Origin: a bacterium
GTDB lineage: Bacteria > Zhuqueibacterota > QNDG01 > JAFGCO01
Assembly: GCA_016932575.1 (NCBI GenBank)
Contig: JAFGCO010000021.1
Span: 1-40,626 of the forward strand
Length of the DNA stretch: 40,626 bases
Direction: 5' to 3'
Every line of letters starts with the position of its first letter. The first letter of the stretch is position 1. Position numbers and translations under genes: made by a program. The notes beneath the pieces were generated by a model. That model did not search any database and was not told the origin of the DNA. It worked only from the letters and a program-made list of their open reading frames with translations. Shown here in pieces: positions 1-40,626 of the stretch.

Positions 1-86
1 TGAATATTATTAATCCTTTGTGTTCTCTGTGCCTCCTCTGTGAACTCCGTGGTTTATCCTGTTTTTTTAACTTTTGATACAGCCCC
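1..86. repeat. Left copy of 86-bp terminal inverted repeat
   Basis: These 86 bases are the exact reverse complement of 40540..40625, including the seven-base T run. The core is built from imperfect 9-10-base units (CTTTGTGTT, CTCTGTGCCT, CCTCTGTGAA, CTCCGTGGTT). Similarity stops at the CCCC of the right-hand edge. Inference: a dispersed multicopy intergenic repeat at which the assembly ended. No transposase is present, so a transposon end is less likely. Confidence 0.9.
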
Positions 87-125
87 GAGGGCCCGAATTC
101 CCGGGACCGACCTGTTTAAGATCAA

Positions 126-153
126 GAACCATCCCTGTTTTCAGGGATGGTTC
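126..153. repeat. Perfect 12-bp hairpin with TTTT loop
   Basis: GAACCATCCCTG pairs perfectly with CAGGGATGGTTC around a four-T loop. No T run follows on either strand, so it is not a canonical intrinsic terminator. It could be part of the neighbouring dispersed repeat or an RNA-processing structure. Confidence 0.7.
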
Positions 154-224
154 GAAGATCAATCTCTTTGAGGAAAAACGAACCTGTCATTTACAGCACA
201 AACTTTAAGACACCATGAGCATGC

Positions 225-252
225 AAAAAACAAAAGTGCCTTTGCGCACTTT
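225..252 (-). terminator. Intrinsic terminator after the response-regulator gene
   Basis: Read on the minus strand, a 7-bp stem AAAGTGC/GCACTTT with a six-base loop is followed by TG and six Ts. It lies about 70 bases beyond the stop of the sigma-54 response regulator, the right place to end the kinase-regulator transcript. Confidence 0.6.
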
Positions 253-324
253 CTTGTTAAAAAAAGATAGTGCGATTTTATTTATCAAAGTTCATTAAAT
301 GTATAAAATCCAGTTTATCCCGGA

Positions 325-1668
325 TCAAATCTCCAGCTCCTTGATCAGCCGGTTCAGATACGTGCGCTGAATCCGGAGCCGTTTAGCCGCCTGTGTCTGA
401 TTATGATCCATCTGCTCCAGAACTTTGCGTAAATAATTTTGTTTGAATCTGAGAATGGCGGTTTCCCACGGCAATCCGGTTTCAACCTCCTGAAAAGAAG
501 CGCCTCCTGTAAGAGGCGGTAACAGATCCGGAGTGATATCTGAATTTTTAGAAAGCGCCACGGCCCGCTCGATTACATTGCCCAGTTCACGAATATTGCC
601 CGGCCAGTGGTATTTTTTTAAAGCATCCATTGTCTCCTCGCTGACCGAAAGTTTGTCTTTTTGCATAGCGCGGCCATGTTTTTCAATAAAATAATTGACC
701 AGCACAGGAACATCACCGGGCCGTTCCCGTAACGGCGGCAGAACCACAGACACAACATTGATCCTGTAAAATAAATCTTCCCGGAATCTTCCTTCCCGGA
801 CTTCCTGCTGAAGGTCCTTGTGTGTCGCACAAATTAACCGGACATCGGTTTTCATCGTGTCCACCCCGCCGACACGCTGAAACTCGCCGTATTCAATCAC
901 ATGGAGCAGCTTTGCCTGAATGGCCGGCGACAGATCTCCGATTTCGTCCAGAAAAACCGTGCCGGTATCGGCCATTTCAAAACGTCCCTTTTTCTGTGCC
1001 ACGGCCCCGGTAAAGGCGCCTTTTTCATGACCGAAAAGATCCGATTCCATCAGCTGCTCGGACAGGGTCGTACAATTGACCTGAATAAAGGGACGGTTCT
1101 TGCGGTCGCTCATCTGATGGACGGCATGTGCCAGCAGCTGCTTGCCGGTGCCGCTTTCGCCCCCGATCAGAAGGGTCGTTCTGCTCCCGGCAATCTGGCC
1201 GGCAATGTCCATCACCTGTTTCATGGCTGTGCTTTCTCCCACAATCATATGGTACTGACTGTCCAGAGATTCACGTAAAAACCGGTTTTCTTCCAGGAGC
1301 CCTTTCTTTTCCAGGGCTTTTTGCACTGCAATCATAAGATGATCCGGCTTGCAGGGTTTCGGTAAAAAATCAAAAGCCCCGAGTTTCATGGCCTCCACCG
1401 CCTGCTCGACTGAGCCGTGGGCGGTCAGAATAATTACAGGAATCTCCATCGAGCGGTCCCGCATGCGCTTCAGGACTGTCATGCCTCCCATCTCCGGCAT
1501 CTGCAGATCCAGCAGAAGCAGATCCACGGATGCCTTTTCCAGAATTTTCAGGGCCTCTTTTCCGTTTTCGGCCAGTTGAACCTGATATTTGCCGGCCTCC
1601 AGCCTGTCGCGTAACAGCATGCGAATCTGAAAGTCATCGTCTGTGATCAGAATTGTGGAAGCAGCCAT
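325..1668 (-). CDS. Sigma-54-dependent response regulator, NtrC/AtoC type
   Basis: Cytoplasmic output half of a two-component pair: phosphorylated by its kinase, it should activate sigma-54 RNA polymerase by ATP hydrolysis. Seen in the 447-residue product: a receiver domain with acidic cluster D10-D12, phospho-acceptor D54 (LLLLDLQMP), T82 and K104; an AAA+ domain with Walker A GESGTGK (170-176) and the sigma-54 contact loop GAFTGA (217-222); and a C-terminal Fis-type helix-turn-helix (NQTQAAKRLRIQRTYLNRLI). Two adjacent ATGs occur. The second (1668) is preferred because GGAG then lies 5 bases upstream rather than 2. It follows the kinase gene by about 50 bases on the same strand, so the two probably form an operon. 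The target genes are unknown; the only sigma-54-like promoter noticed in the window is before the TonB receptor at 34193. Confidence 0.95.
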   Translation of the reverse strand: MAASTILITDDDFQIRMLLRDRLEAGKYQVQLAENGKEALKILEKASVDLLLLDLQMPEMGGMTVLKRMRDRSMEIPVIILTAHGSVEQAVEAMKLGAFDFLPKPCKPDHLMIAVQKALEKKGLLEENRFLRESLDSQYHMIVGESTAMKQVMDIAGQIAGSRTTLLIGGESGTGKQLLAHAVHQMSDRKNRPFIQVNCTTLSEQLMESDLFGHEKGAFTGAVAQKKGRFEMADTGTVFLDEIGDLSPAIQAKLLHVIEYGEFQRVGGVDTMKTDVRLICATHKDLQQEVREGRFREDLFYRINVVSVVLPPLRERPGDVPVLVNYFIEKHGRAMQKDKLSVSEETMDALKKYHWPGNIRELGNVIERAVALSKNSDITPDLLPPLTGGASFQEVETGLPWETAILRFKQNYLRKVLEQMDHNQTQAAKRLRIQRTYLNRLIKELEI

Positions 1669-1720
1669 CATGTCTCCAAATGATTGGTGAATCTTTTTTA
1701 CTACAATTTCATAACATATA

Positions 1721-4183
1721 CTAACCGGCCTTGGGCAGCATCAAACGGAATATACTCCCCTTGCCCGCCTCACTCTCGACACAAATACTGCCGTTCTGCA
1801 GCTCCACCAGTTTTTTAACAATATGGAGCCCCAGACCCAGCCCTTTTTCCCGTGCGCCCTTGTCTTTTCGCACCCGTTCAAACCTCTGGAAAATCAGGTC
1901 CTTTTTTTCTGGCGGGATACCGGGACCAGAATCAATAATTGAGATGACAGTCCTGTCCTCCTCCGACCCTGTTTCAATCCGGACCGTTGTTTCAGGCGGT
2001 GAATATTTAATGGCGTTATCGATCAGATTCGTGCAAACTGCCTGCAGGCAGTCCCGGTCTGCGACTGCCATTTCCGTTCCTGTTTTATCGTCCAGGCAGA
2101 TCTGTTTTTTATCTGCCAGGGGTTTAAGTGACTGCACGACCTGTTGGATCATTTCGGCAACAGACAGGGACTCGGGAAATATCTCAACCTTTCCCGCTTC
2201 AATGGAAGTGATATCCAAAAGGTTCTCGATCATGCGGCTGAGATGCCGGCTGCTCTCGCAAATGCCCAGCAGGTAATTCTGAATTTTTTGCGAAGGCTTT
2301 TCCGGAATGCCATCCAGTAAATTTTGTATGGCCCATTCAATGGAAGCAAGCGGTGTCCGCAATTCGTGGGATACGTGAGAGACGAACTCCGATTTAAGCT
2401 GGCTGAGCATTTCATGCTTTTCTTTCTCTGCCCGCTCCATAATCATCGCTTCCTGAAGCCGTAAGTGCTCGAGGACCATAAATCCTTCTACCGCCATCTG
2501 TGTCAGCAGAGACAGATCGTCCGCAGCAAAGCGCAGACCTGAGCGCTTGGGCCCCAGCAGCAGCAATCCTTCCAGTTTTTCCTGAATAAAAATAGGGATG
2601 ACAAGCTCGATCTGAATATTCGGAAAAATGTAACGGGCAGGGAAAGTCTCTTCCTCTGCCAATTCATCGCGTCCTTCGCGGATCTGCGCCTTGCCTGTTT
2701 TCGTGATCTGTTTCAGTAGTTCGTGATCTTTAGACAAAGAATATTTTTTTTGGTTTGTTATGGAAATTCCCCGGCCTCCTGCTAAAATCATTTTCGATCT
2801 TGCCTGATTCCAATGCATAATCAGAATACAATGCGTGGGTATCACTTCATCCATGGCATCTAAAATCAGATTCAATGCGGATTCACGGTCATGCGCAGTC
2901 ATTAATTTCTGACTCAATGCCTGAATGGCCAGATGGTAATTGAATTTAATCCGGTAAAATGTTTTATCTACAAAAAACTGTATACGCTGTTTAAGCGGGG
3001 AGAAAATCAGCGCAGCAAACAGTGTATACAATATCGTCAGCAAATGACTGGCTCCCGGAGAAATGATATGCAGATAATGTGAGGCCAGTCCGGCAACCAG
3101 CAGGTAAAGGATAACAATCAATCCGGTGACAATGGTATAGACAATGCTCCGATTGATAATGATCTCGATATCCATGGCCCTGTAACGGACAATGGAAAAG
3201 GCCACAGACAAAGGCACAAGCATCATGGCCAGATAGTTGACCTCGTTTGGAATCAACGGCGCGAATCCGAAAATTTGAGGAAGCATCCAGAGAAAGACAA
3301 ACGGTGTTAATCCCAGTGCGGTGCCCCAGAGAATCCACTGCACTTTATTTCTGTTAGCCTCGGTTTTTGCCTGAAAATAAGAATGCACAAGACAGAGCAG
3401 GCTGCTGATAAAACCCACGGTAAAAAGAAGATGCAGACTCCGAAATAATGAATAAAAAAAGCGATGCCGGTCCGCATCATCCTGCAGAATCGCCTGAAAA
3501 TATCCGATTTCAATCAATCCCATGACAACCAGGCCGGGAACAAACAATAAAGCATAAAGCCATCTGAACCGTTTGAAAATCCGTTTCTCATCAGGATAAA
3601 CCGCAGAAAAATAACAAATCAGACCCGGAATCAATGGATATAAAACGAAATACATCGCAGGCAGCAGGTAGCCAATCCATTCATGACCGTAGGGCCGCCC
3701 CGGCCAGATCATGATAATGGCCGTTCCACTGACAATGCTCATCCAGGCAAATACACGGGCAGCATGCTCATCGTGCTTCGCCCAGAACACAAAAATCCCT
3801 ATCCCCCAGAAGAAAAGCCCAAGCAGCAGATTGATGGCCTGAAATGTATGGCTGAAACGTGGGGTGAGGATCGTTTGGATAGAATGATCTTTTCCTTCAC
3901 GTTTGATATCGATTTGGATGGAATCTCCGGCACGGAGACGATCAAGAACAAATTCCACATGATCAGAGTCTGTCACCTGCCGTCCCTGAATGGCAGCCAG
4001 AATATCACCCGATTTCAGCAGCGGATTGGTCGTATTATAGAGAACAACATGGGCATTCCTGCTTTTCCATTGAAATCCAGCACCCGGCCTCAGCCGCGTA
4101 CGCCATAATCCGACGAGTCCCAGAACAAGAAGAAGAGAAGCGGCACTGAAAAAAACGGCTTTTCGGACAGTCTTTGCACGCAT
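1721..4183 (-). CDS. Membrane sensor histidine kinase (PDZ-like, multi-TM, GAF, HisKA, HATPase)
   Basis: Partner kinase of the downstream sigma-54 regulator. The 820 residues show one N-terminal membrane segment and a PDZ-like domain (about 35-105, LKSGDILAAIQG...). A block of about seven hydrophobic segments follows (about 110-370), then a GAF-like region (about 420-570). The HisKA motif SHELRTPL has its phospho-acceptor at H606. The ATPase domain has an N box (NLIDNAIKYSP), G1 (DSGPGIP) and G2 (GLGLGLHIVKK). The start is supported by GAGG seven bases upstream. A sigma-70-like promoter lies about 100 bases before the start. The PDZ-like module between membrane segments suggests sensing of an envelope protein or peptide, which is inference. 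The ligand cannot be read from the sequence. Confidence 0.93.
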   Translation of the reverse strand: MRAKTVRKAVFFSAASLLLVLGLVGLWRTRLRPGAGFQWKSRNAHVVLYNTTNPLLKSGDILAAIQGRQVTDSDHVEFVLDRLRAGDSIQIDIKREGKDHSIQTILTPRFSHTFQAINLLLGLFFWGIGIFVFWAKHDEHAARVFAWMSIVSGTAIIMIWPGRPYGHEWIGYLLPAMYFVLYPLIPGLICYFSAVYPDEKRIFKRFRWLYALLFVPGLVVMGLIEIGYFQAILQDDADRHRFFYSLFRSLHLLFTVGFISSLLCLVHSYFQAKTEANRNKVQWILWGTALGLTPFVFLWMLPQIFGFAPLIPNEVNYLAMMLVPLSVAFSIVRYRAMDIEIIINRSIVYTIVTGLIVILYLLVAGLASHYLHIISPGASHLLTILYTLFAALIFSPLKQRIQFFVDKTFYRIKFNYHLAIQALSQKLMTAHDRESALNLILDAMDEVIPTHCILIMHWNQARSKMILAGGRGISITNQKKYSLSKDHELLKQITKTGKAQIREGRDELAEEETFPARYIFPNIQIELVIPIFIQEKLEGLLLLGPKRSGLRFAADDLSLLTQMAVEGFMVLEHLRLQEAMIMERAEKEKHEMLSQLKSEFVSHVSHELRTPLASIEWAIQNLLDGIPEKPSQKIQNYLLGICESSRHLSRMIENLLDITSIEAGKVEIFPESLSVAEMIQQVVQSLKPLADKKQICLDDKTGTEMAVADRDCLQAVCTNLIDNAIKYSPPETTVRIETGSEEDRTVISIIDSGPGIPPEKKDLIFQRFERVRKDKGAREKGLGLGLHIVKKLVELQNGSICVESEAGKGSIFRLMLPKAG

Positions 4184-4514
4184 AAAGGATCCTCACAAAG
4201 CTTACAGCAGTGCATTATCCAATTGACCTTGTATACGGACACAGTATGATCGATACATGGAGAATTCGTTAAAACTATTCAATAATGGGAGTTATTTGTT
4301 ACAAAGTCAAGAAAAAACTGCAGAAAAAATTGACTGATACAATCCGGTTTATATTTTGAAGTGAATTATGTTTTTTTTATCTTGTCATTGATACTGTCAA
4401 TATATTTTAAATCATTAGAAACGGATTCTTAATAAAAGGCATGAGAAAATTAATAAAAACAAAGTTGGCGTTCACAGGGACAATGAATAAAGGTCATATG
4501 AACTGGGGGGATTT
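4184..4514. other. Divergent intergenic region, kinase gene and HEAT-like gene
   Basis: This AT-rich spacer separates divergently transcribed genes. The left side holds a good minus-strand sigma-70-like promoter (4282-4310). An imperfect inverted motif ATTGA-TACTG-TCAAT lies near 4386-4400. No convincing promoter was found for the plus-strand gene. Confidence 0.5.
4282..4310 (-). promoter_or_regulatory. Sigma-70-like promoter of the two-component operon
   Basis: On the minus strand TTGACT is followed, after exactly 17 bases, by CATTAT. This would give a leader of roughly 90 bases before the kinase ATG. The call rests on consensus resemblance and position only. Confidence 0.4.
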
Positions 4515-5141
4515 ATGTCCGTTTTAACAAAACTGTCCTCTTATCAGGGAATGAAAAACGATGTTCCCAATCAAATGCTGGCCCGGGAACTTGCGTATAA
4601 TAATGATACGGAAGGAATCAGGGAAATCGCGGAAAATCTCTGGTCTGATGACAAAGCGGTCCAGAGCGACTGTATCAAAGTACTGTATGAAGTCGGATAT
4701 ATCAAACCGGGGCTCATTGCCGGATATGTGAACGATTATATTCGGCTTTTAAGCAGCAGAAACAACCGGCTGGTATGGGGCGGGATGATTGCATTGTCCA
4801 CCATTGCCGATTTAAAGGCAGAGGAAATATTTAATAACCGCGAAAGAATCATGACTGCCATTGAAAAGGGATCTGTCATTACAGTCGATGCAGGAATCAA
4901 AACCCTGTCCAGGGTAGCGGCTTCCGGAGAACACACCAGTAAAATCCTGTTTCCGTATCTTATCGGGCGTCTGAAAATCTGCCGGCCGAAAAGTGTGGCA
5001 CAATATTCGGAAAGTATCTTTTGCGCGGTGACAGATAAGAATAAAATGCAGTTTATCAACGTGCTGAATGAGCGAAAGAATGATTTAAAAGACTCCCAAT
5101 TAAGGCGGGTAAATCAATTACTGAAAAAAATGCCATCATAA
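4515..5141 (+). CDS. HEAT/ARM-like helical repeat protein
   Basis: A 208-residue soluble protein with no signal peptide or membrane segment. The sequence is almost entirely predicted-helix pairs with HEAT-like spacing (DDKAVQSDCIKVLYEVGYIKPGLI..., NRLVWGGMIALSTIADLKAEEIF..., VITVDAGIKTLSRVAASGEH...). Such solenoids usually mediate protein-protein contact; no catalytic motif is visible. A G-rich ribosome site (GGGGGG) sits four bases before the ATG. It is followed by the split-barrel gene in the same direction, about 85 bases from its preferred start, so co-transcription is possible. The specific role is unknown. Confidence 0.8.
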   Translation: MSVLTKLSSYQGMKNDVPNQMLARELAYNNDTEGIREIAENLWSDDKAVQSDCIKVLYEVGYIKPGLIAGYVNDYIRLLSSRNNRLVWGGMIALSTIADLKAEEIFNNRERIMTAIEKGSVITVDAGIKTLSRVAASGEHTSKILFPYLIGRLKICRPKSVAQYSESIFCAVTDKNKMQFINVLNERKNDLKDSQLRRVNQLLKKMPS

Positions 5142-5226
5142 ATTTTGAATATCAACCGTTTTTAATTAAATTATGAATATATTCATGCTCCCAACCCGTC
5201 ATTTCTATCAAGAAAGGAAACATGAA

Positions 5227-5604
5227 ATGCCTGCATTACCGGAAAAAGTCTGTCAAGCCTGGGAAAATCGGGAAGGCCCCGTTGTATTTTCGACCGTAGA
5301 TGAAAACGGAATCCCAAATGCCATCTATGTCACATGTGTGTCAAAATACAATGAAGATACAATCGTTTTGGCGAATAATTACTTTGAAAAAACCCTGAAA
5401 AATATTAAGTCGGGCAGTCCGGGCTCCGTTCTTTTTATCACCAAAGACTGGACCTCTTATCAGATCAAGGGACGCATTGAATACCACACAGAGGGACCGG
5501 TGTTTGATGATATGAAAACATGGAATCCGAACGAACATCCCGGCCACGCGGCTACCGCGGTCAAAGTGGAATCTGTTTATTCTGGAGAAACGAAACTTTT
5601 ATAA
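5227..5604 (+). CDS. Pyridoxamine 5'-phosphate oxidase-like split-barrel flavoprotein
   Basis: A small (125-residue) protein of the FMN-binding split-barrel superfamily. It begins with a helix (LPEKVCQAWENREG) followed by the typical strand set PVVFSTVDENGIPNAIYVTCVSKYNEDTIVLANNYFEKTLKNI and then GSVLFITKDWTSYQIKGRIEYHTEG. Members bind FMN, F420 or heme and are often redox or detoxification proteins of unknown substrate. The upstream in-frame ATG at 5173 lacks a ribosome site. The ATG at 5227 has AAGGA eight bases before it and matches the usual family N-terminus, so it was chosen. Confidence 0.8.
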   Translation: MPALPEKVCQAWENREGPVVFSTVDENGIPNAIYVTCVSKYNEDTIVLANNYFEKTLKNIKSGSPGSVLFITKDWTSYQIKGRIEYHTEGPVFDDMKTWNPNEHPGHAATAVKVESVYSGETKLL

Positions 5605-5674
5605 TATACGATTGCTTTGCATTATTTTATTTATTTGCCTTTTATCATCAAATGCATTTAAATCGTTTGTTTAT

Positions 5675-6778
5675 TCAGGCGTCCGGCAGTTCTGTTAATG
5701 CCTGAATCAATCCCCGATTCTGTTCATCCGTGCCGATCGTAATCCGCAGGCAATTCGGCAGGTTGTAATTTTTAACCGGCCGCGTAATATACCCTTTCTT
5801 GAGCAATGCCTGATAATACGAATCCGCAGGTTTGCCAAAGTCGATTAAAATAAAATTGGTTTGCGAAGGATAATACTTGATTCCAAACCGCTTGAATTCA
5901 GATTGAAGATACTTTCTGCCCTTTTGATTGATTTCAATCGACTTTCGGATATGCGTCTGATCATCCAAAGCGGCCATGGCCGCGGCCTGCGCCATCCTGT
6001 TGACATTGAACGGCGGCCTGACCCGGTCCATATAGCTGATCAATGATTTATCGGAAACACCATAACCCACCCGCAGTCCGGCCAGACCGTATATTTTTGA
6101 GAATGTACGCAGAACGATAAGCCGGCTGCGATACGGGGCGTATTCCAGACCGTTCGGGATTTCGGAATTATCCACATATTCTGCATAGGCTTCATCCAGG
6201 CAAATGATAATATCCTCAGGTGTATGCGTTAGAAAATGTTCAAATTCATGAATATCAAATACACGGCCCGTCGGATTATTGGGATTGGCGAGAAAAACCA
6301 CTTTGGTCTTATCATTGATTGCCCTGTTGACGGCCGTCAGGTCATAACACAAATTATCTTTCAAGGGCACCGTGATTTCTTCCCGGTTATGAGAAATCCC
6401 GGCCAGTTTGTAGATGATAAACGATGGATCACCCGTAACAACATTTTCATCCGGTGCCACGAAGGTCCGAATAACAAACTCGATAATCTCATTGGTACCG
6501 TTGCCGATAATGAGGTTATGCGGTTCAATATCATACGGCTTAAGATGTTTTGCCAGTTTCTCTTTGAGATAGTAACAGCCGCCATCCGGATAATAATGCA
6601 TCTGCTCACAGGCGGATTTCATCACCTCAATGGCTTTGGGCGAAGGCCCCAGCGGATTTTCATTGGATGCCATTTTTATGGGATCGGCCACGCCAAGCTC
6701 ACGCTGAATCTCTTCAACAGGCTTACCCGGCTCATAGGGCCTTAAAGACTCAATATTCTGTGTGACCAGAGGTTTCAT
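5675..6778 (-). CDS. hisC: Histidinol-phosphate aminotransferase
   Basis: PLP-dependent class I/II aminotransferase converting imidazole-acetol phosphate and glutamate to histidinol phosphate and 2-oxoglutarate. The 367 residues match the normal family length. Seen: SNENPLGPSPKA near the N-terminus, the NGTNEIIEF cofactor loop, NPNNPTGRVF, the DEAYAEYV aspartate region, Schiff-base lysine K228 in RTFSKIYGLAGLRVGYG, and a C-terminal RITIGT arginine motif. AAGGA lies about nine bases before the ATG. It stands alone, without other his genes; hisF is 18 kb away, so the pathway is dispersed here. Some HisC relatives also act on aromatic amino acids, so the substrate is likely but not proven. Confidence 0.93.
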   Translation of the reverse strand: MKPLVTQNIESLRPYEPGKPVEEIQRELGVADPIKMASNENPLGPSPKAIEVMKSACEQMHYYPDGGCYYLKEKLAKHLKPYDIEPHNLIIGNGTNEIIEFVIRTFVAPDENVVTGDPSFIIYKLAGISHNREEITVPLKDNLCYDLTAVNRAINDKTKVVFLANPNNPTGRVFDIHEFEHFLTHTPEDIIICLDEAYAEYVDNSEIPNGLEYAPYRSRLIVLRTFSKIYGLAGLRVGYGVSDKSLISYMDRVRPPFNVNRMAQAAAMAALDDQTHIRKSIEINQKGRKYLQSEFKRFGIKYYPSQTNFILIDFGKPADSYYQALLKKGYITRPVKNYNLPNCLRITIGTDEQNRGLIQALTELPDA

Positions 6779-6940
6779 GGTAGAAATTCCTTATTTTGGT
6801 TTCCGACCGGATATCATTTACTTTTCTTATAAATACAACACATCAAAAATGCGATATAATAATGATCTTCAACTCGTCTGAAAAATCAGAAATTGGACTG
6901 ACATCATCAAATTCAATTTCGATGAGGAGTTCTCAGAAAA

Positions 6941-6956
6941 ATATACTTCAGTATAT
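6941..6956 (-). terminator. Weak hairpin with short T run after the barrel gene
   Basis: On the minus strand a 6-7-bp AT-rich stem (ATATAC/GTATAT) is followed directly by TTTT, about 60 bases beyond the stop of the barrel-like gene. The stem is weak, so this is tentative. Confidence 0.3.
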
Positions 6957-7014
6957 ACAATTATTTTATTTTCGTTCAATTCATGAAACGTTCTTATTTA
7001 TCTGGCGTGCAGTG

Positions 7015-7689
7015 TTAAAACCGGATTTCAATGCCGAATGCGGAATAGATCATAGGCCCCCATTTGAGCAAAGTTCCAGGATCCTGAACAAACAGAAAAC
7101 GGTTCTCCCAGCGGACAATTTTCAGAAAATGCAGCCCGAATCCAAAAGAAATGATCTTTAAAAAGCCCGTTTCATCTTTCACAGGTTCATGCCCGACTGT
7201 TTTCCAATAGGACGCGGATCTCATTTCCTGAAACTGGTAGATGGTGTTTTTAGAATCAACATGATATTTACCGATACCAAAACCCAATGAATAGGAAATA
7301 AATTTGTTTAATCCCGGAAAATTTTCCGCCTCCAGCAGAAAATAAACCATTTTAAAAGTTTCGAGCCCTTCAAATTTATAGGTCGCATAGGTTCCCGACC
7401 ATTCCCTGTAAGACACCTGATCTTCAGGCCGCCCTTCATAAGACAGCTGTCCGATCACAAGCACCGGCTGATGAAATAACCATCGCTGCCGGATTCGCAG
7501 TGCAACATAGCCGGTCGAGGCAAAAGCAAAATATCCGCGGTCCGGTCCCGCATAGCCTCCGATCATTGCAGAGAGCCCGCCAAACGGACGGGCTTCCTGC
7601 GGTCCGGTCAAATTCTGAGGGAGACACCATTCATAATAAAAAAGGAGAGTCAATAAAAACAAAATTCTGCGCAACATAGGCTTTTCCAT
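7015..7689 (-). CDS. Exported protein, probable outer-membrane beta-barrel
   Basis: No family recognised. The 224-residue product starts with a signal peptide (basic MEKPMLRR, then hydrophobic ILFLLTLLFYYEWCLP). The rest is rich in alternating aromatic/polar strands (GYVALRIRQRWLF, PVLVIGQLSYEGR, TYATYKFEGLETFKMVYFLLE, SLGFGIGKYHV, ISFGFGLHFLKI). It ends in ...FGIEIRF, a terminal phenylalanine typical of the barrel-insertion signal of outer-membrane proteins. These features suggest a small 8-10-strand barrel. The start is uncertain: neither M1 nor M5 (7677) has a strong ribosome site, with M5 slightly better. It stands apart from its neighbours. Confidence 0.7.
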   Translation of the reverse strand: MEKPMLRRILFLLTLLFYYEWCLPQNLTGPQEARPFGGLSAMIGGYAGPDRGYFAFASTGYVALRIRQRWLFHQPVLVIGQLSYEGRPEDQVSYREWSGTYATYKFEGLETFKMVYFLLEAENFPGLNKFISYSLGFGIGKYHVDSKNTIYQFQEMRSASYWKTVGHEPVKDETGFLKIISFGFGLHFLKIVRWENRFLFVQDPGTLLKWGPMIYSAFGIEIRF

Positions 7690-8283
7690 TTTTTTAAAGG
7701 TCAGATCTTTTATTCAATATAAACAGGTATCGTGATTATTCAAACCATACAGAAAATATCAAATAATATCAAGTCAGGTAACTAAAGGAAAATAATCAAT
7801 CCAGCTTGAAATCTCAAGGAAAAGTTGATGGCGCCCTTCCCCTGACATTCTCCGAAAAGGCAGTGCAAACATGGTGAATATAAACAGACTTATTTCCTAA
7901 ATTGTTATCTCGAAAGCCGCATCATCCTTTTCTTGCTTCTTGATTCTTTTGTTTTTTATCTTTGGTCTTCTTTCCTCTCCGTTTCTCCCTTTCTCCGTTT
8001 CACCATCTAAATTCATTTATCCAACGACGCCAAGACTCTGCTTGCTGCTGTTTTTGATTCTTGTTTCTTGATTCTGTTTCTTGTTTTTTGACTCTTATTT
8101 CTTGTGACTCAATGACCCAACGACACAATGACTCAAAAACTCTTTATTCCAATGTTTTCTCTCCCGCACCGCAAGAAATCCTCTCCTTTTTGTGTTTAAT
8201 CCTATGGCAGCGCTAATCCGGAGCCTGCTGGTATGGTGTTTGCTTTTTACCCACTCACTCAGGAATCAACCAAGGGAGAGATA
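7690..8283. other. Repeat-rich spacer before the large secreted enzyme
   Basis: No gene is supported. From about 7907 the sequence becomes pyrimidine-rich and phrase-like: variants of TTCTTGATTC and CTCCGTTTCTCC, then an eight-base-period array at 8107-8142. An in-frame extension of the next gene (8233-8283) is not considered coding, because a good ribosome site lies at 8274-8278. Confidence 0.6.
7907..8142. repeat. Low-complexity phrase repeats with an eight-base-period tail
   Basis: The region holds imperfect copies of TTCTTGATTCT (8053-8105) and an array of ACTCAATG/ACCCAACG/ACACAATG/ACTCAAAA with a period of eight bases (8107-8142). The same phrase set, including TCTTGTGACTC and ACCCAACGAC, recurs at 12090-12160. 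This is a dispersed intergenic repeat class, not a CRISPR: there are no unique spacers. Confidence 0.65.
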
Positions 8284-11200
8284 ATGATGAAAACCAAAGA
8301 GAAATGCTTTCCGAAGACTATCTGGAAAATATTAACCGTTTTCATTTTCCTCATCATCATCACAAATCACCTCCTTGCACAGGGACTCATCCCCAATCCC
8401 ATTCGCGCGGTGGTTTCTGAAGAACTCGAAGAACCGTGGGAAATTATCGAAGACGGCGGATTCGAATTCGGAGAGCATCATATCCAATTGTTTTCTCCTT
8501 ACGAACCGACTCCCTCGGTGATACCGGTTGCTGAGCGCATCCAGGAAGATGCACATACCGGAATATGGTCCTATCGAATTGACAACACGGGCCCTGATTC
8601 AGCCGAATTTTCTGTCTGGATCAATCCGGACAAAGCGGAAGATGTGACATTCTCCTGCTGGGTAAAATCATATTCTGAAGATGACGCCAGGATTTATCCT
8701 TTTATTCTATTTGAAACCACCCGATCTGTGTATGGTCCTGTTATGGGTGACTTTTACACAGCCGGTGATTCCTGGAAACGCATTTCCCTGACCGCCAGTA
8801 CCACACATGGATTCCGGTTTGCTCATGCCGGTGTCAAAGTGCCACCCGGTCGCGTTTTGCTGATTGACGATGTGTCGGTTACTGTACCGGTCTGGAAACA
8901 GCCGGCACCGACCGGAACCGTGATTGGCGGGGTCAGTGTTCCTGCTTCCCCCATAGCGCCAGTTCAAATTTGCTTCAGCATTCACATCGAAGATCCGCAG
9001 AATCTGATTAGGGATGAATCCTTTTTTTGGGAAAAAACCACTATATTCCTTAAGCTGGCCGCGCTGTTTCACGCGCACGGCGGATATCTGAATATTCAGC
9101 CCGAACTGGAATGGGCGCTTGCATCGGAACAATACGCGCCGGATACATTCAGTAATCTTGCCTCTGATTACAATGCGACATTTTCCACCCATACACATGG
9201 CCCGGTGTGCAAGGATCCGAATGGCGTGCCCTATGGTTCGGCATTCTGTCAGTCCCATCCGGAGTATGACCGGAACATCACGGAACAGAATATTGCTGAT
9301 TATATTCAGATCCGAAGAGAAAAATTCGAATCGCTGTCCGGCATATCTGTGATGGATCACAATGGGAATTTCGACATGGTGCATAAAAACCGGCTGCATT
9401 CAGCAGGTGTCCGGACGCTGTCGGTTTTTAAAAGTAAATACACACAGAAAACCTACGATTACCTGATTACCAATCCCTGGCGTCCATCCGACGGGGACGC
9501 ACTGGCAGACTTGAATGCTTTTCTGATCCATAATCCGAACAACGACCTGATTTATATACCTGGTGTGGGATCCAATATGACCAAACGGCATGAACGGGTC
9601 AATCTCAAGGTCCGCCGCTTTGCCGGGCAGTTTATCAGACATGCGGATCCGAAGCGGGTGAACGCCATGAATCTGGTGCTGCATGTGGATGCTTTTCTTC
9701 CCGATGACCCGGATGATGATCACGATTATATTGTTGTGGAGGGCAGCGGTGATCCGCTGATCACGTATAGTGACGCCTTTGTGCAGCATTTACAATGCTG
9801 GGACGATATGCTCGCCCAGACCATTGATCCTCTCGTTCAGGCGGGATATCTGCAATGGGCCACTCATGCGGAGATTGCGGAGGATTTCATCGCCTGGGAG
9901 GCAGAGCAGGCGGCACCCGACAGCATACTGACGCATGTCCCCTCCCCGGCCGGCGGAGAATCCGGCATCGCCGTTCTGATCCGCCTGCCGGATCATGGCC
10001 GGTTTGGCGGACACGCCCCGGTAGTCGTTCATGTACCCGGCGGATTCAATGGCGAAGGCATGAGCAGCGACAGGGAAGATCTGACAAAACAGGGATTTGT
10101 CGTACTCTTTTTCAATTTCCCGGGCAGCGGCCGTCAGGATGCCCTGAGCGGGGGTGTCTATGACCAGCGAGGTCCGCTTTCTGTGGAAGCGCTCAGGGAT
10201 GTGATCCGTTTCGCGATGGGTCAGATCGTGGATATGGACGGGAATTCGCTGTCATCCCTGACCGGTTCTGTAATCCCCCTCGAGGATAACGTGGGGCTGA
10301 TTGGATGGTCCAACGGTGGCAATGCCACTCTGTCCGCAGCCGGAAAATATGCAGAGGCCTTGTCTGACCTGGCCTGGATTGTCAACTGGGAATCCCCGGT
10401 CGGAGACGGCATGCCCACCTGCGAGGCAGGGGCCAAAGGCGGCGTTTCCAGAGGAAATCCTGAGACCAATCCGGCTTATGATCCGGATACGGGAGTGTGG
10501 GACATGGCTGTTCTACAATACGACCCGGCAGTCAATATCAATCAGCATCATTCCAGCAATATTGACCAGGAAATGCCGGGCGGATTTTATTTCGATATGA
10601 ACAGCAACGGAGCCATTGACGAAAATGTGGATTATGTACCGTCTCCCATCACCATGGTTAGTGATAACACATTAAAAGCATTCTACTCTGAACGAATCAC
10701 GAACTGGGCCTGGAATCAGGGCCTGTTCCCTGCCAATCCTCCTGACCATCTGACTGCTCCTGAAGCATGTGCGGATTTCTGGGAAGTCCGTAACGGGGAG
10801 AACTGGTTTGACCCGGTCGGAATGCATCTGCCTGACCTGCTGTTTATGGTGGTCGCTTCGGAAGAAGACCACGCACAGAGCGCCATTGATCACCCGCATG
10901 TGCTGATTCAGTATCAGGGCATGCTGAACAGCGGCATTGCCCTGTCCCGCCTGAATCCTGACCGCGCATATATCGAGAGCCTGTCGGGCATTTCTCCCAA
11001 ATCCTGCGTGGACAATGAAGCAGGTGCAATATTCGATCATATGAGCATCCGAACAGCCGTGCAACCTGCAGATATTCGGGGATTGAATACGCAGATTGCC
11101 GTTACGGCAGGATGCTGCGAACTGGCGGACCGCGTCTATTATCAGGTTCTTTCACCACAACTGAAAGAAGTGATTACAGGGCCTGTGTCTGTGGAATCTG

Positions 11201-11481
11201 AAAACACCGCTCCGGAAGATTTTGCCTTATCCTGTTATCCCAATCCCTTCAATCCGGGCACAACTGTCCGGTTCCGCCTGCCCTATAAGCAAAAAGTATG
11301 TCTCTGTGTATTCGACATGCGGGGGCGTGAAGTGGCTGTGCTGCATGAAAAACGGCAGGAAGCCGGTGAGCATACCGTGTTCTGGAACGCCGAGGCCGAA
11401 GGGGTGGGTTCAGGTGTCTACCTGATTCGTCTCAGAGCATCCGGTATAGAGAAAACAAGGAAGGCGTTGTATGTAAAATGA
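8284..11481 (+). CDS. Secreted multidomain enzyme: deacetylase-like + alpha/beta hydrolase + T9SS tail
   Basis: A 1065-residue exported protein. Seen: signal peptide (1-33, ends LLAQG); a jelly-roll, carbohydrate-binding-like region (about 45-190, GIWSYRIDNTGPDSAEFSVW); and a region (about 225-555) resembling the polysaccharide-deacetylase fold, with IHIEDPQ near 233 and a THTH motif near 303. An alpha/beta-hydrolase region follows (about 565-960), with VVVHVPGGFNGEG, nucleophile elbow GWSNGG (S676) and candidate Asp/His partners in SEEDHAQSAIDHPH (about 860-873). A sorting domain starts at YPNPFNPG (985-1065). Inference: a polymer-degrading deacylase/esterase delivered by T9SS. The substrate is unknown and the deacetylase-like assignment is moderate. 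Start: GGGAG lies 5 bases before the ATG at 8284; a second ATG follows at 8287. Confidence 0.85.
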   Translation: MMKTKEKCFPKTIWKILTVFIFLIIITNHLLAQGLIPNPIRAVVSEELEEPWEIIEDGGFEFGEHHIQLFSPYEPTPSVIPVAERIQEDAHTGIWSYRIDNTGPDSAEFSVWINPDKAEDVTFSCWVKSYSEDDARIYPFILFETTRSVYGPVMGDFYTAGDSWKRISLTASTTHGFRFAHAGVKVPPGRVLLIDDVSVTVPVWKQPAPTGTVIGGVSVPASPIAPVQICFSIHIEDPQNLIRDESFFWEKTTIFLKLAALFHAHGGYLNIQPELEWALASEQYAPDTFSNLASDYNATFSTHTHGPVCKDPNGVPYGSAFCQSHPEYDRNITEQNIADYIQIRREKFESLSGISVMDHNGNFDMVHKNRLHSAGVRTLSVFKSKYTQKTYDYLITNPWRPSDGDALADLNAFLIHNPNNDLIYIPGVGSNMTKRHERVNLKVRRFAGQFIRHADPKRVNAMNLVLHVDAFLPDDPDDDHDYIVVEGSGDPLITYSDAFVQHLQCWDDMLAQTIDPLVQAGYLQWATHAEIAEDFIAWEAEQAAPDSILTHVPSPAGGESGIAVLIRLPDHGRFGGHAPVVVHVPGGFNGEGMSSDREDLTKQGFVVLFFNFPGSGRQDALSGGVYDQRGPLSVEALRDVIRFAMGQIVDMDGNSLSSLTGSVIPLEDNVGLIGWSNGGNATLSAAGKYAEALSDLAWIVNWESPVGDGMPTCEAGAKGGVSRGNPETNPAYDPDTGVWDMAVLQYDPAVNINQHHSSNIDQEMPGGFYFDMNSNGAIDENVDYVPSPITMVSDNTLKAFYSERITNWAWNQGLFPANPPDHLTAPEACADFWEVRNGENWFDPVGMHLPDLLFMVVASEEDHAQSAIDHPHVLIQYQGMLNSGIALSRLNPDRAYIESLSGISPKSCVDNEAGAIFDHMSIRTAVQPADIRGLNTQIAVTAGCCELADRVYYQVLSPQLKEVITGPVSVESENTAPEDFALSCYPNPFNPGTTVRFRLPYKQKVCLCVFDMRGREVAVLHEKRQEAGEHTVFWNAEAEGVGSGVYLIRLRASGIEKTRKALYVK

Positions 11482-11566
11482 TTTATTCCGGATGCATCTG
11501 TTATACAGATGGGATACCAGGGTTGTGAAAACTGACTGACATTCACCCGACCCTCTCCACTCCTGG

Positions 11567-11586
11567 ATTCCCGCGTACGCGGGAAT
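11567..11586. repeat. Perfect 20-bp palindrome of the ATTCCC-N8-GGGAAT type
   Basis: ATTCCCGCGTACGCGGGAAT is its own reverse complement. The outer blocks match the architecture of the neisserial dRS3 repeat (ATTCCC, eight bases, GGGAAT). Similar palindromes are scattered in many environmental genomes, so common ancestry with dRS3 is not implied. Confidence 0.7.
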
Positions 11587-11707
11587 GATAAATAAGGAAT
11601 GGACTTATTTTTCAACTGGAATGCCCGGAATCAAATCCTATATTTGATCACCCGGCAGAAGTCCAATTCAGTTTCATGAGGGTCATATCACCAAAGCCAT
11701 CAAAAAA

Positions 11708-11732
11708 AGCCGGTCATCAAAACCGGCTTTTT
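11708..11732 (+). terminator. Intrinsic terminator, bidirectional in form
   Basis: The stem AGCCGGT/ACCGGCT has a seven-base loop, with a T run on the plus side and a matching A run on the other. It lies about 230 bases past the stop of the large secreted enzyme and could also act on minus-strand transcripts leaving the M3 peptidase gene. Confidence 0.65.
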
Positions 11733-11809
11733 CCATGCGCTTTCAGCCTTCAGCTGTCAGCATTCAGGAGATAGTGTCCCTTACACATATACCCTATAAC
11801 TTATACCTC

Positions 11810-12160
11810 ATACACTTTTTTTTTGATCTTCTTGTCTCTTGCTTCTCGTTTCTTATCTCATGGGACTCAAAAGCGTAATGACTTATAAACGGGCTTTGTT
11901 TTTAATCATTATTCTATTTACTTGATTATCGTCTTTTTTCTCTCAGTTTCTCCTTAACTCCCGTTCTCCGTTTTTATCTCCCGACCGCAGACGGTTGACA
12001 GATGACCGTTAATTGTTTCATACGATATAAAATCATTTTTACCTTTGCGCCCTTTGCGTCTTTGCGGTTTTTACTTTTGTCTTTTTTGTTTCTTGATTCT
12101 TGATTCTTGTTTCTTGTGACTCCATGACTCTAAGACCCAACGACTCTGTGACTCGACTCT
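11810..12160. repeat. Second block of short-period phrase repeats
   Basis: Seen: CCTTTGCGCCCTTTGCGTCT with a nine-base period at 12042-12067, TTCTTGA units at 12090-12116, and eight-base units (ACTCCATG, ACTCTAAG, ACCCAACG, ACTCTGTG) at 12119-12160. The last two classes also occur at 8053-8142. The nine-base class resembles the core of the contig-end inverted repeats. Confidence 0.65.
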
Positions 12161-12175
12161 ACAACCCATTCAGCT

Positions 12176-14275
12176 CTAATTCAGCCCCCGGTTCTCCAGA
12201 AGGGCATCGATGGCCGGCGGCTCTCCGCGGAACTTCTGGTACAATACCATGGGATCCTCCGTATGGCCGGCTTCATAAACGTGTTTGCGGAGCGCCGATG
12301 CCAGAGTGGGATCAAACAAATCCCCGGTATTCTTGAATGCCTGAAACGCATCCGCATCCAGCACTTCCGACCAGATGTAACTGTAATACCCGGCGGAGTA
12401 TCCCCAGCTGAAAATATGGTTGAAGTAAGGGCTTCTGTATCTGACTATAATTTCGGGAATTAAGCCGATTTTATTCAGCGACGCTTCTTCAAAGGCAATC
12501 ACATCCTGTTCCTCAGGCTCTGTGAGCGTATGCCAGTCCATATCCAGAAATGCCGCGGCCAGATATTCGACGGTTTCAAAACCCTGATTGAACAATTTGG
12601 CATTCCGGATCTTTTCAACCAGATCGTCAGGAATCGGTTCGCCTGTCTCGTAATGCCGGGCATAAGATTTCATGATTTCAGGCTCCAGCCCCCAGTTTTC
12701 CATAACCTGGGATGGAAATTCCACAAAATCCCTGGGCACGTTTGTCCCGGACAAAGAAGGATATGTGCACTGGCTCAGAAGACCATGCAAGGCATGGCCG
12801 AATTCATGAAACAGGGTTTCAACCTCTTCCAGGCTTAAAAGCGCGGGTTTCTCTGCCGTGGGTTTTGTAAAATTGCCCACATTGACAATAACAGGCCGGA
12901 TATCTTCACCATCCTTGATATACTGCCCCCGGTAATTGCTCATCCATGCGCCGCCCCGCTTGCTGGCACGCGGAAAATAATCCGTATAGAGAATACCGAC
13001 ATGCGACCCGTCCGCATCTTTCACTTCGAAAGTCACGACATCCGGATGATAGAGGGGAATATCCTCCCGCTTTACGAATTGCAGCCCCCACAACCGGTTC
13101 GCCACATCGAATGCGCCCTGGCGGACATGTTCCAGCTGAAAATAGGGCCGAAGCATTTCTTCGTCGAGATCGTATTTGGCCTTTTTAACTTTCTCTGCAT
13201 AATACCACCAGTCCCAGGGCTCAAGCTCGAAGTTGTTGCCTTCCTCATCGATCATTGCCTGCAGGTCTTCAGCTTCAGCCTTGGCCCGTTTCAGGGCCGG
13301 CTTCCAGAGTTGATTCAGAAGTTTATATACATTTCCGGGTTCTTTGGCCATATTTTCTTCCAGTACAAAACGGGCGTGGGTGTCGTATCCCAGAAGCCGG
13401 GCTTTTTTGACCCGAAGCGCTGCGATTCGTGACAGTATATCCTTATTGTCGAGTTCATCGCCATGATCGCCTTTCATAATATAGGCTTTGAACATTTTTT
13501 CCCGAAGATCCCGCCTCTCCGAGAATTGAAGAAACGGAATCAGACTGGGTTTTTGAATCGTAAACACCCATTTATCATGATGGCCCCGTTCTTCCGCTGC
13601 CTCCGCAGCCGCGGAAATCGAGGCACCGGGCAGTCCCGCCAGATCCGCTTCATTGTCGATCACCAGTTCGAATGCATTGGTCTCTTTCAATACATTTTCG
13701 CTGAATCGCACGGACAGAAGAGAAAGCTCTTCATTGATTTTCCGCAAAACCGTCTTGTCTTCTTCGTTCAAATTGGCACCGTTACGGACAAATGCCTTAT
13801 ACCATTCATCCAGTAATTTTAGCTGCTCGGAAGACAAATTCAATTCACCTTTCTTATCCCATACCTTTTGAATTCTGTCGAACAGCGCTGCATTGAGCAG
13901 AATGTCATCTCGATGTGCGGACAGTACGGGCGCCATTTCTTTTGAGAGTGCCTGCAGTGCGTCACTGGTCAGTGCATCGTTCATATTCTCAAATACATAC
14001 TCGACCCGGGACAGAGGCAAATCACTGTATTCCAGCGCCTCAAGGGTATTCTCAAAGCTGGGCTCCTCTGCATGATTGACGATTGCCTCAATGGCTTTCT
14101 TTTGAAGAGCCATCCCCTTTTTCAAGGCGGGTTTGTAATGTTTAAGTTTGATTTGATCAAAGGGGGGTGTGCCGAATGGCGTGTTCCATTCCGTGTCAAT
14201 AGGATTTGGCTGTGAGGCTGTACAGGCCCACATCATAAGACACAAAATGCATGAAAGGGCAGACAGGATCTTCAT
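12176..14275 (-). CDS. dcp: M3-family oligopeptidase (peptidyl-dipeptidase), lipoprotein
   Basis: Zinc metallopeptidase of the thimet oligopeptidase/Dcp family, cleaving dipeptides or short peptides. The 699 residues match the family size. Seen: a lipoprotein signal peptide with lipobox MWAC (Cys18); the long helical N-domain (NTLEALEYSDLPLSRVEYVFENMNDA...); and the catalytic HEFGH at 490-494, followed by the distal Glu region NVPRDFVEFPSQVMENW. A C-terminal motif YIWSEVLDADAFQAF is typical of M3. The family is often cytoplasmic; the lipobox here predicts an envelope-anchored periplasmic form that would recycle peptides. GGAG precedes the ATG by about eight bases. Its transcription is separated from the upstream T9SS gene by a strong terminator. 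Confidence 0.93.
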   Translation of the reverse strand: MKILSALSCILCLMMWACTASQPNPIDTEWNTPFGTPPFDQIKLKHYKPALKKGMALQKKAIEAIVNHAEEPSFENTLEALEYSDLPLSRVEYVFENMNDALTSDALQALSKEMAPVLSAHRDDILLNAALFDRIQKVWDKKGELNLSSEQLKLLDEWYKAFVRNGANLNEEDKTVLRKINEELSLLSVRFSENVLKETNAFELVIDNEADLAGLPGASISAAAEAAEERGHHDKWVFTIQKPSLIPFLQFSERRDLREKMFKAYIMKGDHGDELDNKDILSRIAALRVKKARLLGYDTHARFVLEENMAKEPGNVYKLLNQLWKPALKRAKAEAEDLQAMIDEEGNNFELEPWDWWYYAEKVKKAKYDLDEEMLRPYFQLEHVRQGAFDVANRLWGLQFVKREDIPLYHPDVVTFEVKDADGSHVGILYTDYFPRASKRGGAWMSNYRGQYIKDGEDIRPVIVNVGNFTKPTAEKPALLSLEEVETLFHEFGHALHGLLSQCTYPSLSGTNVPRDFVEFPSQVMENWGLEPEIMKSYARHYETGEPIPDDLVEKIRNAKLFNQGFETVEYLAAAFLDMDWHTLTEPEEQDVIAFEEASLNKIGLIPEIIVRYRSPYFNHIFSWGYSAGYYSYIWSEVLDADAFQAFKNTGDLFDPTLASALRKHVYEAGHTEDPMVLYQKFRGEPPAIDALLENRGLN

Positions 14276-14341
14276 GGATAAATCTCCTTAAATAATGATG
14301 AATTCTTTATGAGTTTACAAAAACCGCCGGATAAAAGCAAC

Positions 14342-14368
14342 AAAAAAGCCGCTCAAACATCGAGCGGC
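14342..14368 (-). terminator. Strong intrinsic terminator after the T9SS cargo gene
   Basis: On the minus strand GCCGCTC pairs with GAGCGGC around a seven-base loop and is followed by six Ts. It lies about 120 bases past the stop of the 374-codon cargo gene and before the M3 peptidase gene, so it separates the two units. Confidence 0.85.
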
Positions 14369-14487
14369 GGTATTGATAACTCTTACATCCGGCATTTGAT
14401 ATCAAATATTTCATTCATCCTGTATAAAAAACGATCAATCTCTTATCTCGAATCAACCCCTCAGAAATCTGAATGAAACATAAGGGT

Positions 14488-15615
14488 TTATTTAACAAAC
14501 ATCACCTTCTCTGTCTTGTTTACGGATCCGGCATTGAGAACCAGTATATAGACGCCATTGGGTACAGATTGCCCTTTGCGATTCTTTCCATTCCAATATT
14601 GCACATAATTGCCTGCATCCAGATACTGATTGATAATAATGTCATCAACGGTTTGTCCCAGAATATCCACGACACGGAGTGTCACCTGACACCCTTCGGC
14701 AAGCTGATATCGAATCTTTGTATTCGGATTAAAGGGATTCGGCACTGCGGGAAGCAATTCAGTGGCATTTGGAATCACATGCTCTGTCACCGTTATATCA
14801 ACGACCTCTTTCACAGTAATATTTCCATTAAAATCCACATCGGAGAGACGATAAATATATGTATCTCCGTCAAATACATGTGTATCCGTAAACACATATT
14901 CCGTACGGCCTGACGTGTTGCCCTGCCCTTTCAATTCATTGTTATTTTCGTAGCTGGCAATGGTGATCCAGTCCGCTTCACCTTTACGCTGCCTTTCAAG
15001 AATGAAACCCAGGTTATCGGTTTCACTCTCTGTGGCCCAGGAGATCTTTACACCTGTCTCTTCGATTACAGCACTTAAAGTATTCAACTCCACAGGCAAC
15101 GACACATCGGAACCGGCGAGGATTCCACGGCCCTGTACATCCTCGTAGGCGAATTCATGCACATCGAATGTATAATTGCTGTGCACGGATATCTTGACCC
15201 ATCCGTAATAAGGAGTCGAGCTGATCAAAAATTCTACGCCAAGAAACTTGTTGCTGACACCCAGCCAAGGACCGCCCCCATTCCAGGCAAGGGCCGATCC
15301 GATAAAATTCATCCCCGGACCGATCAATGCGCCGGAGTTTAAAACCGATGCAAAATTACGTGTCCCGGCATACCCGATCGGATCTCCGTCATCCCATACA
15401 ATGAGATGATTACTAGTAGAAAGTGAAATCGATAAATCTCGATCCACACCATCAAAATCAATTCCATAATGCGTTTGATTGGTGACATTCGGTGTAGATT
15501 TGTGCACAGCTCCCTTGAGTAAAGATGAAGATGCACCAGCCAGGATAATTCCCGCAACCGTAGAATACTCCAAAATCCGTTTTTCCAGATCCGACTTCCC
15601 TGCATCAGTATTCAT
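14488..15615 (-). CDS. T9SS-type secreted protein with an N-terminal YSTVAG leader
   Basis: A 375-residue cargo-like protein with no enzymatic motif. The N-terminus (EKRILEYSTVAGIILAGASSSLL) is an atypical leader: a hydrophobic stretch after about 15 polar residues. The middle (YGIDFDGVDRDLSISL..., YYGWVKISVHSNYTFDVHEFAYED) resembles Bacteroidota surface proteins that share a Y-S-x-x-A-G leader. A fibronectin-III-like domain follows (about 185-275, VELNTLSAVIEETGVKISWATESETDNLGFILER). The end is a clear type A sorting domain from PNPFNPN (about 292) to VMFVK. GGAG lies nine bases upstream of the ATG. A terminator follows downstream. The likely location is the cell surface or medium; the function is unknown. 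Confidence 0.85.
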   Translation of the reverse strand: MNTDAGKSDLEKRILEYSTVAGIILAGASSSLLKGAVHKSTPNVTNQTHYGIDFDGVDRDLSISLSTSNHLIVWDDGDPIGYAGTRNFASVLNSGALIGPGMNFIGSALAWNGGGPWLGVSNKFLGVEFLISSTPYYGWVKISVHSNYTFDVHEFAYEDVQGRGILAGSDVSLPVELNTLSAVIEETGVKISWATESETDNLGFILERQRKGEADWITIASYENNNELKGQGNTSGRTEYVFTDTHVFDGDTYIYRLSDVDFNGNITVKEVVDITVTEHVIPNATELLPAVPNPFNPNTKIRYQLAEGCQVTLRVVDILGQTVDDIIINQYLDAGNYVQYWNGKNRKGQSVPNGVYILVLNAGSVNKTEKVMFVK

Positions 15616-15689
15616 GACTCAACACTCCTCTTTGAAGGAATCAATATATTTCATTGTATCCTAATTATTTTAAAAAATCAAGGCATAAA

Positions 15690-17681
15690 TTATTTTTTAT
15701 TCAGCTTATCGAGGATCAATTGATGCCGTGCTGCGTTTTCAGGCTGTCTTAATTTTCTCAAGTAGAGATGAACAAGCATGCGATGCACTCTCGCGTACCC
15801 GGGCGCCATCATTGCGCAGACTTCCAGAGCTTCAATCGCCCGATCATAACGATTCAGTTTGGCCAGGGCCATTCCCAGATGATAATGCGCCAAAGGAAAG
15901 TGATGGAGCAAACCCACTGCATTCAGCGCGTACGATGCGGCTTTTTCATATTGATGCTGGCGCAGATAAACCTGGGCAAAACCGTCATGGGCAATATGGC
16001 TGTCAGGATCAATTTCCAGTGCTCTGAAGTAGGCGCGCTCAGCATCCTCAAAGAGACCCATACGCATATAGGCCTGTCCGATATGCTGATGCAGGGTCGG
16101 CATCCGCGGTTCGGCCTTTTCCGCCTTTTGGAGCAACTCAAGTGCCTTCGCAAACTGTTTCTCAGCCAGGGAGAGTGATCCCAGAAGCAGATCAAACTGA
16201 GGATGATGTTTCTTTTCCTTGTTGATGAAATGCTCGATGACGCGCCGGCTGTCTGCAGTTCGTCCGAGGGATTCATAACATTTGGCCAGATGATAGACGT
16301 ACCGAATTTGATCCGAATGCTTTTCAACCAGTGCCTCCAGAATGGGAAGAGCCTCATGAGGCAAATTTTTATTCATATACACCCTGGCCAGGTAGAATTT
16401 CGATTCATTGATCGTCCGGTCAATGGCCTTCTGAATATCTTTTTCCGGTTTATCCATGTAGCCAAGTGCGATGAGCTGGTTCATGGCCTCCTGTTCGGCA
16501 TAAGGATCCTGCTGTAATTCAGTACTGAGCATGCCGCACTCACCTTTGATCTCCTCCCAGCTTTGAATCGTTTCCGGTATAAAAGGTTTTTCAAAAGACT
16601 GTATCAGTGGTTTGCCGTCCATATCCTGTCCGATGGGCAATCCAAACAAAGTGAGAATTGTAGGCGTGATATCCAGAAGACGCGCACCATAGATGCGTTC
16701 ATCGTGTCGCACATGCGGTCCGCTCATACAGAAAATACCATAGGACCGATGCTGCCAGGCCGGACCTGCAGGTTCCCTGGGGATTCCCCGGGGACGAAGA
16801 TGATCTGAATGGAACCCGTGATCCGAAACCAGAATCACGGTCGCATCTTTCCCGGCCAGTTCGAGCAACCGGCTGAGCATCATATCGTGATACAGATACG
16901 CGCCGGTGACAACCCCCTTATAAATGTGGAACATTTCTTCGGGAACATGCGGCATTCTCGGCGGATGATAATTCATAAATCCATGGCAGAAATGATCAAT
17001 GGCATCATAATAAACCGCCATGAAATCCCAGGGTTCATTTTCCAGAATCCAGGTGGCTGCCATGTGAACGGTCGAGCAATCCGCAATCGCTCTGATTAAC
17101 GATTCCAGTTTTTTATCTTTTTCCTGATTCACCTTGGCGGCTTCAGGCACAAAAGGCAGAATGTGGGCCGCAGTCAGTTCAGATGGATGTATTCGCAATT
17201 CATCAAATATCTTTTCCTTTGTATCTGGATATACGGTTCCCGGACGCATGGGCCATGGCTTATCAATAGGCGCATGGGCCCGCTGATAAAAATTCGAGAT
17301 GCAAATACCATTGATGGGTTCTGCGGGATGACTGGGCCACCACCCAACGACATGCGTTTTGAATTCCTGTTGTGTGAGAATATTCCAAACCGCCTTCACC
17401 TTACGAGAAGAGGCCATGACCGGACGGATGCCTCCTTTCTGCGGTGCAGGTTCTGTAAAGTTCAGTATGCCGTGCTTATCTGCATGCATCCCTGTTGCGA
17501 TGGATGTCCACAGCATGGGTGAAATCGGCGGATCCAGCGTAGCGATATTTCCCATAACGCCCCTGTTCACAATGCTTTCCAGCGCAGGCATTCTTCCGCT
17601 GTCCAGGAGGGGATTGATGATTCTCCAATCCGCGCCATCCCACCCGACAAGAAGCACCTTTTTAGCCATACGCTCACCCAT
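15690..17681 (-). CDS. Type I phosphodiesterase/nucleotide pyrophosphatase family protein with C-terminal TPRs
   Basis: Alkaline-phosphatase-superfamily hydrolase of 663 residues. Seen: metal aspartate D15 in KVLLVGWDGADW; the nucleophile region PPISPMLWTSIATG (S54 sits where Thr/Ser nucleophiles lie) followed by H70 in DKHGI; YYDAIDHFCHG; VSDHGFHSDH; and about six tetratricopeptide repeats from roughly residue 415 to the end. No signal peptide is seen. The ATG at 17681 was chosen because AGGA lies eight bases before it and it overlaps the stop of the preceding micro-protein gene by eight bases (ATGGGTGA). Longer in-frame starts would run through that gene. The family hydrolyses phosphodiesters or phosphonates; the TPR part suggests recruitment to a partner. 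The substrate is unknown. Confidence 0.88.
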   Translation of the reverse strand: MGERMAKKVLLVGWDGADWRIINPLLDSGRMPALESIVNRGVMGNIATLDPPISPMLWTSIATGMHADKHGILNFTEPAPQKGGIRPVMASSRKVKAVWNILTQQEFKTHVVGWWPSHPAEPINGICISNFYQRAHAPIDKPWPMRPGTVYPDTKEKIFDELRIHPSELTAAHILPFVPEAAKVNQEKDKKLESLIRAIADCSTVHMAATWILENEPWDFMAVYYDAIDHFCHGFMNYHPPRMPHVPEEMFHIYKGVVTGAYLYHDMMLSRLLELAGKDATVILVSDHGFHSDHLRPRGIPREPAGPAWQHRSYGIFCMSGPHVRHDERIYGARLLDITPTILTLFGLPIGQDMDGKPLIQSFEKPFIPETIQSWEEIKGECGMLSTELQQDPYAEQEAMNQLIALGYMDKPEKDIQKAIDRTINESKFYLARVYMNKNLPHEALPILEALVEKHSDQIRYVYHLAKCYESLGRTADSRRVIEHFINKEKKHHPQFDLLLGSLSLAEKQFAKALELLQKAEKAEPRMPTLHQHIGQAYMRMGLFEDAERAYFRALEIDPDSHIAHDGFAQVYLRQHQYEKAASYALNAVGLLHHFPLAHYHLGMALAKLNRYDRAIEALEVCAMMAPGYARVHRMLVHLYLRKLRQPENAARHQLILDKLNKK

Positions 17682-17868
17682 TATTGGGTTCCTGATCTGC
17701 TTTTTCCGATAGCGCTTCGATTTCCTTTCGTTTTTTGCGCCATGCGAGAAGCCCCATGGCCCCAAGCGCCAGAATGCCGAGGGAACCTTCGTAGGGAATG
17801 TGCTGATAAAATGACTCAAATGAATCGAAATCAAGAGTTTCCAAATCAGGGATAACAGATTCTGGCAT
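17674..17868 (-). CDS. 64-residue single-pass membrane micro-protein
   Basis: A tiny gene directly upstream of and overlapping the phosphodiesterase-TPR gene, implying translational coupling. The product has an acidic N-terminus (DLETLDFDSFESFYQ), a short Gly-rich membrane segment (28-43, GSLGILALGAMGLLAW) preceded by IPYE, a basic stop RKKRK and an acidic tail. The IPYEGSLG...WRKKRK layout resembles PEP-CTERM/PID-CTERM sorting signals, but there is no N-terminal signal peptide and no sortase in the window. The positive-inside rule predicts the C-terminus in the cytoplasm, next to the soluble phosphodiesterase. Start: the ATG at 17868 has AGGA eight bases upstream; ATG 17877 and TTG 17892 are alternatives. 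Proposed role: a membrane tether for its neighbour (inference). Confidence 0.72.
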   Translation of the reverse strand: MPESVIPDLETLDFDSFESFYQHIPYEGSLGILALGAMGLLAWRKKRKEIEALSEKADQEPNNG

Positions 17869-17891
17869 AACATCCATCCTATATATAATCA

Positions 17892-17906
17892 ATACAAATT
17901 TTGTAT
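17892..17906. promoter_or_regulatory. Inverted repeat ATACAAA-T-TTTGTAT, possible operator
   Basis: A perfect 7+7 inverted repeat with one central base, 24 bases upstream of the micro-protein ATG and next to an AT-rich TATATA stretch. Size and symmetry fit a repressor site, but no regulator gene is nearby. Confidence 0.35.
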
Positions 17907-17920
17907 AAACAAAAACGACA

Positions 17921-17956
17921 TTTTTAATCGGCAGTTTTTTTACATCCGATTAAAAA
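17921..17956. repeat. 11-bp inverted repeat spanning a stop codon
   Basis: TTTTTAATCGG and CCGATTAAAAA pair perfectly around a 14-base loop. The loop contains the ATG-TAA end of the mosaic secreted protein gene. It has no downstream T run in the usual form, so it may be an RNA stability element or an unusual terminator between that gene and the micro-protein operon. Confidence 0.55.
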
Positions 17957-20132
17957 CAATCCCTTCGATCTCAGGAGCCGTATCGTTGAGTGCCTGTTCG
18001 ATTGTCGGGTGAGTGTCATAGATTGAAAGAGAAATCCGGTTTTCATTTATCATATTCCATGTCATCTTGAGATAAGCCTCATCATCCGGATCCCATAAGA
18101 TCACATACGAGCCGGCCGCACCTGACAAGATCACAGGAAAGGTGGTGACATCATACGAAGTCGTCAATATCCAGGATTCATTCGTAATCTTTATATCAGT
18201 CGATCCCCACGGCGCAGGCAGGTTTCCCGACCAATTTCCGGTCATATCTGTGATGGGCTCGGTTCTGGTAAAAAGAACGTTACTGAGTTCTGCCGTATGA
18301 TCGGCCATCGCCTGATCAATGGTCGGATGCGCATCCCATGAAGAAGATGCCAAATAGGCCGACATGGTGAACTGATTTGCATTGACCAGCGACCATTCGA
18401 GCCTCCAGTATTCATCACCGTCATAATCCAGAAACAGAATGGCCCTGTTCTCATGGTCGACCTGAATGATTGGATAGGACAAAAGTCCAATAGCCGTATC
18501 AAATATCCAGGTTTTATCTGAAATTGACAAATTGGCAAGGCCAAAAGGATAGGGCAGTTCTCCGACCCAGTGCCCTGCCAAATCCATCATCGAGACGATG
18601 ATTTGAGTCGTCCGGCAATCACAGGGTCCTTCAAGACTTCCTGCGATTCCAGTATCCACATAAACATTGGGCGGGATAACCAGTGATGTGTATTCACCCA
18701 GGGAATACGTCCAGTCAGGGGGATCGTTCCCGATATACCGGTGTCTGAAACCATAAACGGTATCAAACCAGTCTGCGCAGAACTGATAAAATCCCTGCGG
18801 ATACCATGCCGTATTGCCGCCCACGGGTTCATAGGGTTGTGTAAAGCAGTATATCCCGGCATCCCACGTAATGGGGATATCCCAGCCCGGATGAAGAAGG
18901 CGGTAATTCCACACATAGACCATGGCATGTTTTGAACCTGTCACCCTGAAACGGAACAGCCTGTAAATTTTCGTATCGGCAGTTCCTGCCAGGAATGTGG
19001 AAAAATCCCGTAAGTAAGTATATACGGTATCATCGACAGCGATCCCCCCTGCATACAACCACTCTCCCCAGTTCCAGTGGTAAATCCCCGGAATGACGTC
19101 TGCATTCGGATCCTGATCATCATAAATAAAAGATACTTTCGCACTGAATTTGGGTTTAGCACCCCCCGTGCTGATAGAAAAAGCCGATGAAACCGCTGTC
19201 ACGCTGTCAGGAAGGGGAAACGGCAGCCCGGTCTGAGCAACGGAAACCGTGACCGGATCGCTGAACGCGCCTTCAGGGAAGACGACCTGAACGCCACCCG
19301 GATGCTCAATCATGCCTCCCGATGCATCAATTTCAGCGGAAACGGGTTCATCAGAAGCAACCAGCTCAAAATCATAAACATTATTCATTCCCCCGAACAA
19401 AGGCCTTAATTGTTTCAGATAAGCATATCCCTCCTTTTCCACCGTATAGAATACTTCGACACTGTCATTCAGGACGCTTGCATTATGGCTGGATGCTTTC
19501 GTCATATTTTCATTATTAATATTTTCATACATTTGCCGGAGATAAATGTCGAGCAATCCGCCTGAGGGCAGCACCAGTTTTCTGGTTTCTGAGAAATGAT
19601 CGTCACTGAAACGTAACCTGAAGAGATAAATGCCATTTGGCAGATAACCATGGAAATCCACTTTTTTCCCCAGAATGTTGTATAATTCCATCACAGGCGT
19701 CATCCGCCTGTTATCGGGCGTGCTGTATTGAACAGTCAGCCGCCGGACTCCTGCGGACGATACCGGATTTGGATGTGGACCGCTTATCCTGTAAGCGATT
19801 GGTATTTTGTGATACGATTGTGAGATATTCGTCTGTTTGATATCCACGGTCGCATTGTAGATTCCATTTTCATTGGTATAAATATCGATGGACAACGCTT
19901 GCCGGCTGGCCTGATCAAGAAGCGTGACTTTGGCGTTCTGAACCGGCAGGCCATTTGAAACATCTGTAATGGTTCCGCTGATTTCATACAGATTTGCGGT
20001 TCTGTGAAAAGACGGTTCGCTGTACGAATCGGATCCATATAAAACAGACATATTTGGGAGAATGAAAGAAAAAAACATGGCAGATAAAATGTCCCGTATG
20101 GACCACAGTTGAACATAACAATGCCTGAACAT
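17940..20132 (-). CDS. Secreted mosaic protein with internal sorting-like module and duplicated C-terminal domain
   Basis: A 730-residue exported protein with no enzyme motif. Order: signal peptide (about 1-33); carboxypeptidase-regulatory-like domain (about 50-115, ISGTITDVSNGLPVQNAKVTL); and a module like the T9SS sorting domain but internal (about 119-190: PHPNP, VMELYNILGKKV, LPNGIYLFRLRF, ETRKLVL). A ZU5-like strand set follows (about 270-300, GGMIEHPGGVQVVFPEGAFSDPVTV). The C-terminus is two tandem copies of a roughly 100-residue module (about 520-631 and 632-730; GHWVGELPYPFG / GNWSGNLPAPWG, both with HPTI[DE]QA). There is no sorting domain at the C-terminus. The ATG at 20132 is preferred over the longer form because GGAGG lies seven bases upstream. 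The surface role is unknown. Confidence 0.82.
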   Translation of the reverse strand: MFRHCYVQLWSIRDILSAMFFSFILPNMSVLYGSDSYSEPSFHRTANLYEISGTITDVSNGLPVQNAKVTLLDQASRQALSIDIYTNENGIYNATVDIKQTNISQSYHKIPIAYRISGPHPNPVSSAGVRRLTVQYSTPDNRRMTPVMELYNILGKKVDFHGYLPNGIYLFRLRFSDDHFSETRKLVLPSGGLLDIYLRQMYENINNENMTKASSHNASVLNDSVEVFYTVEKEGYAYLKQLRPLFGGMNNVYDFELVASDEPVSAEIDASGGMIEHPGGVQVVFPEGAFSDPVTVSVAQTGLPFPLPDSVTAVSSAFSISTGGAKPKFSAKVSFIYDDQDPNADVIPGIYHWNWGEWLYAGGIAVDDTVYTYLRDFSTFLAGTADTKIYRLFRFRVTGSKHAMVYVWNYRLLHPGWDIPITWDAGIYCFTQPYEPVGGNTAWYPQGFYQFCADWFDTVYGFRHRYIGNDPPDWTYSLGEYTSLVIPPNVYVDTGIAGSLEGPCDCRTTQIIVSMMDLAGHWVGELPYPFGLANLSISDKTWIFDTAIGLLSYPIIQVDHENRAILFLDYDGDEYWRLEWSLVNANQFTMSAYLASSSWDAHPTIDQAMADHTAELSNVLFTRTEPITDMTGNWSGNLPAPWGSTDIKITNESWILTTSYDVTTFPVILSGAAGSYVILWDPDDEAYLKMTWNMINENRISLSIYDTHPTIEQALNDTAPEIEGIVFNRM

Positions 20133-20579
20133 GAGAACACCTCCCTCTGTCAAGTTCAAAAAAACCCATAAACAGAATATGCGCAGAGAATCCGTATGAA
20201 TACGATATGCAATAAAAAATCATTACAAATCCGGAAGTGCAGGAAATATCTATTCAAAATAAGATAGAAAAAAAATTGAGGTTTTCAAATCAATTTATAA
20301 CAGGCCATAAAAAGTTTAAATTGGGAGTATGTCAATTGGGACATGAAACAATGTTTTACTGAATCGGAACAACATTCTCGCGGCAAAGACTTTTCTCCCT
20401 TGTTCCCATCATTCATATTATTTGCACCTGATTCAATATTATTCGAAAAACCCATAAAAATTTTAACAGGGATCAGACACTGTCTGAGACTGTGTCTGAT
20501 CAGCAATACATTATCTGCCAGGGTGCTGAATGACAGTCATCATCAGCAGGCCGCCTATATTCTGGTCAAACAGATCAGG
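20133..20579. other. Spacer between msr fusion gene and mosaic protein gene
   Basis: About 450 bases with no supported gene; short frames here have no ribosome site or recognisable product. It contains a 10-bp hairpin (20471-20501) just past the end of the msr gene. Confidence 0.5.
20471..20501 (-). terminator. Ten-base-pair hairpin downstream of the msr fusion gene
   Basis: GATCAGACAC and GTGTCTGATC pair perfectly around an 11-base loop, about 80 bases past the msr stop on the minus strand. The T-rich run (AAAATTTTTA) begins only several bases after the stem, so this is a plausible but imperfect terminator. Confidence 0.4.
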
Positions 20580-21515
20580 TTAGAACCGTTTCTGATACGC
20601 ATGACAGTACGGCTGTTTTCCTGTCTTTTCATAATAATCCTGATGATAATCCTCGGCTTTCCAGAATTTAACGGCTTTGAATATCCGGGTTGCCACATCA
20701 TATCCTTTTTTCTTCAGGATGCTGATCAGTTTTTGTACTGCTTTCTTTTCAGCTTCTGTATTGTAGAAGACTGCCGAATGATACTGCTCGCCGATATCCG
20801 GACCCTGACCGTTTTTCTGGGTAGGATCATGAATCTCAAAGAAATACCGTGCAAGTGTTTCATAAGTCACCTTGTCAGGATCATAGGTCACTTCCACGGT
20901 CTCCAGATGACCGGTATTTCGATAACTCACATCCTCATAGGAAGGATTCTCTTTATTCCCTCCCATATATCCCGAAACAGCAGAAACAACCCCTTCATGC
21001 TGTTCAAACAGATGTTCAACACCCCAGAAACATCCGCCTGAGAAATAGGCTTTGGCCCTCTGAGGGATTTCTTCAGCCGGTATAAATTTCAGCGAGATCG
21101 AATTGACACAATGCCGCAAATTCTTCGGAGTCAGCTCTTCCCCTTCAAACACGTGCCCCAGATGAGCGCCGCAGTTGGCGCATATAATCTCGGTTCGAAT
21201 GCCGTCCGCATCCGGAATACGTTTTACAGCACCCGGCACTTCATCATCGAAGCTGGGCCAGCCGCAGGCGGATGCAAACTTATGCTCGGATTTATACAGT
21301 ACCGCATCGCATTGTCTGCACAAATAACGGCCTTTTTCAAAAAAATCATGGTACTGACCGGTGAATGGCATTTCCGTGCCTTTATGCACAATCACACGTT
21401 CTTCTTCCGGTGTGAGCGGATTCATTGTTTTTTGATCCATCATTGTCTCCTCACCGCCTGATAATATACCAAAAATGAGACTGGCTAAAACCAGAACAGA
21501 TAATTGGTTTTTCAT
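20580..21515 (-). CDS. msrAB: Exported bifunctional methionine sulfoxide reductase MsrB-MsrA
   Basis: Repairs oxidised protein methionine: the N-terminal MsrB part acts on the R sulfoxide, the C-terminal MsrA part on the S sulfoxide. The 311 residues begin with an export signal (MKNQLSVLVLASLIFGILSGG), so it should act in the periplasm. MsrB shows GTEMPFTGQY, zinc cysteines C66/C69 and C112/C115, C84 in CGWPSF, HLGHVF and catalytic C136 in RHCVNS. MsrA shows nucleophile C162 in GGCFWG, SGYMGG, the YDPDKVTYETLARYFFEIHDPTQ block and a C-terminal cysteine in PYCHAY. The ATG at 21515 has AGGA seven bases upstream and starts the signal peptide; the longer frame lacks such a site. The enzyme probably takes electrons from a membrane thiol system not seen here. 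Confidence 0.94.
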   Translation of the reverse strand: MKNQLSVLVLASLIFGILSGGEETMMDQKTMNPLTPEEERVIVHKGTEMPFTGQYHDFFEKGRYLCRQCDAVLYKSEHKFASACGWPSFDDEVPGAVKRIPDADGIRTEIICANCGAHLGHVFEGEELTPKNLRHCVNSISLKFIPAEEIPQRAKAYFSGGCFWGVEHLFEQHEGVVSAVSGYMGGNKENPSYEDVSYRNTGHLETVEVTYDPDKVTYETLARYFFEIHDPTQKNGQGPDIGEQYHSAVFYNTEAEKKAVQKLISILKKKGYDVATRIFKAVKFWKAEDYHQDYYEKTGKQPYCHAYQKRF

Positions 21516-21977
21516 CACATCTTCCTTCCGCCCGATCAAATTCAAACCATCCTGTAAACACATTTCACTTAATACTGTAATACTTCAAGGAAGCAGAAGG
21601 GTTCCCGGATTTAAGAAAATTCTGATTTTATAACAGGTCATTACTTAATTCTAATTTTTATATTGACAGCATTTGATAAAAGCTCTATATTTAAACGCTG
21701 CATCATTTTTAAAGACTTTGGAGATAATAAAAACGTGTTGAACTGTTAATCTCGAAGATTTTGAATAACACCACTCAGCTGTAACAATTGATCCTATCTT
21801 TAATTTGAAATTCATTTAGAAGTAACAAGCATTGCCCTTGTTACCTATCACCTTCTCTGTTAATTCTCGTACGGATCAATACCACGACGAATTGATACTC
21901 CAAAATCCTTGAAGCATCTCAGGTTTAAGGACAGATGAATATGAAAAATTCATATTCAAAAAAAGGAGGATGAAAAA
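21516..21977. other. Divergent spacer between msr fusion gene and beta-helix gene
   Basis: About 460 bases of AT-rich sequence with no gene. It holds one excellent sigma-70-like promoter on the plus strand (21663-21691), which would leave a leader of about 280 bases for the downstream gene. No known riboswitch fold was recognised in that leader. Confidence 0.5.
21663..21691 (+). promoter_or_regulatory. Sigma-70-like promoter, TTGACA-N17-TATATT
   Basis: A perfect -35 hexamer, the ideal 17-base spacer and a five-of-six -10 hexamer. It points towards the beta-helix cargo gene 280 bases downstream. The prediction rests on consensus only; some FCB lineages use a different promoter consensus. Confidence 0.5.
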
Positions 21978-23780
21978 ATGAAAACAACACTACACATAAT
22001 GCTGGTGATTCACATAATATGGATGAGTCATTTATCCGGTGCGACGTTTGTTGTAATTGATACACTGGATTCAGGACCGGGCACACTCAGAAATGCCATG
22101 ATCCTTGCCAATAACCAGACAGGCACGGATACAATCCTTTTTCAGATCCCGGGAACCAACCTTCATACCATTTATCCCAATTCAGGGCTTCCTCAAATAA
22201 TTGACCCCTCCGGTGTGTTGATCGACGGATTTTCACAGACAGGCGCTGTATCAGGAAACACGCCCCCTGCTACGATTGTTTTAAAAGTGGCGCTTGACGG
22301 TACAAATGCCGGGGCATCCCATGGATTATTCATACGATCCAAGTACAATACAATTCAGGGATTGGCAATCATGAACTTTAAAAGAGACGGCATCCGAATA
22401 GAAGGCAGCCCTGAGGGCACTGCATATAATACGATATATTCGAATTTTATCGGAACCGATCCTTCGGGAACCAGCGCTCAAGGCAATGGAACGAATCAAT
22501 TGTCACTTTGGGCTGGTGTGAATGTGATTGTCGTACCGGCATTGGATGATGTGGCCCGAACCGCTTATCAAAACTATATTTACAACAATCTGATCTCAAA
22601 AAATTTCGCAATAGGAATCAGTATTGCCAATTGTCCTCCCGGTGATGTATATGAAACTTTTGTGACCGGTAATTATGTAGGCACAGATATAACAGGAATC
22701 CAGGCTTTAGGTAATCTCCATTGTGGAATTTATATTGGAGAGGGTGCACACGATAATGTCATCGACAAAAATACAATTTCAGGAAATGCGTTTGAAGGGA
22801 TAAGCATTACAGGTTTCGAAGAAGCGGAAATCATTACCTACAATAATCTTATTGAGGAAAATATCATCGGCCTGGACGTTCATCTGTCACCCCTGCCGAA
22901 TGGAAAAGATGGCATTAATATCGGCGAATATTACGGCACGCAATACCATGGAGGATATGCCATCAATAATATCGTTGGGCCGAACAATATCATTGCAGAA
23001 AACGGGGATACTGGTGTTCGAATCTGGGAACACCCAAAAAACAATTGGAACGGTGATGGCAATCGGATCACCAAGAATTCAATTTATCATAATCATACTC
23101 TGGGTATTGATCTGGATGACGCGGGAGTAAACATGAATGATGCTTCGGATTCGGACATGGGCGCTAATCAGGAGCATAACTTTCCCAATATTTTAAGCGC
23201 AATTTTTGTGAATGGCCAGACAACGATCACCGGAACCATTGATAATACTCCTCTTCAAAATATCGTCGAGCTTTTTAAATCAGCTTCGGATCCGACGGGC
23301 CACGGTGAAGGAAAAACATATATACTTCAAACCGTACCGGATCAGCTTGGCAATTGGACAGTGATAACCACTGTGCTAAATCCTGGAGATACGGTAACAG
23401 CAACAGCAACAGATACCTTAAACATGAACACCTCCGAATTCAGCGCAAATGTGGCAGTGATCGATCAAAGCACGGGAATCGATGCCAGGTCATCCCAAAC
23501 CGCAGCCTTTGACATGATGCAGAATTACCCAAATCCATTTAATAACGGGACCTTACTCACTTACTGTTTACCAAAACGAAGCCCTGTGGATATAAGAATT
23601 TATAATGATCTTGGTAAAGAAGTCCATCACACTGTTTATAAACAAAAAGAAACAGGCATCCATCAGGAATATTGGAATGGAAAGGACCAGGACGGCTATT
23701 TTTTACCAAGTGGTATTTATTTTTTTCGAGTCATCACAGACTCATTTATGAAAATGAAAAAAATGGTATTGCTTAAATAA
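21978..23780 (+). CDS. T9SS-secreted right-handed beta-helix protein
   Basis: A 600-residue secreted protein. Seen: signal peptide (about 1-22); a FVVIDTLDSGPGTLRNAMILANN start like the SLREAI motif of surface beta-helix proteins; and a long run of short Asn/Gly/Ile-rich rungs (NTIQGLAIMNFKRDGIRI, NVIDKNTISGNAFEGISI, NNIVGPNNIIAENGDTGVRIW). This fits a parallel beta-helix (about 100-385). A small beta domain and then a sorting domain from YPNPFNNG (517) to MVLLK follow. Such proteins often bind or cut polysaccharides; no catalytic residues could be assigned. GGAGG lies seven bases before the ATG. Confidence 0.87.
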   Translation: MKTTLHIMLVIHIIWMSHLSGATFVVIDTLDSGPGTLRNAMILANNQTGTDTILFQIPGTNLHTIYPNSGLPQIIDPSGVLIDGFSQTGAVSGNTPPATIVLKVALDGTNAGASHGLFIRSKYNTIQGLAIMNFKRDGIRIEGSPEGTAYNTIYSNFIGTDPSGTSAQGNGTNQLSLWAGVNVIVVPALDDVARTAYQNYIYNNLISKNFAIGISIANCPPGDVYETFVTGNYVGTDITGIQALGNLHCGIYIGEGAHDNVIDKNTISGNAFEGISITGFEEAEIITYNNLIEENIIGLDVHLSPLPNGKDGINIGEYYGTQYHGGYAINNIVGPNNIIAENGDTGVRIWEHPKNNWNGDGNRITKNSIYHNHTLGIDLDDAGVNMNDASDSDMGANQEHNFPNILSAIFVNGQTTITGTIDNTPLQNIVELFKSASDPTGHGEGKTYILQTVPDQLGNWTVITTVLNPGDTVTATATDTLNMNTSEFSANVAVIDQSTGIDARSSQTAAFDMMQNYPNPFNNGTLLTYCLPKRSPVDIRIYNDLGKEVHHTVYKQKETGIHQEYWNGKDQDGYFLPSGIYFFRVITDSFMKMKKMVLLK

Positions 23781-23867
23781 GGAAAATTTCAATTTTTATA
23801 ATGAGTGTTGTTTATAAAAAACAATCAGACTCACCGATAATGTATACGCCGGAGTATAAAATATCCG

Positions 23868-24596
23868 TCAGGGAATCGGATAAACGGCTCCGGCTGTTGC
23901 TCCTCCCGGGGGCCAGACGACTTGCTTTACAAAATCACTGCTATTCTCTTGCTGCCACTGAATATATACCATATCATGGCCTATCTGAAGACCATGGTTC
24001 TCTTCGCTTGTATCAAACTTGATATGACCATAGCAGGTTAGTATATCCAACCTTTCGAGGGCGTTAATAACAGCCTCTGTGTTTGTTGTTCCCGCATCAA
24101 TAATAGCCTTCTGTAAGATCAAGCCAGCCGCATATCCGCCTATGGAATGATAGGATGGCTCTTCATCATAAGCAGACACATAAGCCTGAAAAAATGTCTC
24201 TCCCAGAGGACCGAACCAAACCGTGTTGGTCGCTCCTATTGATTCAGGTGAAAAAGAAACCTGGGGTTCCCACTGGCTCGGACCGATAACACCGAGTGCA
24301 GCATTACCAATATTCGAGAATTCCGGTTCCGCCGGTGCAACCAGCAGAGCGAGAAATTTGATCTCCGCCTGACTCTCATTCAGGGCCAGTGTAAGGTCGC
24401 GGCCATCCTGATAGTGACGACCACCCAATACGGCTTCGGCGCCGGTGTTTATAATTTTATCAACGAATATTCCAAAATCGATTGTTCCCGCCTGATAACC
24501 GTCAAAAAGTAAAATTTCTCAACCCAATGCCTCTGCATACGTTCTGGTGGCTTCAACAACAATAGTTGAAAATTCTGTATCCTCTCGATACAAGAT
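23868..24596 (-). pseudogene. Truncated ABC-transporter amino-acid binding protein (LivK-like) remnant
   Basis: The minus strand encodes the C-terminal half of a periplasmic binding protein of the branched-chain amino-acid/amide type: ILYREDTEFSTIVVEATRTYA, then QAGTIDFGIFVDKIINTGAEAVLGG, YHSIGGYAAGLILQKAI and HGLQIGHDMVYIQWQ, ending normally at VYPIP. The N-terminal half with the signal peptide is missing; homology begins directly after the hisF stop codon. A TGA at 24521-24519 also interrupts the frame after YAEALG. The remnant is in the same frame as hisF. No transporter permease or ATPase gene is nearby. It is therefore a decayed fragment, probably left by a deletion or recombination that placed hisF at its left end. 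Confidence 0.85.
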
Positions 24597-25373
24597 TTAA
24601 AGGTTTACCTGCAATCCCTTGTCCATAAGATATTCCTTTACCTGACGGATGCTGAGCAAACGAAAATGAAAGACCGACGCTGCCAGTAAAATCTGTGCTC
24701 CGCCCTCGGTTACTCCTTTATAAAAATGTTCCAGCGTGCCCGCGCCGCCCGAGGCAATGACCGGCAGGTTGACTGATGATGAAATGGCCCTTGTAAATTT
24801 AAGATCATATCCTGCCTGCGTGCCGTCGCCGTCCATACTGGTCGGCAGAATGGCACCCGCCCCCAATGCTTCGCATTGTTCGGCCCAGGCAGCGGCATCA
24901 CGCCCGACCGGCTCAGTGCCTCCGGCAATCACCAGTTCATATCCGGAAGGCATGGACGGATGACCTTTTCCGTCAATGGCGACTGTAATTTTATCTGAAC
25001 CGAATTGATCAGCCGAACGTTTCACCAGATCCGGATCCTTCACAGCTGCGCTGTTCATAGACACCTTGTCGGCACCGGCTTCCAGAACCATCTCGATATC
25101 TTCAATTGAAGTGATCCCTCCTCCGACAGTTAAGGGAATATCGATGACTTCAGCGACTTTTTGAATCCATTCGAGACGTGTTTTACGGTTTTCGAGCGTC
25201 GCGTCTATATCCAGCATGGCCAGTTCATCCGCGCCTTCTTTCTGATAGAACGCGGCATTCTCCACAGGATCTCCCGCATCTTTTAAATGAATAAAGTTAA
25301 CACCTTTAACCACGCGTCCTTCTTTCATATCCAGACAGGGCATAATTTTAACCAATTCCACAAGAGTCTCCAA
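24597..25373 (-). CDS. hisF: Imidazole glycerol phosphate synthase subunit HisF
   Basis: Cyclase subunit of histidine biosynthesis: uses ammonia from HisH to turn PRFAR into imidazole glycerol phosphate and AICAR. A 258-residue TIM barrel of normal length. Seen: catalytic Asp in PCLDMKEGRVVKGVNF, DAGDPVENAAFY, LTVGGGI, GADKVSMNSAAV, second catalytic Asp in VAIDGKGH, the TSMDGDGTQAGYD phosphate loop and VIASGGAGTLEHF. No hisH is adjacent. The gene stops directly against a binding-protein pseudogene in the same frame, so its native downstream context has been lost. The FHFRLLSI end differs slightly from the common FHFGEYTI, but the key residues are intact. Confidence 0.95.
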   Translation of the reverse strand: METLVELVKIMPCLDMKEGRVVKGVNFIHLKDAGDPVENAAFYQKEGADELAMLDIDATLENRKTRLEWIQKVAEVIDIPLTVGGGITSIEDIEMVLEAGADKVSMNSAAVKDPDLVKRSADQFGSDKITVAIDGKGHPSMPSGYELVIAGGTEPVGRDAAAWAEQCEALGAGAILPTSMDGDGTQAGYDLKFTRAISSSVNLPVIASGGAGTLEHFYKGVTEGGAQILLAASVFHFRLLSIRQVKEYLMDKGLQVNL

Positions 25374-25433
25374 TCCAGTTTATTTTCTATTTTTTTTAAT
25401 TGAATCAAATTTTAGAAAATATTGATCAAAATC

Positions 25434-25458
25434 AAAGCCGGTTTATTAAACCGGCTTT
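25434..25458 (-). terminator. GC-rich hairpin after the propeller protein gene
   Basis: AAAGCCGGTTT and AAACCGGCTTT form an 11-bp stem with a three-base loop, 38 bases past the stop of the propeller gene. Read on the minus strand the tail is T-rich (TTTGATTTTGAT). It separates that gene from hisF. Confidence 0.6.
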
Positions 25459-25495
25459 AAAAAACAAAAAAATTTCAAACAACATCCATACTCAT

Positions 25496-27694
25496 TCATT
25501 TCAGCAGCATAATTTTATTTCTTCTGATCTGACCCTCGGCCCTCAGCTCGACCATATAAATTCCGGATGCCAATCCGGTCGCGTCAAACCGGACCTGATG
25601 AATCCCGGGATTCTGGGTTCCATCTACCAGTGTGGCCACACACCTTCCCAGCAGGTCCAGCACAACAAGGGTGACCTTTGTTTTCGCCATGGCTGGATTT
25701 TTACCCTCTGACAACTGATAGCTAATGGTTGTATATGGATTAAAAGGATTCGGGTAATTGGGCTGAAGCGCAAAGCGGCTCGGAACAGAAGCAGAAACCG
25801 GTTTCTGATCAATCACGCCGGTGCTGACACCACCTGTTGTGGTCTTCAAAACAAGGTCATACCAGCCGACAGCCCAGCCTGTGTTTTCATCCACAAAATA
25901 CAAGGCTTCAATCTGAGTGTTGGTCGGCAGGATCTGTTTTGTCCATGTATCGCCGCCATCCCAGGTTTTATACATTTCCGGATCGAAATTCACGATATAT
26001 CCGACATTGGAATCAACAAAAAATAGCGTCTCTATCGATCCCAGATCAAAATTGTTTTTATTCTCCCAGGTGTCACCCCCGTCCGTGGTTTTATAGATCG
26101 TCCCGTTCATACCCACGATCCAGCCGGTATTCGAATCGCTGAAATAAATTTGTTCAAATCCTTCATCTACATAAAATGAATATCCCATCGGAATCGACGA
26201 AGACCGCATCTGTTCATTCCAGGTATCTCCGCCGTCATTGGTTCTGAAAAGCACATCGATCACCTGCCAGCCCTGGCTGATGCTTCCCAATACCCAGCCC
26301 GTATTGGCGTCTTTGAACCAGACACTGTGCCAGCCGTGCTCGTCTTCCGATGACACCTTGGTTTGCCATGAACTTCCGCTATTTTCGGTTTTCAAAATAA
26401 CACCGGAACTTCCCACAACCCATCCGGTCTGGCTGTTAATAAAATGAACGTCGTTAAAGTGACTGCTGCTTCCCTGGAAATCCTGATCGACCCACGTATC
26501 TCCCACATCCGTGGTTTTAAGAATGACGCCACCAGCCCAGTCGCTACCGACTGCCCAGCCTGTCGTATGATCCACAAAATGAAGTTTGGATAAACTGAAT
26601 GCATAATCCGAAGTCGTCTCGTGCCAGGATACTCCGCCGTCCGTTGTCTTTCGTATGATACCCTGATTATCAGCCGCAAGACCGGTGCTGGCATCGACAA
26701 ACCAGACCGACTTGAACCAGGCATCTGTGCCGCCGGCCTGAGTTGTCCAGTTGGCGCCGCCATCGATGGTCCGTATAATTCGGCCGCCTGCTCCCACTGC
26801 CCAGCCGTTAACTTCGTTCGAAAATGCAAGAGCTGACCAGTCCGGGCTGTTCTCAATCTGAGTTCGGGTCCATTGTTCTCCGCCATTCGTGGTTGAATAA
26901 ATAAAACCAAAACTGCTCACCGCCCATCCGTTATTTGAATTGGTAAAACAAATGTCATTCAATTCATACAAATCTCCTGTCGATGACTCTGTCCAGTCGT
27001 CACCGCCGTTTTCAGTATGATATAAAAAGCCGTTTTCGCCGCACATCCAGCCATGATTCTGATCGATAAAATGAATGGCATTGACCTGTTCGCTCGGTGT
27101 TGTTGCCTGCCAGTTGGCACCGCCGTCGGTTGTTTTGAGAATTTTACCCTCAGAATATGAGCCGCCGGCTGCCCATCCTTTATTTGCATCTTTAAAATGG
27201 ACTGCCTGAAGCGGCTCTTCTGTTCCACTTGTCTGCGGACTCCATTGGCCGCCGCCATTCGTTGTATATAAAATGGTCCCTTCGTCACCGACTGCCCAGC
27301 CATTGGTGCTGTTTTGAAAATGAACTCCGTATAAACCGTCATTGCATTCATATTGAATATCCCATGAATTGCCGGCATCCGTGGTATGTAATATTGCCCC
27401 CGCACTCCAGTCACCGCCTACCGCCCATCCGGTCTGCGCATTGACAAATGTAACGCCATACAGACACTTATCGAATCCACCGGCCTTATGACTGACCTGC
27501 CAGCTCTGCCCCCCGTCTACAGTTTTCATCACTGTTCCTTGTCCTCCCACTGCGACAGCCGTATTCTGATCGAATATGCAAATATCCTTTAGCCGATTTC
27601 CCTGCGGATACGGAGATTGCCAAAACCAGCCGTTCTGAGCATACAAAGCGACAGTGAATATGATCAGAAATAAAATTCGACTCACCTGTTTCAC
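25496..27694 (-). CDS. T9SS-secreted propeller protein with 14 Ycf48/BNR-like repeats
   Basis: A 732-residue exported protein. After the signal peptide (about 1-20, ends ALYAQ) come 14 repeats of about 41 residues, each of the form T-G-W-A-V-G...G-x-I-L-K-T-T-D-G-G-x-x-W, covering about 40-620. The end is a sorting domain from YPNPFNPYT (about 648) to IMLLK. The repeats resemble the Ycf48/sialidase-type propeller. Fourteen would fit two seven-blade propellers (inference). No sialidase catalytic set is visible, so a binding role is more likely. The start is GTG at 27694, with GGGAGG seven bases upstream; the longer frame would begin at a TTG that overlaps the ribosome site. Confidence 0.9.
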   Translation of the reverse strand: MKQVSRILFLIIFTVALYAQNGWFWQSPYPQGNRLKDICIFDQNTAVAVGGQGTVMKTVDGGQSWQVSHKAGGFDKCLYGVTFVNAQTGWAVGGDWSAGAILHTTDAGNSWDIQYECNDGLYGVHFQNSTNGWAVGDEGTILYTTNGGGQWSPQTSGTEEPLQAVHFKDANKGWAAGGSYSEGKILKTTDGGANWQATTPSEQVNAIHFIDQNHGWMCGENGFLYHTENGGDDWTESSTGDLYELNDICFTNSNNGWAVSSFGFIYSTTNGGEQWTRTQIENSPDWSALAFSNEVNGWAVGAGGRIIRTIDGGANWTTQAGGTDAWFKSVWFVDASTGLAADNQGIIRKTTDGGVSWHETTSDYAFSLSKLHFVDHTTGWAVGSDWAGGVILKTTDVGDTWVDQDFQGSSSHFNDVHFINSQTGWVVGSSGVILKTENSGSSWQTKVSSEDEHGWHSVWFKDANTGWVLGSISQGWQVIDVLFRTNDGGDTWNEQMRSSSIPMGYSFYVDEGFEQIYFSDSNTGWIVGMNGTIYKTTDGGDTWENKNNFDLGSIETLFFVDSNVGYIVNFDPEMYKTWDGGDTWTKQILPTNTQIEALYFVDENTGWAVGWYDLVLKTTTGGVSTGVIDQKPVSASVPSRFALQPNYPNPFNPYTTISYQLSEGKNPAMAKTKVTLVVLDLLGRCVATLVDGTQNPGIHQVRFDATGLASGIYMVELRAEGQIRRNKIMLLK

Positions 27695-27750
27695 GATAGT
27701 ACCTCCCAAATATTAATAGCCTTTATTCAGACAGCTGTTTTTATCAATGA

Positions 27751-28422
27751 TTAAAGGGAGCACGACTGACGCACACCAAAAATTTTCGTACCGATTCGAA
27801 CATGGGTCGCACCTTCCTCAATGGCTGTTTTATATGAACCGGACATGCCCATTGAAAGGATATCCATAGCAACGCCTGGTAAATCCAGAGTCATCAATTG
27901 ATCAAAACAGCGTTTCGTCTCTGTAAAATAGGGTCTTACTGTATCCGCATCATCCGTAAACGGCCCCATGGTCATCAGTCCGGATACCCGGATATTCGGC
28001 AATTCGGATATCTGCCGGATCAGTGATTCTGCCTCTTCCGGGAAAACACCGAATTTCTGAGGCTCACGACCGCTGTTGATTTCAATGAGGACGGGCATAT
28101 CCTTTTCGATTTGTCCGCAGCGTTTGCTGATTTCCAGGGCGAGCCGTATACTGTCCACGGTTTCAATCAGATTAAAAACTTCCACGGCCTTCTTCACTTT
28201 ATTCCGCTGCAGGTGCCCGATGAAATGATATTGCGCCCGATGACCCAAAGCATTGAAAACCGCTTCCGCTTCCTGCACATAATTTTCACCGATAATGCTC
28301 ACGCCAGCCTCAATGGCTTCTGCGACTTCTTCTGGCGTCCGTGTTTTCGCTGCAGCCACCAGAGTCACAGTTTCAGGAATTTCGGACAATAATTGTTGAA
28401 TATTCTCTGTAATTGTTTTCAT
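27751..28422 (-). CDS. yggS: YggS/PROSC-family PLP homeostasis protein
   Basis: Single-domain PLP-binding barrel that buffers cofactor and affects amino/keto-acid pools; no catalytic turnover is established for the family. The 223-residue product shows the PLP lysine in TLVAAAKTRTPEEV, IGENYVQEA, HFIGHLQRNKVKKA, IEINSGREPQKFGV, LMTMGPF, and the phosphate-binding end LSMGMSGSYKTAIEEGATHVRIGTKIFG. It starts seven bases after the stop of avtA, so the two are one transcript. Pairing with a PLP aminotransferase fits a cofactor-related role. Confidence 0.94.
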   Translation of the reverse strand: MKTITENIQQLLSEIPETVTLVAAAKTRTPEEVAEAIEAGVSIIGENYVQEAEAVFNALGHRAQYHFIGHLQRNKVKKAVEVFNLIETVDSIRLALEISKRCGQIEKDMPVLIEINSGREPQKFGVFPEEAESLIRQISELPNIRVSGLMTMGPFTDDADTVRPYFTETKRCFDQLMTLDLPGVAMDILSMGMSGSYKTAIEEGATHVRIGTKIFGVRQSCSL

Positions 28423-28429
28423 TGTTCAG

Positions 28430-29692
28430 TTATAATTCGCGAAGCGTCTCTGCCATAATCTCAATGCCCCTTTTCACCATGGTATTTTCCTGAGAATATG
28501 TCATACGAATACACTGGGCCGTATGATCCCAATCCTCCGAAAGACCGGGGAAAAAATAATGACCGGATACCACCAGAACCCCTTTTTGCTTTAATCGTTC
28601 ATACAATTCCAGACTGCTCACAGGAAGATTTGGAAACCAGAGCCAGAGGAACATCGCGCCTTCAGGCTGATGAATGGCATAATCCAGTCCTGAAAAAGCG
28701 TCCTGTATCCATTGAACCGTCTGCTGCATTTTGGTTCTGTAAAATGGCTGGATAACCTCTCTGGAAATCCGGCAAATATCCCCGCTTTCCACCAGATCCA
28801 GGACAAGCTGGCTGCCCACACCCACAGGCGATAAGGTAAGGATCGCATTCATTTTTGCCAGAGCCTGTGTAATTTCGGCCGGGCCGATGACTATCCCGGT
28901 CCGCACAGATGGAAGTCCGAGTTTTGAAAGGCTCATGCAGAGTATTGTATTGTCGTTCCAGAAAGGGGTGGCTTTCTGGTAGACGATCTGCGGAAAGGGC
29001 ACACCATAGGCATTGTCAATAATCAACGGTATTTGATTTTCCCGGGCAATCCGGTCAAGTTTGTTTATCTCATCATCGGTCAGCATATTACCGGTCGGAT
29101 TCGTGGGACGGGACACGCAAATAGCTGCAACACGATCATCGATCGATAAACGGTCAAAATCAACATGATATTTGAAAAAGGGGGGATTTTGCATTTCAAT
29201 TCTCGGTTTTGATGCAGTAAAGATATGCGGGGTAATCCCTTCATCCGCATAACCGATATATTCGGGTGTTAAAGGAAACTGGATCTTTTTGAACGACTCA
29301 TCCGGATATTGACCGGCCATCAAATTAAAGAGCATGAAAAATGCCGACTGGCTGCCATTTGTCAGGCAGACATTCTCTTCTTGAATCGGCCATTCATACA
29401 GATCGTTAAACAGCTTGACCAGAGCACGGATCAGTTTCACATTTCCCTGAGGCGGATCATATATGCCCAGCAGCCGATAAACGGACTCAGGATCCTTTGC
29501 TATATCAGCCAGCCTTTTTTGAAGGATCCGGACGACCCCCGGTACCTTTCCCGGATTCCCTCCTCCCAGCATCATCATGTTTTGATTCACCGTCAGGGCA
29601 TGTCCCAGATCTTCCATTAAAGAAAGAATACCCGCGTCCTGTGTGAATTTTAGCCCGAATTGAGAAAATTTCAAAGGATTCGTCCTTTTCAT
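28430..29692 (-). CDS. avtA: Valine-pyruvate aminotransferase (AvtA type)
   Basis: PLP-dependent aminotransferase, expected to exchange amino groups between valine and pyruvate. At 420 residues it follows the AvtA pattern closely: FSQFGLKFTQDAGILSLMEDLG, MLGGGNPGKVPG, YDPPQGNVKLI, LTNGSQSAFFMLFNLMAG, FPLTPEYIGYADEGI, CVSRPTNPTGNMLTDDE, IIDNAYGVPFP, Schiff-base lysine in CMSLSKLGLPSVRTG, and the end region PEGAMFLWLWFPNLP and GHYFFPGL. These stretches are characteristic of AvtA rather than generic class I enzymes. There is no clear ribosome site before the ATG; no better start was found. It forms an operon with yggS. Confidence 0.92.
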   Translation of the reverse strand: MKRTNPLKFSQFGLKFTQDAGILSLMEDLGHALTVNQNMMMLGGGNPGKVPGVVRILQKRLADIAKDPESVYRLLGIYDPPQGNVKLIRALVKLFNDLYEWPIQEENVCLTNGSQSAFFMLFNLMAGQYPDESFKKIQFPLTPEYIGYADEGITPHIFTASKPRIEMQNPPFFKYHVDFDRLSIDDRVAAICVSRPTNPTGNMLTDDEINKLDRIARENQIPLIIDNAYGVPFPQIVYQKATPFWNDNTILCMSLSKLGLPSVRTGIVIGPAEITQALAKMNAILTLSPVGVGSQLVLDLVESGDICRISREVIQPFYRTKMQQTVQWIQDAFSGLDYAIHQPEGAMFLWLWFPNLPVSSLELYERLKQKGVLVVSGHYFFPGLSEDWDHTAQCIRMTYSQENTMVKRGIEIMAETLREL

Positions 29693-29933
29693 TAATGACT
29701 TATTCTATAATAATAAAATTGAAACAGTTTCGCAAATTATTCCGCTATCGCCATAATATCATTTTTTGGAGAAGAAAAAAATAAAAACTAACAATGGTAT
29801 CTCTTCATAATGATATCTCTAAACAATATCTCAGAATTGAGCATTACGAGATCCGGAAATCAGAATGCATTATATCCCCTTTTAAAAACCGGCGCCTTGA
29901 AATACAAGGGAATCATTATGATGTCTGTATGAA

Positions 29934-30230
29934 TCAGATTTCTTCTACCAGCTTGAGGAATTTTTTGTATGGAATGGCCATCAGGCTTTTGGACTGATAC
30001 GCGCCGTTGGAGAGACTGATGAGTGAAACCTTGGCTGCTGTTTCTTCATCAGGCGCTTCATAAATATCCAAAAAGTCGTAATCTCCAAGCAGGGCGTAAT
30101 GTGAGACAAACTTCACCTTCGGACACTTTGCCTTCACCTGATCCAGCCAGGACCGTCCCGCTTTGGCACGGTCTTTGACCAATGCCCCTGATTCGGTAGA
30201 CAATTTTGTTAAAAGGATATATGTCTGCAT
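29934..30230 (-). CDS. GYD-domain protein
   Basis: A 98-residue ferredoxin-like-fold protein. It has the GYD family hallmark LLGDYDFLDIYEAPDEETAAKVSL, the N-terminal strand MQTYILLTKLS and the KVKFVSHYALL strand before the motif. Family members are small soluble proteins of unknown function, probably dimeric alpha-beta barrels. GGAGG lies six bases before the ATG. It is alone, with about 200 bases on either side. Confidence 0.88.
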   Translation of the reverse strand: MQTYILLTKLSTESGALVKDRAKAGRSWLDQVKAKCPKVKFVSHYALLGDYDFLDIYEAPDEETAAKVSLISLSNGAYQSKSLMAIPYKKFLKLVEEI

Positions 30231-30432
30231 GGCAACCCTCCATTTTTTATTGCATCAATAAATTCGATATTTGCAGTGAAAAGTCGGAAATCACCCGCGC
30301 TGCAATGGCTTAGATAAAAGAATGAATTACTGTGCTTTCTTAAATATTACAAACGTGTCAGATAAAATGCAAGGAGATATGTCGATGAAATGGATTGGAA
30401 GCTTTAGCCGCTTACAATCAAACAGGCGATGA

Positions 30433-30873
30433 TTACAAAAAATCAACCATGAACAAACAGTGCCTGGCTCCATCAAGTATGGATGATTTCAGTCCCACAT
30501 GAACCGGTCTATCGAAGGTTTTCTCAAAATTTTCTTTCAGATTCATGACCGAGCATTTGCACAGCAGCGGCGAATCCACCCAGCCGTTCCGGACCAGATC
30601 ACAGCCACATTCATCATAACATACTTCGATCGTATACGGATGGATCAATCGATAACGGGCTTCAGGAAATTTTCTTGCGAGTTTTTCTAAAAAACCGGAC
30701 AGGTCATCACTCTGTGCCTTTGCATCCTGAAATGCCCGAAGTGTATACGACTGTGCGCAGGCCGATCCGCAGGATTGGAGTATTGTGTTTTGAGCCTCCC
30801 GATTGATCTTTTCAAGCCCTTTGATAAAACCGGAAAACCAGTACTTCAGAAAATGATGTTGTTCTTTATTCAA
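30433..30873 (-). CDS. Cysteine-rich soluble protein of unknown function
   Basis: 146 residues without a signal peptide or membrane segment; not recognised. It carries three cysteine clusters: CGSACA (about 35-40), CYDECGC (about 89-95) and LCKCSV (about 108-113), seven or more cysteines in all. They could bind a metal or iron-sulfur cluster. The helical N-terminal half (FIKGLEKINREAQNTILQSCG) and the final GARHCLFMVDFL recall small sensor or enzyme domains that end in a Cys-containing strand. The only reasonable start is TTG at 30873, with AAGG eight bases upstream. It is an orphan, with about 200 bases to its neighbours on both sides. Confidence 0.7.
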   Translation of the reverse strand: MNKEQHHFLKYWFSGFIKGLEKINREAQNTILQSCGSACAQSYTLRAFQDAKAQSDDLSGFLEKLARKFPEARYRLIHPYTIEVCYDECGCDLVRNGWVDSPLLCKCSVMNLKENFEKTFDRPVHVGLKSSILDGARHCLFMVDFL

Positions 30874-31101
30874 TAGAGATGCCTTAACTTTTCTCTGAGT
30901 TTTCGTTTTAGAACTCTGTTACGGAATGCTCTTCTTGTTTAACTTCAATTTAAATCCATTCATTGAATCAATGACAATTAACACACATGTAAGATGGATT
31001 GTATTCAGCATACAAAAAAGGAATAATAAAATCAATCAAAAAGGGCTGACTTCATTTAAATAAGAAGGCAAGCTTTTGCTAAAAGGTTACCTTCTGCAGT
31101 A

Positions 31102-32937
31102 TCAGCTCCCATTCGCCTGTTTTTTCCGCTTTAATGCAATCTCACGCTTGACCGGATCGAGTTCCATTTTTCTCAGGCGTTCCGCCAAAGGGGTCACCTC
31201 CACAAACTCATCCTCGGCAAGAAACTCAATGGCCTGATCCAGAGACAGCGGACGGGGCGGTCTCAGTGTCACTGTGGCCTCAGCCGTGGAACTGCGCATA
31301 TTGGTCAGTTTTTTTTCTTTGGTGATGTTGATATTCAGATCGCCTTCGCGGTTCCTCTCTCCCACCACCATACCGCAATAAACATCTTCACCCGGCGTGA
31401 CAAACAACTCTCCCCGGTCGGTCATGGCCAGGCAGGCATAGGTGGATACTTTGCCCGGCCGGTCTGCCACCAGAGCGCCTGTGGAACGCTGGGGGATCGG
31501 ACCGAACCAGGGCGCGTAACCATCCAGAATACTGTGCATGATGCCTGCCCCCTTGGTATCTGTTAAAAACTGGGTCCGGAAACCGATCAGCCCCCGGGAC
31601 GGAATCAGAAATTCCAGATCAGTACGCCCCGAGCCGGTCGCATGCATATTCACCATGCGTGCTTTACGGACAGAAAGTTTTTCGGTCACGATACCGATAA
31701 ATTCGTCCGGTATATCCACAAAAACACGTTCGATCGGCTCCATGGTTTTGCCGCCTTTTTCATGGGTGATCACATGGGGCTTGGCTGCCATGAATTCGTA
31801 TCCTTCCCGCCGCATGGTTTCAATCAAAACGGCGAGCTGCAGCTCTCCGCGGCCGCAGACTTCAAACGCATCCGCCCGCTCCGTTGATTTGATCTGAATC
31901 GCAACATTACCCAGAACCTCCCGTTCCAGCCTGTCTTTCAAATGCCGGCTGGTTAAAAATTTGCCTTCTTTACCTGAAAAGGGGCTGTTATTTACATAAA
32001 AAATCATGGACACAGTGGGCTCATCCACTGTAATTCTCTCAAGCGGTTTTGGATTTTCATTGTCAGAAAGTGTATCGCCAATATGCATATCCTCAATACC
32101 GGCGACAGCCACAATATCACCGGCCTCAACCTGATCAACTGTCACCTTTTTTAATTTATCGAATGTGTAGAGAGTCGAAAAACGGGCGTTCCGGCGAACG
32201 GATTCCGTACCGCATAGCGCATAGTCCCTGTTCATCCGAAGCGTTCCATGAAACAACCGGCCGATTCCGATTTGTCCCACATACGAATCATAATCCAGAT
32301 TGGTAATTAAAAACTGGGGTATTTTCGAATCATCTGCTTCCGGACCGGGAATTTTATCCAGAATGGCTTCAAACAGGGGCCTTAAATTATCGGAGCTGTC
32401 ATCGAGCGCTGTATGAGCCACACCAGTCTTGGCATTCGTATAAAGAACAGGAAATTCAATCTGTTTATCACTGGCATCCAGATCAATGAACAGATCATAA
32501 ACTTCATTGACCACCTCGTCGATACGCGCATCGGACCGGTCGATTTTATTAATCACCAGAATAACGGGCAGATTCCTGGCCAGTGCTTTTTGAACGACAA
32601 AACGTGTCTGCGGAAGCGGTCCTTCACTGGCATCCACAAGGAGCAATGCGCCGTCCACCAGGTTCAGACTGCGTTCCACTTCTCCTCCGAAATCGGCATG
32701 CCCGGGGGTATCCACAATATTGATCTTCACATCTTTGTACCATACTGCTGTGTTCTTGGCCATAATCGTAATGCCCCGCTCCCGTTCCAGATCCATGGAA
32801 TCCATCACCCGCTCCCGGACTGCCTGATTTTCCCTAAATACACCGCTTTGACGCAGCATCCCGTCCACCAGCGTGGTCTTGCCGTGGTCCACATGCGCAA
32901 TAATGGCGATATTTCTGATATTTGATTTTCTGTGCAT
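31102..32937 (-). CDS. typA: Translational GTPase TypA/BipA
   Basis: Ribosome-associated GTPase important under stress and cold and for large-subunit assembly. The 611 residues show the five-domain layout of the family. Seen: G1 [10 protein letters not shown]2 RERGITI, G3 [13 protein letters not shown]4 NKIDRSDAR, then the elongation-factor-like domains ([42 protein letters not shown]) and the BipA-specific C-terminus with [20 protein letters not shown] and [29 protein letters not shown]. The ATG at 32937 is preferred; the frame runs four codons further to a TTG, but AAGGA sits just before the ATG. Confidence 0.97.
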
Positions 32938-33119
32938 ATCATCCTTCAAATCATATTCATAAAAGTCATATAATATAGCAGAATAAATTTGAGAAACAAG
33001 GCCTAAATAATGACTTTTAAGTTTCTCCGTGGATAAATGGAATCAGTGATACCTTTTCGGGAACAGAACATGATCTTTCATGTTCAATGTATATAGTCAC
33101 TACAGAAAGGAGGCGCATC

Positions 33120-33644
33120 ATGGAAGGCATATATTATTCGATCCTCCTATTGATGACAGTGATTTCAGGTATTCTGATTGCTGGCAATTCCCAGGTTGTA
33201 ACAGGAAAAGCAGCTCCTGACTTTACATTGAAAGATCAGCAAAATAAAGAATATACCCTTTCCGATTATCACGGGCAGTGGATTCTGATCTATTTTTATC
33301 CAAAAGATGACACACCCGGATGTACTGCAGAAGCCTGTGCGTTCCGGGATCGGTATGAGGCGTTTCAAACCGCAGAATTAAAAGTATTCGGAATCAGCAT
33401 TGATCATTTGGAAAGCCACAGGCAGTTTGCAGAAAAATACAACCTTCCTTTTTCGATTCTTGCGGACACAACAGGAGAAGTGACCCGGGTATACGGCGTA
33501 AAACATCCCGTATTGAATATGGCAAAACGTCAGTCCTTTCTCATTGATCCTGAAGGGATCATCCGTAAAATCTATAAAAATGTCACCCCGGCGCACCATC
33601 CGGAAGAAATCATATCGGATCTAAAACAATTCCGGGGTGAGTAG
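33120..33644 (+). CDS. bcp: Exported thiol peroxiredoxin, Bcp/PrxQ type
   Basis: Peroxidase reducing H2O2 and organic hydroperoxides. The 174-residue product has an N-terminal membrane/signal segment (about 5-22, YYSILLLMTVISGILIAG), unusual for the mostly cytoplasmic Bcp proteins, so it probably acts in the periplasm. Seen: APDFTLKDQQ, IYFYPKDDTPGCTAEACAFRD with peroxidatic and resolving cysteines five residues apart, and FSILADTTGEVTRVYGV and SFLIDPEGIIRKIY. The ATG at 33120 has AAAGGAGG about seven bases upstream; the longer frame has no site. Together with the exported Msr fusion this suggests envelope oxidative-stress defence. Confidence 0.92.
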   Translation: MEGIYYSILLLMTVISGILIAGNSQVVTGKAAPDFTLKDQQNKEYTLSDYHGQWILIYFYPKDDTPGCTAEACAFRDRYEAFQTAELKVFGISIDHLESHRQFAEKYNLPFSILADTTGEVTRVYGVKHPVLNMAKRQSFLIDPEGIIRKIYKNVTPAHHPEEIISDLKQFRGE

Positions 33645-33728
33645 AAAAATGAGAGAATTCTGATCAATGACGTCTTTTATAGACAATCTGTTATATTCAA
33701 TTATTTCATATCTAAAAATAAGAGAACC

Positions 33729-34091
33729 ATGAATATCAAACTGCAACCGATGATAACCGTTATTCTGACCATACAAATCTTATTTAATGGTTTCATATTA
33801 TTCGGGCATCAATACCATGAAGATACCCTGAAAACCTCGAAAAGTGGTTTTTCACAATCATCTGTTCAGCACTGCAATGAACACAATTGCCATTCACATC
33901 CAATCCAATCCAAAAAAGAAAGCAATCAATCATGTTTTCATTACTGTTCCTGTATAAATCATTTTGAATTTATCATATCGGATTTATCAATTAAAAATCC
34001 ATTCAATCCTCTGTATACTTTGGAATTGGATCATTCAATTTACCAATTCAATTTTGTATTGAGAGTGGATCGCCCTCCCCGGATTTCATAA
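33729..34091 (+). CDS. Small His/Cys-rich exported protein of the metal TonB cassette
   Basis: 120 residues: signal segment (about 8-26), then a stretch with at least eight histidines and five cysteines (HQYHEDT, HCNEHNCHSHP, SCFHYCSCINHF), then an uncharged tail ending VDRPPRIS. Short proteins with this layout precede heavy-metal TonB receptors or efflux genes in Bacteroidota, where they are thought to bind or sense metal. That context matches here: the TonB receptor starts about 100 bases downstream on the same strand. The ribosome site is weak. The metal is unknown; copper, zinc or nickel are possible. Confidence 0.7.
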   Translation: MNIKLQPMITVILTIQILFNGFILFGHQYHEDTLKTSKSGFSQSSVQHCNEHNCHSHPIQSKKESNQSCFHYCSCINHFEFIISDLSIKNPFNPLYTLELDHSIYQFNFVLRVDRPPRIS

Positions 34092-34152
34092 TTCTCATAC
34101 ATTGCAATTTAACCTTATAACTTTTTTGAACCATTGATCCGAAAGGATTCAA

Positions 34153-34167
34153 TGGCACATTGTATGC
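34153..34167 (+). promoter_or_regulatory. Sigma-54-like promoter (-24/-12) before the TonB receptor
   Basis: TGGCAC followed by ATTGTATGC gives the GG-N10-GC spacing required for sigma-54, with a perfect -24 box and a three-of-four -12 box (ATGC for TTGC). The predicted start near 34179 leaves a short leader that still includes the GGAGG at 34181. No activator site was identified. Confidence 0.4.
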
Positions 34168-34192
34168 AATTTATAAATATGGAGGCGCTCTC

Positions 34193-36424
34193 ATGCACAA
34201 CAGACATCATATAAAATGGATCATCGGACTATGGCTGTTTCTGATTCATACAGTTCAGGGGGATCATTGCCATATTGAAGGCAAAGTTTTTGGAATTGAA
34301 TACCATCATAATCAACAAGATACCATTCCACTCTACGGAGCAGAGCTCTACTGGAGGAATACTTCGCTGGGGACAACAACCGATGATCAGGGATATTATC
34401 ATCTGAGCAAACCGGAAGCGGGCAAACCACATGATCTGGTTGTCAGATACGTTGCTTATGAAAATGATACATTATTCATTCCTGCCGATCAGATTGAAAC
34501 AGAGATTATATTAACACATATTCATAAAACAGAAAATGTGACCATTGAAACAGAAGCTGCGCATCATCTGGACCATCTGGATGTAGCCGTGAATACAAGA
34601 ACACTGTCATCCAGTGGTCTGCGGACACTGGCTTGTTGTAATCTATCCGAAAGTTTTGAAAACACAGCTGCCGTGGATGTGGAATATACAGATGTGGTCA
34701 GTGGAGCAAAACGCATTAAGATGCTTGGATTGGCCGGCTACTATACACAAATTTTGATTGAAAAAAATCCGCTCATGAGTGGATTGATCAGCCCCTATGC
34801 GCTGGAGTATATACCCGGATCCTGGCTGCAGTCCATTGACATCTCAAAAGGAACCTCCTCTGTAACAACCGGATACGAATCCATCACCGGTCAAATCAAT
34901 GTCGAGATTAAAAAACCGCAAAATGGCAAGCCATTTTTTATAAATGGATATCAAAATTCTATGGGAAGAACCGAAGGAAGTGTAATCGGTTCAAAGAAAA
35001 TTTCAGACAGATTGCACACATCTCTTCTTTTTTATGGAACCCAAAATCGAAAACAACGGGATGTCAACATGGATACGTTTCTGGATGTGCCGATATTGTT
35101 TCATCTGAATATCATGAATCGATGGTCCTATCAGACAGGGCACAGTCACGTACAATGGGGAGTCAATGCCATTCGCGATCACCGGGACGGGGGACAGAAA
35201 CAGTTTGATTTTAAAACACACAGATTGAGCAGTCGATTCTATGGATTTCATAACCGGACGGACCGGATTCAACTATTTCTAAAAGCCGGTTTCGCTCTCG
35301 ACCATGAACAGACCAGCAGTATCGGTCTTACGGTTTCAGGATTTTCCCATGTACAAAATGCATTCTGGGGATTAAAGGAATATGAAGGAAAACAGAGAAA
35401 TATCTTTTCAAGCCTGACTTATCAGAAATCCTTCGATCATCATACAATCAGGTCAGGATTAAGCATGCTTCATGATGATAAGACAGAAATCTATCAACAA
35501 GCTGAAATGGTAAACAATGAATCGGCTCCCGGTGCTTTTTTTGAGTACTCACTGATCTATGATTTACATTTTACTGCCATGGCAGGAATTCGGTATGACC
35601 GACACAATATTTACGGGATTCACTGGACCCCCCGGTTTCATATTAAATATCACCTGTCTCCAATGATGATACTGCGTGCCTCCGCCGGTCAGGGATTTCG
35701 GCATTCGAATGTCCTCGCTGATAATTTCTCCATACTTGCCAGCTCAAAGGAAATCGTTTTTCTTGAAACACTGAGCGCAGAGCAAGCCTGGAATTATGGT
35801 CTGCAATACTATTATGATTTCGCTCTATTTAACAGCAAACCTGTCTCGATCATCCTGGATTATTACCATACAGATTTTCAAAATCAGATCATTGTGGATC
35901 AGGAACAGGAAATAAATAAAATTTATATTTATAATCTGGATGGAAAATCCCGGTCCAACAGCTTTCAGGCTGAAATCAGTGCGTTTATATTGAAGGGATT
36001 GGATATCACAGCTGCCTGGCGCTGGAATGATGTTAAAACGACTTATCATAAACAGTTGAGGGATCTGCCACTGACAAACAGATATAAGGGATTGCTGGTT
36101 TTCTCCTATACGCTGCCCGATCAAAAATGGCAGATGGATTTTACAGCGCAGTTCAACGGAAAAACACGTCTTCCGGACAATAAAATTGATACAGATGAAT
36201 ATCAGATCGGCTCTTATTCTCCCGCATACTCGCTCTTTTTCGGACAGGTCACAAGGAAATTCGGGACCTGGGAATTTTATGCGGGTATTGAAAATATTTT
36301 AAATTACAAACAAAAAAATCCCATAGTTGCATGGCAGGATCCATTTGGTCCTTATTTCGATTCATCCAGGATCTGGGGACCGACTGTTGGTAGAAGAATA
36401 TATCTGGGACTCCGGTTGAACTGA
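34193..36424 (+). CDS. Heavy-metal-type TonB-dependent outer-membrane receptor
   Basis: A 743-residue outer-membrane transporter. Seen: signal peptide (about 1-23); His-rich start GDHCHIEG; carboxypeptidase-regulatory-like domain (about 25-120, IPLYGAELYWRNTSLGTTTDDQGYYHL); plug domain with TLACCNLSESFENTAAVDVEYTDVVSGAKRIKMLGLAGYY, ISPYALEYIPGSWLQSIDISKGTSSVTTGYESITGQINVEIK; and a long barrel ending in YLGLRLN. The CCNLSESF...YTD and KGTSSV...GYESITGQINVE stretches mark the Bacteroidota subgroup linked to copper and other heavy metals. The ATG at 34193 has GGAGG seven bases upstream. A sigma-54-like promoter sits just before it. It follows the small His/Cys-rich protein gene. Confidence 0.93.
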   Translation: MHNRHHIKWIIGLWLFLIHTVQGDHCHIEGKVFGIEYHHNQQDTIPLYGAELYWRNTSLGTTTDDQGYYHLSKPEAGKPHDLVVRYVAYENDTLFIPADQIETEIILTHIHKTENVTIETEAAHHLDHLDVAVNTRTLSSSGLRTLACCNLSESFENTAAVDVEYTDVVSGAKRIKMLGLAGYYTQILIEKNPLMSGLISPYALEYIPGSWLQSIDISKGTSSVTTGYESITGQINVEIKKPQNGKPFFINGYQNSMGRTEGSVIGSKKISDRLHTSLLFYGTQNRKQRDVNMDTFLDVPILFHLNIMNRWSYQTGHSHVQWGVNAIRDHRDGGQKQFDFKTHRLSSRFYGFHNRTDRIQLFLKAGFALDHEQTSSIGLTVSGFSHVQNAFWGLKEYEGKQRNIFSSLTYQKSFDHHTIRSGLSMLHDDKTEIYQQAEMVNNESAPGAFFEYSLIYDLHFTAMAGIRYDRHNIYGIHWTPRFHIKYHLSPMMILRASAGQGFRHSNVLADNFSILASSKEIVFLETLSAEQAWNYGLQYYYDFALFNSKPVSIILDYYHTDFQNQIIVDQEQEINKIYIYNLDGKSRSNSFQAEISAFILKGLDITAAWRWNDVKTTYHKQLRDLPLTNRYKGLLVFSYTLPDQKWQMDFTAQFNGKTRLPDNKIDTDEYQIGSYSPAYSLFFGQVTRKFGTWEFYAGIENILNYKQKNPIVAWQDPFGPYFDSSRIWGPTVGRRIYLGLRLN

Positions 36425-36496
36425 AATATAAAATGTAATCATTCAATAATGATCATGGTAATTATGGAAGATATTGTAAAGTAAATTCGATCCACT

Positions 36497-37204
36497 TCAC
36501 GGTCTCTCAATCAATTCCGCGATCTTTGCTTTTACATGGTCCCTCAGTTCCAAAGCGGACAGTCTTTGCATAATCGATCGCGGAATTGATTTCCCGAATC
36601 TTACTTTGATCCGTGTGGGACGAATAACCCACGATTTCTTGGCCTTAAGATAAAACAGACCGGAAAGACCCACAGGAAGAATCTCTACATCTGCATCTTT
36701 GGCGATATGAAACGGCAGCTTCTTGAAGGGTCTCATTTTCCCGTCCAAAGTTCGGTGCCCCTCCGGAAGTATCACCATAGACATGCCGGATTTCAGCCTT
36801 TCTTTTAACAGATTCAGGCTTCGAATTGAAGCATGCACACTTTCACGTGAAATGGGGATATTGCCAAAGCGGCGAACCGCCCATCCATAGACCGGCCACT
36901 TGAACTGCCGGTCCGCTTCCACTGCCCGGACGAACACGGGAATAGTCCCTTCAAGAACCGGCACATCAAACAAACTGACATGATTGGCCATAAAAAGCAA
37001 GGTCTTTTGTTTATCCACATTCTCCTGACCCTCCACTTCAACCCGGACACACATCAATCGCAGACTCAACCGGCATCCGAATTTCACAAATTTGTCCACT
37101 GTTTCCGGAGAAAGCAAATAACTGAGAATAAACCCGATTATCAATACAAGTCCGATAGAAAGAAGGCCGACAATCCAGATATAGAGGGAAATCAAATATT
37201 TCAT
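36497..37204 (-). CDS. plsC: 1-acyl-sn-glycerol-3-phosphate acyltransferase
   Basis: Transfers an acyl chain to lysophosphatidic acid, giving phosphatidic acid. The 235 residues have an N-terminal membrane segment (about 5-33), the catalytic HX4D box in ANHVSLFDVPVL, FVRAVEADRQFKWPVYGWAVRRFGNIPISR, and the acceptor-binding PEGHRTLDGKMRPFKKLPF. Its ATG overlaps the stop of the lipid-kinase gene (ATGA), so the two are coupled: kinase and acyltransferase both make or use phosphatidic acid. The position fits membrane phospholipid synthesis or recycling. Confidence 0.94.
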   Translation of the reverse strand: MKYLISLYIWIVGLLSIGLVLIIGFILSYLLSPETVDKFVKFGCRLSLRLMCVRVEVEGQENVDKQKTLLFMANHVSLFDVPVLEGTIPVFVRAVEADRQFKWPVYGWAVRRFGNIPISRESVHASIRSLNLLKERLKSGMSMVILPEGHRTLDGKMRPFKKLPFHIAKDADVEILPVGLSGLFYLKAKKSWVIRPTRIKVRFGKSIPRSIMQRLSALELRDHVKAKIAELIERP

Positions 37205-38091
37205 GGCCAGAACACCTTAATGGCCCGATGCAGGCATTCCACAGTGACAGGGGTTTCTCCTAAAAGTTCTCCATCAGGAGTGAGAATTTTTGGTGTTTCA
37301 GTTTCTACAAGAATATGCTTTGCCCTGATCTGCTCCACCTGGGAGAGATGAATATGTTCGCCTGTGAATACTTTTGGAAATGCAGAAAGCAACTGCCTGC
37401 GGGTCATTTTTCCCAATAATGTCACATCGAAAAATCCGTCATCAATTCGTGCATCGGGGGCCATAAAAAAATTCGATGTGTACCGGCTGTTGGAAATTTC
37501 TACAAAAATATTCTCTCTTTCAATGACTTTGCCATCCAAAGTGATTTTCATCTGAGTCGCATTTAAAAAGAGGGTCTGATGCAAAACCCCGATTGTGTAG
37601 GAGAGATTACCCAGCCATTTCAGGCTGCTGGCAATTTTCCCCACATCTGCGACAAATCCCAGACCCAGAATATTTAAAAAATAGAGCCGTATGCCTTCGC
37701 TATCAAACTGTCCGACATCAACTGAATGTGTTTTTCCTTGTACAATAATATCAACAGCATCCGGCCATAATGGAACTGTTTCTGCCATATCCCGCGCGAA
37801 AGCATTGCCTGTTCCAATCGGTAAAATTCCCAGAGGGATACGTGGTTTGCCCGCGTTTTTAAAGTATCCGGTGATCACCTCAAACAGCGTGCCATCCCCT
37901 CCTGCAGCTACAATGCCGTCATAGGGTGACAGATCTTTCTTTGCCACCAGATTGATGGCATGACCCTGATATTCAGTCTCTTCGATGTCGTATTGAACTC
38001 TTTTTTCAACAAACCGTTTTGCAATGTCATCTTTAATTCTTCCCGCACGCCTGTTGGCTGCATGGCAATTGTAAATGATCAGGAGTTTCAT
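37201..38091 (-). CDS. Diacylglycerol kinase-family lipid kinase (YegS/DgkB type)
   Basis: Phosphorylates diacylglycerol or a related lipid with ATP. The 296 residues show the family core: NCHAANRRAG near the start (nucleotide loop), IVAAGGDGTLFEVITGY with the GGDGT motif, LPIGTGNAFARDM, and the C-terminal beta domain with NSRYTSNFFMAPDARIDDGFFDVTLLGKMTRRQLL and the TPDGELLGETPVTVECLHRAIKVF end. The gene overlaps plsC by four bases, supporting shared lipid metabolism. Substrate specificity within the family cannot be read from sequence. Confidence 0.93.
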   Translation of the reverse strand: MKLLIIYNCHAANRRAGRIKDDIAKRFVEKRVQYDIEETEYQGHAINLVAKKDLSPYDGIVAAGGDGTLFEVITGYFKNAGKPRIPLGILPIGTGNAFARDMAETVPLWPDAVDIIVQGKTHSVDVGQFDSEGIRLYFLNILGLGFVADVGKIASSLKWLGNLSYTIGVLHQTLFLNATQMKITLDGKVIERENIFVEISNSRYTSNFFMAPDARIDDGFFDVTLLGKMTRRQLLSAFPKVFTGEHIHLSQVEQIRAKHILVETETPKILTPDGELLGETPVTVECLHRAIKVFWP

Positions 38092-38168
38092 ACGCCCTCT
38101 GATTTTTTTTAAATTAATGTACGGAATTTGTCATTGGGTTACAAGGAAGAAAATCAGCACCTCCGGGA

Positions 38169-38197
38169 GAGCCTGTCCTGAGCAAAGCGAAGGATCT
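38169..38197. repeat. Dispersed intergenic repeat of the CTGAGC...GCGAAGGATC class
   Basis: The string GAGCCTGTCCTGAGCAAAGC followed by GAAGGATCT matches a phrase commonly scattered in environmental bacterial genomes (as recalled, not searched). It lies in the non-coding gap between the ABC permease gene and the lipid kinase gene. Confidence 0.5.
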
Positions 38198-38328
38198 GAA
38201 CCTTCCGGGTGTGTCATTTTTTTCTCAATCAAACAGAATTTCCTTCTTTAATCAGAGCATCCCCTCAAGCAGGCTTTATTGAAAAATTTGTACTATTCAC
38301 TGATTTTTAAAAATGCAAACGATTACAT

Positions 38329-39102
38329 TCACTGTCCGACATCACTTGTTTCGAAAAGCACTGAACCTAGTGTCACGAGTCCTGCACAAATGAGTGCAAG
38401 CACACCAAAATCCAGAGCAGGTGAATGTACAGAAGTTCCCAGAAGCCCGGCCCTGAGGCCATCTACGCCGTATGTCAGGGGATCCAGGTAAACCAGGGGT
38501 TTGAGCACAGCCGGAAGTCCCTGAACCGGATACAGGGCACCGGATAGGAAAAAAACGGGAAATACAACAAAATTCATCACAAGCTGAAATCCGTGCATAT
38601 CTCTCATTCTCGAAGCAAAGGCAAGACCCAACCCGATGAAGGTGAAGGCAATGAGAAACATAAAACCGATGGCCATCAGCAATCCTGGAATGCTGTAAAT
38701 TCTAAATCCAAAAAGCATGCTCAAAAAGAGTATCATAAAACTCTGTGTCAGTGAAATTGTGGATCCCCCTGCCATGCGTCCCAGAACAATGGACAGCCGG
38801 GACACGGGCGTCACCATGATTTCCTTGAGAAATCCGAATTCCTTGTCCCAGAGCACCTGCAGCCCGCCGAACATGCTGCTGAACAGAAGCGACATGCCGA
38901 CCGCTCCGGGAATCAGAAAGGTAATATAATCGATTCCCTCGGGCATGTCCGGCATTGTAGCACGACGGAATCCGGAACCCAGGAACACAAGAAAAAAGAG
39001 CGGCATAATCAATGCACCGATCATCCGGCTTTTGGCCCTCCAGGTCCGCTTTATTTCCCTGAGCCACAACATGTAAATTGCCTGAGCACTGATGGAGACC
39101 AT
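38329..39102 (-). CDS. ABC-2 type exporter permease (DrrB/NodJ-like)
   Basis: Membrane half of an ABC exporter. The 257 residues hold about six hydrophobic segments (MIGALIMPLFFLVFLGSGF, GAVGMSLLFSSMFGGLQVL, LTQSFMILFLSMLFGF, GLLMAIGFMFLIAFTFIGLGL, VMNFVVFPVFFLSGALYPV, FGVLALICAGLVTLGSVLF). Between them are the coupling segment WDKEFGFLKEIMVTPVSR and the family signature ALYPVQGLPAVLKPLVYLDPLTYGVDGLRAGLLG. AAAGGA lies nine bases before the ATG. It follows its ATPase gene by about 57 bases. The substrate is unknown; relatives export drugs, polyketides or lipo-oligosaccharides. Confidence 0.93.
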   Translation of the reverse strand: MVSISAQAIYMLWLREIKRTWRAKSRMIGALIMPLFFLVFLGSGFRRATMPDMPEGIDYITFLIPGAVGMSLLFSSMFGGLQVLWDKEFGFLKEIMVTPVSRLSIVLGRMAGGSTISLTQSFMILFLSMLFGFRIYSIPGLLMAIGFMFLIAFTFIGLGLAFASRMRDMHGFQLVMNFVVFPVFFLSGALYPVQGLPAVLKPLVYLDPLTYGVDGLRAGLLGTSVHSPALDFGVLALICAGLVTLGSVLFETSDVGQ

Positions 39103-39159
39103 ATCATTTTTTCCTTTATCTATATGAAATCAGTCAGAATATTTTCTGACATATATGTG

Positions 39160-40143
39160 CTATCTTCTTCGGGATCTGAATCCCGGCCTTCTGGCCTTTT
39201 CAGTATTTCCCGCCTCCCGGTCACGCAGTGTAGCGCCGGTGAACCTCAGAAACACATCCTCGAGGCTCGGTTTATGAAGCTCCACACTTGAAACCCGAAC
39301 ACCATGGTCCACGGCATAGGCAATGAGCATAGGTATTTTTCTTTCACCATTCTCGACCATCAGACTGATCCGGTTTCCATGTTCAACAAGATCACGCACA
39401 TAGCTAATTGTCTGAAAGACCTTACAGTCGCCGGATTCCATTTCCAGGGTGATTACATCTGCGCCGATCAGGTCCTTGAGATTTTTCGGCGTGTCGAGGG
39501 CCACGATTTTCCCCATATCCATAATGCCGACGCGGCCGCAGAGACTGTCCGCTTCCTCCATGTAATGCGTGGTCAGAATCATGGTGGTTTTGTGTTCATG
39601 GTTCATCATGCGTAAATATTCCCAGATCCTGCGCCGGGTCTGTGTATCAAGACCCAGCGTGGGTTCATCTAAAAACAGAACTCTTGGGAAATGCATGAGA
39701 CCCCGTGCGATCTCGAGACGGCGCTGCATGCCCCCGGAATAGGTTTCTACCAGATCATCCGCCCGGTCGGACAGCTCGACCAGATCGAGCACCTCAGCAA
39801 TGCGTGATTTTCTTAAATCCTTTTTCATGCCGTACATACGCCCGTGAAAATCCAGATTCTCACGCCCTGTAAGTTGTCTGTCCAGAGCAGGTTCCTGGAA
39901 CACCATGCCAATACTGGCCCGTACATCATTTCGGGATTTGATAATGTCATAATCCGCGACCGAGGCAGATCCCGAGTCGGGTTTGAGCAGGGTGGTAAGC
40001 ATCCGCATGGTCGTGGTCTTGCCGGCGCCGTTGGGTCCCAGCAGACCGAACAGTTCCCCTTCGTGCACCTGGAATGACAATTGATCGACAGCAGTCACCT
40101 GCTTGAATTTTTTTGTCAGATTTTGAACTTCGAGAACAGGCAT
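39160..40143 (-). CDS. ABC exporter ATP-binding protein (DrrA-like)
   Basis: ATPase of the two-gene exporter. The 327 residues have Walker A GPNGAGKTTT, the Q loop MVFQEPALD, signature TYSGGMQRRLEIARGL, Walker B RVLFLDEPTLGLD and the H loop ILTTHYMEEADSL. A C-terminal extension (about 225-327, including SSVELHKPSLEDVFLRFTGATLRD) is typical of DrrA-family ATPases and helps assembly with the permease. GGAG lies five bases before the ATG. The C-terminus is Arg-rich (RRPGFRSRRR). Confidence 0.95.
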   Translation of the reverse strand: MPVLEVQNLTKKFKQVTAVDQLSFQVHEGELFGLLGPNGAGKTTTMRMLTTLLKPDSGSASVADYDIIKSRNDVRASIGMVFQEPALDRQLTGRENLDFHGRMYGMKKDLRKSRIAEVLDLVELSDRADDLVETYSGGMQRRLEIARGLMHFPRVLFLDEPTLGLDTQTRRRIWEYLRMMNHEHKTTMILTTHYMEEADSLCGRVGIMDMGKIVALDTPKNLKDLIGADVITLEMESGDCKVFQTISYVRDLVEHGNRISLMVENGERKIPMLIAYAVDHGVRVSSVELHKPSLEDVFLRFTGATLRDREAGNTEKARRPGFRSRRR

Positions 40144-40626
40144 GATTACTCCGGGATTCGTTTCACAATGAATAATGAATCAAATATATCAGGTTTACCC
40201 GAAAATTGCAACCCGTAAAATACAGATATCTTCAAAGAAAACGCACTGATCCGGTGAAAAATTTAATTCCATGTCAACTATATTAAATTTGAGTGTGAAG
40301 CAACATGGGATGGATTAAATGGCGAAACATCTGTTTGAGCCGGTTCTGAAGCAAGAACATTGGCTAGCATAGGTAACGATACTGAACCGATTTTAATCCA
40401 GTTACCTAAATTTCTTAATCCTACTTTTTTTTATCCTGTTGAGACTCTGTTTTATCTATAATATTATTGAATACTATCATTGCACTACCCTTTATCAATC
40501 AAATGTCAATTTATTTATCCAATCATCCTTTATAACCTTGGGGCTGTATCAAAAGTTAAAAAAACAGGATAAACCACGGAGTTCACAGAGGAGGCACAGA
40601 GAACACAAAGGATTAATAATATTCAA
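40144..40626. other. Gene-free right end
   Basis: AT-rich sequence upstream of the ABC ATPase gene with no supported gene. The last 87 bases are the right copy of the terminal repeat. The 395 bases before it carry nothing recognisable, and no clear promoter for the ABC genes was found. Confidence 0.6.
40540..40625. repeat. Right copy of 86-bp terminal inverted repeat
   Basis: Exact reverse complement of bases 1-86. The inner flank (CCTT before GGGGCTG) differs from the left inner flank, so the identity ends sharply at 86 bases on both sides. Confidence 0.9.

Follow-up and report, generated by a model that had tools for sequence, protein, structure and literature searches.

The window, the whole stretch of 40,626 nucleotides that was analysed, carries three adjacent genes on its reverse strand. 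The first in reading direction, at 17674-17868 (-), encodes a micro-protein of 64 amino acids (MPESVIPDLETLDFDSFESFYQHIPYEGSLGILALGAMGLLAWRKKRKEIEALSEKADQEPNNG, then the stop codon), which is composed of an acidic N-terminus (net charge -7), the motif IPYE, a 16-residue Gly-rich hydrophobic stretch and a basic end, RKKRK, and which looks like a detached PEP-CTERM tail. It is followed at 15690-17681 (-) by the gene for an alkaline-phosphatase (AP)-superfamily hydrolase of 663 amino acids with C-terminal TPRs, here called PDE-TPR. The two genes share eight bases, ATGGGTGA (17674-17681, -), which hold the stop of the micro-protein and the start of PDE-TPR, and the 64-residue frame ending eight bases inside the enzyme gene is thus confirmed as the first-pass annotation of this DNA had described it. 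The third gene, at 14488-15615 (-), begins 74 bases downstream of PDE-TPR and encodes a surface protein of 375 amino acids, a member of what we call the YGW family. Elsewhere in the window, an MsrA-MsrB fusion (PF01625, PF01641) is encoded at 20580-21563 (-). By eye, a 186-aa ORF at 23868-24428 (-) resembles a periplasmic amino-acid-binding protein reduced to its C-terminal part, without the N-terminal half, and is possibly a pseudogene.

PDE-TPR matched PF01663 over residues 9-291 (E=2.9e-26; 93.3 bits against a cut-off of 23) and its TPRs span about residues 420-646, which agrees with the earlier description of an AP-superfamily enzyme fused to TPRs. D15, S54, D229, H233, D287, H288 and H311 are invariant in 17 homologs, and we take these residues to be the catalytic set of metal ligands and nucleophile, with roles assigned by the family pattern. 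The protein has no signal peptide, and its frame begins straight in the first catalytic strand. The start is supported by the N-terminal M-x-E-R, which is kept in the homologs at loci L012, L013, L096 and L105. PDE-TPR therefore reads as a cytosolic AP-superfamily enzyme, a putative phosphodiesterase or phosphohydrolase. It has the catalytic family and the conserved residue pattern in common with the type I phosphodiesterases/nucleotide pyrophosphatases of PF01663, but differs from these relatives in its predicted cytosolic location, in its TPRs and, often, in a sulfotransferase domain. The nearest solved structure by sequence is that of phosphonoacetate hydrolase (3szy), which is remote (E 7e-4). 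AlphaFold, run on the single sequence of PDE-TPR, gave a poor model (mean pLDDT 41.8).

The pair of micro-protein and PDE-TPR was found at two further loci. A paralogous pair lies on contig 67 of the window's own genome, G000 (L012), and an orthologous pair in G002, a genome from another family of the same order (L013). The micro-protein gene adjoins PDE-TPR in all of the three known cases (two genomes), and both the pair and its overlap, whose conservation in other loci had been named as a point to check, recur in L012 and L013, where the overlap is likewise eight bases, ATGGCTGA. Between L012 and the window, the micro-protein core is 52% identical and PDE-TPR 61%. The micro-proteins range from 64 to 77 aa, have a polar or acidic N-terminus and share the alignment core FYxxIPxEGSLGILAxGxxGxLAWRxK. 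An AGGA Shine-Dalgarno sequence stands 8 bases upstream of the window's micro-protein start and has equivalents in L012 and L013. Since the paralogous and the orthologous pair keep the same overlap, the micro-protein is not a chance reading frame. In codon comparisons of the micro-proteins, pN was 0.27-0.38 against a pS of 0.78-0.80 (saturated), and in the 32-residue core of the L012 and L013 copies pN was 0.095. The micro-proteins also possess a conserved SYxxFY-type N-terminus and an EELKAAR-type C-terminal extension, both of which are missing from ordinary PEP tails. These results, which come from three copies in two draft genomes (G000, 94.5% complete; G002, 95% complete), indicate that the micro-protein is a real, conserved gene under protein-level selection, and the purifying selection implies that the peptide is used.

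The micro-protein found nothing above cut-off in the family libraries, where the nearest models were of PEP-CTERM type. A tblastn search of plasmids returned no micro-protein and, with the PDE, only remote haloarchaeal AP-family proteins. No PDE-TPR was present in viral contigs; two viral-contig matches to the micro-protein (L017, L018) proved to be a stretch inside a DHH-type phosphoesterase-like ORF and are not relatives. A single-sequence scan of the genome contigs gave only a weak Methylomirabilis TPR match, and a match of the micro-protein profile in G169 was an ordinary VPEPSTLGLLAFG PEP tail.

The Shine-Dalgarno sequence of PDE-TPR lies inside the micro-protein gene. It reads ggagga and ggaggtga in L012 and L013 and agga in the window, and is thus strong in the former and weak in the latter. 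Translational coupling from the micro-protein to PDE-TPR is plausible. However, the fixed stoichiometry that the first-pass annotation had drawn from the overlap is not implied, because the PDE-TPR gene carries a ribosome-binding site of its own.

The proposal that the micro-protein looks like a free-standing PEP-CTERM tail was supported by a profile built from the PEP-CTERM tails of PDE-TPR neighbours in another phylum (see below). In a search of 1541 ORFs, the three micro-proteins were the best matches of this profile outside the seed genes (E 1.5e-5, 3.8e-4 and 2e-3). The match is short, and with the curated PEP-CTERM models the micro-protein does not reach the cut-off (TIGR02595, 11.3 bits against 16; PF07589, 16.5 against 20.7). 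The definition of PEP-CTERM tails combines a near-invariant PEP with a hydrophobic helix and a basic cluster; the proteins that carry them have a signal peptide and the genomes an exosortase (PMC1569441, PMC3237569). The micro-proteins lack the near-invariant Pro-Glu-Pro (IPYE in the window, IPEE in L012 and L013), and their hydrophobic stretch is followed by a basic cluster (RKKRK, RRKK or RRKR) with a net charge of +3 over the first 10 residues. By inspection, none of the three copies has a signal peptide, in line with the earlier reading of the window copy, and none has an exported protein in front. The membrane segment described earlier has a Kyte-Doolittle value of 1.89 over 15 residues in the window copy, which is ordinary, but in L012 and L013 it is marginal, at 1.5, and contains a Gln; the PEP tails used for comparison gave 1.5-2.4. 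With such a marginal stretch, it is possible that the micro-protein is a peripheral or soluble peptide ligand.

The first-pass annotation had seen no sorting enzyme in the window, and for exosortase this holds across the whole genome. PF09721 had no match in G000 or G002 (94.5-95% complete) or in three order mates, and 1-5 matches per genome in 12 of 12 genomes of the other phylum, each with one over the cut-off. Given that G000 is 94.5% and G002 95% complete, a missed exosortase is conceivable. Without a PEP, a signal peptide or a detectable exosortase, the micro-protein is not classed as PEP-CTERM; its features are those of a derived, free-standing relative of PEP-CTERM tails. A short contig of G000 (L095, contig 31, 3.6 kb) does encode, at 35-1015, a PEP-CTERM protein of the ordinary kind whose N-terminus resembles a signal peptide. 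The G+C content of this contig is 0.397, compared with 0.453 in the window; it could be foreign, or a hint at a missed exosortase.

The YGW protein consists in part of a YGW domain at 15109-15378 (-; YYGWVKISV...HEFAYEDVQGRGILAG), which is homologous to the PEP-CTERM proteins encoded beside PDE-TPR in exosortase genomes. Its C-terminus, at 14500-14742 (-), is a T9SS type A sorting domain (TIGR04183, 25.4 bits; cut-off 23) and not a PEP-CTERM tail. With a profile of 11 PEP-CTERM YGW proteins of the other phylum from which the tails had been removed, the best matches outside that phylum were the window protein (E=4.8e-17) and one encoded at 4921-6099 of L012 (1.3e-13), and these two flank the two PDE-TPR genes of G000. 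The L012 protein is also T9SS-tailed (TIGR04183, 34.6 bits), as are the YGW proteins read in G000 and G002. Among the genomes of the order, YGW proteins are confined to the two that have the micro-protein, G000 and G002, and occur in 0 of 10 others. A YGW neighbour is not visible at the G002 pair because the contig begins just upstream of the micro-protein; two YGW genes of G002 sit at the edge of a different contig and read outwards. The T9SS translocon protein SprA (TIGR04189) scored 636 bits in G000, was strong in G002 too, and was absent from the four exosortase genomes tested. With a TIGR04183 tail above cut-off and SprA in the genome, the YGW partner is like other secreted T9SS type A proteins, and is unusual only in its origin, since its homologs in the other phylum are PEP-CTERM-tailed.

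Close orthologs of PDE-TPR outside the order were found in one other phylum only, first in G215 in a broad sample of 388 genomes and, on sampling of that phylum, in 12 of 288 genomes. To judge from its wealth of PEP-CTERM proteins and exosortases, this phylum may be Verrucomicrobiota; in Verrucomicrobium spinosum, 65 PEP-CTERM proteins are known (PMC1569441). At 12 of the 15 close PDE-TPR loci, an adjacent gene encodes a canonical PEP-CTERM tail (VPEP or IPEP, hydrophobic stretch, basic end). Two loci have a variant tail beside PDE-TPR (TPPPS in L104; VPDTG in L099, divergently transcribed), and one, L096, has no PEP-CTERM-type neighbour. The neighbour stands immediately upstream on the same strand at ten loci, and the signature YGW...AYED...G...AG is present in most of these PEP-CTERM proteins. 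Taking 6% per locus, the probability of PEP-CTERM neighbours at 13 of 15 loci by chance is about 1e-14. In L105 (G544), the gene of a full-length PEP-CTERM protein overlaps the start of the PDE by eight bases, ATGCCTGA, as the micro-protein does. The first-pass annotation had staked its reading on finding a micro-protein upstream of homologous genes elsewhere: this is the case within the order, but in the other phylum the tail of a full-length PEP-CTERM protein occupies the same position.

In the tree, the three tail-type PDE-TPRs grouped together (100/100) inside the clade that contains the orthologs from the other phylum, which points to a single origin. The larger clade of tail-type and other-phylum enzymes was separated from the outgroups at 100/99, and the exact branching of the tail-type clade inside it was weakly supported (80/76). 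More distant relatives of the PDE from other phyla (L039-L056, about 30% identity) have neither a PEP-CTERM gene nor a micro-protein just upstream, and those that were put in the tree fell outside the clade.

PDE-TPR of the other phylum is mostly 790-990 aa long with a sulfotransferase-like C-terminus, and a scan of two fused proteins confirmed PF13469 in both. At L012 and L013, the sulfotransferase (PF13469) is a separate 186-aa gene just downstream of PDE-TPR; the window locus has no sulfotransferase, either as a domain or as a gene. One genome of the other phylum, G397, contains both a fused and a split copy. These form a tandem of PDE-TPR genes (L102, 2404-5034 and 5874-8594), each with its own upstream PEP-CTERM protein, in which one is fused to the sulfotransferase and the other has it as a separate downstream gene. 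By eye, L105 and L106 (G644) have a similar gene of about 295 aa directly 3' of PDE-TPR-sulfotransferase, with RPPWPDE(L/I)PR near the start of its product, which is possibly a further member of the module.

The sulfotransferase allows a different role for the micro-protein, namely that of a substrate: an acidic-tyrosine peptide (HYxSYxxFYxxIPEE) would be sulfated by a PAPS-type sulfotransferase under the control of the AP-superfamily hydrolase, similarly to RaxX and RaxST. In that system, a small peptide (60-residue precursor) is encoded beside the sulfotransferase (PMC6637879), as in L012 and L013. The micro-proteins of these two loci do have tyrosines among acidic residues, and the sulfotransferase, which is a fused domain in relatives, follows PDE-TPR there as a gene. 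In the window, where it is missing, Phe is found at two of the three Tyr positions (HYxSYxxFY to DFDSFESFY). However, this is one contrast only (n=1), the third Tyr is retained in the window copy, and no such tyrosine motif occurs in the PEP-CTERM tails of relatives with a fused sulfotransferase. The case also differs from RaxST/RaxX tyrosine sulfation in that the window locus is without the sulfotransferase, and sulfation of the micro-protein is hypothetical. We therefore regard a substrate role as unlikely.

We consider it similarly improbable that the micro-protein is a passive remnant, that is, that the 3' end of an old YGW-PEP-CTERM gene now serves as a translated leader which couples or boosts the translation of PDE-TPR, its peptide being inert. 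The eight-base overlap, kept in three of three tail loci and in L105, and the weak Shine-Dalgarno sequence of the window PDE would be expected of such a leader. On the other hand, the low pN (0.27-0.38 against a pS of about 0.78; 0.095 in the core), the SYxxFY-type motif and EELKAAR-type extension that ordinary tails lack, and the strong Shine-Dalgarno sequences of the PDE in L012 and L013 are difficult to reconcile with an inert peptide. Convergence, in which an unrelated single-span micro-protein came to resemble PEP-CTERM tails and stands before PDE-TPR by accident, seems very doubtful. Such short, simple hydrophobic sequence could arise in this way, and the micro-protein is indeed under the curated cut-offs (TIGR02595, PF07589); but it shares position and eight-base overlap with the true PEP-CTERM tail in L105, the micro-proteins are the best matches of the tail profile outside its seed genes, and they co-occur with the YGW partner.

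The explanation that we favour, with a probability of about 0.6, is that the micro-protein is a detached PEP-CTERM tail which became a gene of its own, and was kept after the YGW protein changed its export route; it may dock PDE-TPR at the inner membrane. The matches of the YGW profile and the tail profile mean that the head of the partner (YGW, now with T9SS) and its tail (the micro-protein) are two genes here. In the ancestral state, a YGW protein with a PEP-CTERM tail would have stood directly before a cytosolic PDE-TPR(-sulfotransferase) in an exosortase-bearing phylum. The simplest history would be one transfer of this module into a T9SS lineage, followed by the rise of a new YGW protein with a T9SS tail and the shrinkage of the old gene to its tail, with the overlap at the PDE-TPR start retained. 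The view that a transfer between phyla came first and that fission followed rests on parsimony because of the weak placement inside the clade. Of the exosortase motif, the micro-protein no longer has the second proline, but its hydrophobic stretch, basic end and position at PDE-TPR have been preserved. With no detectable exosortase and a YGW protein without the tail, PDE-TPR is the remaining conserved partner.

TPRs are peptide-binding modules and the PDE-TPR enzyme is cytosolic, so our best guess is that PDE-TPR docks on the end of the peptide that faces the cytoplasm. The tail would insert without a signal peptide in an N-out/C-in orientation (positive-inside), and its cytoplasmic basic end (WRKKRKEIEAL, WRRKxEELKAAR) would dock the TPRs. 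The hydrolase, together with the sulfotransferase in the sister loci, would in this way be kept at the inner membrane, where it may act on a component linked to the export of the YGW protein. Such docking on an N-out/C-in micro-protein is a prediction to which we give slightly less than an even chance. The first-pass annotation had already pictured the micro-protein as a tether that holds the soluble enzyme to the membrane via the TPRs, and as a whole its interpretation is partly supported; it had missed the YGW partner at 14488-15615, the sulfotransferase found in relatives and the likely derivation of the micro-protein from the C-terminal end of a surface protein.

Compared with the PEP-CTERM/exosortase (EpsH) system (Haft 2006, PMC1569441), the micro-protein has a similar short motif, a hydrophobic stretch of about 14-16 residues and a basic cluster, and its locus has tail homology (by the local profile), the YGW partner domain and the gene neighbourhood in common with true PEP-CTERM genes. 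It differs in being a free-standing gene, in IPYE/IPEE, in the extension after the basic cluster and in that no exosortase was found. Some protein families carry LPXTG, GlyGly-CTERM or PEP-CTERM tails depending on the species (PMC3237569), so tail exchange as such is already known. Tail swapping on one family is common to YGW and to GlyGly-CTERM/rhombosortase and other tripartite tails (PMC3237569), but here the new tail is a T9SS domain and the old one survives as a separate gene. In the mostly open-access literature searched, we found no description of a stand-alone tail gene, of a T9SS exchange that leaves the tail behind, or of PEP-CTERM proteins linked to an AP-TPR-sulfotransferase.

Sorting tails are usually viewed as disposable addresses for one reading enzyme. 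A tail that has survived the loss of its cargo and of its sorting enzyme, and that is still tied to a cytosolic PDE-TPR(-sulfotransferase), points to a second, intracellular reader of PEP-CTERM tails. We tentatively suggest, as a possibility that is more doubtful than the docking itself, that PEP-CTERM tails have a second, exosortase-independent function as docking signals for a cytosolic TPR-hydrolase-sulfotransferase partner. The window's lineage would expose this function because the YGW protein moved to T9SS while the tail was kept for the partner enzyme. In two phyla, the trimodular enzyme is now connected with one class of exported surface proteins, and with 64 residues and one enzyme, the window locus may offer a simple system for studying a second reader of these tails.
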